A stretch of 64,000 bases of DNA from Bacillus sp. NP157 (GTDB lineage: Bacteria; Pseudomonadota; Gammaproteobacteria; Xanthomonadales; Rhodanobacteraceae). The translations under genes were made by a program, and so were the position numbers. Positions 1 through 64,000 of the stretch are shown piece by piece. Within the stretch, counting starts at the first letter, position 1. Each line of letters begins with the position of its first letter. The notes below the pieces were generated by a model. The model was not told the origin of the DNA and made no database searches. It worked only from the letters and a program-made list of their open reading frames with translations. The stretch is from assembly GCA_018889975.1 (NCBI GenBank), contig CP076546.1:682001-746000 (forward strand), in the 5' to 3' direction.

Positions 1-387
1 ATGGGCTCGCTGGCCGGAAAGCTTGGCCGGGGCAGGGTGATGTGGACGAGCTTCGTCATCATGCTCGTCGGCGTCGCACTGACGTCGAGCTCGGCGATCT
101 GGGCGATCGTCCTGGGTATCGCCATGCTGACCTTCGGTTTCTTTGGCGGCCATTCGATCGCCAGCGGGTGGGTCGGCATGCGCGCGAAGACGGCAAAGGC
201 ACACGCGTCGTCGATGTACCTGTTCTCGTACTACATGGGCTCGAGCATCGCCGGCTCACTCGGAGGCGTCGCCTGGGTACACGCCGGATGGCCGGGCGTC
301 GCCATCTACGTCGCCATTCTTGTCCTGGCTGGCCTGGTTATCGCGTTGAAGCTGCGTGCGATCAAGCCTTCAGCATCAACCGCATGA
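1..387 (+). CDS. MFS transporter, C-terminal part (cut by window edge)
   Basis: This is the C-terminal 128 residues of an inner-membrane major facilitator transporter. The frame is already open at base 1, so the ATG there is probably an internal methionine and the true start lies to the left. About four hydrophobic segments alternate with short basic loops (GKLGRGR near the start, KLRAIKP at the end), as in the second half of a 12-TM MFS protein. The stop lies 26 bp inside the convergent LysR gene. The substrate cannot be judged from this fragment. The MFS family call is firm; any subfamily such as YnfM/CynX-like is a guess. Confidence 0.75.
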   Translation: MGSLAGKLGRGRVMWTSFVIMLVGVALTSSSAIWAIVLGIAMLTFGFFGGHSIASGWVGMRAKTAKAHASSMYLFSYYMGSSIAGSLGGVAWVHAGWPGVAIYVAILVLAGLVIALKLRAIKPSASTA

Positions 388-1252
388 ATGACTTCACCAG
401 TGGCGAGGCATCGCCGCTGCGATGCACGAGGTACAGCGCGCTTGCTGCGTCCGGCGAATCGATCGGGACGTAGGCGACGCCTTCGACGTGTACGTGGCTC
501 ATCGACTGCGGCAGCACGGCAACGCCGAGGCCCGCGGCGACCAGGCCGACCATGGTCGCGGATTCGCCCGCTTCCTGCGCAATGCGTGGCGCGAAGCCGG
601 CGTTACGGCACATGGCCTGCACCTGCGACGCGACGCCCGTGCCAGCATTGCGACTGAAGACGACGAAGGGCTCGCCTGCGAGGTCGTCGACCTTCAGGCG
701 AGTCTTGCGACGTTTCACCAGCGGATGGTCTGCGCGCATCACGGCGACGAGTGGATCGTCGACCAGCTTGCGGGCGACGAGGGTCGGTGGCAGGTCGGTG
801 CCACGGATCAGGCCGACCTGCTGGCTGCCGTCGAGCAGGCGCTCGATCTGCGCGAGCGTGTTGTTCTCTTTCAACACCAGGCGCACCGCGGGATACGCTT
901 CGCGGAACGCGCGCACGGCGCGAGGGAACAGCGCGATCAGCGGCGTGCTCTGGGTGAACCCGACATGTAGTTCGCCGATCTCGCCGCGCTCGGCTCGGCG
1001 CGCCATGTCGCCGGCTTCGTCGACGCGCGAGATGATGTCGCGCGCCGCATCGAGGTAAACACGCCCCGCATCGGTCAGCTCGACACGGCGGTTGGTGCGC
1101 CGGAGAAGGCGCACGCCAAGCTGCGCTTCGAGGTCGCGGATCTGCTGGCTGAGCGGCGGCTGGGACATGCCCAGCCGCTCGGCGGCACGACTGAAATGCA
1201 GCTCATCGGCCACGGCGATGAAGTAACGCAGGTGCCGCAGCTCGATGTTCAT
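362..1252 (-). CDS. LysR family transcriptional regulator
   Basis: A 296-residue DNA-binding regulator. The N-terminal winged helix-turn-helix (about residues 1-60) has the usual LysR pattern: LRYFIAVADELHFSRAAERL, then SQPPLSQQIRDLE, then a wing with LLRRTNRRVELT. The rest is a two-lobed periplasmic-binding-protein-like effector domain (from about residue 90). Length is typical for the family. Its 3' end overlaps the convergent MFS gene by 26 bp, so the MFS gene is a plausible target, although divergent arrangements are more usual. The ATG start lies 129 bp beyond the stop-proximal end of the upstream tesB-like gene on the same strand. Ligand unknown. Confidence 0.9.
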   Translation of the reverse strand: MNIELRHLRYFIAVADELHFSRAAERLGMSQPPLSQQIRDLEAQLGVRLLRRTNRRVELTDAGRVYLDAARDIISRVDEAGDMARRAERGEIGELHVGFTQSTPLIALFPRAVRAFREAYPAVRLVLKENNTLAQIERLLDGSQQVGLIRGTDLPPTLVARKLVDDPLVAVMRADHPLVKRRKTRLKVDDLAGEPFVVFSRNAGTGVASQVQAMCRNAGFAPRIAQEAGESATMVGLVAAGLGVAVLPQSMSHVHVEGVAYVPIDSPDAASALYLVHRSGDASPLVKSFMRLMLKA

Positions 1253-1256
1253 CGGC

Positions 1257-2123
1257 TTAGTCGGGACGAACGCGGATCAGGCCTTCCTGCGCGGTGCTGG
1301 CGATCAGCCGGCCGTCGCGCGTGTAGATCATGCCTCGGGCCAGGCCGCGGCCACCCTGCGAGGTCGGGCTGTCGAACGAGTAGAGCAGCCAGTCGTCGAT
1401 GCGGAACGCGCGATGGAACCACAGCGCATGGTCCAGGCTGGCCATCTGCATGTTGCGGGTGAGGTAGGAAATCCCGTGCGGCAGCGTCGCCGTGCCGATC
1501 AGGTGGAAGTCGGAGGCGTAGGCCAGCAGGGCCTGGTGCAAGGAAAGCGTGTCGGCGATCGGTGCGGTCAGGCGGAACCAGATGTGCTGGTACGGCGGAC
1601 GCTTCGCCGGGCGCAGTTCATCGCGCGGCCACACATGGCGGAACTCGAACGGACCATCCTTGCCGAGCCAGCGCTGGGTCTTTTCCGGCAGGCGAGCGAG
1701 CTGCTCGTCGGACATCGCCGGCATCGGCTCGACATCTTCCGGCGCCGGCACTTCGGGCATCGACATCTGGTGTTCGTAGCCGTCTTCCGGCACCTGGAAC
1801 GAGATGGAGCCATTGAGGATCGGCTGGCCGTGCTGGATGGCGACGACGCGGCGTGCGGAGAACGAGCCGCCATCGCGGGTCCGTTCCACGCTGTAGACGA
1901 TCGGCGCATCGATATCGCCGGCGCGCAAGAAGTAGGCATGCAACGAGTGCGCGACGCGGTCGGGCGCGACGGTGCGCTGAGCGGCGGACAGGGCCTGGCC
2001 AAGCACCTGGCCACCGAAGACGAACTTCGTGCCGATGTCGCGGCTCTGGCCGCGGAACAGGTTGTCTTCGAGGCGTTCGAGTTCGAGCAGTTCGACGAGT
2101 TCGCCGACGTGGTTGTCCTGCAT
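1257..2123 (-). CDS. tesB: Acyl-CoA thioesterase II (TesB)
   Basis: A 288-residue double hot-dog thioesterase that hydrolyses acyl-CoA to free fatty acid and CoA in the cytoplasm; E. coli TesB has 286 residues. The C-terminal family signature is present: LDHALWFHRAFRIDDWLLY with the catalytic Asp, DSPTSQGGRGL with the Ser/Thr, and AQEGLIR with the Gln. The frame is open 33 codons further upstream, but that extension is basic and unrelated. I chose the ATG at 2123 because GAAGGG stands just upstream and the protein then starts MQDNHVGELVELLELERL, like TesB. It is read in the same direction as the LysR gene downstream, with a 4-bp gap. Confidence 0.93.
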   Translation of the reverse strand: MQDNHVGELVELLELERLEDNLFRGQSRDIGTKFVFGGQVLGQALSAAQRTVAPDRVAHSLHAYFLRAGDIDAPIVYSVERTRDGGSFSARRVVAIQHGQPILNGSISFQVPEDGYEHQMSMPEVPAPEDVEPMPAMSDEQLARLPEKTQRWLGKDGPFEFRHVWPRDELRPAKRPPYQHIWFRLTAPIADTLSLHQALLAYASDFHLIGTATLPHGISYLTRNMQMASLDHALWFHRAFRIDDWLLYSFDSPTSQGGRGLARGMIYTRDGRLIASTAQEGLIRVRPD

Positions 2124-2173
2124 GGGTATCCCTTCGGAAGAACGGTGCGCGATGGACGCCAAGTGTAAAAGAA

Positions 2174-2731
2174 TCAGGCCCTGATCCGGCCAAGCCGGCC
2201 GGCGTCGAAGGCACGGGCCCACGGGAACTGCGGGCCGGGGTCGCGCTTGCGCGGCACTTCGTTCTCCGGGTCGTCGCTGGACGGCACCATGGCGGTGTCC
2301 AGGTCTTCATGGCCGGCGATGTGGCGCAGGGACGGGAAGCGTGCCACCAGCTCGTCCAGCAGGCCGCGCAGGGCGGTGACCTGGGCCGCGGGATAGGGTT
2401 CGGTCATTTCCTGGTTGGCGGAGTGGAACCAGTCCGGGTAACGGCCCAGGTTGACCAGTTCGATGCCGATCGAGCGCGGGTTGTAGCCACGGGTGTGGTT
2501 GGCCACGCGCAGCGGGTCCACGTAGCACAGGACCGAACCGTCGCGATCGATGTAGTAATGCCCGCTGGCGCCCGTGCCGCGGTCTTCGTACAGCACCCGC
2601 TCGCCGTATTCCCGGGCCATGGCCAGGTCGGGCAGTTCGGTGCAATGGATGACCACCAGGTCGATGGTGTCGCCCTCGCGCACGGGCAGGCGGGATTCGT
2701 AGGGCAGGGGGGCGTGAAGGATGTCGATCAT
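2174..2731 (-). CDS. AmpD-like N-acetylmuramoyl-L-alanine amidase
   Basis: A 185-residue amidase_2-fold zinc enzyme that would cleave the MurNAc (or anhydro-MurNAc) to L-Ala bond of muropeptides. Likely zinc ligands are His29 (VVIHCTE), His141 (AGHEDLD) and Asp164 in the KRDPGP motif with the paired Lys162, matching AmpD in position and length (about 183 residues). HYYIDRDG and NPRSIGIELVN are further family motifs. There is no signal peptide, so a cytoplasmic peptidoglycan-recycling role is more likely than a periplasmic AmpDh. The start at 2731 is chosen because the frame further upstream only mirrors the divergent hydrolase gene. Promoters for both genes must fit in the 45-bp gap. Confidence 0.85.
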   Translation of the reverse strand: MIDILHAPLPYESRLPVREGDTIDLVVIHCTELPDLAMAREYGERVLYEDRGTGASGHYYIDRDGSVLCYVDPLRVANHTRGYNPRSIGIELVNLGRYPDWFHSANQEMTEPYPAAQVTALRGLLDELVARFPSLRHIAGHEDLDTAMVPSSDDPENEVPRKRDPGPQFPWARAFDAGRLGRIRA

Positions 2732-2776
2732 CCCGCTTTGATAACATAGCCAGTCGATCCGCGTACGGAGACCGCC

Positions 2777-3295
2777 ATGCGCGGACACATCATTCTTTCC
2801 CACGGGTCCGATTCCGGTCCCGATGCCACCAAGGTCAGTGCCCTGGCCGCCCTGGCCGAGTCCCTCGGCTGGTCCACGCAGCGCCCGGACTACCGCGAGG
2901 ACGACCTGAACGGCCATGCCGGTTCGGTCGCCCCGCGCCTTGCCCGCCTTGGCGCCGCCATCGCCGCCTCGCCGGTGCCGCCCGTGCTGGTCGGCTCGAG
3001 CATGGGCGCGTTCGCCTCGGGGCTGGCCTCGCTGGACGCCCCGGTGGCCGGCCTGTTCCTGCTGGCGCTGCCGGCGGCCATCCCGGGTTATCCGCGTGAC
3101 TTCGCCGCCGCGACTGGCGTGCCGACCTTCCTCGTCCATGGCTACGCCGACGACGTCTGCCCGGTGGAGGGCGCCATCGCCTTCGCCCGCGGCCAGGGCG
3201 CGCCGCTGTTGCTGGTACGGGACGACCACCGCCTCGGGGCTGCGTTGCCCGCGATCGAGGCCGAATTCCGCCACTTCCTGGAAGGCCTGGCATGA
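2777..3295 (+). CDS. Alpha/beta hydrolase, TEX30/KANL3-like small family
   Basis: A compact 172-residue alpha/beta hydrolase without signal peptide or membrane segment. The nucleophile elbow is GSSMG with Ser75, the acid is probably Asp125 or Asp126 in HGYADDVCP, and the base is His151 in DDHRLG. An N-terminal SHGSDSGPDA loop supplies the oxyanion side. The substrate is unknown; relatives are annotated as dienelactone hydrolase-like or TEX30-like. Its stop overlaps the rlmKL start by 4 bp (ATGA), so the two are probably translationally coupled. The neighbour does not indicate a substrate. Confidence 0.82.
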   Translation: MRGHIILSHGSDSGPDATKVSALAALAESLGWSTQRPDYREDDLNGHAGSVAPRLARLGAAIAASPVPPVLVGSSMGAFASGLASLDAPVAGLFLLALPAAIPGYPRDFAAATGVPTFLVHGYADDVCPVEGAIAFARGQGAPLLLVRDDHRLGAALPAIEAEFRHFLEGLA

Positions 3296-5436
3296 ACTTC
3301 TTCGCCACCTGCCCGAAGGGCCTGGAATACCTCCTCAAGGACGAACTGGTCGCCATGGGCGCCGAGGACGTGAAGGAGTCGCTCGCCGGCGTCGCCTTCG
3401 GCGGCGGCATGGAGATCGCCTACCGCGCCTGCCTGTGGTCGCGCATGGCCAGCCGCGTGCTGCTGCCGCTGGCGGAGTTCGATGCCGCCACGCCGGAAGA
3501 CCTGTACCAGGGCGTGCAGTCGATCGACTGGTCCGAACACCTCGCGCCGCACGGCACGCTGGCCGTCGGCGCCAACACGGCGCTGAGCAAGCTCACCCAC
3601 AGCCAGTTCATCGCGCTGAAGACCAAGGACGCCATCGTCGACCAGTTCCGCACGGCAAGCGGTTCGCGTCCTGACGTCGATCCCGAGGAGCCGGACGTGC
3701 AGGTGAACGTCCGCGTGCGCCGCGACCGGGCCACGCTGTCGATCGACCTGTCGGGCTCGCCCCTGCATCGGCGCGGCTGGCGCGAGCGCCAGGGCGAGGC
3801 GCCGCTGAAGGAGAACCTGGCCTCGGCCATGCTGATGCGCGCCCAGTGGCCGCGCATCTACGCCGAGGGCGGCGCCCTGGTCGATCCGATGTGCGGCTCG
3901 GGCACCCTGCTGATCGAAGGCGCGCTGATCGCCGCGGGCGCGGCCCCGGGCCTGCGGCGCGGTTACTTCGGCTTCCTTGGCTGGCGCAAGCACGACTACA
4001 CCCTGTGGAAGTCGCTGTGGGAAGAGGCCAAGGCGCGAACCGACGAAGGCATGCGCAACCTGCGCCCGGTCTTCTTCGGCAGCGACTCCGACGCCAACAT
4101 GGTCCAGACCGCCAAGCGCAATGCGCAGACGGCGGGCGTGGCCGGCTTCATCCACCTGGACCGTCGCGATGCGATCCATGTCGAGCCGCCGCCGGAAACC
4201 CCGCTGGGCCTGGTCATCACCAACCCGCCCTACGGCGAGCGCCTGGGCGACCGTGCCGAGCTGCCACAGCTGTACCGCCAGCTGGGCCAGGCGCTGAAAG
4301 ACCGCTTCCCCGGCTGGCGCGCGGCCGTGCTTGCCGGCGACGAGGAACTGGGCAGGGCCATGCGGCTTTCCCCGGACAAGCGCTACGCGCTGTACAACGG
4401 CGCGCTTGAGACACCGCTGCTGACCTTCAGCCTGCGTGCGCAGGGCGAGGCCCCGGCCCGCGAGGCGAAGCCGTTGTCCGACGGCGCGCAGATGCTGAAG
4501 AACCGGCTGGAAAAGAACGTCCGCCACCTGCGCAAGCGGCTGGCGCGCGAAGGCATCACCTGCTGGCGCGCCTACGACCAGGACCTGCCGGAATACGCCG
4601 CCGCCATCGACGTCTACGAAGACTGGCTGCACATCCAGGAATACAAGGCGCCGCAGGAGATCCCGGTCGACGTGGCGCGCAATCGCCTGCGTGAAGTGGG
4701 TCGGGTGGCCTCGGAAGTGTTCGGCATCCCCCGCGAGCGCATTTCGGTGAAAACGCGCGAGCGCGGCAAGGGCGGCTCCAAATATGGCCAGTTCGACCAG
4801 CAGGGCCAGTTCGTCGAGGTGCACGAGGGCGGATTGAAGTTCCTGATCAATCCGACGGATTACCTCGATACCGGCCTGTTCCTCGACCACCGGCTGGTTC
4901 GCGCGAAGATCCGGGAACTTGCCGCCGGCAAGCATTTCCTGAACCTGTTCGCCTACACCGGCACGGCCAGCGTGTACGCGGCGGCGGGCGGGGCTCGCGA
5001 CACCACCACCGTCGACCTGTCGGCCACCTACCTGGACTGGGCGTCGAAAAACCTCGCCCTGAACGGCTTCACCGGCAACCGCCACCGGCTGGTGCAGGAA
5101 GACGCCGTGTCGTTCCTCGAGAAGCGCTCGATGCAGTACGGCGTGATCTACGTCGATCCGCCGACCTTCTCCAACTCCAAGCGGGCCGACGACTTCGACG
5201 TGCAGCGCGACCACGTGAAGCTGCTGCTGGCCTGCGCCGACCGACTGCTACCTGAAGGGGTGATTGTTTTCTCGAACAATTTCCGCCGCTTCCAGCTTGA
5301 TCGGGTGGCCCTCGAACCCCATCTTTCCATTGAAGACTGGAGCGCGCCGAGCATTCCGTTCGACTTTGCCCGCCGGCACGATATCCACGGTTGCTGGCTG
5401 CTTCGCAAGCCGTTCGTGAACCCGTGGAAAACGTGA
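3292..5436 (+). CDS. rlmKL: Bifunctional 23S rRNA methyltransferase RlmK/RlmL
   Basis: A 714-residue fusion of two SAM-dependent methyltransferases that modify 23S rRNA at G2445 (N2, RlmL half) and G2069 (N7, RlmK half); the E. coli protein has 702 residues. Order: N-terminal ferredoxin-like and THUMP region (about 1-155), RlmL domain with MCGSGTLLIEGA and catalytic NPPYGERLGD (about 312-320), then RlmK domain with LNLFAYTGTASVYAA and DPPTFSNS (near 622-630). It is intact, with the usual domain order. It begins on the ATGA overlap with the hydrolase gene, so it is probably co-transcribed with it. Confidence 0.97.
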   Translation: MNFFATCPKGLEYLLKDELVAMGAEDVKESLAGVAFGGGMEIAYRACLWSRMASRVLLPLAEFDAATPEDLYQGVQSIDWSEHLAPHGTLAVGANTALSKLTHSQFIALKTKDAIVDQFRTASGSRPDVDPEEPDVQVNVRVRRDRATLSIDLSGSPLHRRGWRERQGEAPLKENLASAMLMRAQWPRIYAEGGALVDPMCGSGTLLIEGALIAAGAAPGLRRGYFGFLGWRKHDYTLWKSLWEEAKARTDEGMRNLRPVFFGSDSDANMVQTAKRNAQTAGVAGFIHLDRRDAIHVEPPPETPLGLVITNPPYGERLGDRAELPQLYRQLGQALKDRFPGWRAAVLAGDEELGRAMRLSPDKRYALYNGALETPLLTFSLRAQGEAPAREAKPLSDGAQMLKNRLEKNVRHLRKRLAREGITCWRAYDQDLPEYAAAIDVYEDWLHIQEYKAPQEIPVDVARNRLREVGRVASEVFGIPRERISVKTRERGKGGSKYGQFDQQGQFVEVHEGGLKFLINPTDYLDTGLFLDHRLVRAKIRELAAGKHFLNLFAYTGTASVYAAAGGARDTTTVDLSATYLDWASKNLALNGFTGNRHRLVQEDAVSFLEKRSMQYGVIYVDPPTFSNSKRADDFDVQRDHVKLLLACADRLLPEGVIVFSNNFRRFQLDRVALEPHLSIEDWSAPSIPFDFARRHDIHGCWLLRKPFVNPWKT

Positions 5437-5512
5437 ACGGCCGGTGCAGAAAACTTCAGTCCGGATTCAGTGGCCGGGCGCGAATCTGCGCTCACCTGAG
5501 GAGGTAACTGTC

Positions 5513-5917
5513 ATGAAAGCCAAGTTCGTCAAGTCCGCCATCGCCCTCGCTGCCGTGGGTCTCATGGCGTTCGCACCGGTCACGTTTGCACGCGGCTGGG
5601 GCCACGGTGGTGGGTACTACCACGGTGGTGGCGGGTATTACGGCGGTTACCACGGCGGTTATCACCGCGGTGGGTATTACGACCACAGCGGCCGCTGGAT
5701 CGCCGGCGCCATCGTTGCCGGTACCGTCGGCGCGCTGGTCTACAACGCCACGCAGCCGCGCACCGTCGTCTATGACAACGGCCCGGCCTACTACGCGCCG
5801 TCGCGCACGGTGGTCTACGACGATGGCCCGGTGGTCACCCGCCGCGTCACCACGACGACCACCACGTATGACGATGGGTATTCCAGCACCCGTTATGTCC
5901 GCGACGACGGTTATTGA
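5513..5917 (+). CDS. Exported Gly/Tyr/His-rich small protein
   Basis: A 134-residue secreted or envelope protein of unknown function. A clear Sec signal peptide (MKAKFVKSAIALAAVGLMAFA, cleavage near residues 26-27 after VTFA) is followed by a segment of HGGGYYHGGGGYYGGYHGGYH type. A hydrophobic patch near 62-80 (WIAGAIVAGTVGALVY) could be a glycine-zipper membrane element. A C-terminal region carries a Thr run and TyrAspAspGly repeats. The start follows a near-perfect GAGGAGGT ribosome site (5498-5505), so the protein is probably abundant. A strong terminator follows. The His/Gly content could bind metal, but nothing proves it. Confidence 0.8.
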   Translation: MKAKFVKSAIALAAVGLMAFAPVTFARGWGHGGGYYHGGGGYYGGYHGGYHRGGYYDHSGRWIAGAIVAGTVGALVYNATQPRTVVYDNGPAYYAPSRTVVYDDGPVVTRRVTTTTTTYDDGYSSTRYVRDDGY

Positions 5918-5940
5918 TCGATCGCAGCGTTGAGTGACGA

Positions 5941-5969
5941 AAAGCCCGGCTTATAGCCGGGCTTTTTTT
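5941..5969. terminator. Rho-independent terminator, usable in both directions
   Basis: An 11-bp perfect stem (AAAGCCCGGCT, 5941-5951, paired with 5955-5965) closes a 3-nt TAT loop and runs into a T tract on the plus strand. It ends the gene finishing at 5917. The A residues before the stem give a shorter T tract on the minus strand, so it may also serve the convergent gene ending at 6015. Confidence 0.93.
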
Positions 5970-6014
5970 GTGCCTCGCTTGCGCGCCGCGGTGCGAGTCG
6001 CCATCGCTTGCGCG

Positions 6015-6452
6015 TTACCTGACGGCACCGCTCGTGCCCGGGCCTGCGCCCTTGTGCTTCGCGCTTTTTTCCAGCTGCTGGTAGGTCGCCTTGTCGATCA
6101 CCTGCACCGTATCGATCTGGCACGGCGGGTCGTCGCGACGGACGATCTGTTCGTTGATGCTGTTGCAGATGCGCATCGGCGCCACGGCCTGGATGTTGGC
6201 GGCGGCCTTGAAACGGATGCCGCCACCCAGGTCCATCCGCGGGCAATCGACGTTGGTGGTGATCTTGTAGAAGGTCGGGCCGTTGGCCACGATCACCGTG
6301 CGGTTATCCACCATGGCCCAGTTCGAAATCCGGTCGGTGCGCATGCAGTCGTTGATGGGCAGCTCGTGGCGCTCCGGGGGAGGGGCGTCGGCGGCCGAGG
6401 CCGCGGCTGAGATGAGGAGCAAACAGGCAGCGGTCAGGCAACGCGCGTTCAT
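6015..6452 (-). CDS. Exported DUF6491-like protein
   Basis: A 145-residue exported protein of unknown function. The signal peptide is MNARCLTAACLLLISAAASA. The mature part has the pattern I associate with DUF6491 (common in Xanthomonadales): INDCMRTDRISNWAMVDNRTVIV, then TFYKITTNVDCPRMD, then RICNSINEQIVRRDDPPCQID, with several conserved cysteines that may form disulfides. The DUF name is from memory and not verified. Start 6452 is preceded by GGAGGG at good spacing; the frame is open 36 codons further but that part lacks a signal peptide. It is divergent from egtB and shares a gap of about 190 bp with it. Confidence 0.72.
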   Translation of the reverse strand: MNARCLTAACLLLISAAASAADAPPPERHELPINDCMRTDRISNWAMVDNRTVIVANGPTFYKITTNVDCPRMDLGGGIRFKAAANIQAVAPMRICNSINEQIVRRDDPPCQIDTVQVIDKATYQQLEKSAKHKGAGPGTSGAVR

Positions 6453-6640
6453 GGTGAAACCCTCCGTCATGGGGAATACCACGTTAAGCCGACTGGCGAA
6501 GAAAAACGAGAGGGGGCGAGGGTTTGGTCCACCTGCCGTTAAGGCCGTGGACGCAACCACTCACGTTCGTTGAACGTTTCCTCGGGCATCGTCATGCGTC
6601 ATGGCTGACGGACCCGTCGGCCGTTGCAGGAACCACGCGC

Positions 6641-7909
6641 ATGACCGCAAGACCGCTCGGCATCGTCCCCTCCACGACCGTGGCCACGGCCCTCGCCGAA
6701 CGTTTCCTCCGTATCCGCCAGCGCACCCTTGGCCTGGCCAGCCGGCTGAAGCCCGAAGACACCGTGATCCAGTCCATGCCGGACGCCAGCCCGACCAAGT
6801 GGCACCTGGCGCACACGACCTGGTTCTTCGAGCAGTTCATCCTCGGCCGCGACGACGCGTACGTCTCGCCCAACCCCGAATGGTTCTACCTGTTCAACAG
6901 CTACTACCAGTCGGTGGGACCGATGCACGCGCGCCCGTCGCGCGGGATGATCACGCGGCCGACGCTCGATGATGTGCTGGGTTATCGCGCGCGCGTGGAC
7001 GACGCGGTGGCCGAGCGCATCGCACGCGGATCGGACGAGGCATTGTCCACGCTGGTCGAGCTGGGGCTGCAACATGAGCAGCAACACCAGGAACTGCTGC
7101 TGACCGACATCAAGCACGCGTTCGCGCAGAACCCGCTGGAGCCCGCCTACGCCTCCGACGCGCCACGTGCGCTGTCGATGGCCGCGCCGGCGCTGCGCTT
7201 CGTGCCGTTCGACGAGGGCATCGTCGAGGTCGGTCATGCGGGCGACGGATTCCACTTCGATAACGAAGGGCCGCGCCATCGCACCTATCGGCAGGCGGGT
7301 TCGCTTGCCAATCGTCCTGTCACGAACGCGGAGTACCGTGCGTTCGTCGACGATGGCGGCTACCGCACGCCGACCCTGTGGTTGTCCGATGGCTGGGCAA
7401 CCGTGCAGGCCGAAGGCTGGCAGCGTCCGCTGTACTGGGACGACGCCTGCGAGACCGAATTCACCTTGCAGGGCCGGCATGCCATCGACCCGCATGCGCC
7501 GGTGTGCCACGTCAGCTATTTCGAAGCCGATGCGTTCGCCCGCTGGGCCGGTGCGCGGCTGCCCACCGAAGTGGAATGGGAAACGATGGCAGCGGATGTG
7601 CCGGTCCGCGGGAACCTCCAGGAGAGCGGCGTGTTCCAACCGCGTGCCTCAACCTTTGAGACAGACCTCGGGCAACTTTACGGCGACTGTTGGGAATGGA
7701 CGATGAGCCCCTATGTCAGTTATCCCGGGTTTCGTCCGCTCGAAGGCGCACTCGGTGAATACAACGGAAAGTTCATGAATGGGCAATGGATCCTCCGCGG
7801 AGGTTCCTGCGCCACACCTGCAGATCACGTGCGTGCGACGTATCGCAATTTTTTCCCGCCCCACGCCCGTTGGCAGTTTTCGGGGCTACGACTTGGAAAC
7901 GATCGATGA
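6641..7909 (+). CDS. egtB: Ergothioneine biosynthesis sulfoxide synthase EgtB
   Basis: A 422-residue non-haem iron enzyme that joins hercynine to a cysteine donor (gamma-glutamylcysteine or cysteine) with O2, giving the sulfoxide precursor of ergothioneine. The N-terminal DinB-like four-helix domain carries the iron-binding histidines: one in KWHLAHTT (His55 or His58) and the pair His145/His149 in HEQQH. The C-terminal formylglycine-generating-enzyme fold (about 185-420) ends in LRGGSCATPADHVRATYRNFF...SGLRL. Start 6641 (MTARPLG) is favoured over the longer open frame because the upstream stretch has no family similarity. It overlaps egtD by ATGA. Confidence 0.95.
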   Translation: MTARPLGIVPSTTVATALAERFLRIRQRTLGLASRLKPEDTVIQSMPDASPTKWHLAHTTWFFEQFILGRDDAYVSPNPEWFYLFNSYYQSVGPMHARPSRGMITRPTLDDVLGYRARVDDAVAERIARGSDEALSTLVELGLQHEQQHQELLLTDIKHAFAQNPLEPAYASDAPRALSMAAPALRFVPFDEGIVEVGHAGDGFHFDNEGPRHRTYRQAGSLANRPVTNAEYRAFVDDGGYRTPTLWLSDGWATVQAEGWQRPLYWDDACETEFTLQGRHAIDPHAPVCHVSYFEADAFARWAGARLPTEVEWETMAADVPVRGNLQESGVFQPRASTFETDLGQLYGDCWEWTMSPYVSYPGFRPLEGALGEYNGKFMNGQWILRGGSCATPADHVRATYRNFFPPHARWQFSGLRLGNDR

Positions 7910-8889
7910 GCGCTCAACCGAAAGACATCCGCCTGGATGATCGCCACCCGGATGTCGAAGACACCCTGGACACCGTGCGCCGCGGCCTTGCCGCGAAGCC
8001 GAAGAAGCTGCCGTCGCGGCTGTTTTACGACGAGCGCGGTTCCGCGCTGTTCGAGGCCATCTGCGACCAGCCGGAGTACTACCTGACCCGCACCGAGATC
8101 GGGATCATGCGTGACCATGCCGGCGACATCGCCGACGCGCTGGGTCCGGATGTCCGCCTCGTCGAGTACGGCAGCGGCAGCGGCATCAAGACGCGCATGC
8201 TGCTCGAACACCTGCAGACGCCGGTGGCCTACGTGCCGGTGGAGATCTCGCGCACCGCGCTGATGGAAAGCGTCGCCGAACTCGCCACGCGTTTCCCCGA
8301 CGTGCCGATGCAGCCGGTCTGCGCTGACTTCACCCAGCCGCTGCGCCTGCCGGTGTCGTCGCGTTCGCCGCGACGCACCGCGATCTACTTTCCCGGTTCC
8401 ACCATCGGCAATTTCGAAACGAAGGATGCGATCAAGATCCTTCGCCAGATGCGCACCGAGATGAGCGACGGCGGCGCCATCATCGTCGGCGTGGACCTGA
8501 AGAAGGATCCCGCGCAGATCGAAGCTGCGTATAACGATGCCGCAGGCGTGACGCGTGATTTCACCCTGAACATGCTGGTGCGCCTGAATCGCGAAGTCGG
8601 CACGGATTTCGACGTCGATGCCTTCCGCCACCGTGCGCGCTACAACGCGCTGGCGGGTCGTATCGAGACGACGCTGGTCAGCACCAAGCGACAGGAAGTG
8701 CATGTCGGCAACGATGTGTACGGCTTCCGCGAAGACGAAGCGATGCAGGTGGAATACAGCTGCAAGTATTCGCTGGACGACTTCGCGCAGATGGCGGCGA
8801 AAGCCGGCCTGTCGGTCGAGAAGGTCTGGATGGACGCCGACGAGCGCTTCAGCGTGCAATACCTCGTGCGCTCCAACCCCTCAGCCTAA
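7906..8889 (+). CDS. egtD: L-histidine N(alpha)-methyltransferase EgtD
   Basis: A 327-residue SAM-dependent enzyme that trimethylates histidine to hercynine, the substrate of EgtB; the mycobacterial enzyme has about 321 residues. The N-terminal family signature is LPSRLFYDERGSALFEAI, the SAM loop is VEYGSGSGIKT (86-96), and FPGSTIGNF follows later. The ATG lies inside the egtB stop (ATGA), so the pair is coupled. No egtA, egtC or egtE lies beside it. Either the cell uses cysteine directly or other steps are encoded elsewhere. Confidence 0.96.
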   Translation: MSAQPKDIRLDDRHPDVEDTLDTVRRGLAAKPKKLPSRLFYDERGSALFEAICDQPEYYLTRTEIGIMRDHAGDIADALGPDVRLVEYGSGSGIKTRMLLEHLQTPVAYVPVEISRTALMESVAELATRFPDVPMQPVCADFTQPLRLPVSSRSPRRTAIYFPGSTIGNFETKDAIKILRQMRTEMSDGGAIIVGVDLKKDPAQIEAAYNDAAGVTRDFTLNMLVRLNREVGTDFDVDAFRHRARYNALAGRIETTLVSTKRQEVHVGNDVYGFREDEAMQVEYSCKYSLDDFAQMAAKAGLSVEKVWMDADERFSVQYLVRSNPSA

Positions 8890-8900
8890 AAACCGCGACC

Positions 8901-9102
8901 GTAGGAGCGCGCCTGCGCGCGATGGGTGGTGTGGTAATCCCCCATCGTGCGCAGGCGTGTGCATATATGGTTTGGCGCAGGCGCGTACATATATGGTTTG
9001 GCGCAGGCACGTCCGTATACGGTTTGGCGCAGGCGCGTCCGTATACGGTTTTGCGGGTGCAGGGGTGTCGTAACCCCAATCGCGCGCAGGCGCGCTCCTA
9101 CA
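8901..9102. repeat. Inverted pair of GTAG-headed REP palindromes flanking a tandem array
   Basis: A REP copy at 8901-8923 starts GTAGGAGCGCGCCTGCGCGC. The inverted copy is at 9079-9102. Between them lie the 26-bp tandem repeats listed separately and a partly complementary inner stretch. An inverted REP pair is the layout of a BIME. It fills the gap between egtD and the convergent mfd gene and could fold into a long hairpin at the 3' ends of both transcripts. Confidence 0.85.
8949..9052. repeat. Four tandem 26-bp repeats
   Basis: Four head-to-tail copies start at 8949, 8975, 9001 and 9027. Each begins GCGCAGGC, has a centre CGTNCNTATA and ends TGGTTTG or CGGTTTG (last copy TTTT). Copies 1-2 share ATATAT centres and 3-4 share GTATAC centres, so the array probably grew by pair duplication. 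Each unit contains the GCGCAGGCGCG core of the flanking REP, so the array looks REP-derived. No coding sense is apparent. Confidence 0.88.
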
Positions 9103-9105
9103 GGG

Positions 9106-12100
9106 TCAGGTGGGGCGGCGGGCGCCTAGCGCGACCAGCGTCTCCTGCGCCGTCCTGATCCGCTCGGCGCTCCCGGGCAGTTCCATGATCACGCGCAGCT
9201 TGTCCTGCCCGTCCAGCTTGAACACACGCGGCTGTTGCTGGATCAGCTTGATCAGCGCCATTGGATCGATGTCGGGCTTCTCGCGGAAGGTGATGCGGCC
9301 GCCGGCCGGTCCGAAGTCCACCTTGCGGATACCGAGCGGGGTGGCCATCAGCTTCAGCTGGGCCACGGCGAACAGGCACTTGGCCTGGTCGGGCAGCAGG
9401 CCGAAGCGATCGATCATTTCCACCTGGAGTTCGCGCAGGCCGTCGTCGTCGCGTGCGCTGGCGATGCGCTTGTACAGGGTCAGGCGGGTGTGGACATCGG
9501 GCAGGTAATCGTCGGGGATCAGCGCGGGCAGGTGCAGTTCTACCTCGGTCTCGTGTTCGGAGGTGAGGTCGAAGTCCGGGATCTTGCCCGAGCGCAGCGC
9601 GCGCACGGCGCGATCCAGCAGCTCCGTATAGAGCCCGAAGCCGATCTCCTGGATCTGGCCTGACTGTTCTTCGCCGAGCATTTCGCCGGCGCCACGAATC
9701 TCCAGGTCATGGGTCGCGAGGGTGAAGCCCGCGCCCAGTTCTTCCAGCGACGCCAGCGCCTCGAGGCGCTTTTCCGCATCGGCGGTCATGACCTTGCGGT
9801 CGGGCACGATCAGGTAGGCATACGCGCGATGATGCGAGCGGCCCACGCGGCCACGCAGCTGGTGCAACTGCGCGAGGCCGAAGCGGTCCGCGCGATTGAC
9901 CACGATGGTGTTGGCCGTGGGGATGTCGATGCCCGATTCGATGATCGTCGTCGACACGAGCACGTTGAAGCGCTGGCGGTGGAAGTCCGCCATCACCTGC
10001 TCGAGTTCACGCTCGGGCATCTGGCCGTGCGCCACGCGGATGCGCGCTTCCGGGATCAAGTCGCCCAGCTCGCGGGCCTGGCGTTCGATCGATTCCACTT
10101 CGTTGTGCAGGAAGTAGACCTGGCCGCCACGAGCCAGCTCACGCTGGATGGCTTCGCGGATCAGCGCCGGCTGCCAGGACGAGATCAGCGTACGCACCGC
10201 CGTACGGTGCGCAGGCGGGGTCGCGATGATCGACAGGTCGCGCAGGCCGCTCATCGCCATGTTCAGCGTGCGCGGGATGGGCGTGGCGGTGAGCGTGAGC
10301 AGGTCGACCTCGGCGCGCAGCTTCTTCAGCTGTTCCTTCTGGCGCACGCCGAAACGCTGTTCTTCGTCGACGATCACCAGGCCCAGGTTCTTGAAGCGGA
10401 TATCCGGCTGCAACAGCTTGTGCGTGCCGACCATGACATCGACCTGGCCATCGGCCAGTCGCTCCAGTGCGTTGTCGACTTCCTTCTTCGATTTGAAGCG
10501 TGACAGCACCTCGACGCGCACCGGCCAGTCGGCGAAGCGATCGGCGAAGTTACGGTAGTGCTGCTGGGCGAGCAGCGTGGTCGGCACGAGGACGGCGACC
10601 TGCTTGCCGGCCGTCGCGGCGGCGAAGGCGGCACGCAGGGCGACCTCGGTCTTGCCGAAGCCGACGTCGCCGCAGACCACGCGATCCATCGCACGCGGCG
10701 CCGCGAGGTCGACGATCACCGCATCGATGGCGCGCTGCTGGTCGAGCGTTTCCTCGAAGGGGAATGTGGCGGCGAATTCCTCGAGCATCTGCCGGTCGAC
10801 CGGCAAGGCTTCGCCCTGTTTCGCTTCGCGCTGTGCATAGATCGCGAGCAACTCCGCGGCCACGTCGCGGACCTTCTCGGCGGCCTTCTTGCGCGCGCGT
10901 TCCCAGGCGTCGCCACCCAGCGAATGCAGCGGGGCCAGTTCGGGCGCCGTGCCGGTGTAACGGCTGACCAGGCCGAGCTGCGCCACCGGCACGTAGAGCT
11001 TGTCGCCCTTGGCATACTCGATGGTCAGGAACTCGCCGGGCATGTCGCCGACGTCCAGGCTCACCAGGCCCTGGTAGCGGCCCACGCCATGGTCGATGTG
11101 GACGATGGGCGACCCGATCTGCAGCTCGGTCAGGTCCTTGATGATGCTTTCCGGATCGCGCGCGGCACCCGCGCGGCGCCGCCGGTCGGTGCGCACGCGC
11201 TCGCCGAACAGTTCGCGTTCGGTCAACACGGTCAGCGCTGGCTTCGTAAGCGCGAAGCCCTGTTCGAGCGAGGCGACGGTGATGGCCAGGGTGTCGTCGC
11301 TGGCGAGGAAGGCCTTCCAGTTGTCGACGTTGACCGGCTTCATGCCGGCACCGGCGAGCTGTTCGATCAGGGCCTCGCGGCGTCCGGCCGAATCGGCGGC
11401 GACCAGCGTGCGCCCTGGGTAGTGCGCAAGGAAGTGGCGCATGGCCGTTCCCGGTTCCTCGCCCTTGCGGTTGAGCGGCAGTTCGGGCGCGGGCTGGGTG
11501 CCGAGGTCGACCGCGTGCTCGTGGCCCTTTTCCACCACGTCGACGCGGACCTGCCTGTTGAGCTGTTCGCGCAGGTGTTCGGGCGGAAGATAGATCTCGG
11601 CGGGCGGCAGCACGGGGCGTTCGATGTCGTGCGCGCGCTGGTCGTAGCGGTCGCCGACCTGCTGCCAGAACGCCGCGGCGGATTCGAGCACGCCTTCGCC
11701 AAGGACGAACATGGCGTTGCTGGCGATGTAGTCGAACAGCGTTTCGGTCTTCGCGAAGAACAGCGGCAGGTAGTACTCGATGCCGCCGGGAGTCACGCCT
11801 TCCTTCATGTCCTGGTACAGCGGGCAGCGACGCACGTCGATCGGGAAGCGATCGCGCAAGGCGGTGCGGAAGGCCTTGGCGGCTTCGTCGGTGACCGGGA
11901 ATTCGCGGGCCGGGAGCAGGTCCACGCCTTCGACCTGGTGCTGGGAACGCTGCGTCTCGGTGTCGAACGTGCGGATCGATTCGATCTCGTCGTCGAACAG
12001 TTCGATGCGGTAGGGCTCGCTGGCGCCCATGGCGTAGATGTCGATGAGCGCGCCACGTACGGCGAAGTCGCCCGGTTCGGTGACCTGGGGCACGTTGCGG

Positions 12101-12555
12101 TAGCCGGCCGCTTCGAGGCGTCGCTGTTCGGCGCCGATGTCGAGTTTCTGTCCCTTGCGCAGGACCAGCCCGGAGCCGGTGATGTGCGTGCGCGGGGCGA
12201 TCCGCTGCATGAGGGTGGCGACCGGCACGACGAGCACGCCGCGCTTGACCGTGGGCAGGCGGTAGAGGGTGGCGATGCGTTGGGAGACGACTTCGGGGTG
12301 GGGGCTGAAGACGTCGTAGGGCAGGGTTTCCCAGTCGGGGAAGTGGAGTACCGGGAGTTCGCCGGCGAAGACGGCCAGTTCGCTTTCGAGGTTGTCGGCG
12401 CTGCGGGTGTCGCGCGCGACGACGACGAGGAGGCCGTCGTGTGCCCGGGCGGCTTCGGCGACTTCGAGGGCCCAGGCGGAGCCGTGGGGCGTGGCCCAGT
12501 AGCGGCGGGTCTTGGCGTTGGCGGGAAGCGGCGGGCTGGGGAGCACTACGGGCAT
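9106..12555 (-). CDS. mfd: Transcription-repair coupling factor Mfd
   Basis: A 1149-residue ATP-driven DNA translocase that removes stalled RNA polymerase and recruits UvrA; E. coli Mfd has 1148 residues. The N-terminal UvrB-homology region lies in about the first 350 residues. An RNA-polymerase-interaction domain follows near 480-560. The RecG-like helicase core has Walker A GDVGFGKTE (about 627-635) and the DEEQRFG box (about 729). A C-terminal TRCF domain (YKRIASARDDDGLRELQVEMIDRFG) completes it. It is intact and monocistronic, with its 3' end close to the REP array downstream of egtD. Confidence 0.97.
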   Translation of the reverse strand: MPVVLPSPPLPANAKTRRYWATPHGSAWALEVAEAARAHDGLLVVVARDTRSADNLESELAVFAGELPVLHFPDWETLPYDVFSPHPEVVSQRIATLYRLPTVKRGVLVVPVATLMQRIAPRTHITGSGLVLRKGQKLDIGAEQRRLEAAGYRNVPQVTEPGDFAVRGALIDIYAMGASEPYRIELFDDEIESIRTFDTETQRSQHQVEGVDLLPAREFPVTDEAAKAFRTALRDRFPIDVRRCPLYQDMKEGVTPGGIEYYLPLFFAKTETLFDYIASNAMFVLGEGVLESAAAFWQQVGDRYDQRAHDIERPVLPPAEIYLPPEHLREQLNRQVRVDVVEKGHEHAVDLGTQPAPELPLNRKGEEPGTAMRHFLAHYPGRTLVAADSAGRREALIEQLAGAGMKPVNVDNWKAFLASDDTLAITVASLEQGFALTKPALTVLTERELFGERVRTDRRRRAGAARDPESIIKDLTELQIGSPIVHIDHGVGRYQGLVSLDVGDMPGEFLTIEYAKGDKLYVPVAQLGLVSRYTGTAPELAPLHSLGGDAWERARKKAAEKVRDVAAELLAIYAQREAKQGEALPVDRQMLEEFAATFPFEETLDQQRAIDAVIVDLAAPRAMDRVVCGDVGFGKTEVALRAAFAAATAGKQVAVLVPTTLLAQQHYRNFADRFADWPVRVEVLSRFKSKKEVDNALERLADGQVDVMVGTHKLLQPDIRFKNLGLVIVDEEQRFGVRQKEQLKKLRAEVDLLTLTATPIPRTLNMAMSGLRDLSIIATPPAHRTAVRTLISSWQPALIREAIQRELARGGQVYFLHNEVESIERQARELGDLIPEARIRVAHGQMPERELEQVMADFHRQRFNVLVSTTIIESGIDIPTANTIVVNRADRFGLAQLHQLRGRVGRSHHRAYAYLIVPDRKVMTADAEKRLEALASLEELGAGFTLATHDLEIRGAGEMLGEEQSGQIQEIGFGLYTELLDRAVRALRSGKIPDFDLTSEHETEVELHLPALIPDDYLPDVHTRLTLYKRIASARDDDGLRELQVEMIDRFGLLPDQAKCLFAVAQLKLMATPLGIRKVDFGPAGGRITFREKPDIDPMALIKLIQQQPRVFKLDGQDKLRVIMELPGSAERIRTAQETLVALGARRPT

Positions 12556-12655
12556 CGGTCTGACGGAGCCTAAGGGCGGGTGAGCCGCCTATTGTACAAC
12601 CGGCACGTATGCACCCTGTCCCCGGCCTCTGCGCGGCGCTCGGGCGTGGTCGCAG

Positions 12656-12799
12656 GACAGCCCTCGGTGCCTACCCTCGCTGCTCAGACAGGTCCTCCGC
12701 GCTCGATAAGGTTGGCCGCAGCCGCGGCCCATGTACCTATCGGCCTACGGCCGCTCGCTTGTGCGGAACTCGCCTCGAGGGTAGGCACCGAGGGCTCTC
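12656..12799. repeat. Long inverted repeat (24-bp arms, one mismatch)
   Basis: CCCTCGGTGCCTACCCTCG at 12661-12679 is exactly complementary to 12776-12794. Allowing one mismatch the arms extend to 12656-12679 and 12776-12799. About 96 bp separate them, and that spacer is partly self-complementary (TCCGC, GGCCGC and similar). It may be a dispersed intergenic element or encode a structured RNA. No T tract follows on either strand, so it is not a standard terminator. Confidence 0.8.
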
Positions 12800-12866
12800 T
12801 TCATCACTGGGGCAAGCTGGGTGGGACAGCCGTGGCACCGGCATTCCCCACGCACCGGCGGCTCGT

Positions 12867-12888
12867 GTAGGAGCGCGCCTGCGCGCGA
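12867..12888 (+). repeat. REP palindrome, single copy
   Basis: One copy of the GTAG-headed REP (GTAGGAGCGCGCCTGCGCGC plus two bases), identical in its core to the copies at 8901, 15390 and 57563. It stands alone between the long inverted repeat and the end of the CDF gene. Confidence 0.88.
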
Positions 12889-12959
12889 ATCGAAAACATG
12901 GCGGCGCAGCCGCAGCTTGGGCGCACGGGGCGCCCGATCACGTTACAGCCCTGGTGCGA

Positions 12960-13868
12960 TCAATCGGTGTAATCAGGTTCGAAGAAGCTCCAGCGCACGT
13001 CTTTGAAGTGGGCTTTGAAATCGGCTTCGACGATGTTGATTGCTTCGATCATGGCGCGGGGGGTGGGGGTGGCGGCCATCCTGGCTTTGGTCGCGACCAT
13101 GACGTCGGTGCCCATTTGCAGGGTGAGCAGGTTGTAGACCTGGTCGATTTCCGGGCGTGCCTCGAGGAAGGCGACCATTTCGGCGCGGCGTTTGGGTTCG
13201 ACGCCCTGGCCGATGAGGAGTGCCTTGACTTCGCGGGCGACGGCGACGGCGACGACGATCAGCAGTACGCCGATGCAGATGGTGCCGATGGCGTCGAAGA
13301 CCAGGTTGCCGGTGAGCATGGTCAGGCCGACGGCGAGCAGGGCGAGGCACAGGCCGACCAGGGCGGCGAGGTCTTCGCCGAAGATCACCAGCAGTTCGCT
13401 GGCGCGGGTTTCGCGGAACCAGGTCCACAGCGGCTGGTCGCCGCGGGCTTTGTTTACTTCCTGCATGCAGCCGTGCATCGACACGCCTTCGGTGACGATG
13501 GAGAACGCCAGCACGCCGACGGCGAGCCATGGCCAGCTCAAAGGCTCGGGGTGGGTGAGTTTGTGGATGCCTTCGTACATTGAAAACATGCCGCCCACGC
13601 TGAACAGCAGGATGGCGACGAGGAAGGACCAGAAGTACAGCGCGCGGCCCCAGCCCAGGGGGTAATCCGGGGATGGCGGGCGCTTGGCCTGCTTCATGCC
13701 GAGCAGCAGCAGGCCCTGGTTGCCGCAGTCGGCGAGCGAATGGACCGCTTCGGCCAGCATCGCGCCGGAGCCGGTGAAGATCGCCGCGACCAGCTTGGCG
13801 ACGAAGATCGCGAAATTGGCGCCGAGGGCGAGGAAAATGGCGCGTTTGGAGTCCGCGTGACCTGACAT
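12960..13868 (-). CDS. Cation diffusion facilitator transporter (ZnT9-like branch)
   Basis: A 302-residue inner-membrane divalent cation/proton antiporter. About six hydrophobic segments are visible. TM2 carries the HxxxD metal motif in HSLADCGNQ (His43, Asp47) and a later segment begins with GEDLAALVG. A C-terminal cytoplasmic domain of about 80 residues (EVKALLIGQGVEPKRRAEM, then QVYNLLTLQMGTDVMVATKA) is the usual regulatory fold. The HSLADCGNQ form resembles the SLC30A9-like branch more than FieF. The metal is not settled; zinc is most likely. It is transcribed alone, 33 bp upstream of the next minus-strand gene's end. Confidence 0.88.
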   Translation of the reverse strand: MSGHADSKRAIFLALGANFAIFVAKLVAAIFTGSGAMLAEAVHSLADCGNQGLLLLGMKQAKRPPSPDYPLGWGRALYFWSFLVAILLFSVGGMFSMYEGIHKLTHPEPLSWPWLAVGVLAFSIVTEGVSMHGCMQEVNKARGDQPLWTWFRETRASELLVIFGEDLAALVGLCLALLAVGLTMLTGNLVFDAIGTICIGVLLIVVAVAVAREVKALLIGQGVEPKRRAEMVAFLEARPEIDQVYNLLTLQMGTDVMVATKARMAATPTPRAMIEAINIVEADFKAHFKDVRWSFFEPDYTD

Positions 13869-13901
13869 GTGTGTCCCTACGCCCGATGGAATCGCAAGAT
13901 C

Positions 13902-14408
13902 TTAGCGGATGACGCCGACGCCCAGGCCAAAACTGATGTTCGGATGCCCGCCCTGCATCTCCTTCGCGGTCCACACGTGCGACTGGTTCACCGACACGAG
14001 CGGGAAGGTGTAGGTGGCCTGGCCGACATTGCCCGTGCGGGTGCCGTTGAGGCGGCCGGAGACGGTGACCAGCGATCCGGCGGGGAAGTCGAGGCTTTCG
14101 ACGTAGCCGGGCATGGCGGCGATGAAGCGGCCGTTGCCGGTGTCGTCGGCCTTCGGCCGCTGCGAGCTGTCCAGCGGGTAGGCCAGCACTTCCACTTCGC
14201 TGTGGTCGGCGAAGTTACGCACCTGGACGATACGGCCACCCCAGATCACGTCCGAGGAGCCGTAGCGTTCCGGCTCACGCGCGACCTGGGCGGGCGGCAC
14301 GGCGAGGTTGTTCGCCGTGGGCTTGTAGATGGGCGACGGTGCGCAGCCGGCGAGGGCGAGGGTCAGGAGGGCGGCGGGGGCGGCGAGACGGGTGATTGAC
14401 TGGCGCAT
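13902..14408 (-). CDS. Slp family outer-membrane lipoprotein
   Basis: A 168-residue lipoprotein with a lipobox ending LALAGC (Cys22); the residue after Cys is Ala, which fits export to the outer membrane. The body matches Slp (starvation- or stationary-phase-inducible lipoprotein): VWGGRIVQVRNFADHSEVEVLAYPLDSSQRP, PGYVESLDFPAGSLVTVSGRLNG, TYTFPLVSVNQSHVW. The function is structural or unknown; relatives are induced in stationary phase. It lies between rlmJ and the CDF gene on the same strand with short gaps, so co-transcription is possible but not obvious. Confidence 0.9.
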   Translation of the reverse strand: MRQSITRLAAPAALLTLALAGCAPSPIYKPTANNLAVPPAQVAREPERYGSSDVIWGGRIVQVRNFADHSEVEVLAYPLDSSQRPKADDTGNGRFIAAMPGYVESLDFPAGSLVTVSGRLNGTRTGNVGQATYTFPLVSVNQSHVWTAKEMQGGHPNISFGLGVGVIR

Positions 14409-14436
14409 GGGTCGACTCCTGGCGTGTAGCGTGACT

Positions 14437-15342
14437 TTATCGCCTTGGTAGCGAACGCGGTGGATGCGCGATGTGTAGGGCAGCCGGATCCTTGCCTTCC
14501 TCGACCAGCCAGGTCAGCCGGTATTCGGCTTCGCCCGGCTCACCCAGTAGTTTGGGCAGGGCCTTCAGGCCGTCGCGCAGGGCGTCATCCAGCTTCCACG
14601 GCGCGTTGACGATGACCATTCCGCTGCCGTTGAGGCGTAGCGGGGAGTCGTCCTTGTGCAGCAGCAGTTCGGCGGCGAGCACGCGCTTGGCGCCACTCTT
14701 CACCGACAGCCAGCGGTGGAATGGCTGCACGTGGCTGCGTAGCTTGATCGGGTACCACACGGCGAAGATGCCGGTGGGCCACTTTTCCATGGCCGCCTTG
14801 AGTGCTTTCTCAATGACGCGGAATTCGTTGTCCTGCTGTTCGAACGGCGGGTCGATCAGCACCAGCCCGCGCTTTTCCTTCGGCGGCACGAGGGCGCCGA
14901 GCGCTTCGTAACCGTCGCGGTGGTGCACATGCACGCGCTTGTCGTTGTGGAACAGCTGGCGCAGTTCGCCGGCTTCCTGCGCCTGCAGTTCACACAGCTG
15001 GGCCGAATCGTTCTCGCGCATCTGGTGGGCGGCGAACCACGGCGAGCCCGGGTAGAAACGGAAGGTGTCGTCGCCTTCGTTGCAGGCACGCACGGCCTCC
15101 AGCCACTTCCAGGCCAGCGGAGGCAGGCCGGTGGCGGTTTTCAGCGCGCTGACGCCGTCGTCTGCCTCGCCGGTCTTGCGGGCTTCGCGGCTACGCAGGT
15201 CGTAGCGGCCGCTTCCGGCGTGCGTCTCGATGTAGCAGAACGGTGTCGGCTTCTGCTTCATCGAGTCGATCAGGGCCACGAGCACCATGTGCTTCATGAC
15301 ATCGGCAAAGTTGCCGGCGTGGTATGCGTGGCGATAGTTCAT
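14437..15342 (-). CDS. rlmJ: 23S rRNA (adenine2030-N6)-methyltransferase RlmJ
   Basis: A 301-residue SAM-dependent methyltransferase for A2030 of 23S rRNA; E. coli RlmJ has 280 residues. It begins MNYRHAYHAGNFADVMKH, an almost invariant family signature, followed by YIETHAGSGRYDL (SAM-binding loop) and VLIDPPFEQQDNEF (DPPY-type catalytic motif IV). The C-terminal GSGMVIVNAPWKLD is also typical. The extra length is at the C-terminus. The upstream gap holds three REP copies. Confidence 0.96.
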   Translation of the reverse strand: MNYRHAYHAGNFADVMKHMVLVALIDSMKQKPTPFCYIETHAGSGRYDLRSREARKTGEADDGVSALKTATGLPPLAWKWLEAVRACNEGDDTFRFYPGSPWFAAHQMRENDSAQLCELQAQEAGELRQLFHNDKRVHVHHRDGYEALGALVPPKEKRGLVLIDPPFEQQDNEFRVIEKALKAAMEKWPTGIFAVWYPIKLRSHVQPFHRWLSVKSGAKRVLAAELLLHKDDSPLRLNGSGMVIVNAPWKLDDALRDGLKALPKLLGEPGEAEYRLTWLVEEGKDPAALHIAHPPRSLPRR

Positions 15343-15389
15343 CAGCGCAGTATAGCCGGTGCAGCCCGGCGGCCCGTTCAGAACCGCGT

Positions 15390-15493
15390 GTAGGAGCGCG
15401 CCTGCGCGCGATGGGGGCCAGAAGCCAGCTAGGAGCGCGCCTGCGCGATGGAGGCCAGAAGCCAGCCTGGGTCGCGCGCAGGCGCGCTCCTAC
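15390..15493. repeat. Cluster of three REP palindromes with a duplicated spacer
   Basis: REP copies lie at 15390-15411 (plus), 15429-15448 (plus, shortened by two bases at its 3' end) and 15472-15493 (inverted). After each of the first two copies comes GATGG(G/A)GGCCAGAAGCCAGC, so REP plus spacer is duplicated in tandem. The group lies between the divergent-end rlmJ promoter and the 3' end of the oxidoreductase gene. Confidence 0.87.
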
Positions 15494-15496
15494 ACC

Positions 15497-16129
15497 TCAA
15501 TACGCCAGCGTAATCCGCTTGCGGGCGGCATCGCCCTTCTCGATGCGGTCGAGCAGGCCGATGGCGTAGTCGGCCTGGGAGATGTGGCTGTTGCCCTGGG
15601 CATCGACCAGCAGCTGGTCGCCGCCGACGCGATAGGTACCGGTGCGCTCGCCCGGGGCGATCATCGCGGCGGGGCTGATGAAGGTCCAGTCGATGTCGGC
15701 CTTGCTGTTCCGGAACACGTCCAGCGCCCTGACCATGCCCATGGCCGAGTCTTTCCACTCGGCGGGGAAGTGCGGGTCGTCGATGACGCGGACGCCCGGC
15801 GCCACTTCCAGCGAGCCGGCGCCGCCGACCCAGGCAAAACGGCGCACGCCGGCCTTCGACAGGGTGTCCAGCAGCACTTCGGCCTGCTTCGGCACGTTGT
15901 CCGGGTTGGGATCGTTGACGCTGGCGACCGCGGCATCCTGGCCGGCGAGGGCGGCGACGTAGGTCGACGGCGTGAGCAGGTCGCCCTTGGTGACGGTCAG
16001 CTGCGGGTGGGTCACGCCGAGCTTCGCCGGGTCGCGAACGATGGCGGTGACGTGGTGGCCACGGGCGAGGGCCTCGTCGAGGATGACCTTGCCGATATTG
16101 CCGGTGGCGCCGAACAGGACGATTTTCAT
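15497..16129 (-). CDS. NAD(P)-binding oxidoreductase, NmrA/atypical-SDR type
   Basis: A 210-residue Rossmann-fold protein beginning MKIVLFGATGNIGKVILDEAL, with the GATGNIG dinucleotide loop near residue 7. There is no YxxxK pair, and the active-site stretch WTFISPAAMIAPGERTGTYRVGG is typical of NAD(P)H-binding reductases of the YwnB/HSCARG-like group. The start at 16129 is chosen because the longer frame adds a basic segment with no family similarity. It is divergent from a LysR gene 149 bp away with a candidate operator between them. It probably acts in redox or electrophile response; the substrate is unknown. Confidence 0.85.
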   Translation of the reverse strand: MKIVLFGATGNIGKVILDEALARGHHVTAIVRDPAKLGVTHPQLTVTKGDLLTPSTYVAALAGQDAAVASVNDPNPDNVPKQAEVLLDTLSKAGVRRFAWVGGAGSLEVAPGVRVIDDPHFPAEWKDSAMGMVRALDVFRNSKADIDWTFISPAAMIAPGERTGTYRVGGDQLLVDAQGNSHISQADYAIGLLDRIEKGDAARKRITLAY

Positions 16130-16217
16130 GCGGGATCCCAGGGGGTGAGGGCAACGAGGTGATGGCGGGCAGGATGCGCCATGGATCGTTGCGTGGGAAT
16201 GGACTTTTCGGCGATTC

Positions 16218-16240
16218 ATTGTGTAGTTTAGGTTTACAAT
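16218..16240. promoter_or_regulatory. Candidate LysR operator between divergent genes
   Basis: ATTGT (16218-16222) and ACAAT (16236-16240) form an inverted repeat with a 13-bp A/T-rich centre, giving the T-N11-A layout of LysR boxes. It sits in the only AT-rich part of the gap between the oxidoreductase gene (starts 16129) and the LysR gene (starts 16279). Assignment is by position and symmetry. Confidence 0.5.
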
Positions 16241-16278
16241 CGCTGGCAAGCTATCCGAAGCCAGGGCGAGGTGACCGC

Positions 16279-17169
16279 GTGGAAGTGAATCTGAACCGGC
16301 TGGGGGTGTTCGTCGCGCTGGTGCGCGCGGGCTCGTTCACGGCCGCCGCGGAGCAACTGGGTACGACCAAGGCCATGGTGAGCCAGCATCTCGCCCGGCT
16401 GGAAGCCGAGGTGGGTATGACCCTGGTGCTGCGAAGCACGCGGAAGATGTCGCTGACCGACGCCGGTGAACGGTTCTACGAGGACTGCGCGCGCGTCGTC
16501 GCCGACGCCGAAGCCGCCGTCACCCGGCTGGGCGAATGCCGCGACACCCCGATGGGTAGCCTGCGCGTGGCCGCCTCGGGCGACCACGGCCCGGCGATCG
16601 TCGCGCCGGCGCTGGCCGAATACGTTCGCCGCTTTCCACAGATCCGGCCGGAGCTGGTGGTGAGCGATGCACTGGTCGACCTCATCGCGGACCGCATCGA
16701 CGTCGCCATCCGCGTCGGCTTCCTGCGCGATTCCGCGCTGCGTTCGGCGAAACTGTCCGACATGTGGCAGTGCCTGGTGGCGTCGCCCGCGTACCTCGCC
16801 GAACACGGCACGCCCGTCGCGCCGGAAGACCTCGCCGCCCATCGCTGGGTCGCACACACGATGCTGCCGTCGCCCACGCGCTGGACCTTCAGCGATGGCA
16901 GCGGCATGAAGCGCGCCGTGCAGGTCGACGCGGTGGCCAGTGCGAACAACACCCGTGCCGTGCATGCGCTCGTGCTCGAAGGCATGGGGCTGTCGGTATT
17001 GCCCGATTACGTGGTCGACGACGACCTCAAGGCTGGGCGCCTCGTCGCCTTGCTCCCCGGCCACGCCTTGCCGGTCGCTGGCGTCTACGCGGTGTATGCA
17101 GGGCAAGCGACGGTCAAGGTCCGCGCCTTCATCGATATCCTCAAGGAACGTACGGCGCAGCCAGGCTAG
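16279..17169 (+). CDS. LysR family transcriptional regulator
   Basis: A 296-residue LysR regulator: N-terminal HTH NRLGVFVALVRAGSFTAAAEQL, GTTKAMVSQHLARLE, then a two-lobe effector domain. The start is a GTG at 16279 (or the GTG two codons later), since the frame further up has no family similarity and GGGCGAGG lies just upstream. It is divergent from the NAD(P)-binding reductase and 74 bp upstream of a zinc-free MDR oxidoreductase on the same strand; both are likely targets. The CrgA/AaeR-like branch often senses aromatic or quinone compounds, but the ligand here is unknown. Confidence 0.88.
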   Translation: MEVNLNRLGVFVALVRAGSFTAAAEQLGTTKAMVSQHLARLEAEVGMTLVLRSTRKMSLTDAGERFYEDCARVVADAEAAVTRLGECRDTPMGSLRVAASGDHGPAIVAPALAEYVRRFPQIRPELVVSDALVDLIADRIDVAIRVGFLRDSALRSAKLSDMWQCLVASPAYLAEHGTPVAPEDLAAHRWVAHTMLPSPTRWTFSDGSGMKRAVQVDAVASANNTRAVHALVLEGMGLSVLPDYVVDDDLKAGRLVALLPGHALPVAGVYAVYAGQATVKVRAFIDILKERTAQPG

Positions 17170-17243
17170 CGGCGATTCCGTCCAAGCCACGACCACGCTC
17201 CCGGTGGAACCCTTCGCGCACCACACCGGCGCAGGGCCAGCCC

Positions 17244-18197
17244 ATGAAAGCAGCCTGGATTTCCGACGCGAAAGCGGGCGACCTCTCCATCACGGTCGGT
17301 GAAACGGCGGCCCCGGCGGACGCCGATGACCGGCTGCTGATCGACGTGGAGGCGGTGGGCCTGACCTTCGCCGAGCCGACCTGGGTGACCAACGGGACGA
17401 TGCCCGTGCAGGACGGCAGCTGGCGCTCGCTGCCGGTGATCATCGGCCACGAGTTTGCCGGCCGCGTGGTGGGCGCGGGTCGCGCGACGCACGGCTTCAG
17501 CCCGGGTGATCGCGTGGTTGGCCTGATCGACTTCTGGCGCAATGGCGCCGCGGCGGAACAGGCCAGTGCGCTGCCCGCCGAGGTCGCGCGGCTGCCCGAC
17601 GGCGTGACGTCGATCGAAGCCAGCACGCTGCCGATCGGTGCGCTGACGGCGTGGCAGGCCTTCTTCGACCACGCCCGGCTGGTGCGAGGCGAGACGGTGC
17701 TGATCCACGGTGGTGCTGGCGCCGTGGGTACGTTCGCCATCCAGATTGCCAGGGGTGCCGGTGCGCGGGTGATCGCGACGGCGCGCGGCAGCGACGCCGT
17801 GCAACTCTGCCTCGCGCTGGGCGCCGACGTCGCGATCGACACCCAGGACGCTCGGTTCGAAGAACACGCCGGGCACGTGGACGTGGTGTTCGACACGGTG
17901 GGCCACGACCTGCTCGAACGCAGCTGGCGGTTCGTCGAGCCGAAGGCGCGCCTCGTCACGATCTCGGGCGAGGCGGAAGACGCGCCGTCGCCGGAACGGG
18001 CGCGGCAGCTCGGCATCGAAGCTTTCTGGTTCATCGTGCGGCCGGACGCGGCGCAGCTGGCCGAGATCGTCGGCTGGGTCGCCGACGGCCGGATCAAGCC
18101 CCAGGTCGATCGGCTGTACCCGCTGGAGGATGCCGCGCGTGCCTACGCCGAAGCGCCCGCCAGGCAGAAGAAGGGCAAGACCGTGCTGACCCTGTGA
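17244..18197 (+). CDS. MDR-family NADPH:quinone reductase-like oxidoreductase
   Basis: A 317-residue medium-chain dehydrogenase/reductase. The N-terminal GroES-like part has IIGHEFAGRVVGAGR and FSPGDRVVGL. The Rossmann part has VLIHGGAGAVGTFAIQIARGAGARVIATA with an NADP(H)-type AxxGxxG loop. The structural-zinc cysteines of alcohol dehydrogenases are missing, so a quinone-oxidoreductase-like enzyme is more likely than an alcohol dehydrogenase. It follows the LysR gene and may belong to that regulon with the divergent reductase, as an electrophile or quinone detoxification set. Confidence 0.87.
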   Translation: MKAAWISDAKAGDLSITVGETAAPADADDRLLIDVEAVGLTFAEPTWVTNGTMPVQDGSWRSLPVIIGHEFAGRVVGAGRATHGFSPGDRVVGLIDFWRNGAAAEQASALPAEVARLPDGVTSIEASTLPIGALTAWQAFFDHARLVRGETVLIHGGAGAVGTFAIQIARGAGARVIATARGSDAVQLCLALGADVAIDTQDARFEEHAGHVDVVFDTVGHDLLERSWRFVEPKARLVTISGEAEDAPSPERARQLGIEAFWFIVRPDAAQLAEIVGWVADGRIKPQVDRLYPLEDAARAYAEAPARQKKGKTVLTL

Positions 18198-18212
18198 CGG
18201 CCTTGCCGGGCG

Positions 18213-18746
18213 TTACATCACCTGGTTGCCGAGCCGCAGGTTGATGCCGAGCGCCGTGGCCAGCACGCGCATCTGCTCGTCATCGCGCGACGAAGTGATC
18301 CAGCCCGCATAGGCATCGTCTTCGTCGGCCTCGCGCGACCACAGCGTGTAGCCGCGCTCGTTCAGTGCGTCGTAGGCACGCGAGAAGATCTCCGGCCCAT
18401 CGATGTCGTCATGGAACTCGTCTTCGTCCGGATCGCCGCCCCAGTCGATCTGCAGGTTCCAGCGCACCACCAGTTCGTTGATCGCCTCGACCAGCGCACG
18501 CGTATCGTCGGCTTCCACCTCGAAGGCGGAACGCCAGTCGGTCACCTGCGTGACGATGCGCAGCGGATCGTCCTCGCCTTCCTGCTCCACGGCGTCGCGA
18601 TACGCGGTGAACTGCTGCAGGGCGGCGTCTTCGTCACCCGGGTTGATCAGCAACAACAGGTGCCAGACTTGCGATTCGACGCTGTCCTCTTCGTCGTCGT
18701 CGCCGTGCTCGCGCTCGTATTCGTAATCGTCGTCGTAATCGCTCAT
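18213..18746 (-). CDS. Acidic cytoplasmic protein, DUF6630-like
   Basis: A 177-residue protein of unknown function. The first 22 residues are almost all Asp, Glu and Tyr. A conserved-looking body follows: VWHLLLLINPGDEDAALQQF, IVTQVTDWRSAFEVEADDTRALVEAINELVVRWNLQID, then RGYTLWSREADEDDAYAGWITSSRDDEQM. This pattern matches my memory of DUF6630 in Xanthomonadales; a distant RraB-like relation is another idea, and neither was checked. There is no signal or membrane segment. The start at 18746 follows a short G-rich stretch. It is convergent with the MDR gene (15-bp gap). Confidence 0.7.
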   Translation of the reverse strand: MSDYDDDYEYEREHGDDDEEDSVESQVWHLLLLINPGDEDAALQQFTAYRDAVEQEGEDDPLRIVTQVTDWRSAFEVEADDTRALVEAINELVVRWNLQIDWGGDPDEDEFHDDIDGPEIFSRAYDALNERGYTLWSREADEDDAYAGWITSSRDDEQMRVLATALGINLRLGNQVM

Positions 18747-19207
18747 GGGGATGGGCCTCGGATGTCGGTGCGAATGATGACATAGGCACTCGTCGGCATG
18801 ACGGCAAGACGCATGAAGTTGACAAATGCACGACGCGGTGCAACAAATGGCGTGCGGTACGTGCTCCATCGACCGCGGCCCACTGCCAACCGCCGCCCTC
18901 GGGCGGCAACAGCCAGGCGACATCCTCTCCCAGTGAACATCATCGACCACAGCACGCCCGATTCCCCGACGACGTCCGCGGCCATGCCGCGATGTTTCGT
19001 GGTGCGCGCGTGTTGTTGTTGCCTGGGCTGATCCAGCGCCTCTTCGCGCCTTTGCCACGTTGACGCATCACTGACCGCGGGTTCGCCCCGCGGCTTGCGT
19101 CGCCGTCCGCCTTTTTCGTCCATACCGTCCCGTTGCCGGCTGCGCCCATGCGTTGCCGCGGGCGGCCATTCGCCTCGACCAGGCTCTCCCCAGGGGAAGT
19201 ACAGCTC
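18747..19207. other. 461-bp intergenic region with two stem-loops
   Basis: I recognise no gene or riboswitch. The stretch must hold the promoters of the acidic protein gene (minus) and the TonB receptor gene (plus). Two GC-rich hairpins are visible: GCCGCC-CTCG-GGCGGC at 18892-18907, and a 7-bp stem with TTCGC loop at 19075-19093, about 115 bp upstream of the receptor start. Neither has a T tract. The second could lie in the leader of the receptor mRNA. Confidence 0.6.
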
Positions 19208-21622
19208 ATGTCCCACCGTTTCATCCGCCATCGCTCGCCTTTGTTCCTCGCCGTGTCGCTCGCACTCGCCAGCGCCGCCACCGCCACCCATGCGCAGGAC
19301 GCATCGAGCCAGTCGCCGGAGGCCGCGAAGGCCAGCAAGCTCGACACCGTGATCGTGACCGGCACCCGCAGCACAGAGCGCACCGTGTCCAGTTCGTTGC
19401 AGCCGATCGACGTCATCACGCCCCAGCAGCTGCAGCAGACCGGTGCCACCCAGCTCACCGCCGCGCTGGCCCGGCTCGTGCCCTCGCTCAACTTCCCGCA
19501 GCCGACGACGATCAGCGGCGCGGAAGTGGCACGCCCGGTGACCCTGCGTGGGCTGAGCCCGGACCAGGTCCTCGTGCTGATCGACGGCAAGCGACAGCAC
19601 GCAGGCGCGTTCCTCAACCTCGGTGGCGCCGTCGGCCGCGGTTCCAACCCGGTCGACCTCAACGCGATTCCCATCTCGGCCATCGAGCGCATCGAAGTGC
19701 TGCGCGATGGCCAGTCGGCGCGCTACGGTTCCGATGCGATCGGCGGCGTCATCAACGTGATCCTGAAGAAAGGCGGGGAGGGCGGCCAGGTCACGGCGAA
19801 GTTCGGTGGCTATTCCGCTGGCGATGGCCTGCAGCGACAGCTGAGCGCGGACACCGGCTTCCGCCTGGGTGACAAGGGCTCGATCCACGTCGCGATCGAT
19901 ACGCAGAACAACGACGGAACCAATCGCGCGGGCCGCGACCAGACCGCTGCTTCGGTGGGCACGACCTACGGCAGGAAGGTGTACTGGCTGGGCGATCCCG
20001 CCGTGCAGTCGAACAAGGTCTCGCTGACCGGCCAGTACGAGTTCAACAAGGCGGCCGAGGTGTACTTCACGGCGATCTACCGGCGCGACCGCGACGAAAC
20101 CGCCAGCCTTTACCGCCATCGTGGCGACTCGACCAACGTGGCGTCGATCTATCCGCAGGGCTACCTGCCGGTCAGCATCCCGATCGTCAACGACACCACG
20201 CTCACCGCCGGCCTGCGCGGCGAGCTGGGCGATGGCTGGCACTACGATGTCTCGGCGACGCACGGTTCCAACGAATACGACCAGCGCAGCCATGCGATCA
20301 ACGCCGACTGGTACAAGGCCTACGGCTACACCCCGTTCTTCATCCAGGGGGCCGATTACAAGACCCAGCAGCAGACCGGCAACGTGGACATCAGCAAGGA
20401 GTTCACTCCGTCCTGGCTGCCCAATTCGGTGAGCGTATCGTTCGGGCTGGAATACCTGCGCCAGGCGTACAAGGTGACGCCGGGCGATGCGGTGTCGCAG
20501 TACGGCGCGAACGGCGGCATCACCGGCGACCTGCAAGGCAACTGGCAGCGGCACGACGTGTCCGAGTACATCGACCTGGAGACCAACCTGACCGATCGGT
20601 TCGCCGTGTCGCTGGCTGGTCGCCACGAGCACTACAGCGACTTCGGCGGGACCACGTCGGGCTCGTTGTCGGGTCGCTTCGACTTCACCCCACGGGTCGC
20701 CTTGCGTGGCAGCGTCGGCACCGGCTTCCGCGCGCCCACCCTCGTCCAGCAGCATTACGCCGACATCTCCTCGCAGCTGCAGGACCTCGGCCAGGGCCAG
20801 GTGCTGGTGCAGTCGGGCACGTTCCCGGTCGACGCGCCGGCGGCGTCGCTGCTGGGCGCGCAGGCGCTGAAGCCGGAGAAGTCGCGCAGTGCCACCGTGG
20901 GCCTGGTGCTCGAGCCGCTGGATGGCTGGAACCTCAGCGCCGATGCGTACTGGATCAAGATCAGCAATCGCATCAACCTGTCGTCGAACATCCCGGTGAA
21001 CACGCCGGCGGTGGCGGCGTACCTCGCGGCGAACGGCGTCGATGCGAACTACCAGTCGATCCGTTACTTCACCAACGCCGTCGACACGCGTACGCGCGGC
21101 CTCGACCTGGTCAGCCAGTATGGCTTCGACTTCGACAACGGCGACCGCCTGAACAGCACCGTGAGCTGGGCGTACAACGAGAACAAGGTGACGAAGGTGA
21201 AGCCGAACCCGGCCATCCTCGATGAACTGGGCGTCGCCGTGCAGCGCGTCGAACGCCGCGAACGGCTGGGCTTGCTGGGTGATACCAACCCGCGCACGAA
21301 GCTCGACGTCGGTTTCGATTACCTGCATGGGCGGTGGGCGGGACATGCCAACGTGCAGCGCTTCGGCAGCTACACGGTATTCAGCAACAGCGGCGTCGCC
21401 CTGGACCAGGACTTCGACCATCGCTGGACGCTCGACCTTTCCGCGGACTACACGCTGGATAACTGGACCTTCGCGGTCGGCTCGGACAACGTTACCAACG
21501 CACGCCCGGAGCAGGTGAAATACGCCAACTCCACGAGCGGTAACTTCAAATACAGCCTGTTCTCGCCGATGAGCTGGAACGGCCGGTACGTCTACGGCAG
21601 CGTGACCTACCGATGGAAGTGA
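19208..21622 (+). CDS. TonB-dependent outer-membrane receptor
   Basis: An 804-residue receptor. The signal peptide ends at about THAQ (30). LDTVIVTGTRS (45-55) begins the plug, which continues with PIDVITPQQLQQTGATQL and RGLSPDQVLVLIDGKRQH. The C-terminal beta barrel ends in an aromatic/Lys residue pair (YRWK), as outer-membrane proteins do. Start 19208 gives a proper signal peptide and has GGGGAAGT upstream. Its stop overlaps the secreted M28 peptidase gene, so the ligand is plausibly a peptide or a product of that enzyme. No FecR-type signalling extension is present. Confidence 0.92.
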   Translation: MSHRFIRHRSPLFLAVSLALASAATATHAQDASSQSPEAAKASKLDTVIVTGTRSTERTVSSSLQPIDVITPQQLQQTGATQLTAALARLVPSLNFPQPTTISGAEVARPVTLRGLSPDQVLVLIDGKRQHAGAFLNLGGAVGRGSNPVDLNAIPISAIERIEVLRDGQSARYGSDAIGGVINVILKKGGEGGQVTAKFGGYSAGDGLQRQLSADTGFRLGDKGSIHVAIDTQNNDGTNRAGRDQTAASVGTTYGRKVYWLGDPAVQSNKVSLTGQYEFNKAAEVYFTAIYRRDRDETASLYRHRGDSTNVASIYPQGYLPVSIPIVNDTTLTAGLRGELGDGWHYDVSATHGSNEYDQRSHAINADWYKAYGYTPFFIQGADYKTQQQTGNVDISKEFTPSWLPNSVSVSFGLEYLRQAYKVTPGDAVSQYGANGGITGDLQGNWQRHDVSEYIDLETNLTDRFAVSLAGRHEHYSDFGGTTSGSLSGRFDFTPRVALRGSVGTGFRAPTLVQQHYADISSQLQDLGQGQVLVQSGTFPVDAPAASLLGAQALKPEKSRSATVGLVLEPLDGWNLSADAYWIKISNRINLSSNIPVNTPAVAAYLAANGVDANYQSIRYFTNAVDTRTRGLDLVSQYGFDFDNGDRLNSTVSWAYNENKVTKVKPNPAILDELGVAVQRVERRERLGLLGDTNPRTKLDVGFDYLHGRWAGHANVQRFGSYTVFSNSGVALDQDFDHRWTLDLSADYTLDNWTFAVGSDNVTNARPEQVKYANSTSGNFKYSLFSPMSWNGRYVYGSVTYRWK

Positions 21623-23832
21623 TGCCGATGCGTAGCGTGCTTGCCGCGTTCCTGTTTACCGCCGTCCCCGGCGCCGCCATGGCGCAGGAGACTCCCCTCA
21701 TCGGTTTCGGCCCGGCCTCATCGACCAGCGAACGCGATGTCGAAAAACGCGTGGACGCGTCGATCGACCGCGCCGACCTCGACGGCTGGCTGAAGCGCCT
21801 GGCCTCGGCACCGAACCAGGTCGGTTCGCCGCACGACAAGGCGAATGCCGATTTCATCGCCGCCAGCCTGCGCCAGTGGGGCTGGGACGTCTCGATCGAA
21901 CCGGTGCGGGTGCTGGTCGCCTATCCGACGACCCAGCAGCTCGCATTGACCTCGGCGGACCGATACGCGGCGGACTTCAGCGAGCCGGCGGTGGCCGGCG
22001 ACCCGGACACCTCGCGGCGCGAGGGCGTGCTGCCGGGCATGGAGGCCTACAGCCCGGATGGCCGCGTCGATGCGCCGCTGGTCTTCGTCAACGAAGGGCT
22101 GGCCCGCGACTACGACGAGCTGGAGCAGCTGGGCGAATCGGTGAAGGGCAAGGTGGTGATCGTAAAATCCAGCGGGGCAGGCCGCTGGGTCAAGCCACGC
22201 CTGGCGCAACAGCATGGCGCGCTGGGCGTGGTGATCTATTCGGATCCGTCGGAGGATGGCTACCCCAAGGGCGACGTCTATCCGGCTGGCGCATGGCGCA
22301 CCGAGCGCACCGTGCAGCGCGGCACGCTGGGCATCGATAGCGTGCTCGACGCGGCCACGGCGAAACAATTGCAGGCCGCGCACCGCACCGCCGATCTGTC
22401 GATTCCCGTCGTCACCATCGGCTACGGCGATGCGACGCACTTCCTGCAGGCACTCGGCGGCAAGCCGGTACCGCTACGCTGGCAGGGCGGGTTGCCGTTC
22501 ACCTACCACGTCGGCGGCGATGCCCCGGTGCATCTCGAGGTGCGCTCGCCGTGGGAGTGGCAGACGCTCTACAACGTCATTGCCACGCTGCGCGGTAGCA
22601 CCTGGCCCGACGAGTGGGTGATCCGTGGCGTACACCACGATGCCTGGGTATATGGCGCGTGGGATCCACTGGCGGGCACGACGGCGCTGTTGGCGGAAGC
22701 GAAGGCCGTGGGCGAGCTGGCACGTGCGGGCCAACGGCCGAAGCGGACGCTGGTGTTCGCCAGCTGGGATGGCGAGGAGCTCGGTATCCTCGGTTCGAAG
22801 GCGTGGGCGGAGCGACACGCCGCCGACCTGGCGAAACACGCGGTGTTCTACCTCAACAACGACACCACCGGGCGTGGCTTCCTTGCCGCCGGTGGCGATC
22901 CGTCGCTGGCCAGCCTGGTCGACGGCGTCGCCGCCGACCTGCGCGATCCGGAGACCGGTGCCAGCGTGCAGGCGCGACGCCTGGCCAAGCGGGCGGTGGA
23001 TGCGGCGGCGAAGGGCAAGGATGCCGATGCGGCGATCGTGCCGACGCGGCTCGGCACAGGTTCGGACTACCTGCCGTTCGCCCATCGCTTCGGCGTGCCT
23101 TCGCTGCACGTGCGCTACGGCTACGACCGCGATGGCGACGAGGAAAGCGTGCCGGTGTACCACTCGCTGTACGACACCTACACGCACTACCAGCGCTTCG
23201 GCGACCCCGGGCTCGCCTACGTCGGCCTGCTGGCGAAAACCAATGCGCGGCTTGCGTTGCGCACGGCGAACGCGGACGTGCTGCCCTGGCGCTACACGGC
23301 ATTCGCGCAGGCGTTGGGCAAGGACATCGATCGCCTGCAGGCCGGCGCGGAAGCGGCGCATCGCGATGCACAGCGACACAACACGCTGCTGGCGTCGGAT
23401 GCCTACCGGCTGGCTTCGGTGGCGTACCGGGAGGTGAAACCACCGGTGCGGGTGGACGATGCGTGGGAGCCGGTCGACCTCGCATCCTTGCGCGGGGCAC
23501 AGAAGGATCTGCTCGACGCGGCGCAGGCGTTCGACGCGAAGGCGTCGGCGGCAGGCGACCTGCCGGCGGCGAAGGCCGCGGTGGTGAATGCGAAGCTGCG
23601 TGCGTTCGCCGTGGCGTGGCTGCAGCCGGCGGGCCTGCCGCAGCGGCCGTGGTACCGGCACCTGCTGCAAGCTCCGAGCAAGAAGGAGGGCGAGGACGTC
23701 GCGCCCTTGCCGGGTATCGGCGATGCGCTGGACACGAAGGACTGGGTGCAGGCGCGGGCCGAAGTCGCCGCCACCGCGGAGGCAACGACGAAGGCCGCCA
23801 GGATCTTGCGAGAGGCGACGGCCGGGCTTTGA
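21622..23832 (+). CDS. Secreted M28 metallopeptidase, glutamate carboxypeptidase II-like
   Basis: A 736-residue exported zinc peptidase with the three-part GCPII layout. After a signal peptide (RSVLAAFLFTAVPGAAMA) comes a PA domain (about 120-280). The M28 catalytic core follows, with HHDAW (about 337), GAWDPLAG with the bridging Asp, DGEELGILG with the base Glu (about 382), and HSLYDTY with a final His (about 513). A helical TfR-like dimerisation region closes it. It starts on the receptor stop (TGATG at 21620-21624); an ATG two codons later is an alternative, with GGAAG upstream of both. It probably trims peptides in the periplasm for uptake with the neighbouring receptor. Confidence 0.9.
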   Translation: MPMRSVLAAFLFTAVPGAAMAQETPLIGFGPASSTSERDVEKRVDASIDRADLDGWLKRLASAPNQVGSPHDKANADFIAASLRQWGWDVSIEPVRVLVAYPTTQQLALTSADRYAADFSEPAVAGDPDTSRREGVLPGMEAYSPDGRVDAPLVFVNEGLARDYDELEQLGESVKGKVVIVKSSGAGRWVKPRLAQQHGALGVVIYSDPSEDGYPKGDVYPAGAWRTERTVQRGTLGIDSVLDAATAKQLQAAHRTADLSIPVVTIGYGDATHFLQALGGKPVPLRWQGGLPFTYHVGGDAPVHLEVRSPWEWQTLYNVIATLRGSTWPDEWVIRGVHHDAWVYGAWDPLAGTTALLAEAKAVGELARAGQRPKRTLVFASWDGEELGILGSKAWAERHAADLAKHAVFYLNNDTTGRGFLAAGGDPSLASLVDGVAADLRDPETGASVQARRLAKRAVDAAAKGKDADAAIVPTRLGTGSDYLPFAHRFGVPSLHVRYGYDRDGDEESVPVYHSLYDTYTHYQRFGDPGLAYVGLLAKTNARLALRTANADVLPWRYTAFAQALGKDIDRLQAGAEAAHRDAQRHNTLLASDAYRLASVAYREVKPPVRVDDAWEPVDLASLRGAQKDLLDAAQAFDAKASAAGDLPAAKAAVVNAKLRAFAVAWLQPAGLPQRPWYRHLLQAPSKKEGEDVAPLPGIGDALDTKDWVQARAEVAATAEATTKAARILREATAGL

Positions 23833-23865
23833 TGGCTCGATGGGAACGCAGCTATAGTCCGCGCC

Positions 23866-24531
23866 ATGACGACCAAGCCGCGTTCCCACATCGCCTGGCC
23901 CCGGCGCTACATCCATGCCCGGCCGCGTTTCCTCGTTGGCGCGCTGGTCGCCGCGGTGTCGGTCGCGGGGCTCGCCGCCTGCGGCGTACCGCTGCGGCTG
24001 TCCTTCCTGCTCGGCTTCGACATCGGCACCGTGGTCTACCTCGGGCTGATCCTCGGGATCTTCCTGCACGCCAACACCGCGACGATGCGGCGACAGGCAA
24101 GGCAGCAGGACGTCGGCCGATGGACCACCCTGATGGCCGGCACCGTATTGTCGTCGGTGGTGCTGGTCGCGGTCAGTACGGAGCTGCAGTCGTCGGACAA
24201 GGGCGGGGCGGCGGCGATCGCCATCGCTGCCTCAACCATCATCCTGGCCTGGGCGTTCATGAACTCGCTGTTCGCCCTGCACTATGCGCACGGTTTCTAC
24301 GGTGAGTTCGGCAAGGACCACCAGGGCCTGGATTTCCCCGGTAACGAAGACCCCGATTACTGGGACTTCGCGTATTTCTCCTTCACCATCGGCATGACCT
24401 TCCAGGTCTCCGACGTCCAGATCACCACCCGTTACCTGCGCCGCATCGCGCTGATGCACAGCGCCATCGCGTTCTTCTTCAACGTCTTCATCATCGCCAT
24501 CAGCGTGAACATCGCGGCGGGCAAGGCATAG
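23866..24531 (+). CDS. DUF1345 integral membrane protein
   Basis: A 221-residue inner-membrane protein of unknown function with about five hydrophobic segments (near 25-42, 46-66, 88-106, 120-140 and 193-214). The family mark is NEDPDYWDFAYFSFTIGMTFQVSDVQITTRYLRRIALMHS, highly conserved in DUF1345. It starts 33 bp after the peptidase stop and could be read through, but its role looks independent. Confidence 0.9.
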   Translation: MTTKPRSHIAWPRRYIHARPRFLVGALVAAVSVAGLAACGVPLRLSFLLGFDIGTVVYLGLILGIFLHANTATMRRQARQQDVGRWTTLMAGTVLSSVVLVAVSTELQSSDKGGAAAIAIAASTIILAWAFMNSLFALHYAHGFYGEFGKDHQGLDFPGNEDPDYWDFAYFSFTIGMTFQVSDVQITTRYLRRIALMHSAIAFFFNVFIIAISVNIAAGKA

Positions 24532-24538
24532 CCGGGCG

Positions 24539-25474
24539 CTACGCGCGCGCCGGCCGGTGGGCGTGGAGGCAGGTCACCACGCTCAGGCCCACGCATGCCA
24601 TCGCCACCCATTCGGTGGCCGCGGGCCAGCGGCCTTCCCACAGGAACCCGTAGAGCAGGGCGAACAGGGTTTCGAAGAGGATCATCTGCCCGACGAGGGT
24701 TAGCGGAAGCAGGCGGCTCATCCGGTTCCAGAAGCCGTTGCCGAGGATGGAGGCGAATACCGCCATGCCGGCGCTGATCCCGGCGAAGCGGGTCCACGCA
24801 GCCATCGTGTGCGTGCCGCCGTCGAAGTACATCGCCGCGGGGACCAGCAGCAGCGACAGCGCGCCGGTGACCAGCCCGGTCAGCAGGTTCCAGTCGTGGG
24901 CTGACACGTGCGGCAGCCGGTGCAGCCAGCGTGCGTTGCGCAGCGCATAGATCGTCCACGAGACCAGCGCCGCGATCGCGCACAGGAACCCGGCCACGCC
25001 GCGCCATTCGACGCGCCCCGTGCCATCGCCGGCCAGGGCCTGCCAGCCGATGCAGGTGATCGCGACGGCGCTGAAACACAGCGACGGGACCAGCCGGCGC
25101 AAGGGCACGGCGCCGACGGCGCGGCTACCGACCACGGTAACGACGACCGGCAGGAAGCCGATCACCAGCGACGCCATCGCCACGCCACCCCATTGCACGG
25201 CCGTGGCCAGGGCGACGTAGTAGACGATATTGGCCAGCAAGCTGAGGCCGACCAGGGCGCGCCAGTGACGGGCTTCGAGCCAGCCACGCAGCATCGGCCA
25301 GCGCGGCACCAGCAGCATCGCCGAGATGGCGCCATAGACGAGGTAACGGCCGGCTGCCAGTTGCAGCCCGGTGAAGTCGTGGGCGAGTTGTGGTGCTACG
25401 AATACCGTGCCCCAGAGCGCGCCGGCTACGATGCCAAAGGCGATGCCCAGGGGGATGTTGGCCTTGCCGTCCAT
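24539..25474 (-). CDS. EamA/DMT superfamily transporter
   Basis: A 311-residue inner-membrane protein with about ten TM segments in two EamA repeats (ALWGTVFVAPQL in the first, FAGISAGMAVFASILGNGFWNRMS in the second). It is probably a metabolite exporter; the substrate is unknown. The start at 25474 (MDGKANIPLGIAFG) places TM1 at the N-terminus as usual; the longer open frame adds a basic non-membrane segment. It is convergent with the DUF1345 gene (7-bp gap). Confidence 0.87.
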   Translation of the reverse strand: MDGKANIPLGIAFGIVAGALWGTVFVAPQLAHDFTGLQLAAGRYLVYGAISAMLLVPRWPMLRGWLEARHWRALVGLSLLANIVYYVALATAVQWGGVAMASLVIGFLPVVVTVVGSRAVGAVPLRRLVPSLCFSAVAITCIGWQALAGDGTGRVEWRGVAGFLCAIAALVSWTIYALRNARWLHRLPHVSAHDWNLLTGLVTGALSLLLVPAAMYFDGGTHTMAAWTRFAGISAGMAVFASILGNGFWNRMSRLLPLTLVGQMILFETLFALLYGFLWEGRWPAATEWVAMACVGLSVVTCLHAHRPARA

Positions 25475-25640
25475 GCGGACTCCCCGAACGACCGTCCGTG
25501 ATCCCGGGCGGCCAAAGGCCCATTCTAAGGCCACCCGCATGCGTATTTTTCTTATTGACGCGCTGCGGCAGCCGCGCGATCTTCCGTTCAGCCGTCCATA
25601 CGGCAGGCCCTTCCGGGGCTAGTGACAGGGGGATACCAGC

Positions 25641-26057
25641 ATGAACGTGCAGACTTTCATCCGGGCGACGGGGGTCGTCCTGGCCGTCGCGTCCGTCAGC
25701 GGACCGGCTTTCGCGCGTGGCGACGAATCGCCGCCAGACAGCATCTGTACCGTGCTCGGCACGGCGCAGCGCTACGTCGGCACCACCGTCACCGTGCGTG
25801 GCATCGCATCCAGCGAGGGCAAGATCACCACGCTGGCCGATGCGCAGTGCAAGGGTGGCGTGGCGCTGACCATCGACGAAAGCACGAGCCACAAGCGCGA
25901 CGTCTCCGCTTTCCGGCGAGCCATGGCGTCGAAGAGCGCCCGGGCCGACGCCACCATCTTCGGTCGTTTCACCGCGACCGGCGATACGACGTCGCCCTAC
26001 GCGATCGACGTCTACAGCGTGCGCGACGTGGTCGAAGCGCCCGCCGACGGTACCTGA
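25641..26057 (+). CDS. Exported protein of unknown function
   Basis: A 138-residue periplasmic or secreted protein with a signal peptide ending PAFA (about 25). The mature part is short and beta-rich: TVLGTAQRYVGTTVTVRGIASSEGKITTLADAQC. It recalls OB-fold proteins (a TVTVRG strand and an F-G-R-F strand), with two cysteines that could pair. CAGGGGGA precedes the ATG. It stands alone, convergent with the MFS gene. I do not recognise the family. Confidence 0.7.
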   Translation: MNVQTFIRATGVVLAVASVSGPAFARGDESPPDSICTVLGTAQRYVGTTVTVRGIASSEGKITTLADAQCKGGVALTIDESTSHKRDVSAFRRAMASKSARADATIFGRFTATGDTTSPYAIDVYSVRDVVEAPADGT

Positions 26058-26067
26058 CGGCGTCGCG

Positions 26068-27252
26068 TCACACGGCCGGCCGGCGCCATGCCGCCGGCCG
26101 CCACGCCGTGGCCAGTGCCAGGGCCAGCAGCGGCAGGATGCTCCACGCCAGCGCGCCCGCGCCGGCGTGGTCCAGCACGGCACCGCCGAGCATGCCGCCG
26201 AGGGCGAGCGCGACATTCCACCCGGTGACCAGCAACGACTGCGCGACGTCGGCCGACTCGCCGGCGTTGCGCGCCAGCGCGGTCTGCAGCAGCGTGGGCG
26301 TCGCACCGAAGCCAAGTCCCCACACCGCCAGCGCGATGGTGAGTACCGGCAGCCGGGTTGCGAACAGCGCGATCGACAGCGCGGCGACGAGGAACGCCAC
26401 CACGCCACCGACCACCAGCGCACGCATGTGCCGGTCGCCGAACGCTCCGGCTAGCCAGATCCCGCCGACCGAGGCCAGCCCGAAGACCAGCAGGTAGCGG
26501 TCGACCGCGGCACCGGCACCGGCAGTGGCCAGCAGCGGCGCGATGTACGTGTAGACCACGTTGTGGGCGAGCACGAAGACCAGCAGGGTGCCGAGCACCT
26601 GGGCGACGCTGGGTAGCGCGATCACCTTGCGCAGGCGCAGCGGGCCCGGGTTGGCCAGGCCGGGGAAGTCGGGCAGCGCGAAGCGCGCCCAGGCGAACAG
26701 CAGCACGCTGAAGCCGGACATGATGCCGAACGTGGCGCGCCAGCCGATCGCATTGCCGAGCCAGGTGCCGGCGGGAATGCCGAGCGAAAGCGCGAGCGGC
26801 GCACCGACCAGCGCCACCGCCATGGCCCGGCCCTGGCGTTCGCCCGGCACCATGCGCAGGGCATGGCCGGCCACCAGTGCCCAGAGCAGGCCGCCGCTGA
26901 CGCCGCCGATGAGGCGTGCCACGAGGATAAGGACGTAGGCGTTCGACAGCGCGGTGACGGTGTTGGCCACGGCGAAGCCGGCAATCGCCGTCAGCAGCAG
27001 GGGGCGTCGGTTGAACCGGCGCGTGTACGCCACGACGGGTATCGCTGCCAGCACCGAGCCCAGCGCGTACACCGTCACCAGCTGGCCGATCAGTGCCTCG
27101 CTCACCCCCAGGCCGGCGCTCATCGTAGGCAACAGCCCGGCAGGCAGGGCCTCGGTGATGATCGTGATGAAGCCCGCTGCGGCGAGGCAGAGCAGGCCGG
27201 TCCAGGGGAAGGTCAGGGGCACGGCAACGGCGTCCCGATGCATCCGGGTCAT
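26068..27252 (-). CDS. MFS efflux transporter (DHA1-like)
   Basis: A 394-residue 12-TM major facilitator protein. The start at 27252 puts a short basic N-terminus before TM1 (WTGLLCLAAAGFITIITEALPAGLLP). The loop 2-3 motif is YTRRFNRRPLLL and motif C is GAPLALSLGIPAGTWLG in TM5, which marks antiporter-type drug efflux families. It is divergent from a LysR gene 115 bp away, the standard regulator-efflux layout. The substrate is unknown; relatives export sugars, amino-acid derivatives or drugs. Confidence 0.9.
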   Translation of the reverse strand: MTRMHRDAVAVPLTFPWTGLLCLAAAGFITIITEALPAGLLPTMSAGLGVSEALIGQLVTVYALGSVLAAIPVVAYTRRFNRRPLLLTAIAGFAVANTVTALSNAYVLILVARLIGGVSGGLLWALVAGHALRMVPGERQGRAMAVALVGAPLALSLGIPAGTWLGNAIGWRATFGIMSGFSVLLFAWARFALPDFPGLANPGPLRLRKVIALPSVAQVLGTLLVFVLAHNVVYTYIAPLLATAGAGAAVDRYLLVFGLASVGGIWLAGAFGDRHMRALVVGGVVAFLVAALSIALFATRLPVLTIALAVWGLGFGATPTLLQTALARNAGESADVAQSLLVTGWNVALALGGMLGGAVLDHAGAGALAWSILPLLALALATAWRPAAWRRPAV

Positions 27253-27366
27253 GTCGGAATTCCTTTGCAAATCAATGTTCGCCAGTCTAGGTGGCTCGCG
27301 ATAAAGGATAAAGAAGGGTAGAGTTCGGCGCATACGGGACAAAAACGTCCGCAATGGAATGAGCAC

Positions 27367-28269
27367 GTGGAAAGCCTCGGCAGCCTCTACACCTTTGTCC
27401 GCGTGGCGGAGACCCGCAGCTTCGTCGACGCCGGCAGGGCGCTTGGCGTCTCGGCGGCGGCGGTCGGCAAAAGCGTGGCGCGGCTGGAAGCGTCGATGGG
27501 CGTGCGCCTGTTCCACCGCAGCACCCGCAGCATCACGCTCACCGCGGAAGGCCACCTCTTCCTGGTCCGTTGCCGGCGGATCCTCGCCGAAGCAGAAGCG
27601 GCCAAAACGGAACTGTCCGAACGCGTGGGTAATCCGCAGGGGCGGCTGCGGGTCAGCCTGCCGACGGTGAACGACCTGGTCCTGCCGGTGCTGGCCGACT
27701 TCGTCGCCACCTATCCCGACATCGCACTGGACCTCGACTTCACCGATCGGATGGTCGACGTCATCGAAGAAGGCTTCGACGCCGTGCTTCGCGTGGGCGA
27801 ACCGGCAGATTCGCGGCTGGCCGGACGCTACCTGGGCAGCTTCAACCGCTATCTCATCGCGTCGCCGGCCTACCTGCGCGAGCACGGCACGCCGCGCACG
27901 CCGGGCGACCTGCTCACGCACAAGTGCATGCATTACCGCTATCCGAGCACGGGCCGGCTGGAGACGTGGCCCCTGCGTGACGCAGCGGATCTGCGGTTAC
28001 CCGAATCGCTGGTCTGCAACGACATCCTCAGCCGCGTGCACTTCGCCTCGCGCGGCCATGGCATCGCCTTCGTCCCCGACCACTCGGCACGCCAGGCGCT
28101 GGCCAGCGGCGCCGTCGTGACCCTCCTCGAAGATCATCTCGACGCTGCCAGCAGCTTCCACCTGCTGTGGCCATCGGGCCGGCACGTCCTGCCCAAGCTC
28201 AGGGTGTTCATCGATTTCTTCAGCGAACACATGTTCCCGGATGGCGCGTTGCGCCGCGATTCGCGATAA
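27367..28269 (+). CDS. LysR family transcriptional regulator
   Basis: A 300-residue LysR protein with the HTH ESLGSLYTFVRVAETRSFVDAGRALGVSAAAVGKSVARLE. The wing LFHRSTRSITLTAEG and an effector domain ending FPDGALRRDS follow. The start codon is GTG at 27367, where the family N-terminus begins. It is divergent from the MFS transporter and likely controls it. The gap holds a short GGAC-N6-GTCC inverted repeat (27337-27350) that may be the operator, though it is weaker than those at 16218 and 49479. Confidence 0.9.
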   Translation: MESLGSLYTFVRVAETRSFVDAGRALGVSAAAVGKSVARLEASMGVRLFHRSTRSITLTAEGHLFLVRCRRILAEAEAAKTELSERVGNPQGRLRVSLPTVNDLVLPVLADFVATYPDIALDLDFTDRMVDVIEEGFDAVLRVGEPADSRLAGRYLGSFNRYLIASPAYLREHGTPRTPGDLLTHKCMHYRYPSTGRLETWPLRDAADLRLPESLVCNDILSRVHFASRGHGIAFVPDHSARQALASGAVVTLLEDHLDAASSFHLLWPSGRHVLPKLRVFIDFFSEHMFPDGALRRDSR

Positions 28270-28303
28270 GTTACGCCCCGGGGATGCCACGGACGGGGAA
28301 CGG

Positions 28304-29581
28304 ATGAAGCTCGGATCGATTGCCATGCTGGCCGCCATGCTGGCCGGGACCGCGACAGCGGCCGACGCACCGTCGGAGGTGTACAAGCCCACGGCCGCAC
28401 AGATCGCGCTGGCCGACCAGCTGCGCATGCCGCCGCAGCCACCAGGGCGCAATGCCTACCCCTTGCTGTGGTCGTTCGATTACGACCTGGCTCCGGGGCA
28501 GGTCGATGCGGCCTACGAAGCCGACCGGAAGAAAGCCGCCGCGTGGGCGAGCGAAGCCTATGCGACGTTCGAGCGGACGGATCACTTGCCGCCGTTTCCG
28601 CACAGCGCCGCGTCGATGGCCGCGCCGTTTGCCAGGGTAACGCGCGAGGAATACGCAGCGCTTTGTGGCAAGGAAACGCCCTCGTGCCTCGGGCACGTAC
28701 GTGGCCACGTGGCCGACGTGCGCACGATCCTGGGCAAACACGCCGCGCTGCTTGCGCGTGTTCGCAGCCTGGCCTCGTACGACACATGGTGGAACACGAT
28801 GCCGGCCGACGTGGCCCTGCCGATGCCGCGCGTGCAACCCGCATTGCAGTTCTGGACGTCAGCCGCCGCGCTCCGCGTAGTCGACGGCGACGTGGTCGGT
28901 GGACTCGACGAGGCGTGCACCGCAGCGGGTACCTTTCGCCGGTTGCGCGCCCACGCGAACACCCTCGTCGATGCCATCCTTGCCGAAGCGGGAGCGCGGC
29001 GGGGCATGCACCTGGTCGTCGAAATCCTCGCGATGGCGCCGGCGGGCGTACCTGTCCCGCAGAGCTGCCGCGACGCGGTCGCCGCCCCGACGCTTGCCGA
29101 CGTCGACACGCGAGGCATGGCCGCGTACGAACACCAGTTCCTGAATCGCACGAGCGAAAGGAGCGGCATGGGCGGCATGGACTACGCGATGGTCGGTTTC
29201 CACGCCGCGCTCGCCAGTGAGGCAACGCAGCGCGCCATGCTCGACGATGCTGTCCTGCCGGATGCCGTGCTGGCAAAGGTGCGCCGCGACCTGCCTGCGA
29301 TGCAGGGTGTGGAGTCGCCGAAGGAGATACGCGAATACCTGGTCAGCTCCCTCAACGGCCAGGTCGATCGCGAGGCGGACTATCTCTCCACGATACGGAT
29401 CGCCGGGCTTGCCCTGTGGTTGCGCGAACACCCATCCGACAAACCACTGGACGCGCGGATCGCCGCGGCGCCCGCCGGCTCGCTCGCGAAGCGCCTCACG
29501 GTTGCCTGCGAAGGCAAGTGCATCGAGATGTCGGAGCGCTGGAGACCGGTGCAGGGCAAGACATGGTCCGTCCACGAATGA
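28304..29581 (+). CDS. Exported protein of unknown function, copy 1 of tandem pair
   Basis: A 425-residue exported protein that I do not recognise. It has a signal peptide (MKLGSIAMLAAMLAGTATAADA), then a strongly conserved opening shared with its neighbour (KPTAAQIALADQLRMPPQPPGRNAYPLLW). The rest is probably helical, with scattered cysteines (CGKETPSC, DEACTA, CEGKC) and SYDTWWNTMPAD. Start 28304 follows GGGGAACGG. It lies 34 bp after the LysR gene and is followed 8 bp later by a paralogue that keeps the same landmarks. No catalytic motif is visible. Confidence 0.72.
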   Translation: MKLGSIAMLAAMLAGTATAADAPSEVYKPTAAQIALADQLRMPPQPPGRNAYPLLWSFDYDLAPGQVDAAYEADRKKAAAWASEAYATFERTDHLPPFPHSAASMAAPFARVTREEYAALCGKETPSCLGHVRGHVADVRTILGKHAALLARVRSLASYDTWWNTMPADVALPMPRVQPALQFWTSAAALRVVDGDVVGGLDEACTAAGTFRRLRAHANTLVDAILAEAGARRGMHLVVEILAMAPAGVPVPQSCRDAVAAPTLADVDTRGMAAYEHQFLNRTSERSGMGGMDYAMVGFHAALASEATQRAMLDDAVLPDAVLAKVRRDLPAMQGVESPKEIREYLVSSLNGQVDREADYLSTIRIAGLALWLREHPSDKPLDARIAAAPAGSLAKRLTVACEGKCIEMSERWRPVQGKTWSVHE

Positions 29582-29589
29582 GGGTCAGG

Positions 29590-30831
29590 ATGAACCCCGG
29601 ATCGATCGCCATGCTGGCCGCCATGCTGGCCGGGACCGTGATGGCGGCCGATGCGCCGCCGCAGGGGTACAAGCCGTCGGCCGCGCAGATCGCGCTGGCC
29701 GGGCAGCTGCGCATGCCGCCGCAGCCGCCGGGACGCAATGCCTATCCGTTGCTTTGGTCGTTTGGTTTCGATCTTTCGACGACGCAGGTTGACGCTGCGT
29801 ACAAGGCCGATCGGGCCATTGCCCTGCGCTGGACGGACGGCGCGCACGCGGAGCACGAGCGCACCGGGGCGTGGCCACGCTTCCCGTACGCCGCGGCGAC
29901 GGTGGGCAAGCCCTCCAGGTCGGTGCCTGACGGCGACTACGCCCTCTTATGTGGTCTCGCCGTTTCTTCCTGCCTCGACCAGGTCCGCGCACGGCGCGAG
30001 GCGATCCGCGCGGTGCTGGTACGCAACGCGGTCCTGCTCGCCCGCGTGCAGTCCCTCGCCGGCTACGACACGTGGTGGAACACCATGCCCGCGGATTCCA
30101 TGTTGCCCGTGGCCGGGGCCTTGCCCGCACTGAAGTTCTGGGCGAGCGCCGCCGCGCTCCGCTTCGTCGATGGCGATGCCGTCGGTGGCCTGGACATGGC
30201 ATGCACCGCCGCGGCGACGTTCCGCCGCCTGCATGCCCACGCGAACACGGTGCTCGATACCGCGTTCACCGAAACGGGTGCACGAAGCCAGGTCCATCTG
30301 GCCGCGGAGATGATGGCCGCGCTGCCGGAGGGCGCCCAGGTGCCCGACGCATGCCAGGTCGCGATGGCGCCGGTTGTGGCGGCGGATGTTGATTATCGTG
30401 GCGCGGCGGCATTCGAGTGGGCTTTCGCCGTCCGGTCGAACGAGGTCGGTGGCCATCCGGACGACGCCTTCGCGGTTCTCGGTTACATCGTTGCCCTGGG
30501 CGGGGTGCCAGGACAGAAGGCCATGCTCGACGATACCGCGGTGCCGACGGTAGATCCTGCGAGCGTGACCTTCGACCAGAACTATGCCGACCTCCTCTCG
30601 GGCCGGATCGCGCGTGGCGCCGATTACATCGCGACGCTCCGCATGGGCGCGTTGGCACTGTGGCTGCAGGCGCATCCCAGCCACGACCCGCTCGAACGGC
30701 GGCTAGCCACGGCACCGGTGGGCGCGTTGGCAAAGCGGCTGACCGTGGCGTGCGCAGGGCACTGCCTGCGGATGGAACATCGCAGCGAAGGGTTCGCGTC
30801 CGGGAGGACCTGGCCGATCGCGACGCCTTAG
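29590..30831 (+). CDS. Exported protein of unknown function, copy 2 of tandem pair
   Basis: A 413-residue paralogue of the preceding gene. It repeats the signal peptide almost exactly (MNPGSIAMLAAMLAGTVMA), the opening YKPSAAQIALAGQLRMPPQ, the GYDTWWNTMPAD box, GGLDMACTAAATFRRLHAHANT, and a C-terminal LAKRLTVACAGHC. The middle has diverged. GAGGG spaced 5 nt from 29590 favours that start; an in-frame ATG at 29578 overlapping the upstream stop (ATGA) is possible. The stops of this gene and the agaR-like gene face each other 5 bp apart. Confidence 0.72.
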   Translation: MNPGSIAMLAAMLAGTVMAADAPPQGYKPSAAQIALAGQLRMPPQPPGRNAYPLLWSFGFDLSTTQVDAAYKADRAIALRWTDGAHAEHERTGAWPRFPYAAATVGKPSRSVPDGDYALLCGLAVSSCLDQVRARREAIRAVLVRNAVLLARVQSLAGYDTWWNTMPADSMLPVAGALPALKFWASAAALRFVDGDAVGGLDMACTAAATFRRLHAHANTVLDTAFTETGARSQVHLAAEMMAALPEGAQVPDACQVAMAPVVAADVDYRGAAAFEWAFAVRSNEVGGHPDDAFAVLGYIVALGGVPGQKAMLDDTAVPTVDPASVTFDQNYADLLSGRIARGADYIATLRMGALALWLQAHPSHDPLERRLATAPVGALAKRLTVACAGHCLRMEHRSEGFASGRTWPIATP

Positions 30832-30836
30832 CCCGA

Positions 30837-31640
30837 TCAGACCAGCTGCACTTCCACGCCCTGCTCGCGCAGGGAGTCCACCGCGCCCTTCGGGGCGCTG
30901 GTATCGGTGATCACGACGTTCAGGCCCGCGATCGGGGTGATCACGGCGAGGCTGCGCTGGCCGATCTTGCTGGCGTCGAGCACGGCCACCACCTCGCGCG
31001 AACACTTCACCATCATCGCGTTGAGGCTGGCTTCCTGCGGGTCGGGCGTGGTGACGCCGACCACGGTGTCCAGGCCGTCCACGCCGAGGAACAGCCGGTC
31101 GGCGGAAAGCCGGGCGAGGGCGCGCTCGGCGTCCATCCCGACCAGCGAGTACGAGGTCTGTCGCAGCATGCCGCCGAGCATCATCACCCGCACGGTGGAC
31201 AGCCCGCTGAGTTCGAGGGCGATGTTCAGCGCATTGGTGATGACGGTGAGCGACTGCCACTTGCGCTGGCGGATGCAGCGCGCGATTTCCACCGTGGTGG
31301 AGCCGGAGTCGAGGATGATCGTCTCGCCGTCGGCCACCATGCGTGCGGCGGCTTCGCCGATGCGGCGCTTCTCCGCGAGGCGACGGGCTTCCTTGATCGG
31401 CAGCGGCACGTCCTGGGGCGATGGCTCGGCGGGCACCGCGCCACCGTGCGAACGCTTCGCCGAGCCAGACAACTCCAGTGCCTCGAGGTCGCCGCGGATG
31501 GTCACGGCCGACACGCCGTAACGCACCACGAGATCGTCGACGGTGACCCGGCCCTCGTCGCGCAACAGGTCGACGATGGCGCGCCGGCGCTCTTCGATCA
31601 GCAGTTTCTTCGGCGGCGTTTTCGCGCGTCGTTCGCTCAT
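30837..31640 (-). CDS. DeoR family regulator, AgaR-like
   Basis: A 267-residue DeoR/GlpR-type repressor. The N-terminal HTH is IEERRRAIVDLLRDEGRVTVDDLVVRYGVSAVTIRGDLEAL, then a sugar-phosphate-binding domain of isomerase fold (DGETIILDSGSTTVEIAR, VITNALNIALEL, LFLGVDGLD). The inducer is probably a phosphorylated sugar made by the adjacent genes, as with AgaR. It is the last gene of a minus-strand operon (aldolase, amidohydrolase, regulator; gaps about 11 bp). The TTTCGTT repeats at 33819-33844 are its likely operator. The AgaR label comes from context with agaS; other DeoR sugar repressors would look similar. Confidence 0.85.
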   Translation of the reverse strand: MSERRAKTPPKKLLIEERRRAIVDLLRDEGRVTVDDLVVRYGVSAVTIRGDLEALELSGSAKRSHGGAVPAEPSPQDVPLPIKEARRLAEKRRIGEAAARMVADGETIILDSGSTTVEIARCIRQRKWQSLTVITNALNIALELSGLSTVRVMMLGGMLRQTSYSLVGMDAERALARLSADRLFLGVDGLDTVVGVTTPDPQEASLNAMMVKCSREVVAVLDASKIGQRSLAVITPIAGLNVVITDTSAPKGAVDSLREQGVEVQLV

Positions 31641-31651
31641 GTGTTCGCTTA

Positions 31652-32872
31652 TCAGGCCAGGTGCAGCAGGCGCGCCGCGTTGTCGTGGTAGACCTTGCGC
31701 AGGATAGCCGAAGACAGGCCCAGGCCGTAGATCGACCAGCGCCCCTGGGGCGGGGTTTCCGCCGGCGCGTAGTCGAAGTATTCGTCCTCGGTCTCGAGGA
31801 AGCGGTAATAGATCTCGTAAAGCTCGTCGCACAGCAGCTGCTGGGGCACGGCATTGCCAAACGGCGGCGGCACCGCATCGGTGCCGAACAGCACGCGGTC
31901 CTGGAAGCGTTCGATGAAGGCCCGGCTGCGGCGGGGCTGGCGGCCCAGCTCGCCGATCCGTGCGCTGATGTCGATCATCGTGTTGGGGTAGGCCGCCAGC
32001 GTCTGCGCGAGGTCGTCCAGTCGCTCGCCCTGGTTGCCGACGTGGAGCAGGACGAAGGTCGTGCGCGGATGCCGTGCGATCACCCGGTCGCGCGCCTGCA
32101 TCAACGCGGCGTGGCTGGGGTAGTCGGCGCCGTAGAAGGACCAGTCCGGGTGGTGGGCGAGCTCTTCGTAACGCTCGTTGTGCCGGTCGGTGGGCTGGAA
32201 GAACGCCAGTGGATCGGCCGTGTGCAGGAACACCGGCAGGCCGTGCGCGGCGCAGGTCTCCCACATCGGATCGAAGCGTGGATCGTCGAGGCCGACCAGC
32301 GCGCCGCTGTCGATGCCTTCGCGCAGGTAGAGCCCGAGCGTCTTCAGCAGCTTCAGCCCACGCGCGCCCAGCCGCGCCGCCGCGGCCAGCGCATCGGCCT
32401 GGCGGGCAGGGTAGTCGGGCTCGCCGAACAGATGGAACGAGGGCTCGGTCAGGGTCAGGAAGCGGCCCGGCGCGGCCTGGTCGAAACGCGCGATGGAATC
32501 TTCCAGCCCGCGACCGACGCCGCCGGTGAGGTTCACCATGCAGCGGATGCCCTTGCGATCCATCAAGGGCAGCAGGTCGGAAGGGCTGGTGAACTGCACC
32601 ATCTCCTCGCCCAGCGACACACCGCCGCGGGTGTGCTTCATCCACGTCAGGTGGGTGTGCATGTCGATCACCGGGAAGCGCGGCGTTTCGATCCGCGTCG
32701 CGCCCGCGGCGAGCATGCTGCGCGGGGCGAAGTCGACCAGGCGCAGGCTGGCATCGACCGGTGCCGTCTCCAGCGGATTCTTGCCGGCCTCGCCGCCACC
32801 CGCGGCACGCGCGGCGGGCGGCGAACAGCACAGGCAGCCGGCCCAGCTTTCGTCGTGGCGGTCGTCGGTCAT
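31652..32872 (-). CDS. Amidohydrolase-family metal-dependent hydrolase
   Basis: A 406-residue TIM-barrel hydrolase of the amidohydrolase_2 type. Metal-site motifs are VIDMHTHLTW (HxH after strand 1), PVFLHTADPL, TFVLLHVGN and FGTDAVPPPFG (final Asp). The N-terminus has a CLCC cluster and Gly/Ala-rich linker but no hydrophobic signal. It sits between an aldolase and the DeoR regulator in a galactosamine-type locus that lacks a NagA/AgaA deacetylase, so it is a candidate for the sugar deacetylase or lactonase step. That role is inference; the family mostly contains decarboxylases and lactonases. Confidence 0.8.
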   Translation of the reverse strand: MTDDRHDESWAGCLCCSPPAARAAGGGEAGKNPLETAPVDASLRLVDFAPRSMLAAGATRIETPRFPVIDMHTHLTWMKHTRGGVSLGEEMVQFTSPSDLLPLMDRKGIRCMVNLTGGVGRGLEDSIARFDQAAPGRFLTLTEPSFHLFGEPDYPARQADALAAAARLGARGLKLLKTLGLYLREGIDSGALVGLDDPRFDPMWETCAAHGLPVFLHTADPLAFFQPTDRHNERYEELAHHPDWSFYGADYPSHAALMQARDRVIARHPRTTFVLLHVGNQGERLDDLAQTLAAYPNTMIDISARIGELGRQPRRSRAFIERFQDRVLFGTDAVPPPFGNAVPQQLLCDELYEIYYRFLETEDEYFDYAPAETPPQGRWSIYGLGLSSAILRKVYHDNAARLLHLA

Positions 32873-32883
32873 CCGATAGCCTT

Positions 32884-33789
32884 TCAGCGCGAATAGCGCT
32901 GCATGATCCCATGGACCTGGCGGGTCAAGGCCACGGCCTGCTCGAACGGACGCAGCCACATGTTGCGGCCGAACATCACGCCCGTGGCGCCCTGCTGCAT
33001 GTAGAACTCGACCTTGCGCAGCACCGCGTCGTCGTCGTCGTTCTTCTCGCCACCGGAGAACAGCACGATGGTGCGGCCAGCGGACCGCACGACGCGCGAC
33101 GTGCGGCCGGCGGCGTCTTCGTCCAGTGAGGCATAGGGGCCGGGCACGCCGTCGCGGCGATCGTCCGGCTCGTGCAGCTTCACGATGTCGGCGCCGACTT
33201 CCAGCGCGACGCGCGCGGCGTAATCCTGCGCATACAGCGAGCCCTTGCCACCGCGCGTATCGATCGCCGCGCCGCGCGGATAGGCCCACAGCACCAGCGG
33301 CATGCCGAAGCGATCGCAATCCTCGCGCACCTGGCGCAACTGGCGCAGTTCGTCGTGCTGGCGCGGCGAACCGACGTAAAGCGTGTAGCCGACGGCATCG
33401 GCGCCCAGGCGCACGGCATCTTCCACCGAGGCGAACTGCGGCGAGGTCGCGTCGCCGTCGTCGGGGATGTTGGTCTTGCCGTTGAGCTTGAGGATCAGCG
33501 GCACGCGGCCGGCGTATTCGCCGATGTACTTCTGGGCAAGGCCGATGCCGAGCGCGATCGCGGAGAACCCGCCGGCCTCTGCCAGGCGGAACTGGTAGCT
33601 GGGGTCGAGCGCCGGCGGATGCGGGAAGAAATCCGTGGGGCCGTGCTCGAGGCCCTGGTCCAGCGGCAGGACAAGCAGGGTGCCGTTGCCCGGGCCGTGG
33701 CCGTAAAGCATCCGTTGCAGGCGCGTACGCTTGCCGGGCGGGAGGTCCAGGGTGGCGAGCGTGGGGGCTTCAATCGTCGGGGCTTGCAT
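32884..33789 (-). CDS. Class I aldolase (FbaB/DhnA type)
   Basis: A 301-residue Schiff-base aldolase, probably splitting tagatose- or fructose-1,6-bisphosphate into two triose phosphates. Family motifs: LVLPLDQGLEHGP, ILKLNGKTNIP, VLWAYPRGAAI, and GADIVKLHEPD with the likely Schiff-base lysine, then VLFSGGEKNDDDD. Start 33789 (MQAPTIEAP) follows GAGGAATC; an open upstream extension adds nothing family-like. It is the first gene of the minus-strand operon, divergent from agaS. A kinase making the 1,6-bisphosphate lies in the opposite arm, which points to tagatose as intermediate. Confidence 0.87.
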   Translation of the reverse strand: MQAPTIEAPTLATLDLPPGKRTRLQRMLYGHGPGNGTLLVLPLDQGLEHGPTDFFPHPPALDPSYQFRLAEAGGFSAIALGIGLAQKYIGEYAGRVPLILKLNGKTNIPDDGDATSPQFASVEDAVRLGADAVGYTLYVGSPRQHDELRQLRQVREDCDRFGMPLVLWAYPRGAAIDTRGGKGSLYAQDYAARVALEVGADIVKLHEPDDRRDGVPGPYASLDEDAAGRTSRVVRSAGRTIVLFSGGEKNDDDDAVLRKVEFYMQQGATGVMFGRNMWLRPFEQAVALTRQVHGIMQRYSR

Positions 33790-33818
33790 GTCGTGATTCC
33801 TCGGGGCTACTCTGCAAT

Positions 33819-33844
33819 CGAAAGTTTCGTTATCTTTCGTTTTC
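33819..33844. promoter_or_regulatory. Candidate AgaR-type operator
   Basis: TTTCGTTATCTTTCGTTTTC (33825-33844) holds two TTTCGTT direct repeats spaced one helical turn (10 bp), and CGAAAG/CTTTCG (33819-33824, 33834-33839) form an inverted repeat. E. coli AgaR sites are built from TTTCRTTT-like repeats. The element lies in the 80-bp gap between the divergent aldolase and agaS genes, so one DeoR dimer pair could control both arms. Confidence 0.65.
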
Positions 33845-33869
33845 AACCTATCGTAAGTCAAGCCCCACG

Positions 33870-35084
33870 ATGACCCTTCCGTCCAACGATTCCCTTCCGA
33901 CCCTCGCCAGCCTGCGCGGGATGACCGCAGCCCAGCAGCAAGCCCTGGGCTGCGCCGACACCCTGCGCGAGATCCTGCAGCAGCCTGCCACGTGGCGGGC
34001 GACGGCCGGATCGCAGGGCGCCCTGCATCGCGCCGCCCTCGATCATGCGCTTGCCGCGCGTCCGGCGCAGATCGCGATCACCGGCTCGGGCAGCTCGGTG
34101 TACGTGGGCGAGGCGCTTGCCCCGGTCCTGCAGGCCGAGCTGGGCATCCCGGTGCGTGCCGTCGCGGCGGGAGACCTGCTGACCCACCTGCAGGGGAGCC
34201 TGCCCATGGCGTCGGCCGGCGGGCGCAGCGGGGCGGTCGATGGCGCCGATGGCCTGCTCATTTCCATCGCGCGCTCCGGTGACAGCCCGGAAAGCGTCGG
34301 TGCCGTGGATGCCGTGCTGGCGCGTGCGCCGGGCTGGCGCCACCTGGTGATCACCTGCCATGTGCAGGGCCGGCTGGCCACGCGCTATCGCGACGAACCG
34401 CGGGTGGGCGTGGTGGTGCTGGATCCGCGGACGAACGATCGCAGCCTGGTCATGACCAGCAGCTTCACCAACATGTTGCTGGCCGGTAGTGCACTGGGCG
34501 CGACACGGCCCGCCGATGGCGCCGCGGCGCTGGTGGAACGGGTCTTCGATCTCTACGCCGACGCGCTGGCCGCGATGGCCGCGGGCGAGCGCGATACGGC
34601 GGTGTACCTCGGCAGCGCCGGCGCCTATGGCGCGGCGCGCGAGTCGGCGCTGAAGATGCTGGAGATGAGCGGCGGCGACACGGTGACGCTGGCGGAAACC
34701 TTCCTCGGTTTCCGCCACGGGCCGATGGCCTGGTTGAACCGCGGCGGCGTGCTCGTCGCGTACCTGTCCGGCGATGCCGGCATCCGCGCTTACGAGGCCG
34801 ACCTGCTACGCGAACTGGATGCGAAATCGCTCGGTGCCACGCGCATCGTCGTCGGCGAAGACGTCGGCGCGGACCTTGCCGGTCCGCACGGGCTGGCCAT
34901 CGAGCTGCCCGGTCTTTACGCGTTGCCGCCGGCCCAGCAGTTGCTGGTGCATACCGTGGTCGGCCAGCTGTTCGCGTTTTTCCGCTGCCTGCAGCTGGGC
35001 CATCGCCCGGATACGCCGTCCGAAGGCGTGCTGACCCGCGTGGTCGGCGAGTTCACGCTGCATGACGGGGGAGCCGCCGCGTGA
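33870..35084 (+). CDS. agaS: SIS-domain AgaS-type galactosamine-6-phosphate deaminase/isomerase
   Basis: A 404-residue double SIS protein. First SIS domain: AITGSGSSVYVGEALAP, then LLISIARSGDSPESVGAVD. Second: AVYLGSAGAYGAARESALKMLEMSGGDTVTLAETFLGFRHGPMAWL, whose GFRHGPM signature is shared with AgaS and GlmS. It would convert galactosamine-6-phosphate to tagatose-6-phosphate plus ammonia in the cytoplasm. Length is close to E. coli AgaS (about 384). It is the first gene of the plus arm and overlaps the next kinase gene (GTGA). NagB-like activity on glucosamine-6-phosphate cannot be excluded. Confidence 0.85.
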   Translation: MTLPSNDSLPTLASLRGMTAAQQQALGCADTLREILQQPATWRATAGSQGALHRAALDHALAARPAQIAITGSGSSVYVGEALAPVLQAELGIPVRAVAAGDLLTHLQGSLPMASAGGRSGAVDGADGLLISIARSGDSPESVGAVDAVLARAPGWRHLVITCHVQGRLATRYRDEPRVGVVVLDPRTNDRSLVMTSSFTNMLLAGSALGATRPADGAAALVERVFDLYADALAAMAAGERDTAVYLGSAGAYGAARESALKMLEMSGGDTVTLAETFLGFRHGPMAWLNRGGVLVAYLSGDAGIRAYEADLLRELDAKSLGATRIVVGEDVGADLAGPHGLAIELPGLYALPPAQQLLVHTVVGQLFAFFRCLQLGHRPDTPSEGVLTRVVGEFTLHDGGAAA

Positions 35085-36004
35085 GCACCGTCGTCGTCGC
35101 CGGCGAAATCAATGTCGACCTGATCCTGACCGGGATCGAGCGCTTGCCGACCTTCGGCACGGAGATGCTCGCGACGGGCGCCGCCCAGGTGCCGGGCAGC
35201 TCGTCGATGATCTGTGCGTTTGGCCTGGCCCGCCTCGGCAACACCGTGCGTTTCGCCGGTCGGGTCGGCGACGACGAGCGCGGCCGCTTCTGCGTGGACG
35301 CCATGCGCGCCGCCGGCATCGATACCACCGGCGTCGTGATCGATGCGCTGCACGAGACCGGCCTCACCGTCGCCTTGTCGGGCCCGTCGGATCGCGCCCT
35401 GGTGACGTTCCCCGGTGCGATCGCCGAACTGCGTGGCGCGGACATCGCCGACGCCACCCTGCACGGCGCCGACCACCTGCACATCTCCTCGTATTTCCTG
35501 CAGACCCACCTGCATGCGGACATCGCTGGCCTGGTCACGCGCGCACGCGCCGCTGGCCTAACGGTGTCGCTGGATCCGGGTTTCGATCCGCGCGGCGAGT
35601 GGGATGCCGGGCTGCGCGAAGCCCTGCCGCTGGTCGACGTCTTCCTGCCCAACGCCGTCGAGGCGTGTGCGCTTGCCGGCACGGACGAAGTGGAGACGGC
35701 CTTGCGTCGCCTCGCCGTGCGCGGGCCGATGGTCGTGGTCAAGCACGGGCGCGATGGCTGCCTCACCCTGGAGGGCGACAGCGTGCTGCGCATGCCCTCG
35801 TTCCCCGTGGACAGCGTGGATACCACCGGCGCGGGCGACAGCTTCGACGCTGGCTTCCTGCACGCCTGGCTGCGCCACCAGCCGATGCGCAGCTGTATGC
35901 GCTGGGGCGCGGCATGCGGTGCGCTGTCGACCCGCTCGCTTGGCGGCACCGGTGCGCAGGCGACCGCCGCCGACGTCTTCGCCCTGATCGGCCACGACGC
36001 ATGA
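35081..36004 (+). CDS. PfkB-family sugar kinase (ribokinase-like)
   Basis: A 307-residue ribokinase-fold kinase. It opens VVVAGEINVDLIL and has FGLARLGNTVRFAGRVGDDERG (first PfkB signature). The anion hole and base are in SVDTTGAGDSFDAGFL, where the Asp of GAGD is catalytic. The GTG start at 35081 overlaps agaS by 4 bp, and the stop overlaps the next kinase (ATGA), so the three are tightly coupled. By elimination it would phosphorylate the incoming amino sugar, giving the 6-phosphate that AgaS uses. Substrate identity is inference. Confidence 0.86.
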   Translation: MSTVVVAGEINVDLILTGIERLPTFGTEMLATGAAQVPGSSSMICAFGLARLGNTVRFAGRVGDDERGRFCVDAMRAAGIDTTGVVIDALHETGLTVALSGPSDRALVTFPGAIAELRGADIADATLHGADHLHISSYFLQTHLHADIAGLVTRARAAGLTVSLDPGFDPRGEWDAGLREALPLVDVFLPNAVEACALAGTDEVETALRRLAVRGPMVVVKHGRDGCLTLEGDSVLRMPSFPVDSVDTTGAGDSFDAGFLHAWLRHQPMRSCMRWGAACGALSTRSLGGTGAQATAADVFALIGHDA

Positions 36005-36924
36005 TTACCGTCGCCGGCTACAACAGCGCCATCGATCGCCTCGTCGACGTGGAGTCGTTGCAGCCCGGCGAGGCCAACCGTGCCGGTGGTGCCGACGAGC
36101 GCCCAGGCGGGAAGGGCGTGCACGTGGCCCAGGCCATCGCGGTGCTGGGCATGCCGGTCACCCTGGTGGGCCTGACCGACGATGCGCACGCCGACGAATT
36201 CGCCGAACGCCTGCGCCTGCGCGGCGTCGATTTCCGCGCCGTGCGTTCGCCGGTGCCGCTGCGCCAGTGCCTGGCGATTCGCGAAGCCGACGGTCGCATC
36301 ACCGAGATCCTCGAACGCAGCGAAGATCCCGGTGAAGACACGCGCTTCGTGCTGGACCAGGTCCTTCGCCACTGGGTGGACGAGAGCGACGCGCTGGTCT
36401 GCACGGGCAGCCTTCCACCTGGCTTCGACGACGATTACTACGCGCGGCTCGCGACCGAAGTCCGCGTGCCGTGTGCGATCGATGCCAGCGGCAACGCCCT
36501 GCGCGCGGCCGCCCTGGCCTCGCCGTGGCTGCTCAAGCCCAATGCGGCCGAAGCGGCCGACCTGCTCGGTACGCCGCTGGCGGACGTGGCGGATGCCGCC
36601 GCGCTGGCGCGCCGCCTGCATGACGCCGGCGTGGCGAACGCGGTGCTGACCCTGGGCGGCCTCGGTGCCGTCGGCTGCGACGCGCAGGGCGCGTGGCACG
36701 CCGCGCTACAGGTCACCGGGGTCCGCAACACCGTCGGCTCGGGCGATTGCTTCCTCGCCGGCCTCGTCGTGGCCCTGACCCGCGGCGAAGCCCTCGGCGA
36801 TGCGCTGCGCCTGGCGGTGGCATGCGGCGCCGCGAACGCACTCGGTGAAGAAACCGGATTTATACGGCGTGACACGGTGGATGGCCTGCGGCCGCTCGTC
36901 CGCGTCACGTCTCTGGACGTCTAG
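36001..36924 (+). CDS. 1-phosphofructokinase/LacC-type hexose-phosphate kinase
   Basis: A 307-residue PfkB-family kinase of the FruK/LacC branch: ITVAGYNSAIDRLVDVESLQPGEANRA, RPGGKGVHVAQAIAVLGMPVTLVGL (typical GGKG(I/V)NVA-like loop), KPNAAEAADLLG, and VRNTVGSGDCFLAGL with the catalytic Asp of GSGD. In this context it probably phosphorylates tagatose-6-phosphate to tagatose-1,6-bisphosphate for the class I aldolase in the opposite arm. Four-base overlap with the preceding gene. FruK activity on fructose-1-phosphate is an alternative, but no fructose PTS gene is near. Confidence 0.86.
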   Translation: MITVAGYNSAIDRLVDVESLQPGEANRAGGADERPGGKGVHVAQAIAVLGMPVTLVGLTDDAHADEFAERLRLRGVDFRAVRSPVPLRQCLAIREADGRITEILERSEDPGEDTRFVLDQVLRHWVDESDALVCTGSLPPGFDDDYYARLATEVRVPCAIDASGNALRAAALASPWLLKPNAAEAADLLGTPLADVADAAALARRLHDAGVANAVLTLGGLGAVGCDAQGAWHAALQVTGVRNTVGSGDCFLAGLVVALTRGEALGDALRLAVACGAANALGEETGFIRRDTVDGLRPLVRVTSLDV

Positions 36925-36943
36925 CAAGCTCGGGAGAAAACGA

Positions 36944-38902
36944 ATGGGGAAGGCAGGACTTCGGATGCGCATGTTGGTGGGTGCCTGCGCGATGACGCTG
37001 GCGCCACTGGCCGCGGCGGACGACTTCGGCAAGGGCGCGATGACCCTCGCGTGGAAGGTAGCGGACGGCAAGGTGACCGATGTCGTCGCCACCGACCACA
37101 TCAACCAGCGCGAGCTGCCGATCGCCGTGCCCTTCCAGCTGACCCTGGCCGACGATAGCGTGCTCGGTCCGAACGACTTCCGCCTCGACGGCAAGCTGCG
37201 CACCGAAACGCTGAAGGCCGACCCGAAGGCCTCGCGCGCCGCCGAGCGCCTGCCCGGCAAGGCCCTGGACGCGCGCTATGTCGACAAGGACCAGCGTTTC
37301 CGCGTCGAGGTCCGTTGGGTGCAGCGCGAGGGTTCCGATTACCTGCGCGAAATCGTCACGCTCACCGCGCTGAAGGCCGACGAGCCGGTGCGCCGCGTGG
37401 ACCTGCTCCAGGCGAAGCTGCCCGACTCGGAAGTGGTCGGCAGCGTCGACGGGTCACCGGTGGTTTCGCAGCACGACTGGCTCGGGCTCGAGAACCCCTT
37501 GTCGAAGACCCTGGTCAGCGGCGGCACGAAGGTGCAGATGTGGGTCGAACGCGAGCTGCCGCTGCGCAAGGGCACCTCGGTGACCTATTCGGCGGCGATC
37601 GGCGCGACCCACGATAACCAGTTGCGCCGTGACTTCCTGACCTACATCGAGCGTGAGCGCGCGCATCCCTATCGCACCTTCCTGCACTACAACTCGTGGT
37701 ACGACATCGGTTACTTCACGCCGTACACCGAGCAGCAGGCACTCGAACGCATCCACCACATCGGCGACGAGCTGGCGACCAAGCGCGGCGTGACGCTGGA
37801 CTCGTTCCTGTTCGACGACGGCTGGGACGATTACAGCGGCAGCTGGGCCTTCAGCAAGGACTTCCCGCGCGGCTTCAAGCCGCTGGCCGATGCCGCGAAA
37901 GCCTACGGCGCGGCGCCGGGCATGTGGCTGTCGCCCTGGGGTGGCTACGGTCCGCCATCGAAAGAGCGGGCGCGGCGTGCCGGCGAAGCGGGCTATGAGA
38001 TCGTCGACAAGGGCATGGCTCTTTCCGGTCCGAAGTACTACCAGCGTTTCCACGACGTGACCATGGCGCTGGTGAAGGACAACGGCGTCAACCAGTTCAA
38101 GTTCGACGGCACCGGCAACGCCAACAAGGTGTTCCCCGGCAGCGTGTTCGACTCCGATTTCGATGCCGCGATCCACCTGATCGACGACCTGCGCACGGCC
38201 AAGCCCGACCTCTTCATCAACCTCACCACGGGCACGCTGGCGTCGCCGTTCTGGCTGATGTACGCCGACTCGATCTGGCGCGACGGCGAAGACGACGAAC
38301 TGGTGGGCGTGGGTAGCAAGCGCGAACGCTGGATCACCTACCGCGACCGCGAGACGTACCACAACATCGTCGAGAAGGGCCCGTTGTTCCCGCTGAACTC
38401 GCTGATGCTGCACGGGATCATCTACGCCCGCGAGAACCGCAAGCTGAATACCGATCCGGGCCACGATTTCGCCAACGAAGTGCATTCGTACTTCGGCAGC
38501 GGCACGGCCTTGCAGGAGCTGTACATCACGCCGGAGCTGCTCTCCACCGGCGACTGGGACACCCTGGCTGAGGCCGCGCGCTGGTCGCGTACGAACGCGA
38601 ACGTGTTGCGCGATACGCACTGGGTTGGTGGCGATCCGGGCCGGCTGGATGTCTATGGCTGGGCATCGTGGACGCCGGCGAAAGCGATTCTCACCCTGCG
38701 TAACCCTTCGGACAAGGCCCAGGCCTTCGTCGTGGACCTCGACCGCCAGCTCGAGCTGCCGCCGGGCGCACCGCGCCGGTTCAAGGCGCGGAGCCCGTGG
38801 AAGGCCGATGCAGCGGTGCCGGCGCAGACGCTCGATGCGGACGCGCCGACCACGCTGACCTTGCAGCCGTTCCAGGTCATGACTCTTGAACTGACGCCTT
38901 AA
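36944..38902 (+). CDS. Secreted clan GH-D-like glycoside hydrolase
   Basis: A 652-residue exported enzyme. The signal peptide is MRMLVGACAMTLAPLAAA; an N-terminal beta domain runs to about 250. A TIM barrel follows with NSWYDIGYFTPY, FLFDDGWDD (about 290-296), FKFDGTGNAN (Asp388, candidate nucleophile) and YADSIWRDGEDD (440-451, acid/base among Asp442/Asp447). This order matches GH36/GH27 alpha-galactosidases and alpha-N-acetylgalactosaminidases; similar proteins are often mislabelled enterotoxin. The start follows CGGGAG. Given agaS and the kinases it may release GalNAc or galactose from glycans. Family assignment is by motif reading only. Confidence 0.75.
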   Translation: MGKAGLRMRMLVGACAMTLAPLAAADDFGKGAMTLAWKVADGKVTDVVATDHINQRELPIAVPFQLTLADDSVLGPNDFRLDGKLRTETLKADPKASRAAERLPGKALDARYVDKDQRFRVEVRWVQREGSDYLREIVTLTALKADEPVRRVDLLQAKLPDSEVVGSVDGSPVVSQHDWLGLENPLSKTLVSGGTKVQMWVERELPLRKGTSVTYSAAIGATHDNQLRRDFLTYIERERAHPYRTFLHYNSWYDIGYFTPYTEQQALERIHHIGDELATKRGVTLDSFLFDDGWDDYSGSWAFSKDFPRGFKPLADAAKAYGAAPGMWLSPWGGYGPPSKERARRAGEAGYEIVDKGMALSGPKYYQRFHDVTMALVKDNGVNQFKFDGTGNANKVFPGSVFDSDFDAAIHLIDDLRTAKPDLFINLTTGTLASPFWLMYADSIWRDGEDDELVGVGSKRERWITYRDRETYHNIVEKGPLFPLNSLMLHGIIYARENRKLNTDPGHDFANEVHSYFGSGTALQELYITPELLSTGDWDTLAEAARWSRTNANVLRDTHWVGGDPGRLDVYGWASWTPAKAILTLRNPSDKAQAFVVDLDRQLELPPGAPRRFKARSPWKADAAVPAQTLDADAPTTLTLQPFQVMTLELTP

Positions 38903-38909
38903 CCACACG

Positions 38910-38930
38910 CGCCCCCGTGCCGTGGGGGCG
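38910..38930 (+). terminator. GC-rich stem-loop after the glycosidase gene
   Basis: CGCCCCC (38910-38916) pairs with GGGGGCG (38924-38930) around a 7-nt loop, 8 bp after the stop. No T tract follows, so it may act as a Rho-assisted or attenuating hairpin that lowers expression of the downstream TonB receptor. Confidence 0.45.
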
Positions 38931-39037
38931 TTCGACAAAGCCGGTCCATAGCGAACGCGGGGGCTCCATCGCGAGGGACGGGTGTTGCCGCCATTCCGGG
39001 AAATGCCGGGTGGCTCATTGCACGGGGAGAGCAGGGC

Positions 39038-42000
39038 ATGAGGTATCGCAAGCGCGTTCTGGCCGCGGTGATCGCGGCGGGCCTGGCCAGCGGGGGAGTG
39101 CTGGCACAGTCGACCACCGGCACGATCAGTGGCCAGGTGGCGGCAGGCACGGGTGATTCCGTGCACATCGAAAGCGGCACCGGATTCCAGCGCGACGTAC
39201 CCGTCGATGCACGTGGCCGTTACGCCATCGCCCAGCTGCCGCTGGGCACCTACACGGTGACGCTGCGCAAGGCGGGCGCCGCGGTGCAGAGCCACGAAGG
39301 CGTCGCGCTTCGGGTCGGGGTGGCGACGGACGTGTCGTTCGCGGCACCGGCTGCTGCCGCCGCGTCCAGTACGCAGGACCTGGAAGGCGTGTCGGTGTCG
39401 GCCAATACCTTGCCGCCGATCGACGTCGCCAGCGTGTCCTCGCGCACCGTGATCACCTCGCAGCAGCTGGCCAAGCTGCCGCTCGGCTTCAGTGCCGAGG
39501 CGGCGGCGCGGCTGGCGCCGGGCGTGGTCGGAAACGCGGGTGGCTTCACCGGTCCCACGGGGCAGTCACTGATCAGCTTCGGTGGCTCGGCCGCCAATGA
39601 AAACGCGTACTACATCAACGGATTCAACACCACCGATCCGTTGCAGTCCGCGGGTGGCCTGACCCTGCCGTACGGATCGATCGACCAGGAAGAGGTGTAC
39701 ACCGGCGGCTACAGCGCCCAGTACGGCCGCTCGGACGGCGGCGTGCTCAACATGGTCGGCAAGCGCGGCACCAACGACTGGCACTTCGGCGGCAAGCTGA
39801 GCTGGGATCCCGCGTCGCTGCGCTCGTCCTACGACAACACCTACTACCAGAATGGCCTGCCGCCGGTGCCGGTCGCGGGCAACCTCTACGTGCCGCGTAG
39901 CAAGAACAGCAGCTGGAACACGGTGTACGACGCTTACGTGGGCGGCCCGCTGGTCAAGGACAAGCTGTTCTTCTTCGCCTCGGGCGAGTGGGCGAAAAGC
40001 GAGGGCGACCGCCTGGGCGCGGTGACCTCGACCAGCCCATACACCTCGTATTCGTACAACATGCCGAAGTGGTACGCGAAGCTCGACTGGAACATCAGCG
40101 ACAGCAACATCCTCGAGCTGACCGGTGCGTCGAATACGCGCGAAACCCGTGGCGACATCTACAAGTACGATTTCAACGCGTTGCAGCGTGGCGAGGAGAT
40201 CGGGCACGCCGACACGATCAAGACCGGCGGCAACCTGTGGACTGCGAAATACACCGGTTACCTGACCGATACGCTGACGCTGAGCGCGCAGTACGGCAAG
40301 ATGCACACGCGCAATTTCGAAGCGCCGGTCGGTTACGACGACGCGCTGACCTATGTGAGTGGCACGGAGAACCAGAACCCGGCCGTGACGGGCGGATCCC
40401 CGCGGACGGCCGGGCAGACCGTGTCCAGCATCTACGATCCCAACCAGGGCAATCGTTCGAACAATCTCCGCGTGAGCCTCGCCTGGCAGCTGGGTGACCA
40501 CACGATCACCGCGGGTATCGATAACCTCACCGCCACGGCCGAAGACCAGGGGGCACGTACGTCGGGTCCGGGCTATTCGTGGTCGTACGGCTTCACCACC
40601 CGGCCGGGCAACAGCCCCGCGCCCAGCCTCGGCGTCGCCGCGCCGAACAGCACGGCCGACGGGGCGGGCGGCTATTACGTGATGAAGAACGTGTCCTCCG
40701 CCGTGGCGACCGTTCGTAGCACCGAGCGTGCCCAGTACCTGGAAGACCAGTGGCAGGTGAGCGATCGGCTGTTGCTGTCGCTCGGCCTGCGCAACGACCA
40801 GTTCACCAACTACAACAGCGACAGCCAGCCGTACATCACGCAGACGAAGCCGCAATGGGCGCCGAGGCTGGGCTTCAGCTGGGACGTGGAGGGCGATGCG
40901 TCGTTCAAGGTGTACGGCAACGCCGGTCGGTATTACCTCGGCTCGCCGCTCGCGCCGGCCCTCAGTGCGGCGGCGGGCTACACCAGCACGACGCAGTACT
41001 TCACTTACTCCGGCATCGGCGCGGATGGCACGCCGACCGGCCTGACGGCCTTGTCGGGGCCGGTGTCGGCCAACAACGCCTTCGGCGTGCCGCCCGACCC
41101 GCGCACGGTCACGGCCAAGGGGCTGAAGTCCGAATACCAGGACGAGTACATGCTCGGCTTCAGCAAGAGCATCGCCAACGAGTGGGTCTACGGCGCCAAG
41201 CTGTCGCGTCGCGTGTTGCGCACCGGCATCGATGATTTCTGCGACGTGGACCGGATCACCGATGCCGCCGCCGCCCAGGGCATCACCGTGGGCTCGGTGA
41301 ACAGCTGCTACCTGATCAATCCGGGCAAGGCGAACACGTTCGTGGTGCTCGACGACGCCGGCCAGGCGCACGACGTGAAGCTCAGCAACGCCGAGATGGG
41401 CTTTCCACGGATCAAGCGCAATTACTACGCGCTGGACAGCTTCTTCGAGCATCCGTTCGACGGCACCTGGTACGGCCGCGTCGATTACACCTACTCGCGC
41501 AGCTACGGCAACACCGAAGGGCTGACCCAGTCGAACGTGCAGTCCGACGGCCCGTCGCAGTCGGAAGACTGGGATTTCCCGGCGCTGATGGTCTACAGCA
41601 ACGGCCTGCAGGGTAACAACCACAAGCATCAGCTGAAGCTGTACGGCTATTGGCAGCTCACGCCGGAATGGATGGTCTCCGGCAACCTGTCGCTGATCTC
41701 GGGCAGCCCGTCGACCTGCCTGGGCCTGTTCGGCGACGACAACTCCGATCCGGCAGGCTACAACTCGAACTACCACTTCTGCGATGGCCGCCCCGCACCG
41801 CCGGGATCGACGGGCAACATGCCCTGGCAACGCCAGCTCGACCTCGGCCTGCATTGGACGCCCGCGTTCGCACAGCACAAGCTGGGCCTGAACCTGGACG
41901 TGTTCAACGTCACCAACGAGCAGGCGGAGTTGAGCATCAACCCGCATTACTACCTGGATGCGACCGGTTCGCCCAACCCTCTCTACCGCACGCCGCTGGT

Positions 42001-42049
42001 GCTGCAGGATCCGAGGTACGTACGTTTTTCGATTACTTACGACTACTGA
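39038..42049 (+). CDS. TonB-dependent receptor with carboxypeptidase-like N-terminal domain
   Basis: A 1003-residue outer-membrane receptor. Order: signal peptide (1-24), a carboxypeptidase-regulatory-like beta domain (about 25-103, TTGTISGQV...GRYAIAQLPLGTYTVTLRKAG), TonB-box-like LEGVSV (115-120), plug (VITSQQLAKLPLGFS, SGGSAANENAYYINGFNTTDPLQ), and a large barrel ending RFSITYDY. This Oar-like layout is typical of glycan or glycan-derived ligand import. It follows the secreted glycosidase and probably imports the released sugars. Its 3' end overlaps the convergent orphan gene by 17 bp. Confidence 0.9.
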   Translation: MRYRKRVLAAVIAAGLASGGVLAQSTTGTISGQVAAGTGDSVHIESGTGFQRDVPVDARGRYAIAQLPLGTYTVTLRKAGAAVQSHEGVALRVGVATDVSFAAPAAAAASSTQDLEGVSVSANTLPPIDVASVSSRTVITSQQLAKLPLGFSAEAAARLAPGVVGNAGGFTGPTGQSLISFGGSAANENAYYINGFNTTDPLQSAGGLTLPYGSIDQEEVYTGGYSAQYGRSDGGVLNMVGKRGTNDWHFGGKLSWDPASLRSSYDNTYYQNGLPPVPVAGNLYVPRSKNSSWNTVYDAYVGGPLVKDKLFFFASGEWAKSEGDRLGAVTSTSPYTSYSYNMPKWYAKLDWNISDSNILELTGASNTRETRGDIYKYDFNALQRGEEIGHADTIKTGGNLWTAKYTGYLTDTLTLSAQYGKMHTRNFEAPVGYDDALTYVSGTENQNPAVTGGSPRTAGQTVSSIYDPNQGNRSNNLRVSLAWQLGDHTITAGIDNLTATAEDQGARTSGPGYSWSYGFTTRPGNSPAPSLGVAAPNSTADGAGGYYVMKNVSSAVATVRSTERAQYLEDQWQVSDRLLLSLGLRNDQFTNYNSDSQPYITQTKPQWAPRLGFSWDVEGDASFKVYGNAGRYYLGSPLAPALSAAAGYTSTTQYFTYSGIGADGTPTGLTALSGPVSANNAFGVPPDPRTVTAKGLKSEYQDEYMLGFSKSIANEWVYGAKLSRRVLRTGIDDFCDVDRITDAAAAQGITVGSVNSCYLINPGKANTFVVLDDAGQAHDVKLSNAEMGFPRIKRNYYALDSFFEHPFDGTWYGRVDYTYSRSYGNTEGLTQSNVQSDGPSQSEDWDFPALMVYSNGLQGNNHKHQLKLYGYWQLTPEWMVSGNLSLISGSPSTCLGLFGDDNSDPAGYNSNYHFCDGRPAPPGSTGNMPWQRQLDLGLHWTPAFAQHKLGLNLDVFNVTNEQAELSINPHYYLDATGSPNPLYRTPLVLQDPRYVRFSITYDY

Positions 42050-42677
42050 ATGCCACCGAAGCGGTGGCCGGGAAGCCCGGCCACCCGTTGAGTTCGCAGA
42101 ATCGATCGAGCTCGATGACCAGCCTGTCGACCACGCGACTCGCATGCAAGGACATGATCCTGGAGGAATCGTGTTTCGCACTCCAGTAGCGGCCGTGCGC
42201 GATCCAGTGTCTGATAGCCAGCCACGGAGCATATGACCCTATGGCGCGGCACACGGATGCCTCGCCGAGCGACCACGCCTCATGTTTCCACGCGTCAAGG
42301 ATTCCGTTCTCGTATAGGGGGACGGCCCAGTCCTTTCGGGCAAGGGAGTAGAGATGTTTCAGGCGCACACCAACGGGGCCGCTCGATGCGGCTGTGGATG
42401 CTCTCTGCATCGCGTCGAGACGCAATTTACCCTCCATGGCGGCGGTAATCGAAAACGCACTCGAGAGTTCGAGCTCCCACTGGGATGACCTGAAATACTC
42501 TCCGATGTCCTGGCACGGACTCGTTGCCAGTGCGGCGCGAATCAAGTCGCCGGGCAACGCGCCGCGGTCACCTGCATTCACCGCCTCCGCCAGTTCGCGG
42601 TCCAGTCCGGCGGCGCAAAGCTCCCGCCAGTGAAGGACTTCGATGGGCCGAAACGCCAATGGATCGGAAAAAAGCAT
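42033..42677 (-). CDS. Orphan accessory protein, unknown function
   Basis: A 214-residue soluble protein that I do not recognise. It begins MLFSDPLAFRPIEVLHWRELCAAGLDRELAEAVNAGDRGALPGDLI and is mostly helical, with no signal or membrane segment. The start is 2 bp after the stop of the gene upstream on the same strand, so the two form an operon. Base composition is visibly less GC-rich than the neighbouring receptor, which suggests acquisition. An immunity or effector role would fit such pairs but nothing in the sequence shows it. Confidence 0.6.
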   Translation of the reverse strand: MLFSDPLAFRPIEVLHWRELCAAGLDRELAEAVNAGDRGALPGDLIRAALATSPCQDIGEYFRSSQWELELSSAFSITAAMEGKLRLDAMQRASTAASSGPVGVRLKHLYSLARKDWAVPLYENGILDAWKHEAWSLGEASVCRAIGSYAPWLAIRHWIAHGRYWSAKHDSSRIMSLHASRVVDRLVIELDRFCELNGWPGFPATASVAFSSRK

Positions 42678-42679
42678 CG

Positions 42680-43189
42680 TCAGTAACCGAGGCCGAGGAG
42701 GTCGAGGAGAACACGTTGAAACGTGTCGCGATCTAGCGGAGCAAGCGGGCTTCCGCTGGAGGCATGGACGAGATACCACGTCGCATTTTTCCAGGGGTCG
42801 GCGGCCTGGGTGCCGGTAAGGTTCAAGAGCCGAAATGATGCCGTCCCCAAAGGGGTCTCCAGCTCAGCGCAGCCGAAGCCTCCAACGATGAGCGTTCCTT
42901 TCGGGACGACTTTCACCGATGCCCTTCCTAACTGGATGTTGGCCTGTGCTACGCAATAAATGCCCACGGAGCCCTCTTCGAGGCAAACGGCCGTTTTTTC
43001 GAAGCCGACCGCGCCTTCGGCGATGAGCGGCGACAGCCAGTTCGCGATGGATTCCGTCAACTCATCCATTTTTCCGATCCACCAATCGCGGCGGGGCGCC
43101 CACTCGTACCAGGGATCCTCGCGATTCGAATTGATGAACCAGCGGATGCTTTCTTCAAAGCCGTCTGAACACACTTCTGAATAGTCCAT
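42680..43189 (-). CDS. Orphan accessory protein, unknown function (pair with next)
   Basis: A 169-residue soluble protein with many Trp residues in its N-terminal third (IRWFINSNREDPWYEWAPRRDWWIGKMDE). A beta-rich middle follows (VCLEEGSVGIYCVAQANIQLGRASVKVVPKGTLIVGGFGCAELETPLG), then a C-terminus ending LLDLLGLGY. No signal peptide. It leads a two-gene minus-strand unit after the TonB receptor. I do not recognise the family. The composition and isolation suggest a laterally acquired pair. Confidence 0.62.
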   Translation of the reverse strand: MDYSEVCSDGFEESIRWFINSNREDPWYEWAPRRDWWIGKMDELTESIANWLSPLIAEGAVGFEKTAVCLEEGSVGIYCVAQANIQLGRASVKVVPKGTLIVGGFGCAELETPLGTASFRLLNLTGTQAADPWKNATWYLVHASSGSPLAPLDRDTFQRVLLDLLGLGY

Positions 43190-43503
43190 GGCAATCCTGT
43201 CCAGTGGCGGAGTCTAGTGAGGCAGGATCAGTCTAGGTTTCACGTACGCTCCGGCACAGTCGGCGAGCGCCGACGAACGATGTAGTCCGCCTAGAAGCCT
43301 GAGGCGATTCGTAAGCCAGGGCCGCCGACCACACAGGGCCGCCGTCCTCGCATCGCCGGCCCGCGTGGGTTATGCTCCGGGCCCTTCGACCCATCCCGAG
43401 ACCGTCCCGGTGCTTACGCCACCCTGAGACATCGCCGTTCACGATATGACGGCCGCGGCCACCCGCCGCGGGGTTGACGCTTGCCGGCGTGGCGCCGGCG
43501 CAC
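43190..43503. other. 314-bp intergenic region upstream of the SulP gene
   Basis: No gene is supported. A short perfect hairpin (GTCGGC-GAGC-GCCGAC, 43259-43274) and several GC-rich self-complementary stretches just before the SulP start are visible. I could not match them to a known riboswitch. The region must hold the promoters of the divergent orphan pair and of sulP. Confidence 0.55.
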
Positions 43504-44994
43504 ATGGACAACATCATGCATACCACTCGTTGGAACCAGCAATGGTTCTTCAACGTGCGTGGCGACGTGCTTTCGGGCCTCGTCGTCGCGCTCGCGCTCA
43601 TTCCCGAAGCGATCGCCTTTTCCATCATCGCCGGCGTCGATCCCAAGGTCGGCCTGTACGCCTCGTTTTCGATGGCGGTGGTCATCGCCTTCGCCGGCGG
43701 CCGTCCCGCCATGATTTCGGCGGCCACGGGCGCCATGGCGCTCCTCATGGTCGGCCTGGTGAAGGAACACGGGCTGCAGTACCTGTTCCTCACCACCATC
43801 TGCACCGGCGTGATCCAGATGGCGATCGGCGCCCTGAAGCTCGGCTCGCTGATGCGTTTCGTGTCGCGCTCGGTGGTCACCGGCTTCGTTAACGCGCTGG
43901 CGATCCTTATTTTCCTTGCGCAGCTGCCCGAGCTGATCGGCGTGCCCTGGCTGGTCTACCCGATGTGCGCGGCGGGGCTGGCGATCATCTACCTGTTCCC
44001 GTATGTCACCCGGGCGGTACCGTCGCCGCTGGTCGCGATCGTCGTGCTGACCATCGTCGCGATCGTTTTCCGCATGGACATCCACCGCGTCGGCGACATG
44101 GGTGCACTGCCGGATTCCCTGCCACGTTTCCTCTGGCCCGACGTGCCGCTCAACCTCGAGACCTTGAAAATCGTGCTGCCGCACGCGCTGACGATGGCGG
44201 TGGTCGGCTTGCTCGAATCGATGATGACGCTGCAGATCGTCAACGACATGACCGACACGCGCGCCGACAAGAACCGCGAATGCATGGGCCAGGGTCTGGC
44301 CAACGTGGCGACCGGCTTCCTTGGTGGCATGGCCGGCTGCGCGATGATCGGGCAGTCGGTGATCAACGTGAAATCCGGTGGCCGCGGCCGCCTCTCCACC
44401 CTGGTCGCCGGCGTCGTCCTGCTGGTGCTGGTGGTGTTCGGCACGCCGTGGGTCAGGCAGATCCCGATGGCCGCGCTGGTCGCGGTGATGATCATGGTTT
44501 CGCTCAGCACCTTCAGCTGGCGCTCGCTCGCCGCGCTGCGGTCGCATCCCTCGTCGTCGAGCGTGGTCATGCTGGCGACCGTGGTGGTGACGGTGTGGAC
44601 GCATGACCTGGCCCGCGGCGTGCTCACCGGCGTCCTGCTTTCGGCGGTGTTCTTCGCGACCAAGGTCGGCCGGATGCTCGACATCGACAGCTCGCTGTCC
44701 GACGACGGCGTACGCACGTATTCGGTCAGGGGGCAGGTGTTCTTCGCGTCGGCGGATGCCTTCACCGAAGCCTTCGACGTGCGTGAGGACGGGCTGGCGA
44801 GCGTGGTCATCGACGTCGAGGACGCGCACGTGTGGGACCTGACCGCGGTGGGGGCGCTCGATCGGGTGCTTCAGAAGTTCCGCGAAAACGGCGTCGCGGT
44901 GGAACTGCGCGGGCTCAACCAGGCCAGCGGTGCGCTGGTCGACCGGCTCGGCGCCCGCGACCCGGACGGGGCGCCCGGCACGGCCGCCCATTAG
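43504..44994 (+). CDS. SulP family anion transporter with STAS domain
   Basis: A 496-residue inner-membrane anion transporter. The membrane part opens with the SulP hallmark [36 protein letters not shown] and continues through about 12 segments. The C-terminal STAS domain (about 400-485) has [31 protein letters not shown]. Substrates in this branch are sulfate, bicarbonate or dicarboxylates. An ATG at 43504 is used; one at 43516 and a TTG at 43474 are alternatives, none with a strong ribosome site. A two-component system follows 64 bp later on the same strand. Confidence 0.92.
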
Positions 44995-45058
44995 CGGGCG
45001 CTTCGCCTTTGACGCGAGTCGTGCAAAATGGGGCCCACGCAGAACCTGGAGCTCCCCC

Positions 45059-45724
45059 GTGAACATCATCGTGGTCGAGGACGACGAGCAGCTTGGCGCC
45101 GCCATCAAGCGGGCGCTGGAGCGGCTTACCCACGCGGTTACCTGGCTGCGGACGGGCAACGAAGCGCTCGAGGCGCTGCGCCAGGAGAACGTGGACCTGG
45201 TGCTGCTGGACCTGGGCCTGCCCAACAAGGACGGCATCCAGGTGCTGCGCGAAGCCCGCCGGGCCGGCGTGCGCACGCCGGTGCTGGTGATGACCGCACG
45301 TGACAGCGTCGAATCGCGGGTCGAAGGCCTGGACGCCGGTGCCGACGATTACCTGGTCAAACCGTTCCACCTCGATGAGCTGGCGGCGCGGATCCGTTCG
45401 CTCGCCCGCCGTGCGCAGGGCCTCGCCGACAACTTGCTCGAAGCCGGGCCCGTACGGCTCGATGTCGGGCGCATGGAGGTGTCGCTCGCGGGGGAGCGCA
45501 TCGAGCTTACCCGGCGTGAATTCGCGCTGCTGCACGTGTTGCTGGAGCGGGCCGGGCGCATTGTCCGCCGGGAAACCATCGAGCGCTCCGTCTACGGCAA
45601 TGAGTCCGACGTCGGCCCCAACGCGCTGGAAGTGCTGGTCCACTCGCTGCGCCGCAAGCTCGGCCAGGACACGGTTCGCACGGTGCGCGGCTTCGGCTAC
45701 ATGGTGCCGCTGGAACCGGTGTGA
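45059..45724 (+). CDS. OmpR/PhoB-type response regulator
   Basis: A 221-residue regulator. Receiver: acidic pair VVEDDEQ, phospho-acceptor Asp51 in VLLDLGLPNKDG, VMTARDS, and Lys in DDYLVKPFHLDEL. C-terminal winged helix with LTRREFALLHVLLERAGRIVRRETIERSVYG and VHSLRRKLGQDTVRTVRGFGYML-like end. It belongs to the PmrA/QseB-like subgroup. The GTG start at 45059 gives the proper receiver start. Its stop overlaps the kinase start (GTGA), so the two are one system. The signal is unknown. Confidence 0.94.
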   Translation: MNIIVVEDDEQLGAAIKRALERLTHAVTWLRTGNEALEALRQENVDLVLLDLGLPNKDGIQVLREARRAGVRTPVLVMTARDSVESRVEGLDAGADDYLVKPFHLDELAARIRSLARRAQGLADNLLEAGPVRLDVGRMEVSLAGERIELTRREFALLHVLLERAGRIVRRETIERSVYGNESDVGPNALEVLVHSLRRKLGQDTVRTVRGFGYMVPLEPV

Positions 45725-47124
45725 GCACGCCCACGCTCCAGCACTCCCTGCGTCGCCGCGTCGGCCTCGCCGTCGTGCTGGTGCTGCTGCCGTTGGGGAT
45801 CCTGGGTGCGTTCCGCACCCTGTCCGAACTCAACGAACTCTCCGACGTACGCCTGCGCCAGACGGCGGAGACGCTGGACGCGCTGGTCCGACAGACCGGG
45901 GTCACCGCGTCGCCCAACGAACCACGGCTGGAAGCCTTGCCCTCGGTGCCGGTGGTCGCGAACGGTGCGGGGCCGGTGTCGACCTACGAAGCGGAGGTCG
46001 GCTATCGGGTCACCAATCGGGACGGCGACATCCTGCTGGTCACCGACAACATGCATGCCCTGCCACGCGACCTGCCCACCGACGGGCGGATCGTGTCGCT
46101 GCAGTTGCGGCGCCGGCGCTGGCATGTGTACACGCAGGTCGACCCGACCCTGGGCGTGACGATCACCGTGGCCGAGCGGCACGATACCCGGCGCGACGTG
46201 ACGAATGCCGTGGCGCTGGAGCGCACGCTGCCGATCCTGCTCGGCCTGCCGCTGTTGTTCCTGGCGTTGCGCTGGGCCGTGCGTCGTGGCGTGCGACCGC
46301 TGGCGACGCTGGCGGACCTGCTCGCCGCCCGCCGCGCCGGATCGCACGAACGCATCGAGCTGGCTAATCCGCCGCGCGAGATCCGGCCCATCGTCGATGC
46401 GTTGAATACCCAGATCGAAGCGATCGAAGGCGCGCTGGAACGCGAGCGACGTTACAGCTCCGACGTCGCCCACGAACTGCGTACGCCGATCGCCGCCACG
46501 ATGATCAACCTCGACAGCGCCTTCGCCTTCGGTACGGCCGACGCCTGCGCCGCGTCGCTCTCCGACGCGCTCGACAGCCTGCGCGTGCTGGCTCGCCGTA
46601 CCGACCAGCTGCTGGTGCTGGCCCGCCTGGACGACCATGCACGCGTGCCGCTGGTGCGGGTCGACCTGGTCGGAGTGGTGCACGAGGTGGTCGGGGAGTG
46701 GTCGCCCACGGTCGACCTGAGACGCTTCGACCTGCAGGTCGACGTGCCCGAGGAGCCGATGCGTGTCGTCGGGTATCCGGCGGCGCTGGCCGCGATGCTG
46801 CGCAACCTGCTGGAGAATGCCAGCCGCCATGTCCCTGATGGTGGTTGCGTGCGCGTGATGGTGCGTGCGGACGACGACGTGGCGGTGCTCGACGTCGACG
46901 ACGATGGCCCCGGCATAGCGCCGGCGCAGCGCGCTGACGTCTTCACCCGTTTCCACCGCGAATCGACCAGCCTGGGCGATGGCTTTGGTGTCGGCCTCTC
47001 GATCGTGCAGCGCGTAGCGCAGTTGCACGAAGCGTCAGTCAGCCTCGAGGACGCGCCGTGGGGGAAGGGCCTGCGTGTGCGTGTGCGCATCCCGCTGGCG
47101 ATCGAGGTGCTAAGGGACGTCTAA
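45721..47124 (+). CDS. Sensor histidine kinase
   Basis: A 467-residue membrane kinase, partner of the preceding regulator. TM1 is near 14-35, a periplasmic sensor follows to about 160, and TM2 is near 165-190. A HAMP-like linker leads to the H-box YSSDVAHELRTPIAATM with His251. The ATPase part has RNLLENASRH (N box), VDDDGPGIAP (G1) and DGFGVGLSIVQRV (G2). GTG start, coupled to the regulator. Subgroup features resemble QseC/PmrB-type kinases. No obvious sensor domain was recognised. Confidence 0.93.
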   Translation: MSTPTLQHSLRRRVGLAVVLVLLPLGILGAFRTLSELNELSDVRLRQTAETLDALVRQTGVTASPNEPRLEALPSVPVVANGAGPVSTYEAEVGYRVTNRDGDILLVTDNMHALPRDLPTDGRIVSLQLRRRRWHVYTQVDPTLGVTITVAERHDTRRDVTNAVALERTLPILLGLPLLFLALRWAVRRGVRPLATLADLLAARRAGSHERIELANPPREIRPIVDALNTQIEAIEGALERERRYSSDVAHELRTPIAATMINLDSAFAFGTADACAASLSDALDSLRVLARRTDQLLVLARLDDHARVPLVRVDLVGVVHEVVGEWSPTVDLRRFDLQVDVPEEPMRVVGYPAALAAMLRNLLENASRHVPDGGCVRVMVRADDDVAVLDVDDDGPGIAPAQRADVFTRFHRESTSLGDGFGVGLSIVQRVAQLHEASVSLEDAPWGKGLRVRVRIPLAIEVLRDV

Positions 47125-47147
47125 GCCCCGCCGGCTACCGTCCGCGC

Positions 47148-48197
47148 ATGCCTGGATTTGCCCTCGACTATCCGCTCTTCGCGTTCGTGCTCTTTGCCTG
47201 CACGGTGGTCGCCTTCGCGATCAGCGCCGTAAGCGGCGGTGGCGCCGGCCTTGTCCTCATGCCTGTGCTGAGGACCGGACTTGCGATGGCCCAGGTTCCC
47301 GTTGCCTTATCGCTGGGTAGCGCCATCAGTTCGCTGGCACGCATCGGGGTCTTCCTGCGGCACATCGACCTCGCCATCGTTCGCTGGTTCGTGCCGTTCT
47401 CGCTGCCCGGCGCCGTGGCCGGCGCATGGACGCTGCAACACGCAAGTCCTGTATACGCCGAGTGCGTGGTCGGTCTCTTCCTCGTGGCGAACCTGCAGAT
47501 GCTGTGGCGAAAGCCACGCGCGGCCAATATGGTGCACAGGCCGTCGCGCATCGGCCTCGCAGCGATCGGTGTGCTTGCGGGTGCCGTTTCGGGCTTCACC
47601 GGCGCGGTTGGCCTGCTGTTCAACGGCTTCTACGCTAGACAGGGCTTATCCGGTGAGCGAATGGTCGCGACGCGCGCGGCCAATGAAGCGCTTCTCCATA
47701 TGGCCAAGCTCGCCCTGTACGCATACTTCGGCCTGCTGACGCGCGATGCGGTCGTCGCGGGCGCCATCGTCGGCGCCGCCGCCGTGTTGGCGACGTTCGT
47801 TGTCCGTCGCGTCTTGCCCTACCTGCGCGCATCGCTCTTCCGCCGTGCGGGGTATGCGTCGATGACCGTGGCAGGCATCGTCATGCTGGGCGGCTCCGTG
47901 CCCGATATCGCGCAACGCCACGACATCGCCCTCGGTGCCCAGCGCGTCAGTGGCGGGTTCGATGCGCGTCTCGCCGGTTTCGGCGGCGGCGCCACCCTGC
48001 GCTTCCGCCACCTCAGGCCGATGAAGGTCGCTTACGCGGTGCAAATCGACGACCTTCCGCGGCGCGCCAGGCGACGTGCGGAGCGCCTCTCCGCCGGTGC
48101 GGACCGCGTTGCGCTCGAAGCGGTCCAGTCGCTGACGCGCCGCACGTTTCGGCTACAGCTGTGGCGTGGCGACGCCATGGAAACGCACGTGCTTTAG
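47148..48197 (+). CDS. TSUP family permease with C-terminal extension
   Basis: A 349-residue membrane protein of the TauE/SafE (TSUP) type, thought to export sulfite, sulfonates or related anions. The family pattern AISAVSGGGAGLVLMPVLRTGL opens TM1-2 and GAVSGFTGAVGLLFNGFY starts the second repeat, with about eight TM segments to residue 250. The last 80 residues are an unusual soluble, Arg-rich extension (RRARRRAERLSAGADRVALEAVQSL). It begins 23 bp after the kinase stop, so it may be controlled with that system. Confidence 0.85.
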   Translation: MPGFALDYPLFAFVLFACTVVAFAISAVSGGGAGLVLMPVLRTGLAMAQVPVALSLGSAISSLARIGVFLRHIDLAIVRWFVPFSLPGAVAGAWTLQHASPVYAECVVGLFLVANLQMLWRKPRAANMVHRPSRIGLAAIGVLAGAVSGFTGAVGLLFNGFYARQGLSGERMVATRAANEALLHMAKLALYAYFGLLTRDAVVAGAIVGAAAVLATFVVRRVLPYLRASLFRRAGYASMTVAGIVMLGGSVPDIAQRHDIALGAQRVSGGFDARLAGFGGGATLRFRHLRPMKVAYAVQIDDLPRRARRRAERLSAGADRVALEAVQSLTRRTFRLQLWRGDAMETHVL

Positions 48198-48199
48198 CA

Positions 48200-48685
48200 T
48201 CACCCATCAACCTCCACGAGCACCTCCAGTTCGACCGGCACGCCCAGCGGCAGGCTGGCCACGCCGAGCACCACGCGCGGTGACAGCTTGTCGTCACCGA
48301 AGACCTTTGCGAACAGTTCCGATGCGCCGTCGGCTATCGCCGGGTGTTCGCGGAAATCGCCGACCGTGGCGATGTAGATGCCTAGCTTCGCGACCGCCAC
48401 GACCTTGTCCAGCGAACCGAGGAACGCCCGGGCGGCGGCAAGTGCGCTCAACGCCGCCATCTCGGCGGCCTGCCGTCCGTCCGCCACGCCCAGCGTCTCA
48501 CCGATGCGACCGAGCAACGGCAGGTCGTGGCCCACGGCGGGCAACATCCCGCTGAAGTACACCATCCTGCCGATCTGCACGGCTTCCACGTACGCGCCGA
48601 AGGGCGAAGGCGGCGGGGGCAGGGTGATGCCCAGCTCCCGCAACCGCTGCTCCGCGCCGGTCGCTACTACCTGCGCGGCGCCCAT
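48200..48685 (-). CDS. RidA family protein (YjgF-like)
   Basis: A 161-residue RidA-superfamily protein. These trimers hydrolyse reactive enamine/imine intermediates. Motifs: YVEAVQIGRMVYFSGMLP, LSALAAARAFLGSLDKVV, FREHPAIADGASELFAKVFG, and SPRVVLGVASLPLGVPVELEVLVEV, which keeps the Arg that corresponds to the catalytic Arg of RidA. It belongs to the longer, less-studied branch (often YjgH- or DUF1028-associated), so deaminase activity is uncertain. ATG at 48685 overlaps the SDR stop by one base (TGATG). Confidence 0.88.
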   Translation of the reverse strand: MGAAQVVATGAEQRLRELGITLPPPPSPFGAYVEAVQIGRMVYFSGMLPAVGHDLPLLGRIGETLGVADGRQAAEMAALSALAAARAFLGSLDKVVAVAKLGIYIATVGDFREHPAIADGASELFAKVFGDDKLSPRVVLGVASLPLGVPVELEVLVEVDG

Positions 48686-49407
48686 CACCACTTGCCCACG
48701 TGCGCGCCGCCGTCCACGCGGAGGTGTTCACCGGTGATGCGCGGCGCTTCGGTGAGGAACAGCACGGCATCTGCGATTTCCTGGATGCTCGAGATGCCAT
48801 GGATCGGCGACAGCGTGGCGAGCACATCCTTCGGCCCGTTCGCGTGCATCGGCGTGTCGACGATGCCGGGGCCGACGGTGTTCACGCGGATGCCTTGTGC
48901 CGCGTATTCCATGGCCAGGTTCAGCGAGGCTGATTCGATGCCGCCCTTGGTGATCATGGCGATGCTGGCGGGGACGCCGGCGATCGGATGGTCGGCGAGT
49001 GGCGAGGTGATGCTGGTGATGGCGCCACCCGTGCCCTGCGCGAGCATCTGCTTCACGACGCGCTGGGTCATGTAGACGAAACCGTCGAGGTTGATCGAGA
49101 CCAGCGATCGGTAGTCTGCTTCGGTGGTATCGACGAAGGGCTTGGCGACGAAGACGCCCGCGTTGTTGACCAGTCCGTCGACCGAGCCGAAGGCTTCCAG
49201 GGCTGAGGCGACGACGGCGTCGGCCGTCGCCGCGCTGGCGACATCGCCATCGACACGTACCAGGCGGTCGGAAACGGGCAGGTCGGTCGACTGGCTGACG
49301 CTGCGCGAGGTGGCGACGACGTTGTAACCGCGGTCGAGGAAGCTCTTCGCGATGCCTGCGCCGATGCCCTGCGAGGCGCCCGTGACGATGATGGTTTTGC
49401 GGTTCAT
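48685..49407 (-). CDS. Short-chain dehydrogenase/reductase family protein without the usual Tyr
   Basis: A 240-residue SDR with TGASQGIG cofactor loop (about 9-16), NNAG (about 87-90) and a normal fold, but the YxxxK active site reads AMITK: Lys is kept and Tyr is replaced by Ala. The Ser in SITSPLADHPIAG is present. The motif VPASIAMITKGG recurs in related SDRs from memory, so this may be a natural subfamily with changed chemistry, not a sequencing error. It is the first gene of an operon with ridA, divergent from a LysR gene and probably controlled by it. Confidence 0.9.
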   Translation of the reverse strand: MNRKTIIVTGASQGIGAGIAKSFLDRGYNVVATSRSVSQSTDLPVSDRLVRVDGDVASAATADAVVASALEAFGSVDGLVNNAGVFVAKPFVDTTEADYRSLVSINLDGFVYMTQRVVKQMLAQGTGGAITSITSPLADHPIAGVPASIAMITKGGIESASLNLAMEYAAQGIRVNTVGPGIVDTPMHANGPKDVLATLSPIHGISSIQEIADAVLFLTEAPRITGEHLRVDGGAHVGKW

Positions 49408-49478
49408 GAGGACTCCGGATCGATGGGGAAGGTGTCTTGCTGGAGCGATAGCTTCCGCCGATCCGGATTGATTTATTA

Positions 49479-49508
49479 GACGGAAAAGTGTGGAATCTCT
49501 TTTCCATC
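49479..49508. promoter_or_regulatory. Candidate LysR operator
   Basis: GACGGAAAAG (49479-49488) and CTTTTCCATC (49499-49508) are inverted repeats with 9 of 10 pairs matching and a 10-bp spacer. It lies between the divergent SDR gene (starts 49407) and LysR gene (starts 49526), only 17 bp from the latter's ATG, so it could also mediate autorepression. Confidence 0.6.
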
Positions 49509-49525
49509 GGTGCAAAAGTACGCCT

Positions 49526-50425
49526 ATGCTCGATCTCAACGACATCGGCATCTTCGTCCGGGTGGCCCAGCTCGGCAGCTTCAGCCGCGCGGCCCAGGTG
49601 CTGGGCATGCCCGTATCCACCGTCAGCCGGCGGATCACGGCGCTGGAAGACGCGCTGGGCGTGACCCTGCTCCAGCGCACCACGCGCAAGCTGAGCCTGA
49701 CCGTGCAGGGGCGGGCGTACTACGACCACTGCAGCGAGCCGCTCGCCGAACTGAACGACGCGGAGCGCGCGTTGACCCAGGCGCAGAAGGCGCCGGAAGG
49801 GCTGTTGCGCGTGTCGGTACCGGTCATCCTGGGCCAGCCGGCGTTCTTCGCCTTCGTGTCCGATTTCATGCGCGACTACCCGCGCGTGCAGGTCGACCTG
49901 TTCATCACCAATGCCTTCCTCGACCTGATCGGGGAAAACGTTGACGTCGCGATCCGCTACGGCGAACTCAACGACTCGTCGCTGGTGGCGCGGCCGATCG
50001 GCAGCAGCGTGCGCTATCTCGTCGCCACCCCTGGCTATCTCGCCGGACGCCCGCTGCCGACGAAGCCGCGGGACCTTGCCGGGCATGCGTGCGTGATGAT
50101 CAACGCGCGGAACAACCAGTCGGAATGGCTGATGGTGAAGGGCGGCAAGACCGAGCGCGTGCACGTCACCGGACCGCTATCCAGTCGCGATTTCAATTCG
50201 GTCAGTGCGTTCGTGTATCGCGGCCACGGCATCGGCTTCCTGCCGTCGGCGTATTGCGACGAGCAGATCGGGAAGGGCGAGCTGGTGCGATTGCTACCGG
50301 AGTGGGCGTCGCCCGAATTCCCCGTGCACGCGGTCTATCCCACGCGACGCTACATGCCGCAACGCCTCCAGGTGTTCCTGGAAGCGCTTGCGGCATGGCA
50401 AAGCCCGTCATGGCGACGGGACTGA
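49526..50425 (+). CDS. LysR family transcriptional regulator
   Basis: A 299-residue LysR protein. HTH: LNDIGIFVRVAQLGSFSRAAQVLGMPVSTVSRRITALEDAL, wing LLQRTTRKLSLTVQG. Effector domain ends in VYPTRRYMPQRLQVFLEAL, typical of the AaeR/CrgA-like branch. Start 49526 matches the family N-terminus. It is divergent from the SDR-ridA operon with a 10-bp inverted repeat between, and is the likely regulator of that operon. Confidence 0.9.
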   Translation: MLDLNDIGIFVRVAQLGSFSRAAQVLGMPVSTVSRRITALEDALGVTLLQRTTRKLSLTVQGRAYYDHCSEPLAELNDAERALTQAQKAPEGLLRVSVPVILGQPAFFAFVSDFMRDYPRVQVDLFITNAFLDLIGENVDVAIRYGELNDSSLVARPIGSSVRYLVATPGYLAGRPLPTKPRDLAGHACVMINARNNQSEWLMVKGGKTERVHVTGPLSSRDFNSVSAFVYRGHGIGFLPSAYCDEQIGKGELVRLLPEWASPEFPVHAVYPTRRYMPQRLQVFLEALAAWQSPSWRRD

Positions 50426-50456
50426 AAGCCCGGGCGGGCGGTGCGGCTGGATGGGA

Positions 50457-50648
50457 TCAGCGCAGCCGGCGTTCGGTGCGGCGTGCCACGACGCGGACCG
50501 GCCGCGGCTTGCGCATCACGGAAATCCAGAACGCGCCTTCGAACAACGCACCCGCGGCAAACAGCGCCATGGCGCCGGTCACAAGGCCAGCCATGTAGAA
50601 GGCGATGGCCAGGGCAAGGATGGCGACCAGGATCGTGTAACGCTTCAT
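50457..50648 (-). CDS. Small membrane protein
   Basis: A 63-residue protein with two adjacent hydrophobic segments (YTILVAILALAIAFYMAGLVTGAMALFAAGALFEGAFWISV). A strongly basic C-terminal tail (RKPRPVRVVARRTERRLR) would stay in the cytoplasm. AAGGAATC precedes the ATG at 50648. Similar short basic-tailed membrane proteins are common and mostly unstudied in Xanthomonadales. It stands alone between two plus-strand genes. Confidence 0.6.
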   Translation of the reverse strand: MKRYTILVAILALAIAFYMAGLVTGAMALFAAGALFEGAFWISVMRKPRPVRVVARRTERRLR

Positions 50649-50853
50649 CGCAGATTCCTTAGGTGTTTGCGCTTGTGCTCAAACTTGGGGTCAGCATGGC
50701 ACGAAAGCGAGCCCCCGAACTGAATGGCCCGGAAAGGCCCTGCTTGAGACGATAGCGCCAGATCATGCGCTAAGAGCCTCTAAAACTCCCATCTCGACCG
50801 GCAGACCATAGGCACCAGTCAGGGCGAACCCGCCCGCCATCCCTGGAGCCCCC

Positions 50854-51420
50854 ATGAACACCGTGTTCCGTTCCGCGCTGGAACGCTTCGTCCGCCTCGA
50901 ATCGCTGGGCCCGAGCCTCGTCCGTGTCGCCATCGCCATCGTCTTCATCTGGATCGGCGCGCTGAAGTTCGTCCCCTACGAGGCCGACAGCATCACCCCC
51001 TTCGTCGCCAACAGCCCCGTGATGTCGTTCTTCTACGACCACCCAACCGAGTACAAGGCGCACCTCACCCATGAAGGCCAGCTCGTTCCCGAGCAGCGCG
51101 CATGGCAGGTGCAGAACAACACCTACGGCTTCTCGCACGGCCTCGGCATCGTCGAACTCAGCATCGCCGTCCTCGTGCTTTCGTTTCCGTTCTCGAAGCG
51201 GCTGGGCCTGCTCGGCGCCTTCCTTTCCTTCGGCACGACCCTGGTGACCCTGTCCTTCCTGTTCACCACGCCGGAGGCCTGGGTGCCCGCGCTGGGCGAT
51301 GCGCAACACGGCTTCCCGTATCTCTCGGGCGCCGGACGGCTGGTGATCAAGGACACCCTGATGCTCGCCGGTGCATGGGTCATCGGCATCGATGCGGCGA
51401 AGCGGATCCTCACTGAGTGA
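50854..51420 (+). CDS. YkgB/RclC family inner-membrane protein (DUF417)
   Basis: A 188-residue membrane protein with about four TM segments. Family motifs: LVRVAIAIVFIWIGALKFVPYEADSITPFVANSPVMSFFY, GFSHGLGIVELSIAVLVLSFPFSKRLGLLGAFLSFGTTLVTLSFLFTTPEAW and FPYLSGAGRLVIKDTLMLAGA. E. coli YkgB (RclC) belongs to the reactive-chlorine stress operon; its precise role is unclear. No RclR or RclA homologue is adjacent here, so the stress link is family-based. The ATG follows CCTGGAG at short range. Confidence 0.9.
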   Translation: MNTVFRSALERFVRLESLGPSLVRVAIAIVFIWIGALKFVPYEADSITPFVANSPVMSFFYDHPTEYKAHLTHEGQLVPEQRAWQVQNNTYGFSHGLGIVELSIAVLVLSFPFSKRLGLLGAFLSFGTTLVTLSFLFTTPEAWVPALGDAQHGFPYLSGAGRLVIKDTLMLAGAWVIGIDAAKRILTE

Positions 51421-51674
51421 AGCGTTGGGTGACGTCGAAAGGTCGGGCGCTGAGCCCCACCGAGCGCTCGCTTGGATGCCGGTCGGCCTCGATCCGAAAA
51501 GAAACCGCGGAAATATCTTGCGGCAGGCCACGATGGTTGACACCTCTGATAGCCGACGGCGGTTCTTCAGTCCAGGCGCTTGCCGTCGAAACGTTTCAGC
51601 TTAAGGAGCCGTTCGTCGTCGGAGAAATCGCGAGACCGGTGTAATCCTTTTCCCGATCTACCGTCGCTTCGCGC

Positions 51675-51878
51675 CTACTTGGCTGTCACGCCACGATTGT
51701 CGGCGACCTCACAACCCACTGATTTCGAGACGAATAGTTCTCGACGAATCCGATTCTTCTCGACCATTCGAGGCATTGGGATCAGCGAGACGACGAGACG
51801 AGCATGCTCCTCTAGCTCGGTAGATATTGCGAAATATCGGATCGACTGCGCGTGGGCCTCACGGAAGAATTTTTCCAC
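51675..51878 (-). CDS. Possible small ORF, uncertain
   Basis: A possible 67-residue product starting at GTG 51878, with CAGGTGG upstream. The sequence (VEKFFREAHAQSIRYFAISTELEEHARLVV...) has a normal, protein-like amino-acid mix, unlike the Arg/Pro-rich antisense frames elsewhere. It could be a real small gene or the remnant of a longer one. No family recognised. Confidence 0.3.
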   Translation of the reverse strand: MEKFFREAHAQSIRYFAISTELEEHARLVVSLIPMPRMVEKNRIRRELFVSKSVGCEVADNRGVTAK

Positions 51879-51952
51879 GTCGTGACCACCTGTGGGGGGA
51901 GTGGGCGGCGTCCTCGGTAGAAGGGGTCTACTCCGCAGAACTGGAAGAAGAG

Positions 51953-52108
51953 ATGGATGAGTACGATTTTGAGAAGTCACTCGAAGGGTGCCAAGAGATA
52001 CGCAAGAAAAGTGCATGTTCGGTTCGCATGTGCATTCCCGGCGATGGACAGGTGGAGGGCGGATGGATGGACCGCTGGCTCAGTACCTTTTTTCGATCCG
52101 GTATCTGA
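51953..52108 (+). CDS. Possible 51-residue small protein
   Basis: An ATG at 51953 is preceded by the purine-rich GGAAGAAGAG. It opens MDEYDFEKSLEGCQEIRKKS, and the 51-residue product ends in WMDRWLSTFFRSGI, with an acidic N-terminus and two cysteines. The strong ribosome site is the main support. No family recognised; it may be part of the decayed patch. Confidence 0.35.
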   Translation: MDEYDFEKSLEGCQEIRKKSACSVRMCIPGDGQVEGGWMDRWLSTFFRSGI

Positions 52109-52125
52109 TCTCGTCACCTGAAAGT

Positions 52126-52153
52126 AGTGCGCGCACCGCGCGGTGCGCGCACT
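52126..52153. repeat. Perfect 28-bp palindrome
   Basis: Each 14-base half is AGTGCGCGCACCGC read inwards, with no central spacer. It lies 29 bp before the ATG of the lipid-A-domain gene at 52183. It could be an operator for a homodimeric repressor, a REP-like element, or a cruciform that limits read-through. No T tract follows. Confidence 0.9.
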
Positions 52154-52182
52154 TGGACCGCCGATCTGTTGGGATAGAAAGT

Positions 52183-52512
52183 ATGGTGTACGAGGGTTTC
52201 GCTAAGCCTTATCTCGAAAGTTGGCTTCCTTGGCTCTACGTGGAATCTATCGGCTGGACGTGCGTGGGTTTGGTTGGTGCGTGTCTCTTCACTAGTCGGT
52301 TCCTGGTTCAGTGGTTCCTGTCAGAGCGACGGGGAAAGCTTGTCGTTCCCCCACTGTTCTGGCACCTGAGCTTCTGGGGCAGCCTGGTCAGCCTCGTCTA
52401 TGCCCTGCACCTGGATAAAACACCCATAATTCTTAGCTACGCCTTCCTTCCCGTTCTCTACGGTCGCAACCTGTGGCTGCTTCGCCGTGAACGCCGCGAG
52501 ACGCCTGCTTAG
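52183..52512 (+). CDS. Lipid-A-disaccharide synthase N-terminal-domain (LAB_N) membrane protein
   Basis: A 109-residue membrane protein with three hydrophobic segments and the LAB_N signature FTSRFLVQWFLSERRGK, VPPLFWHLSFWGSLVSLVYALH, LPVLYGRNLWLLRRERR. Such short proteins usually lie beside ArnC-type glycosyltransferases or lipid A modification genes; none is here. The exact role is unknown. ATG 52183 has GGGA-type purines upstream; the frame is open 65 codons further through the palindrome but that part is not family-like. Confidence 0.83.
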   Translation: MVYEGFAKPYLESWLPWLYVESIGWTCVGLVGACLFTSRFLVQWFLSERRGKLVVPPLFWHLSFWGSLVSLVYALHLDKTPIILSYAFLPVLYGRNLWLLRRERRETPA

Positions 52513-52651
52513 AAGCGCATCGCCATGTCGTCAAGCGCTGCCGTCACGGCGTTCCGTGACCTTCGTCCAGGCGTGACTTCCGGCGCACGCGCGCAGTGAC
52601 AGTCACCGCTACGTTGCGTACCGGGCATGCGCCCGTTCTGGAAGCGATGGC

Positions 52652-53227
52652 ATGGAAGAGGCAGTGGATACGTCCGCGGTGCGCCTGGCGCTGCTCGAGA
52701 AGAAGCTCGCGCGTGCCGATATCTCGATCAAGTTGCTGGGGATCGCCGTGCTCGCCCTGGCCGGGCTTGCCTTCATGCGTACGCGATCGGCGACGGTCGA
52801 CTCGCTTGAAGTGCACCGATTGGTCATGCGCGACGACCACGGCGTGAAGCGCGTTGAGATTGCGCAGGACGACACGGCATGGCGCCGTGCCATGTCGGCG
52901 GGCGTTCGCATTTTCGATGCGAAGGGCGACGAGCGAGGCGGCATGTCGACCTTCGCGGACGGCTCGGTAACGCTGTCGCTGGACGCGCCCAAGGGCGTCG
53001 GCGCATCGATGTCGGATCGTGGCGGCCTCGTGGTCGATGCGGATGGCTCGGCGAAGTTGCAGCTCCTGGCCAACGACACCGGTGCCGTCGTGAGCCTGGC
53101 CACCGATGGCAACAAGGGTGGGCTGGAGCTTTATCGCTTCGACAAGACGGCGAACGCCGCTTACATCCGTCGCGTGACCTATGCCGGCGAGGAGCAGGAG
53201 AAGTTCGACCTCCCGGCAAACCAGTAA
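52652..53227 (+). CDS. Single-pass membrane protein of unknown function
   Basis: A 191-residue protein: N-terminal short helix (LALLEKKLARADISIK), one TM segment (LLGIAVLALAGLAFM, about 28-42), then a beta-rich extracytoplasmic domain. Repeated short strands follow (VHRLVMRDDHGVKRVEIAQ, VRIFDAKGDERGGMSTFADGSVTLSLD, GGLVVDADGSAKLQLL, AVVSLATDGNKGGLELYRF), suggesting a regular beta-solenoid or sheet. It is 165 bp upstream of the TIR gene on the same strand with a CRP-type site between, so it is probably separately transcribed. Confidence 0.7.
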   Translation: MEEAVDTSAVRLALLEKKLARADISIKLLGIAVLALAGLAFMRTRSATVDSLEVHRLVMRDDHGVKRVEIAQDDTAWRRAMSAGVRIFDAKGDERGGMSTFADGSVTLSLDAPKGVGASMSDRGGLVVDADGSAKLQLLANDTGAVVSLATDGNKGGLELYRFDKTANAAYIRRVTYAGEEQEKFDLPANQ

Positions 53228-53263
53228 CCGGATCCGGGTCTATACACCCGGGTAAAACGTAAT

Positions 53264-53287
53264 AAATTGTGACCGGCATCACATTTT
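53264..53287. promoter_or_regulatory. CRP/Clp-type operator with perfect half-sites
   Basis: TGTGACCGGCATCACA (53268-53283) is a perfect TGTGA-N6-TCACA palindrome flanked by A/T, the consensus of E. coli CRP and of Xanthomonas Clp (a CRP homologue inhibited by c-di-GMP). It lies upstream of the TIR gene, in an AT-rich gap. I cannot place a convincing -10 box at class I or II spacing, so activation or repression is open. Confidence 0.75.
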
Positions 53288-53392
53288 GGTGCTAGGTTAA
53301 ACGCTCGCCTGCCCGGATATCGAAGCAGGCGCGTGCCTTGTCCCGGCGGGGGTGGATGGGGTGCCCTCCGCTTTGCCGTGGGGACTGCACGC

Positions 53393-55603
53393 GTGCTTGG
53401 GGAAGGTTCGCCGCCGGCGCTGCGCTATCGCGCCTTCATCAGCTACAGCCACCGGGACAAAGCCTGGGCGGCATGGCTGCATCGCGCGCTCGAAACCTAT
53501 GCGATCCCGCGACGCCTCGTCGGCGAGGAGACGCCCGCGGGCATCGTGCCACGCCGGCTTGCACCGATCTTCCGCGACACCGACGAACTGGCCACCGCGC
53601 GCGACCTCGGCCAGAAGGTCGACGAAGCCCTTGCCCAGTCGGCCTGCCTGCTGGTGGTCTGTTCGCCTGACGCGGCCCGCTCGCGTTGGGTCGACGAGGA
53701 GGTGCGCAGCTACCAGCGCATGGGCGGCAGCGAGCGAATTTTCTGCCTCGTCGTCGGCGGCGTGCCCAATGCGAGCCAGGCGTCCGATCGCGCGCTGGAC
53801 GAATGCTTTCCACCATCGTTGCGCCGGCGTTGCGACGCGCAGGGCAACCTGGTCGACGACGTGATCGAACCGCTGGCCGCCGACGTGCGCCCGGGCGGCG
53901 ACGGCAAGCTCGGTGCCCGGCACAAACTCGTCGCCGGGATGCTCGGCATCGAGTTGGACACGCTACGACGCCGCGACCTGCAGCGTCGTGCCCGGCGTGC
54001 CATGGCCCTGTCGGCCGTGGCCGTCGCGGTGATGGTCGTGACCACCGGCCTGGCGATCAACGCCACCATCGCCCGTCGCGCAGCGGTGCAGGCAAGCCAC
54101 GTCGCGGAACGCCGGCAGAAGGATGCCGAAGACCTCGTCGCCTTCATGCTTGGCGACCTCAACGACCGGCTGGCACAGGTCTCCCGGCGGGACATCATGG
54201 AAAGCGTGGACGACCGCGCCATGGCGTATTTCGAAGCGCAGCCCACTGATGAAACCAGCGACCGCGCGCTGGCCCAGCGGGTGACGGCGCTGCAGCGGAT
54301 CGGCAGCGTGCGGCTCGACCAGGGCCGGCTGGACGCGGCCATGGCCTCGTACCAGGCCGCGCGCGTGGTGGCTGCACGGCTTGCCGCTTCGTCACCCCGG
54401 GACCTGCGCCGGCAGATCGCGCTGGGCGAGGTGGAGTCGTTCATCGGCATGGTGTACTGGCGGCAGGGCAGCCTGGACCACGCGCAGGCGTCCTTCATGC
54501 AGGCGCAGTCGGTGCTCGGGCACGCAGGCAGCATCGCGCCGCAGGACCATGCGCTGGGTTTCCAGCTGGCGATGCTCGACAACAACATCGGCCATGTGAT
54601 GGAAGCGCGCGGCGAGCTGGAAACGGCGGCCCTGCAATACCACGCGATGCTCGCGCTGATGCAGGTGCTGGTCGCGGCAGAACCTGCGAACGGAGACTGG
54701 GCCGAATCGCTCGGCTCGGCCTACAACAACCTTGGCAAGCTGGCCCTGCTGCGCGGCGAACTCGCCACCGCGGTGTCGAACTATGCGGCCGAAGAAAACA
54801 TCCTCGCCAGGCTGGCGCAGGTCGATCCCAAGGATGCGAACCTGCGCGACAGCCTGTTGACCATCCACGCCATCCTCGGTCGCACGCAAGCGCTGGCCGG
54901 TGACGTGCAACAGGGTGTCGAGCGCCTGCAGCGCGCCGTCGACATGGCCGGTGAGCTGGCGCTGCTGGACCCGAGCAACACCGAAGCGCAGGAACACCTC
55001 GCGCTGTATGCCACCCAGCTGGCTCGCCTGCGCCGGTTGCAAGGTGATCTTCCCGCGGCGGCCGCGTTATCCGGCAGGGCGTTGCCGATCTTCGCCACGC
55101 TGCGCAAGCACGAACCCGATAACACGGCATGGCAGCGCGAAGACGCCGAGGCGCGCATCGAACACGCGGCCCAGGCTCGCGCACGCCGAGAAATGGCGAC
55201 GGCACTGGCGTCGGCGAACGAGGCGCGGCGTGCGCTCGAACCCTTGCTCGCCGGACAGCCGGACGACCGCGCGACACTGCTCGCCACGCTGGCGGCGCGA
55301 CTGGCCGTCGCCGCGGCGACGCCGGACCCACTGGCGGCGCAGTCCCTGCGCGAGGCCGTGGTCCACGACGTAGCCGGCGTGAAGAGCGGGCAGGGCGATC
55401 CGCGCCTGCTCGCCCTGCAGGTCGAGGCTCTGCTGGGCCTGGGCCGTCATCGTGAAGCCGACCCGCCGGTACGCCAGCTCTGGAACGCCGGCTACCGCGA
55501 CCTGGCGCTGGTCCAGCGGCTGGCCTCCGCACGCATCGATTACCCCGTCAACACCGCCTTCCAGCGTGAGCTGGTCGCGGCCACGGCGGGAGGAAACCGC
55601 TAG
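53393..55603 (+). CDS. TIR domain - transmembrane - TPR protein
   Basis: A 736-residue protein. The TIR domain (about 11-165) has RAFISYSHRDKAWAAWLH, IFRDTDELATA (BB-loop region), ACLLVVCSPDAARSRWVDEEV and FCLVVGG. Glu102/Glu103 after W are placed like the catalytic Glu of TIR NADases. One TM helix (about 203-224) is followed by a linker (DAEDLVAFMLGDLNDRL) and TPR-like helical repeats to about 600. GTG starts exist at 53333 and 53393; the latter gives a compact lead-in to the TIR fold. Next come a 50-residue ORF and a SLOG-TM gene, suggesting signal production by TIR, sensing by SLOG. TIR scaffolding without catalysis is the main alternative. Confidence 0.88.
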   Translation: MLGEGSPPALRYRAFISYSHRDKAWAAWLHRALETYAIPRRLVGEETPAGIVPRRLAPIFRDTDELATARDLGQKVDEALAQSACLLVVCSPDAARSRWVDEEVRSYQRMGGSERIFCLVVGGVPNASQASDRALDECFPPSLRRRCDAQGNLVDDVIEPLAADVRPGGDGKLGARHKLVAGMLGIELDTLRRRDLQRRARRAMALSAVAVAVMVVTTGLAINATIARRAAVQASHVAERRQKDAEDLVAFMLGDLNDRLAQVSRRDIMESVDDRAMAYFEAQPTDETSDRALAQRVTALQRIGSVRLDQGRLDAAMASYQAARVVAARLAASSPRDLRRQIALGEVESFIGMVYWRQGSLDHAQASFMQAQSVLGHAGSIAPQDHALGFQLAMLDNNIGHVMEARGELETAALQYHAMLALMQVLVAAEPANGDWAESLGSAYNNLGKLALLRGELATAVSNYAAEENILARLAQVDPKDANLRDSLLTIHAILGRTQALAGDVQQGVERLQRAVDMAGELALLDPSNTEAQEHLALYATQLARLRRLQGDLPAAAALSGRALPIFATLRKHEPDNTAWQREDAEARIEHAAQARARREMATALASANEARRALEPLLAGQPDDRATLLATLAARLAVAAATPDPLAAQSLREAVVHDVAGVKSGQGDPRLLALQVEALLGLGRHREADPPVRQLWNAGYRDLALVQRLASARIDYPVNTAFQRELVAATAGGNR

Positions 55604-55645
55604 CACGGAGCGCTTCCGATCCACCCACCGCTGCAGGAGACGATC

Positions 55646-55798
55646 ATGGCGAACAACCCCAACGACGCACCGACCAACGAAGACGATAGCCGCCGGCTTC
55701 GTGAGGACGAAAACGGCCCGGACCTGGAGCGCGACATCGCCAGGCCCGGCGATCCGTCGTCCAACGTGACCACGTCGCCCCGGATCAAGAACAACTGA
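55646..55798 (+). CDS. 50-residue hydrophilic small protein between TIR and SLOG genes
   Basis: A short gene: ATG 55646 with AGGAGA at 55635-55640, stop 55798. The product opens MANNPNDAPTNEDDSRRLRE and is rich in Asn, Asp, Glu and Arg with no hydrophobic core, so it is probably disordered. It lies 43 bp after the TIR gene and 83 bp before the SLOG gene on the same strand. It could be a regulator, a chaperone-like partner, or an unrelated small stress protein. Confidence 0.6.
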   Translation: MANNPNDAPTNEDDSRRLREDENGPDLERDIARPGDPSSNVTTSPRIKNN

Positions 55799-55880
55799 AC
55801 GATCGCGCCGGCGCCACGGGGATCGGCAGGCTCCCCGCGGTGTCGTGCGGCTGATTTTTAACGCTTGCGGACATCGATGC

Positions 55881-57566
55881 ATGATCCCCCTGGTCGTCGG
55901 CGTCACCAGTCACCGCGATATCGCGGCCAGCGACAGCGAGGTCGTGCGCGAACGCGTGCGCACGTTCTTCGCCACGCTGCGCGATACGTTTCCCAACCTG
56001 CCGCTGCTCGTGCTGTCCGCCCTGGCCGAAGGCGGCGACCAGCTGGTGGCCGAAGAAGCGCTGGCGATCGGTGCGCGGCTGGTGGCGCCGTTGCCGCTTC
56101 CCCCCGATCTCTACATCGACGACTTCGACGACGCCGGTGTGCGCGCGACGTTCGAGTCGCTGAGCAAACGCTCGGAAGTCGTCCTGCTGCCGCGCCTGAT
56201 GGAGGCGCCACGCCACGTCGTCGGGCTACCCGGCGCGGGGCGTGACCGGCAGTACGCGAAGGCGGGTGTCTACATCGCCAGCCACTGCCACGTGTTGCTG
56301 GCGCTGTGGGACGGCAAGGAAGCCAACGGCGTGGGCGGTACGGCGCAGATCGTCCATTACCATCTCACCGGCGCCTTGCCCGGGCCGAGCCTGCGCCATG
56401 CGCACGCCCGGCATATCCTCGGCGGGGGCGACGAAAGTCTGCTGTATCACGTCGTTTGCCCGCGTGCGGGCGAGCCGGTCGCCGATGGCCTGCAGGCGGG
56501 CGAGGCCGGATGGCGCAGCGTCGAGGACATGGCGTTCCGGGCCGACTTGCCGGACGACTTCCGGCTGATGTTCGAGCGCATGGCGGAGTTCAACGTGGAT
56601 GTGCAGCGGCACGCGGCGGAGATCGCCGATGCGCCGCGCAGCCTGCACGGCAGCCCCTGTGGCGCCACCGCGACCATCGAAGCGGTGTTCCATGCCGCCG
56701 ACTGGCTGGCGGTGCACTTCCGCAAGCGGGTGGTGCTCGCCTTGCGCGGCACCTATACGGTGGCCGCATTGATGGGCATCGCGTTCACCTTCTACGCGCA
56801 CCTGCCCGGGAATAACTCGCTGATCTATTTTTTCCTGCTGCTCTTTGCCACCGGCGGCTTCGTGGCCATGCTCGCGGGCCGGCGTGGCTGGCATCGCAAA
56901 TACCTGGACTACCGGGCGCTGGCCGAAGGTTTGCGTATCCAGTCGTGCTGGCGGCGGGCGGGCATCGCCACCAGCGCCGACCACGAGTTCGCGCACGACA
57001 ACTTCCTGCAGAAGCAGAACATCGAGCTGGGCTGGATCCGCAACGTGATGCGCGCGGCTAGCCTGTACCCTTCGACCCACCCGGAAGAGCCTGACGAAAC
57101 CAGCCTGCGCGAAGTGATCGCCGAATGGGTTGGCGAATCAGGCCGTTCCGGGCAGTTGCACTACTACGAGAGCAAGACCGCGGAACGTACCGGCCTGCAC
57201 CACCTCACCGAAACCATCGGGCGGATCAGCCTGTGGGGCGGTATCGCGATCAGCGCCTTCCTCGCGGTGTTTGCGCTGCGCCTTGAAGAGGGCACGAAGG
57301 TCACGCTGGTGACGGTCATGGCGGTGTTGTCGATCGTCGCCGCGGTGCGCGAGGCCTACGCGTATCGCAAGGCCGACCGTGAACTGATCCGTCAGTACTG
57401 CTTCATGCAGCACATCTTCACCCGCGCCCGCACGGCACTGGACCGGACCCACGACCCGGCGCAGCAGCGGGCGATCCTGCTGGCCCTCGGCGACGCCGCC
57501 CTCACCGAGCACGCCGAATGGACCCTCATGCAACGCGAACGCCAGGTCGAGCACAGCAAACTGTAG
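55881..57566 (+). CDS. SLOG-like nucleotide-sensor domain fused to two TM hairpins
   Basis: A 561-residue protein. The N-terminal Rossmann-like domain (1-165) has VVGVTSHRDIAAS, LSALAEGGDQLVAEEAL (46-61), YAKAGVYIASHCHVLLALWDG (125-145) and GVGGTAQIVHY (150-160), a pattern of SLOG/LOG-like nucleotide-binding proteins. The C-terminal part has TM pairs at about 284-304/314-332 and 449-467/474-490, each followed by a charged helix (RGWHRKYLDYRALAEGLR, REAYAYRKADRELIRQY), as in SLATT or DUF4231 2-TM effectors. Opening of the membrane on nucleotide binding is the inferred activity. ATG 55881 is chosen over GTG 55845. The stop TAG lies inside a REP copy. Confidence 0.75.
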   Translation: MIPLVVGVTSHRDIAASDSEVVRERVRTFFATLRDTFPNLPLLVLSALAEGGDQLVAEEALAIGARLVAPLPLPPDLYIDDFDDAGVRATFESLSKRSEVVLLPRLMEAPRHVVGLPGAGRDRQYAKAGVYIASHCHVLLALWDGKEANGVGGTAQIVHYHLTGALPGPSLRHAHARHILGGGDESLLYHVVCPRAGEPVADGLQAGEAGWRSVEDMAFRADLPDDFRLMFERMAEFNVDVQRHAAEIADAPRSLHGSPCGATATIEAVFHAADWLAVHFRKRVVLALRGTYTVAALMGIAFTFYAHLPGNNSLIYFFLLLFATGGFVAMLAGRRGWHRKYLDYRALAEGLRIQSCWRRAGIATSADHEFAHDNFLQKQNIELGWIRNVMRAASLYPSTHPEEPDETSLREVIAEWVGESGRSGQLHYYESKTAERTGLHHLTETIGRISLWGGIAISAFLAVFALRLEEGTKVTLVTVMAVLSIVAAVREAYAYRKADRELIRQYCFMQHIFTRARTALDRTHDPAQQRAILLALGDAALTEHAEWTLMQRERQVEHSKL

Positions 57567-57584
57567 GAGCGCGCCTGCGCGCGA
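57563..57584 (+). repeat. REP palindrome overlapping a stop codon
   Basis: A full GTAG-headed REP copy whose first four bases include the TAG stop (57564-57566) of the SLOG gene. The mRNA of that gene therefore ends in the REP hairpin, which could protect it from 3' exonucleases. Confidence 0.9.
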
Positions 57585-57600
57585 AAGGACTACACATCCA

Positions 57601-57657
57601 CCCATCGCCCCCAATACCCACCAACCCACCCATCGCCCCCCCGATACCCCCAAACCC
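57601..57657 (-). repeat. G-quadruplex-forming tract on the minus strand
   Basis: Eight runs of three or more C on the plus strand (57601-03, 57608-12, 57617-19, 57625-27, 57629-31, 57636-42, 57647-51, 57655-57) are separated by 1-5 bases. The minus strand therefore has eight G-runs with short loops, more than enough for a G4; CCCATCG recurs, so it may derive from a short tandem repeat. It lies about 140 bp upstream of the TolC gene. Confidence 0.8.
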
Positions 57658-57793
57658 GCCAACTACACCCCTGCGTCCGCCCCACGGTCCACCGCCTAAG
57701 TGAAGCGTAAGCCTCCCCGTCTAAAGTAACCCCGACGCCCCCTGCCACCGTCAGCGCGGCGCCCATCCCCGGTTTCCAAGGACGTTCCCGCGA

Positions 57794-59146
57794 ATGCTTC
57801 ACGCGAAGGCGCCGCTAGCCGCCGCATGCTTCTCCAGCCTGCTGCTGTCCGCATGCGCGCATTACACCCGCTTGCCGCTGGACACCCATGCGCACTACGC
57901 ACCCAGCGTAGCCGCGCTGCATGGTGCGCCCGCGCAGGCCGCGCCCCTCGACGAAGCCGACGTCGTCCGGCTCGTCCTGCAAAACAACCCCTCGCTGCAA
58001 ACCTCGGCGCTGCGCACGCAAGAGGCACGCATGCAGGGCGACGCGGCGGCGCGGCCGCCCAACCCGTCGTTCGCCGGCAGCCTTGGTTACCTGATATCCG
58101 GCGCGGGTAACGCCACGGCGTGGACGGCCGCGCTCTCGCAACCGGTGAATGGCTGGATCACGCTACGCGCGCGTCGCGACGAAGCGCGGGCGAGCGTGGC
58201 CGAGGTCGACGCGACGCTGGCATGGGAAGCATGGCAAGCCGTGGCGAAGGCCCGGCAACTCTATGCGAGCATCCTGTTGAACGAGACGTTGCAAGCCGTG
58301 CAGATCGACACGGCGGCTATCCTGCAGCGGCAGGCGCAGGCGATGCAGGCGGCGCTCGCGCGTGGCGACGTGGACATGGCGTCGGTCGCACCGATCGCGC
58401 TGGCCACGAGCGAAGCAACGCTCGCACGCGACGAGACCGGCCGGACCTTGCTCGCGCAACAGCGCGAATTGCATGCATTGCTTGGCCTGTCATCCAGCGC
58501 GCCGCTCGAACTCGGTCCGCTGCCCACGCTTGCGCCGCTGGACGCCGCCGCGATGGCACAGGCGATCGACGACCTGCCGCGTCATCGGCCCGACCTGGTC
58601 GCCCTCGCCATGGGCTACGACGCGCAGGATGCCCGCTTTCGCGCGGCGGTGCTCAGTCAGTTCCCCGCGTTGACGCTCGGCTACGACGCATCCCAGGACA
58701 ACAGCAAGGTGAGGAACGGTGGCCCGGCGGCCAGCATCGACCTGCCCGTGTTCGATACCGGCCGTGCCGGTGCCGCCGCGAGCGAGGCGACGCGGCAGCG
58801 CCTGCACGACGAATACGCGGCGCGCATCGCCGATGCGACCGACGAAGCGGCGGCGTTGCTGCGCGCGAACCACGCCGATGCGTCGCCGGAGGCGGCAGAT
58901 ACATCGCAGCCCAGCGCGCCGACCACGACTGCGTTTTCGCTAAACGATCCATCGACGCCGGCAGCGCGTGCGCTCGCCCGTGGCGACATCGATCGGGCGG
59001 CCTACACCGACCTGGCCATCGCATCGCTTGCGCGGCGTGCCGCCGTGGTTCGCACGGAACTCGCGCTGCGTGAGCAGCGCATCGGGCTCGAAGCCCTGCT
59101 GGGCATCGGCATGCCCGCGTTCGACATCGACACGAAGGTTCACTGA
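57794..59146 (+). CDS. TolC-family outer-membrane efflux lipoprotein
   Basis: A 450-residue outer-membrane channel component. The signal peptide ends in LLLSAC (Cys21 lipidation). The two-repeat TolC body shows LDEADVVRLVLQNNPSLQTSALRTQEARMQ, LYASILLNETLQAVQ, LSQFPALTLGYDAS and IDLPVFDTGR, with a second helix pair late in the protein. The segment 370-395 is Pro/Ala/Ser/Thr-rich and unusual for TolC, a probable loop insertion. The stop overlaps the adaptor start by one base, so it leads a three-gene RND operon. The substrate is unknown. Confidence 0.88.
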   Translation: MLHAKAPLAAACFSSLLLSACAHYTRLPLDTHAHYAPSVAALHGAPAQAAPLDEADVVRLVLQNNPSLQTSALRTQEARMQGDAAARPPNPSFAGSLGYLISGAGNATAWTAALSQPVNGWITLRARRDEARASVAEVDATLAWEAWQAVAKARQLYASILLNETLQAVQIDTAAILQRQAQAMQAALARGDVDMASVAPIALATSEATLARDETGRTLLAQQRELHALLGLSSSAPLELGPLPTLAPLDAAAMAQAIDDLPRHRPDLVALAMGYDAQDARFRAAVLSQFPALTLGYDASQDNSKVRNGGPAASIDLPVFDTGRAGAAASEATRQRLHDEYAARIADATDEAAALLRANHADASPEAADTSQPSAPTTTAFSLNDPSTPAARALARGDIDRAAYTDLAIASLARRAAVVRTELALREQRIGLEALLGIGMPAFDIDTKVH

Positions 59147-60192
59147 TGGATAGCCGTCTTACCGCCATCGCCATGGCCGCCTGCCTGCTACTGGGCGCAT
59201 GCCGCGACGACAGCACCGACGAGGTGGCCCACGAGGTCGCCTCCGCCGCCGTGCGCCTGGACACGGTGCGCCAGGGCAGCCTGCCGCGCACGGTGCTGGC
59301 GTGGGGCGACGCCGGCACGGGAGCCACGCTGCAGCACGCCGTTGCGCTGGGCGTCGACGGCGCGTTCGTGTCGTTCGCCGTCAGCCCGGGCGATGCCGTG
59401 CACCGGCAGCAGCTGCTGGGGACCTTCCAGCTCACGGCGAACGCGCTGGCGGCCCTGCGCCAGGCCCGCTCGGCGCTCGACGCTGCCGTGCAGTCGCGCG
59501 ATCGGCTGCTTCGGCTGCGCCAGGACAACCTGGCGACCGACGAACAGGTGGCGCAAGCGGGGAAGGGCGTCGACGATGCCCGGGCGACGCTGGCGACGTT
59601 CCCCGCGGGCATGGGCAAGGATGGCCGCCTGGCGCTTCGCGCGCCGGAGGACGGCACGGTCGCCTCCATCGCCGTGGCCACCGGCCAGTCGGTGCCCGCG
59701 AACGCGCCGCTGTTGATGATCAGTCCCAGCCAGGGTGTCGAGGTGGTCGGCAGCATCGAGCCAGCGAGCGCCGGCCTCGCCGCGCCGGGCATGCCGGCGC
59801 GGCTGACCCCGGTCGCCGGCGGTGAGGTCACGGAAGGACGCGTCACCCACGTCGGGCGCGCCATCGATCCATCGACGCGCGGCGTCCCCGTGCAGGTTCA
59901 ACCAGCGCAGCCGGTGATGCCAGGCAGCACGTGGCGCATCGAGATCGTCGTCGGCCACGCCGACGGATGGCTGGTGCCCGCCGACGCGCTGGTCGACGAA
60001 GGCGCCGGCCGGGCCTTGTTCCAGGTACGCCGCGGCAAGGCCCATCGGGTGCCCGTGCACGTCGTGTTCGAAGAGGCGGGACAGGCTATCGTCAGCGGTG
60101 ACGTCGATCCGTCGGAAGCGCTGGTCACGGTCGGTGCGCCGCAGCTGGCCGAAGGCATGACCGTCGTGTCGACCAGCGAGGCACGTCGATGA
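59146..60192 (+). CDS. RND efflux periplasmic adaptor (MFP) lipoprotein
   Basis: A 348-residue adaptor linking the RND pump to the TolC channel. Lipobox LLGAC with Cys19, a barrel-sandwich part (VDGAFVSFAVSPGDAVHRQQLLGTF), a short helical hairpin (ALRQARSALDAAVQSRDRLLRLRQ...ATDEQVAQAGKGVDDARATL), then LRAPEDGTVASIAVATGQSVPANAPLLMI, a beta-barrel (GMPARLTPVAGGEVTEGRV) and a membrane-proximal part. The hairpin is short, as in HlyD-like adaptors of heavy-metal-type pumps. ATGA overlap with the pump gene. Confidence 0.88.
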   Translation: MDSRLTAIAMAACLLLGACRDDSTDEVAHEVASAAVRLDTVRQGSLPRTVLAWGDAGTGATLQHAVALGVDGAFVSFAVSPGDAVHRQQLLGTFQLTANALAALRQARSALDAAVQSRDRLLRLRQDNLATDEQVAQAGKGVDDARATLATFPAGMGKDGRLALRAPEDGTVASIAVATGQSVPANAPLLMISPSQGVEVVGSIEPASAGLAAPGMPARLTPVAGGEVTEGRVTHVGRAIDPSTRGVPVQVQPAQPVMPGSTWRIEIVVGHADGWLVPADALVDEGAGRALFQVRRGKAHRVPVHVVFEEAGQAIVSGDVDPSEALVTVGAPQLAEGMTVVSTSEARR

Positions 60193-63100
60193 TGGTGTCG
60201 CTGCTCGGGCGCCACGCCCGCGCCTTGCTGGTGATCGCGTTGCTGCTGGCGGCGATGGGTGCGGTGGCCGCGATGGGTTTGCCGGTCGGCCTGTTCCCGC
60301 AGGTCTCGTTTCCACGCATCGTCGTCGACCTGTCGGCCGGCGACCGTCCCGCGGACACGACCTCGCTGCTGCTGACCCGGCCGGTGGAGGATGCCATCCG
60401 TTCGGTGCCCGGGGTCGAAAGCGTGCGCTCGGAGACCTCGCGTGGCGAGGCGCAGGTTTCGGTCGACTTCGGCTGGGGCCGGGACATGATCGCGTCGACC
60501 CTGCTGGTGGACGCGGCACTCGCGCGTGCGCTGCCCGATCTTCCCGCGGGCACGCGCTACGACGTGCGGCGGATGGACCCGACGGTGTTCCCGATCATTT
60601 CCTATGCGCTGCGCTCGGACACCCTGTCGCCCGTCGCGCTGCGCGACCTCGCGCAATACCGCATCGCTCCGCTGCTCGCTTCGATCCCCGGCCTGGCCCG
60701 CGTCGGTGTCCAGGGCGGCGACACGGCCGAGATCCAGGTCGAGGCCGATCCGCATGCACTCGCCGCGCACGGCCTGGCGATGCCGGATCTGGTCGCGGCG
60801 ATCGGCGCGGCGAACACCATCCAGTCGGTGGGACGCCTGCAGGATCGACACAAGCTCTACCTCGTCGTCGCCAACGACCCGCTGAAGGATGCACGGGACG
60901 TTGCCGCGATCACCCTGCGCAACACCGCTGGCGGCCGTGTCACGCTGGGCGACGTGGCCAGCGTGAGCATGGGCGTGGCGCCGCAGTGGACACGCGTCGT
61001 GGAAGATGGCCGTCCAGCCGTGCTGTTGAACGTCTACGAGCAACCCGACGGTAACGCGGTGAAGATTGCCGCTGCCGTGCGCGCCACGCTCGCCCGCATG
61101 CCCCTGCCACCCGGCGTCGGCCTGAAAAAATGGTATGACCAGAGCGAACTGGTGACAGCGTCGGCGGCCAGCGTACGCGACGCGATCGCCGTCGGCATGC
61201 TGCTGGCGGCTGCGGTGCTGTTTGCGTTCCTGCGTAGCTTCCGGCTCGTCGTCATCGTGCTCGTGGTTGTGCCGGCAATCCTCTGCGCCACCGTGCTGTG
61301 CCTGCGCGTGGCCGGGCTTGGTTTCAATATCATGACGCTGGGCGGGATGGCCGCGGCGGTGGGCCTGGTCATCGACGACGTGATGGTGATGGTCGAGCAC
61401 GTCGCGCGCCGGGTCGTGGCAAGCAAGCATCCCACGGACGCGCGGCCGATCATCCACGCCGCGGCGCGCGAGTTCCTGGTGCCTCTGTCCGGGTCCAGCC
61501 TGGCCACGCTGATCGTATTCGTGCCGCTCGCCTTCCTCGATGGCGTCACCGGTGCGTTCTCGCGCGCGCTGTCGGTCACGATGGGCGCGGCACTGATCGT
61601 GTCATGGCTGATGACGGCACTGGTGGTGCCGGTGCTGGCGGGACGCATCGCGCGGCCGGACAGCTGGCAACACGAACCGCGCCGCTGGGAACGCGCACTG
61701 GAGGCCGGCCACGGCAAGATGTTCGACCTGGCGTTGCGACGTCCGTGGCTGGCCGCGTTGGCCGTGCTCGTCGTGCTGGTGCTGGGTGGCATCGGCTACC
61801 AGCACGTGCCGACGGGTTTCATGCCCGAGACCGACGAGGGCGGCTTCGTCCTCGACTACTACACCGCGCCGGGTACCTCGCTGGTGGAAACCGAGCGCGA
61901 GGTGGCGCAGATCGAATCGCTATTGCGCATGGACCACGACGTGGAGACGTTCTCGCGGCGACTGGGTACCGGTCTCGGCGGCGACCTTGGCCAGTCCTAC
62001 CACGGCGATTTCTTTGTCCGCCTGGTTGCAGGCCATGCGCGGCACACGGTGGACGCCATGAGCGACGTACGCGATCGCATCCTGCACAACGTGCCGGGCG
62101 TGCAGGTCGAAGTGGCCCAGCTCACCGAAGACCTGATCGGTGACCTCACCGCGGTGCCACAACCGATCGAAGTAAAGCTCTATGCCGACGACGTGGGCGC
62201 GCTCGTGCCGCTGGCGGAGAAGGTCTCGGCGTTGCTGGCCAAGGTGCCTGGGCTGGTCGACGTGAAGAGCGGGGCGCAGGTGGCTGGCGATGCGCTGGAC
62301 GTGCACGTCAACCCGGATGCCGCGCTGGCCGAGGGACTCAGCGTGCAGGCGATCAGCCAGGCGATCGCCGACAGCCTGACCGGCGTGATCGCGACGGAAC
62401 TTCCCGGTGCGACCAAGGCCGTCGGTGTCCGCGTTGCCGCGCAGGGTGCGCGGAACTGGGGGATCGAAGATCTCGACGCGCTGCCGATCCGGTCACCGGA
62501 CGGACATCTGTTCCCGCTGTCGCGCGTGGCGACGCTGACGCCGGTGGCTGGCCAACCGCAGATCACCCGGGAAAACCTGCAGGACATGGTGCCGGTCACC
62601 GCGCGCATCGAACATGGCGGCATCGCGGCGGCCGTGGCCCGCGTGCGTGCGGCGCTGGCCAAACCAGGGGTCCTGCCGCCGGGAGTCCGCTACGAACTCG
62701 ACGGCCTGTACAAACAGCAGCAGGTGGCGTTCGCCGGCCTGCGCAACGTCTTCGCCGCCGCGCTCGCCGCCGAATTCATCCTGCTGATGTTCCTCTATCG
62801 GCGGATCGGGGTCGCGTTGCTGGTGATGGCCACGTCGCTGATCTCCGCCTGCGGCGTGTTCTTTGCGCTGTGGATCGCAGGGGTGGACCTGAACATCACG
62901 GCGATGATGGGCCTGGTAATGGTGCTCGGCATCGGTACGGAGATGGCGATCTTCCTGGTCTCCGAATACATGGCCGTGGGCGTGCGCTGGGGCTGGCGCT
63001 CGGCCATGCGCCGCGCGGTACGCAATCGCCTGCGTCCGATCACGATGACCACGCTGGCGGCGATCCTGACGCTGCTGCCCCTGGCGCTTGCGCTGGGCCA

Positions 63101-63233
63101 GGGTGCCGACATGCAGCAGCCGCTGGCCGTGGCTATCGTGGCGGGATTGCTCGTGCAGTTCCCGATGGTGCTGGTGGTCTTGCCGGTGGCGCTGCGCCTG
63201 CTCGATGGCCCGCGGCGGCCGACGCCCGGCTAG
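60189..63233 (+). CDS. RND efflux pump, inner-membrane component
   Basis: A 1014-residue RND transporter with the standard 12-TM, two-periplasmic-loop layout. TM4 keeps the acidic pair and downstream Glu in GLVIDDVMVMVEHVARR. The TM10 position that is Lys940 in AcrB is Glu here (GIGTEMAIFLVSEY), resembling CusA-type relay. Porter motifs RPVEDAIRSVPGVESV and FMPETDEGGFVLDY are present. It may export metal or small organic compounds; with a lipoprotein adaptor and TolC it forms a complete tripartite pump. It starts on the adaptor stop. Confidence 0.92.
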   Translation: MMVSLLGRHARALLVIALLLAAMGAVAAMGLPVGLFPQVSFPRIVVDLSAGDRPADTTSLLLTRPVEDAIRSVPGVESVRSETSRGEAQVSVDFGWGRDMIASTLLVDAALARALPDLPAGTRYDVRRMDPTVFPIISYALRSDTLSPVALRDLAQYRIAPLLASIPGLARVGVQGGDTAEIQVEADPHALAAHGLAMPDLVAAIGAANTIQSVGRLQDRHKLYLVVANDPLKDARDVAAITLRNTAGGRVTLGDVASVSMGVAPQWTRVVEDGRPAVLLNVYEQPDGNAVKIAAAVRATLARMPLPPGVGLKKWYDQSELVTASAASVRDAIAVGMLLAAAVLFAFLRSFRLVVIVLVVVPAILCATVLCLRVAGLGFNIMTLGGMAAAVGLVIDDVMVMVEHVARRVVASKHPTDARPIIHAAAREFLVPLSGSSLATLIVFVPLAFLDGVTGAFSRALSVTMGAALIVSWLMTALVVPVLAGRIARPDSWQHEPRRWERALEAGHGKMFDLALRRPWLAALAVLVVLVLGGIGYQHVPTGFMPETDEGGFVLDYYTAPGTSLVETEREVAQIESLLRMDHDVETFSRRLGTGLGGDLGQSYHGDFFVRLVAGHARHTVDAMSDVRDRILHNVPGVQVEVAQLTEDLIGDLTAVPQPIEVKLYADDVGALVPLAEKVSALLAKVPGLVDVKSGAQVAGDALDVHVNPDAALAEGLSVQAISQAIADSLTGVIATELPGATKAVGVRVAAQGARNWGIEDLDALPIRSPDGHLFPLSRVATLTPVAGQPQITRENLQDMVPVTARIEHGGIAAAVARVRAALAKPGVLPPGVRYELDGLYKQQQVAFAGLRNVFAAALAAEFILLMFLYRRIGVALLVMATSLISACGVFFALWIAGVDLNITAMMGLVMVLGIGTEMAIFLVSEYMAVGVRWGWRSAMRRAVRNRLRPITMTTLAAILTLLPLALALGQGADMQQPLAVAIVAGLLVQFPMVLVVLPVALRLLDGPRRPTPG

Positions 63234-64000
63234 CGGGCGTTGCGCTGCTTGAGCACGTGCGAGGCGACCCGGTGCGCCGAGGTGGCCGCATCGTCGTCAC
63301 CGGTCCACACCGCGGCATTGGCGCCGCCATACGGTGCGTAACGTTTCGGATCGGTGCGCGCGAACAGGCCGATCGTGTGCGCACGGGTGGCCGCGGCGAG
63401 ATGCATCACGCCGCAGTCGGCGCTGACGTAAAGCCCCGCGGCGTCGATGAAGGCGGCGAGCTTGCGCGGATCGCTGGTGAAGAAGGTCGGGTAGCGGTTG
63501 CCCACCCGCGACACGCCGTCGGCGGCAACCAGTTCGACGATGCGGAACTGGCCCGCGCTGCGTTCGAGCTCGGCAAGGAAGGTGGTCCACCAGGCTTCGT
63601 CGTAACGCTTCGCGCCGGTGGCGTTGGGGAAGATTGCCAGCACGGGGCCATGCGCGACGCTGCCGGCACCGAGCACGCGCTCGAGCTTCGCGCTGCCGCA
63701 GGCGCGTTCTGCGTCGGACAGGCGCAGGTCCATCGCCGGGACCGGTTCGGCGTCGTCGACGCCCAGCGCCCAACGCAGGGCGTGCACGGGACGAGCGGCG
63801 AAATGTGCCGGTGCGCCCTGGCGGGCGGCGTCGGCACTGAGATGGAAGCGGGAGCGCGCCATGGAAGCGACGAAGCGGCCCGACGACGAACCCGACGCCG
63901 CGTCGATCACCAGGTCGTAGCGCTTTTTACGCAGCGCACCGAGCAATTGCAGGGTCGCCAGCGGATGGCGCACCGCGCGCCGGTCGAGCACGTGCAGGTC
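63230..64000 (-). CDS. GT9 family glycosyltransferase (heptosyltransferase-like), start beyond window
   Basis: The C-terminal 256 or so codons of a GT9 enzyme (WaaC/WaaF-like), which transfers heptose or another sugar to the LPS inner core. Motifs: KKRYDLVIDAASGSSSGRFVASM, GPVLAIFPNATGAKRYDEAWWTTFL, DAAGLYVSADCGVMHLAAAT (acidic-DxGxxH donor site) and TIGLFARTDPKRYAPYG. The GTG at 63991 is internal; the frame is open past base 64000. Its stop overlaps the RND stop in convergent orientation. Confidence 0.85.
   Translation of the reverse strand, partial: DLHVLDRRAVRHPLATLQLLGALRKKRYDLVIDAASGSSSGRFVASMARSRFHLSADAARQGAPAHFAARPVHALRWALGVDDAEPVPAMDLRLSDAERACGSAKLERVLGAGSVAHGPVLAIFPNATGAKRYDEAWWTTFLAELERSAGQFRIVELVAADGVSRVGNRYPTFFTSDPRKLAAFIDAAGLYVSADCGVMHLAAATRAHTIGLFARTDPKRYAPYGGANAAVWTGDDDAATSAHRVASHVLKQRNAR

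Follow-up and report, generated by a model that had tools for sequence, protein, structure and literature searches.

A recurrent locus joining a membrane-anchored TIR-TPR receptor, a short tail protein and a SLOG protein with two transmembrane hairpins: a candidate peptide-gated signalling module

Three open reading frames lying in a row on the plus strand, between positions 53264 and 57584 of the 64,000-nucleotide stretch of DNA that we analysed (the window), encode a TIR-TM-TPR receptor, a 50-aa protein and a SLOG-(2TM)2 protein, which confirms the observation made in an initial annotation of this DNA. We read the locus as one conflict or stress-response module, composed of the receptor, a small partner whose tail the receptor reads, and a SLOG-(2TM)2 effector, and we put the probability of this reading at roughly 0.55. 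The tail of the partner would dock on the TPR region of the receptor and either hold the receptor inactive or activate it upon synthesis, cleavage or release of the partner. Clustering of the TIR domains would follow, and with it the conversion of NAD+ into a signal of the ADP-ribose type, which the SLOG domain would bind. Finally the two hairpins would come together and form an opening or a breach in the inner membrane, so that growth stops or the cell dies. Attack by a phage, or of some other kind, would be the trigger. As far as sequence goes, the partner may be an activator or a brake. The host of the three-gene module is a soil bacterium.

The features of the locus are collected in Table 1. 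The true start of the receptor gene is uncertain, being either GTG 53333 or GTG 53393. The longest open reading frame of the effector runs from GTG 55845 to 57566 (573 aa); the start is probably ATG 55881, because relatives align from about residue 13 of the 573-aa frame. The ATG of the 50-aa frame is preceded by AGGAG 6 nt upstream. Promoter and terminator scans gave matches at chance level only.

Table 1. Positions of the genes, domains and motifs of the locus within the window.
Feature	Position	Strand	Basis
TIR-TM-TPR receptor gene	53333..55603	+	756 aa; Pfam TIR_2, ThsB_TIR, TPR_8; 47-sequence alignment A2
TIR domain region	53423..53902	+	Pfam match, residues 35-142; A2 alignment
Putative catalytic Glu codon, P0001 E123	53699..53701	+	A2 column E95, invariant (n=47)
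Single transmembrane segment	53999..54058	+	Hydropathy scan of A2
Juxtamembrane signature around FMLGDL	54086..54232	+	Receptor-family hallmark; first part of model A3
TPR region	54250..55600	+	Pfam TPR models; A2 profile against solved structures
50-aa partner protein, tail-only form	55646..55798	+	ORF with AGGAG; position equivalent to partner ORFs of relatives
C-terminal tail SPRIKNN, P-x-I-x-N motif	55775..55795	+	Genome pattern search; motif recurrence
SLOG-(2TM)2 effector gene	55881..57566	+	Alignment A1, 42 sequences; AlphaFold model
SLOG domain	55881..56585	+	
First 2-TM hairpin, DUF4231/SLATT_3-like	56670..56885	+	Model helices 264-307, 313-335; TM windows 284-302, 314-332
Second 2-TM hairpin, SLATT_1-like	57150..57359	+	Model helices 424-467, 470-493; TM windows 448-466, 471-489

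The receptor and effector genes travel together. Among 147 genomes of the family, a SLOG-2TM gene was found in 49 and a TIR-TPR gene in 48 (E <= 1e-30); 45 genomes carry both, four SLOG only, three TIR only and 95 neither (Fisher p 2e-29). The co-occurrence of TIR, SLOG and TM parts across genomes, the absence of which the initial annotation had named as fatal to its proposal, is hence found. Of the 49 genomes with a SLOG gene, 40 have a TIR gene within 3 kb of it, a count for which coordinates were entered for 45 of the 49, the other four, with no TIR match, being counted as non-adjacent; in the remaining genomes TIR is elsewhere or on another contig (five) or none was detected (four). Both genes are present in 6 and neither in 6 of the 12 sampled genomes of the host genus. 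Gene order and orientation vary among loci, with TIR upstream, divergent or downstream, and a DNA-level comparison of eight close loci showed that seven share the module only and not the flanks, L031 alone having a flank in common with the window; in a near relative, L259, the module and left flank are arranged as in the window. Since the same partners occur with different flanks and in variable order, the linkage is kept either by selection or by transfer of the genes together. Across 26 loci the distances of the SLOG proteins and of the receptors are correlated, with r 0.835 (0 of 2000 permutations); shared ancestry contributes to this correlation, and descent alone could yield it. In an empty-site test, the neighbouring genes were present in only 8 and 12 of 23 genomes of the genus, and L257 and L258 have a LAB_N relative, lack the module in that stretch and share no further flank with the window. 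We conclude that the recurrence of the same partners in many genomes is far beyond chance.

The first gene carries the TIR domain with a conserved Glu, the TM segment and the TPR repeats that had been ascribed to it. Pfam matches to TIR_2 (1.9e-12) and ThsB_TIR (6.7e-9) were both above cut-off, and TPR_8 matched at 1.1e-6. The Glu of an S-x-W-x-x-x-E motif is invariant in all 47 aligned receptors; it had been numbered Glu102/Glu103 and is E123 in P0001, the number depending on the start codon chosen. In a PDB sequence search with the TIR part, which returned nothing better than E 0.25, a weak match at that value aligned E123 with the Glu in the WCLME motif of the TIR domain from flax L6, a residue that is catalytic in L6. 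The TIR domain of the receptor may likewise act catalytically on NAD+. One TM-grade segment precedes the TPR region in 47/47 aligned receptors (mean hydropathy at least 1.79), and the best solved matches of the A2 profile were designed TPRs, kinesin light chain and the TPRs of OGT. Lys and Arg around the TM segment average 5.6 before it vs 3.0 after it, the N-side being the larger in 46 of 47 receptors, so by the positive-inside rule the TIR domain would be cytosolic and the TPR region outside; this topology is uncertain because basic residues also follow the TM segment. A signal-peptide-like start was seen in only 3 of 62 distinct partners with a tail of the strict pattern (below), which is at odds with an outside TPR region. 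Either the topology deviates from the positive-inside rule or the partners reach the TPR region otherwise.

The AlphaFold model of the effector (pLDDT 83.2, pTM 0.83) consists of a SLOG fold and two long-helix hairpins. Its N-terminal domain has the Rossmann-like fold of the SLOG superfamily, bearing out the SLOG-like domain that had been predicted and not the different fold that was to count against it, whereas a Pfam scan of the protein returned no SLOG, SIR2 or macro domain. The two predicted TM hairpins were likewise recovered, in the model helices and in the hydropathy windows: the 2-TM hairpin of SLATT and DUF4231 proteins occurs twice, while all curated scores stay below their cut-offs, in Pfam (DUF4231 22.6 vs 24.7 bits; SLATT_1 11.5 vs 26.3) as in NCBIfam (SLATT_1 25.3 vs 41 bits; SLATT_3 22.5 vs 45). 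Such a protein probably harms the membrane of its own cell once the receptor fires. Its relatives are rare, being found in 7/369 genomes of an even sample of the class at E <= 1e-10, a count that includes the window's own genome and two partial N-terminal matches.

Relatives of the SLOG domain were also found in eight plasmid records, and in all three that were opened TIR genes adjoin them, beside other effectors. Rhizobium binae p4 carries TIR, caspase, SLOG (annotated as DUF1273) and another TIR; TIR and caspase also accompany the SLOG relative on an Agrobacterium plasmid; and on a Caballeronia plasmid SLOG-DUF4231 stands with TIR and with a P-loop protein with WD40 repeats, the P-loop of which we read as nSTAND-like. 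This plasmid branch is distantly related to the SLOG domain of the effector, and its company supports, without proving, the idea that the branch reads a TIR product.

The initial annotation had listed the 50-residue protein and missed its weight; we find it to be the most telling component. It matched no Pfam family and contains no folded domain, and it ends in SPRIKNN, with Ser before the Pro; the pattern P-x-I-K-N-[N/T]-stop has a single match in the 4.88-Mb host genome, which is this gene. In many loci one to three small ORFs lie between the receptor and the SLOG gene, their bodies different and their ends alike (for example TTNPGIKNT, TATNPTIKNN, GGGDPSIKNN and CDPVIRNQPTR). With a narrow pattern (P-x-[IVM]-x-N no more than 12 residues from the end, the preceding residue free, no more than 1.5 kb behind the receptor) a tail was found for 61/70 TIR receptors, compared with 2/70 on the opposite strand and 7/70 upstream, some of the upstream matches being further tail genes. 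A wider pattern gave 67/70, with 10/70 in each control; L036 and L086 enter the 67 through chance ORFs, their true tails not fitting the pattern. The nine misses of the narrow pattern are L034-L037, L039, L041 and L070 (three of them Luteibacter), with drifted ends (IKST, TGVKNN, GAIKPS, PRIKPS or PRIKPT); L086, in which the motif precedes a C-terminal TM-like helix; and L166, where no tail was seen behind the TIR receptor. Among TIR loci that have no SLOG gene nearby, the tail is present in L155, L157, L158, L163 and L165 and absent in L160, L161 and L166.

A strict pattern, in which the Pro has to be preceded by D, N or S, matched 65/14585 ORFs, of which 45 were assigned behind a complete receptor ORF; for most of the other 20 the receptor ORF was probably cut or missed, and in L156 the neighbouring TIR is missing. 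Counts that leave the preceding residue free are the more trustworthy. This residue is D in 35, N in 29 and neither in 13 of 77 distinct matches of the TIR class. The strict tails, of which 61 are distinct, spell their fixed P, I and N with 4, 3 and 2 codons, so it is the protein that is under selection. In 97 genomes 26 TIR-type partner domains were counted: 24 have a TIR gene no more than 1 kb away, one adjoins a SLOG gene with no neighbouring TIR and one is an orphan. In the host genus the body of the partner has been lost and a short tail protein left; the window, L031, L032 and L033 retain the motif, which has drifted in L035-L037. An alignment of partners, A6, contains 29 rows picked as partners, so that their shared motif is partly there by choice. 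P-x-[I/V]-x-N is the most constant segment amid varying bodies, outputs and pre-Pro residues, and the simplest explanation of this constancy is that the TPR region of the receptor would read the tail as a recognition peptide. TPRs generally bind short peptides; in RRNPP receptors a TPR groove does so, which we offer as an analogy only.

The partner is not confined to TIR receptors. A model (A3) of the juxtamembrane FMLGDL signature and the first TPRs found matches in 148/348 genomes of the order, mostly in ORFs of about 700 to 1270 aa. The window receptor, in which the FMLGDL signature is followed by TPRs as in the rest of the TM-TPR family, scored 5.1e-46, but it had contributed to the model; L244, outside the model, scored 3.1e-30. 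In a reading of 23 loci, the outputs besides TIR were winged-helix DNA-binding with P-loop nSTAND, and Ser/Thr kinase. Behind wHTH-nSTAND receptors picked independently of the partner, the narrow motif was found in 9/12 cases and the wide in 10/12, with no control match of the narrow motif on the opposite strand or upstream of these 12; the three that lack the narrow motif (L206, L214, L215) have DP-motif ORFs that are off pattern (CDPQVVC, CDPQVVN, CDPQVGN). Kinase-type receptors have a tail ORF in 3/11 cases (narrow) or 5/11 (wide, one of these doubtful), and behind four of them (L222, L225-L227) lies instead an ORF resembling an ECF sigma factor. Receptors with the N-terminus cut off or outside the simple class patterns ('other') gave 7/8 wide and 5/8 narrow when partner-picked loci were omitted. 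The uncorrected counts, 18/20 for wHTH-nSTAND and 10/11 for 'other', include 11 loci (L244-L254) that were fetched for their DP-EP gene, L252 being L207 again. We conclude from this sequence survey that the partner belongs with the TM-TPR half of the receptor.

A different account of the same arrangement would make the partner an antitoxin-like brake that occupies the receptor or effector, with the tail as an inhibitory plug, such that its loss by degradation or phage shut-off fires both TIR and effector. A small, fast-diverging protein whose gene immediately follows the receptor gene in the same orientation would suit such a role, as would the several partners per locus in some genomes, and partners that have no neighbouring receptor would then be tolerated brakes; partners also accompany receptors that have DNA-binding outputs, however, for which a plain toxin brake would be a less natural fit, and we regard this account as somewhat unlikely.

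The folded TIR-type partners of the window's relatives have the fold of the DP-EP family (PF08985, SO1698), a link that was reached through fold, through Pfam and through a sequence search with a closer relative, which led to SO1698. PDB sequence searches with the partner of L093 and with A5 returned nothing convincing. Many of the Foldseek matches to the partner were immunoglobulin folds, which we took as fold-level background. DP-EP genes above cut-off lie directly behind a TM-TPR receptor in 11/11 cases (98 genomes), and the window's 50-aa partner likewise lies directly behind its TIR receptor. The DP-EP family and the partners are alike in fold, in a C-terminal (S)PDPQIxN segment and in position, and they differ in that the window's 50-aa partner keeps the tail only and that in TIR-type partners the Asp is often replaced by N or S. 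The 50-aa protein is best explained as a DP-EP-like beta-sandwich partner in reduced form.

SO1698 is reported to cut itself at D116-P117, and the partners might in the same way break an Asp-Pro or Asn-Pro bond within themselves and free P-x-[I/V]-x-N as a signal, like pheromones read by TPR receptors. The pre-Pro residue is neither of the two in the 13 matches counted above, the alignments as we read them conserve neither D37 nor K98 of SO1698 in TIR-type partners, and the window protein has a Ser-Pro bond in place of the self-cutting Asp-Pro and no folded domain. We consider this version unlikely; self-cleavage is a possible yet unneeded step in the window module, given the Ser before the Pro and the missing D37 and K98.

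The defence role put forward in the initial annotation found nothing in its favour, and we treat a role against phage as a guess from the kind of domains involved. No defence system could be assigned from the PADLOC and NCBIfam scans. Among 136 nearby ORFs from 29 of 80 loci (143 picked, minus six long ORFs and one partner ORF; a few of those kept themselves encode partners or TIR proteins from modules of this kind), none of the best 25 of 41 PADLOC families was matched by more than three ORFs; TIR-like proteins accounted for three and a DpdE/ZorD-like helicase for one. The best 25 of 116 Pfam families in these ORFs were a mixture of metabolism and regulation, so that the neighbours are mostly ordinary metabolic genes and no sign of a defence island was seen among the 136. 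The SLOG protein had no match in 50,697 phage records, one partial relative in viral contigs, and nothing in PHROGs, where other matches were weak. It would agree with such surroundings, and with sister receptors whose transcriptional or kinase outputs look like ordinary regulation, if the genes were a resident envelope-stress or housekeeping signalling set of no defensive use. Their patchy distribution in the genus (half of the sampled genomes), the mostly different neighbourhoods, and the fact that TIR, SLOG and SLATT are known so far from conflict systems speak against a resident set, which we think improbable.

We give very little credence to the tail serving for sorting or anchoring, as LPXTG and PEP-CTERM do, instead of as a receptor ligand, since, for all that a conserved C-terminal motif sits on differing bodies, three with signal-peptide-like starts, and is followed in L086 by a TM-like helix, sorting signals mark many proteins whereas the exact pattern occurs once in the host genome, and nearly all TIR-type partner domains adjoin a TIR gene.

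Reading the locus as one module sits less easily with the drift of the tail motif, the one orphan partner, the few kinase tails, the tension over topology, the non-adjacent or missing TIR gene in nine SLOG-positive genomes, the mostly metabolic neighbours, and Pfam-level SLOG and SLATT matches that are missing or sub-threshold.

The module resembles several known systems in part. With Thoeris (TIR ThsB and SIR2-SLOG ThsA) it shares a TIR domain with invariant Glu and a SLOG fold; it differs in having no SIR2, the effector ending in two 2-TM hairpins, and in a TIR domain that is fused to TM and TPR and has a dedicated tail partner. The sole match to an NCBIfam Thoeris model was far below cut-off (14.8 vs 220 bits). 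SLOG-SLATT and TIR-SLATT pairs were reportedly predicted by Aravind and co-workers in 2015; in the window, SLOG and two SLATT-like hairpins are in one chain, and a membrane-anchored TIR with TPR and the tail partner are added. The SLATT 2-TM unit is predicted by that group to be a nucleotide-activated pore (PMC9503650, PMC7159879), and TIR-SLATT gene pairs are noted in Firmicute phages (PMC9503650). A membrane effector in place of the Sir2 NADase, as the initial annotation had it, agrees with the lack of SIR2 and the presence of hairpins, but the idea is not new: an excerpt on TM-macro ThsA proposes that a TIR-derived nucleotide clusters the membrane segments of the effector, the reader there being a macro domain and not SLOG, and describes no TPR receptor or tail partner (PMC11204291).

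A parallel to the receptor and tail is found in the actinobacterial FxSxx-COOH and other peptide-processing systems coupled to TPR and TIR/AP-ATPase proteins, which, as far as the excerpt goes, have in common with the window a variable small protein, a conserved C-terminal peptide and TPR-bearing conflict proteins, and differ in their motif, a zincin-like peptidase and, in some types, a radical-SAM enzyme (PMC7159879). Neither enzyme was seen beside the window module. In open-licence PubMed Central, the matches listed include no description of a DP-EP partner for a TM-TPR receptor family or of a TIR branch with a SLOG-(2TM)2 effector; TIR, tetratricopeptide, Thoeris and SLOG were never joined there, the DP-EP family was absent, and DUF1888/SO1698 gave one match, off-topic by its title. 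Overall, the interpretation given in the initial annotation is partly supported. The idea of membrane action has already been proposed, and the receptor-ligand element may prove to be more than a variant.

More broadly, and tentatively, since we give it slightly less than an even chance, Gammaproteobacteria may possess a family of modular membrane receptors in which an FMLGDL-TPR half and a partner of the DP-EP type bearing the cognate P-x-[I/V]-x-N tail form one conserved sensor unit that is combined with exchangeable cytosolic outputs (DNA-binding nSTAND, TIR and, in part, protein kinase). Its TIR branch, leading to SLOG-(2TM)2, would be a peptide-gated form of membrane killing by an NAD-derived signal, and in some lineages, including that of the window, the partner would have shrunk to hardly more than its tail. 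These comparisons give SO1698 a genomic context through its close relatives, which serve a membrane TPR receptor as dedicated partners, and they tie the TM-TPR receptor family of the DP-EP partners to TIR-SLOG signalling. If the module reading is true, a short C-terminal peptide would be the switch of a bacterial TIR receptor, and a SLOG-read, hairpin-type membrane effector would join the SIR2 and macro types as an output of TIR signalling.

The tail of the partner, the small protein encoded near the receptor gene, usually reads P-x-[I/V]-x-N at the C-terminus, as in SPRIKNN of the window, and several variant forms were seen among its relatives at loci from other genomes (L-numbers in the table below). 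It is not in every case terminal, because a TM-like helix follows DPQIKNGG in the L086 partner. The small tail proteins of L045 and L067 have the stretch WFACAIGSQSCVS in common. One partner gene (L256) is an orphan: the 14-kb stretch in which it lies showed neither a receptor gene nor a SLOG gene. Behind kinase-type receptors, which carry a Ser/Thr kinase output instead of TIR, an ECF sigma factor-like ORF and not a tail partner was observed in L222, L225, L226 and L227.

Features flanking the window module and at related loci
Locus	Position	Strand	Feature	Remark
Window	52652-53227		191-aa protein, hydrophobic N-terminal stretch	directly 5' of TIR gene
Window	57794-63233		TolC-like, membrane-fusion-like, RND-pump-like genes	directly 3' of module; translations judged by eye
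L054	4226-4411		tail protein: Pro-Ala repeat linker, then RNPSIKNN or SNPLIKNR	upstream of TIR gene
L058	4761-4940		as L054	upstream of TIR gene
L086	2482-3072		partner, DPQIKNGG then C-terminal TM-like helix	
L045	7297-7494		small tail protein, signal-peptide-like start	WFACAIGSQSCVS precedes tail
L067	7657-7857		as L045	WFACAIGSQSCVS precedes tail
L256	6825-7265	-	orphan partner gene, 146 aa	C-terminus NTNPSIKNN
L228	4653-7022		consecutive TIR, caspase-family and SLOG-relative genes	Rhizobium binae plasmid
L230	4642-6483		as L228	Agrobacterium plasmid

In the window itself, no Pfam family was found at E <= 1 for the 191-aa protein encoded before the module, and the first of the downstream genes is present in only 8 of 23 genomes of the host genus (E <= 1e-50). 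The gene rows on the two plasmids suggest a TIR-caspase system that includes a SLOG part.
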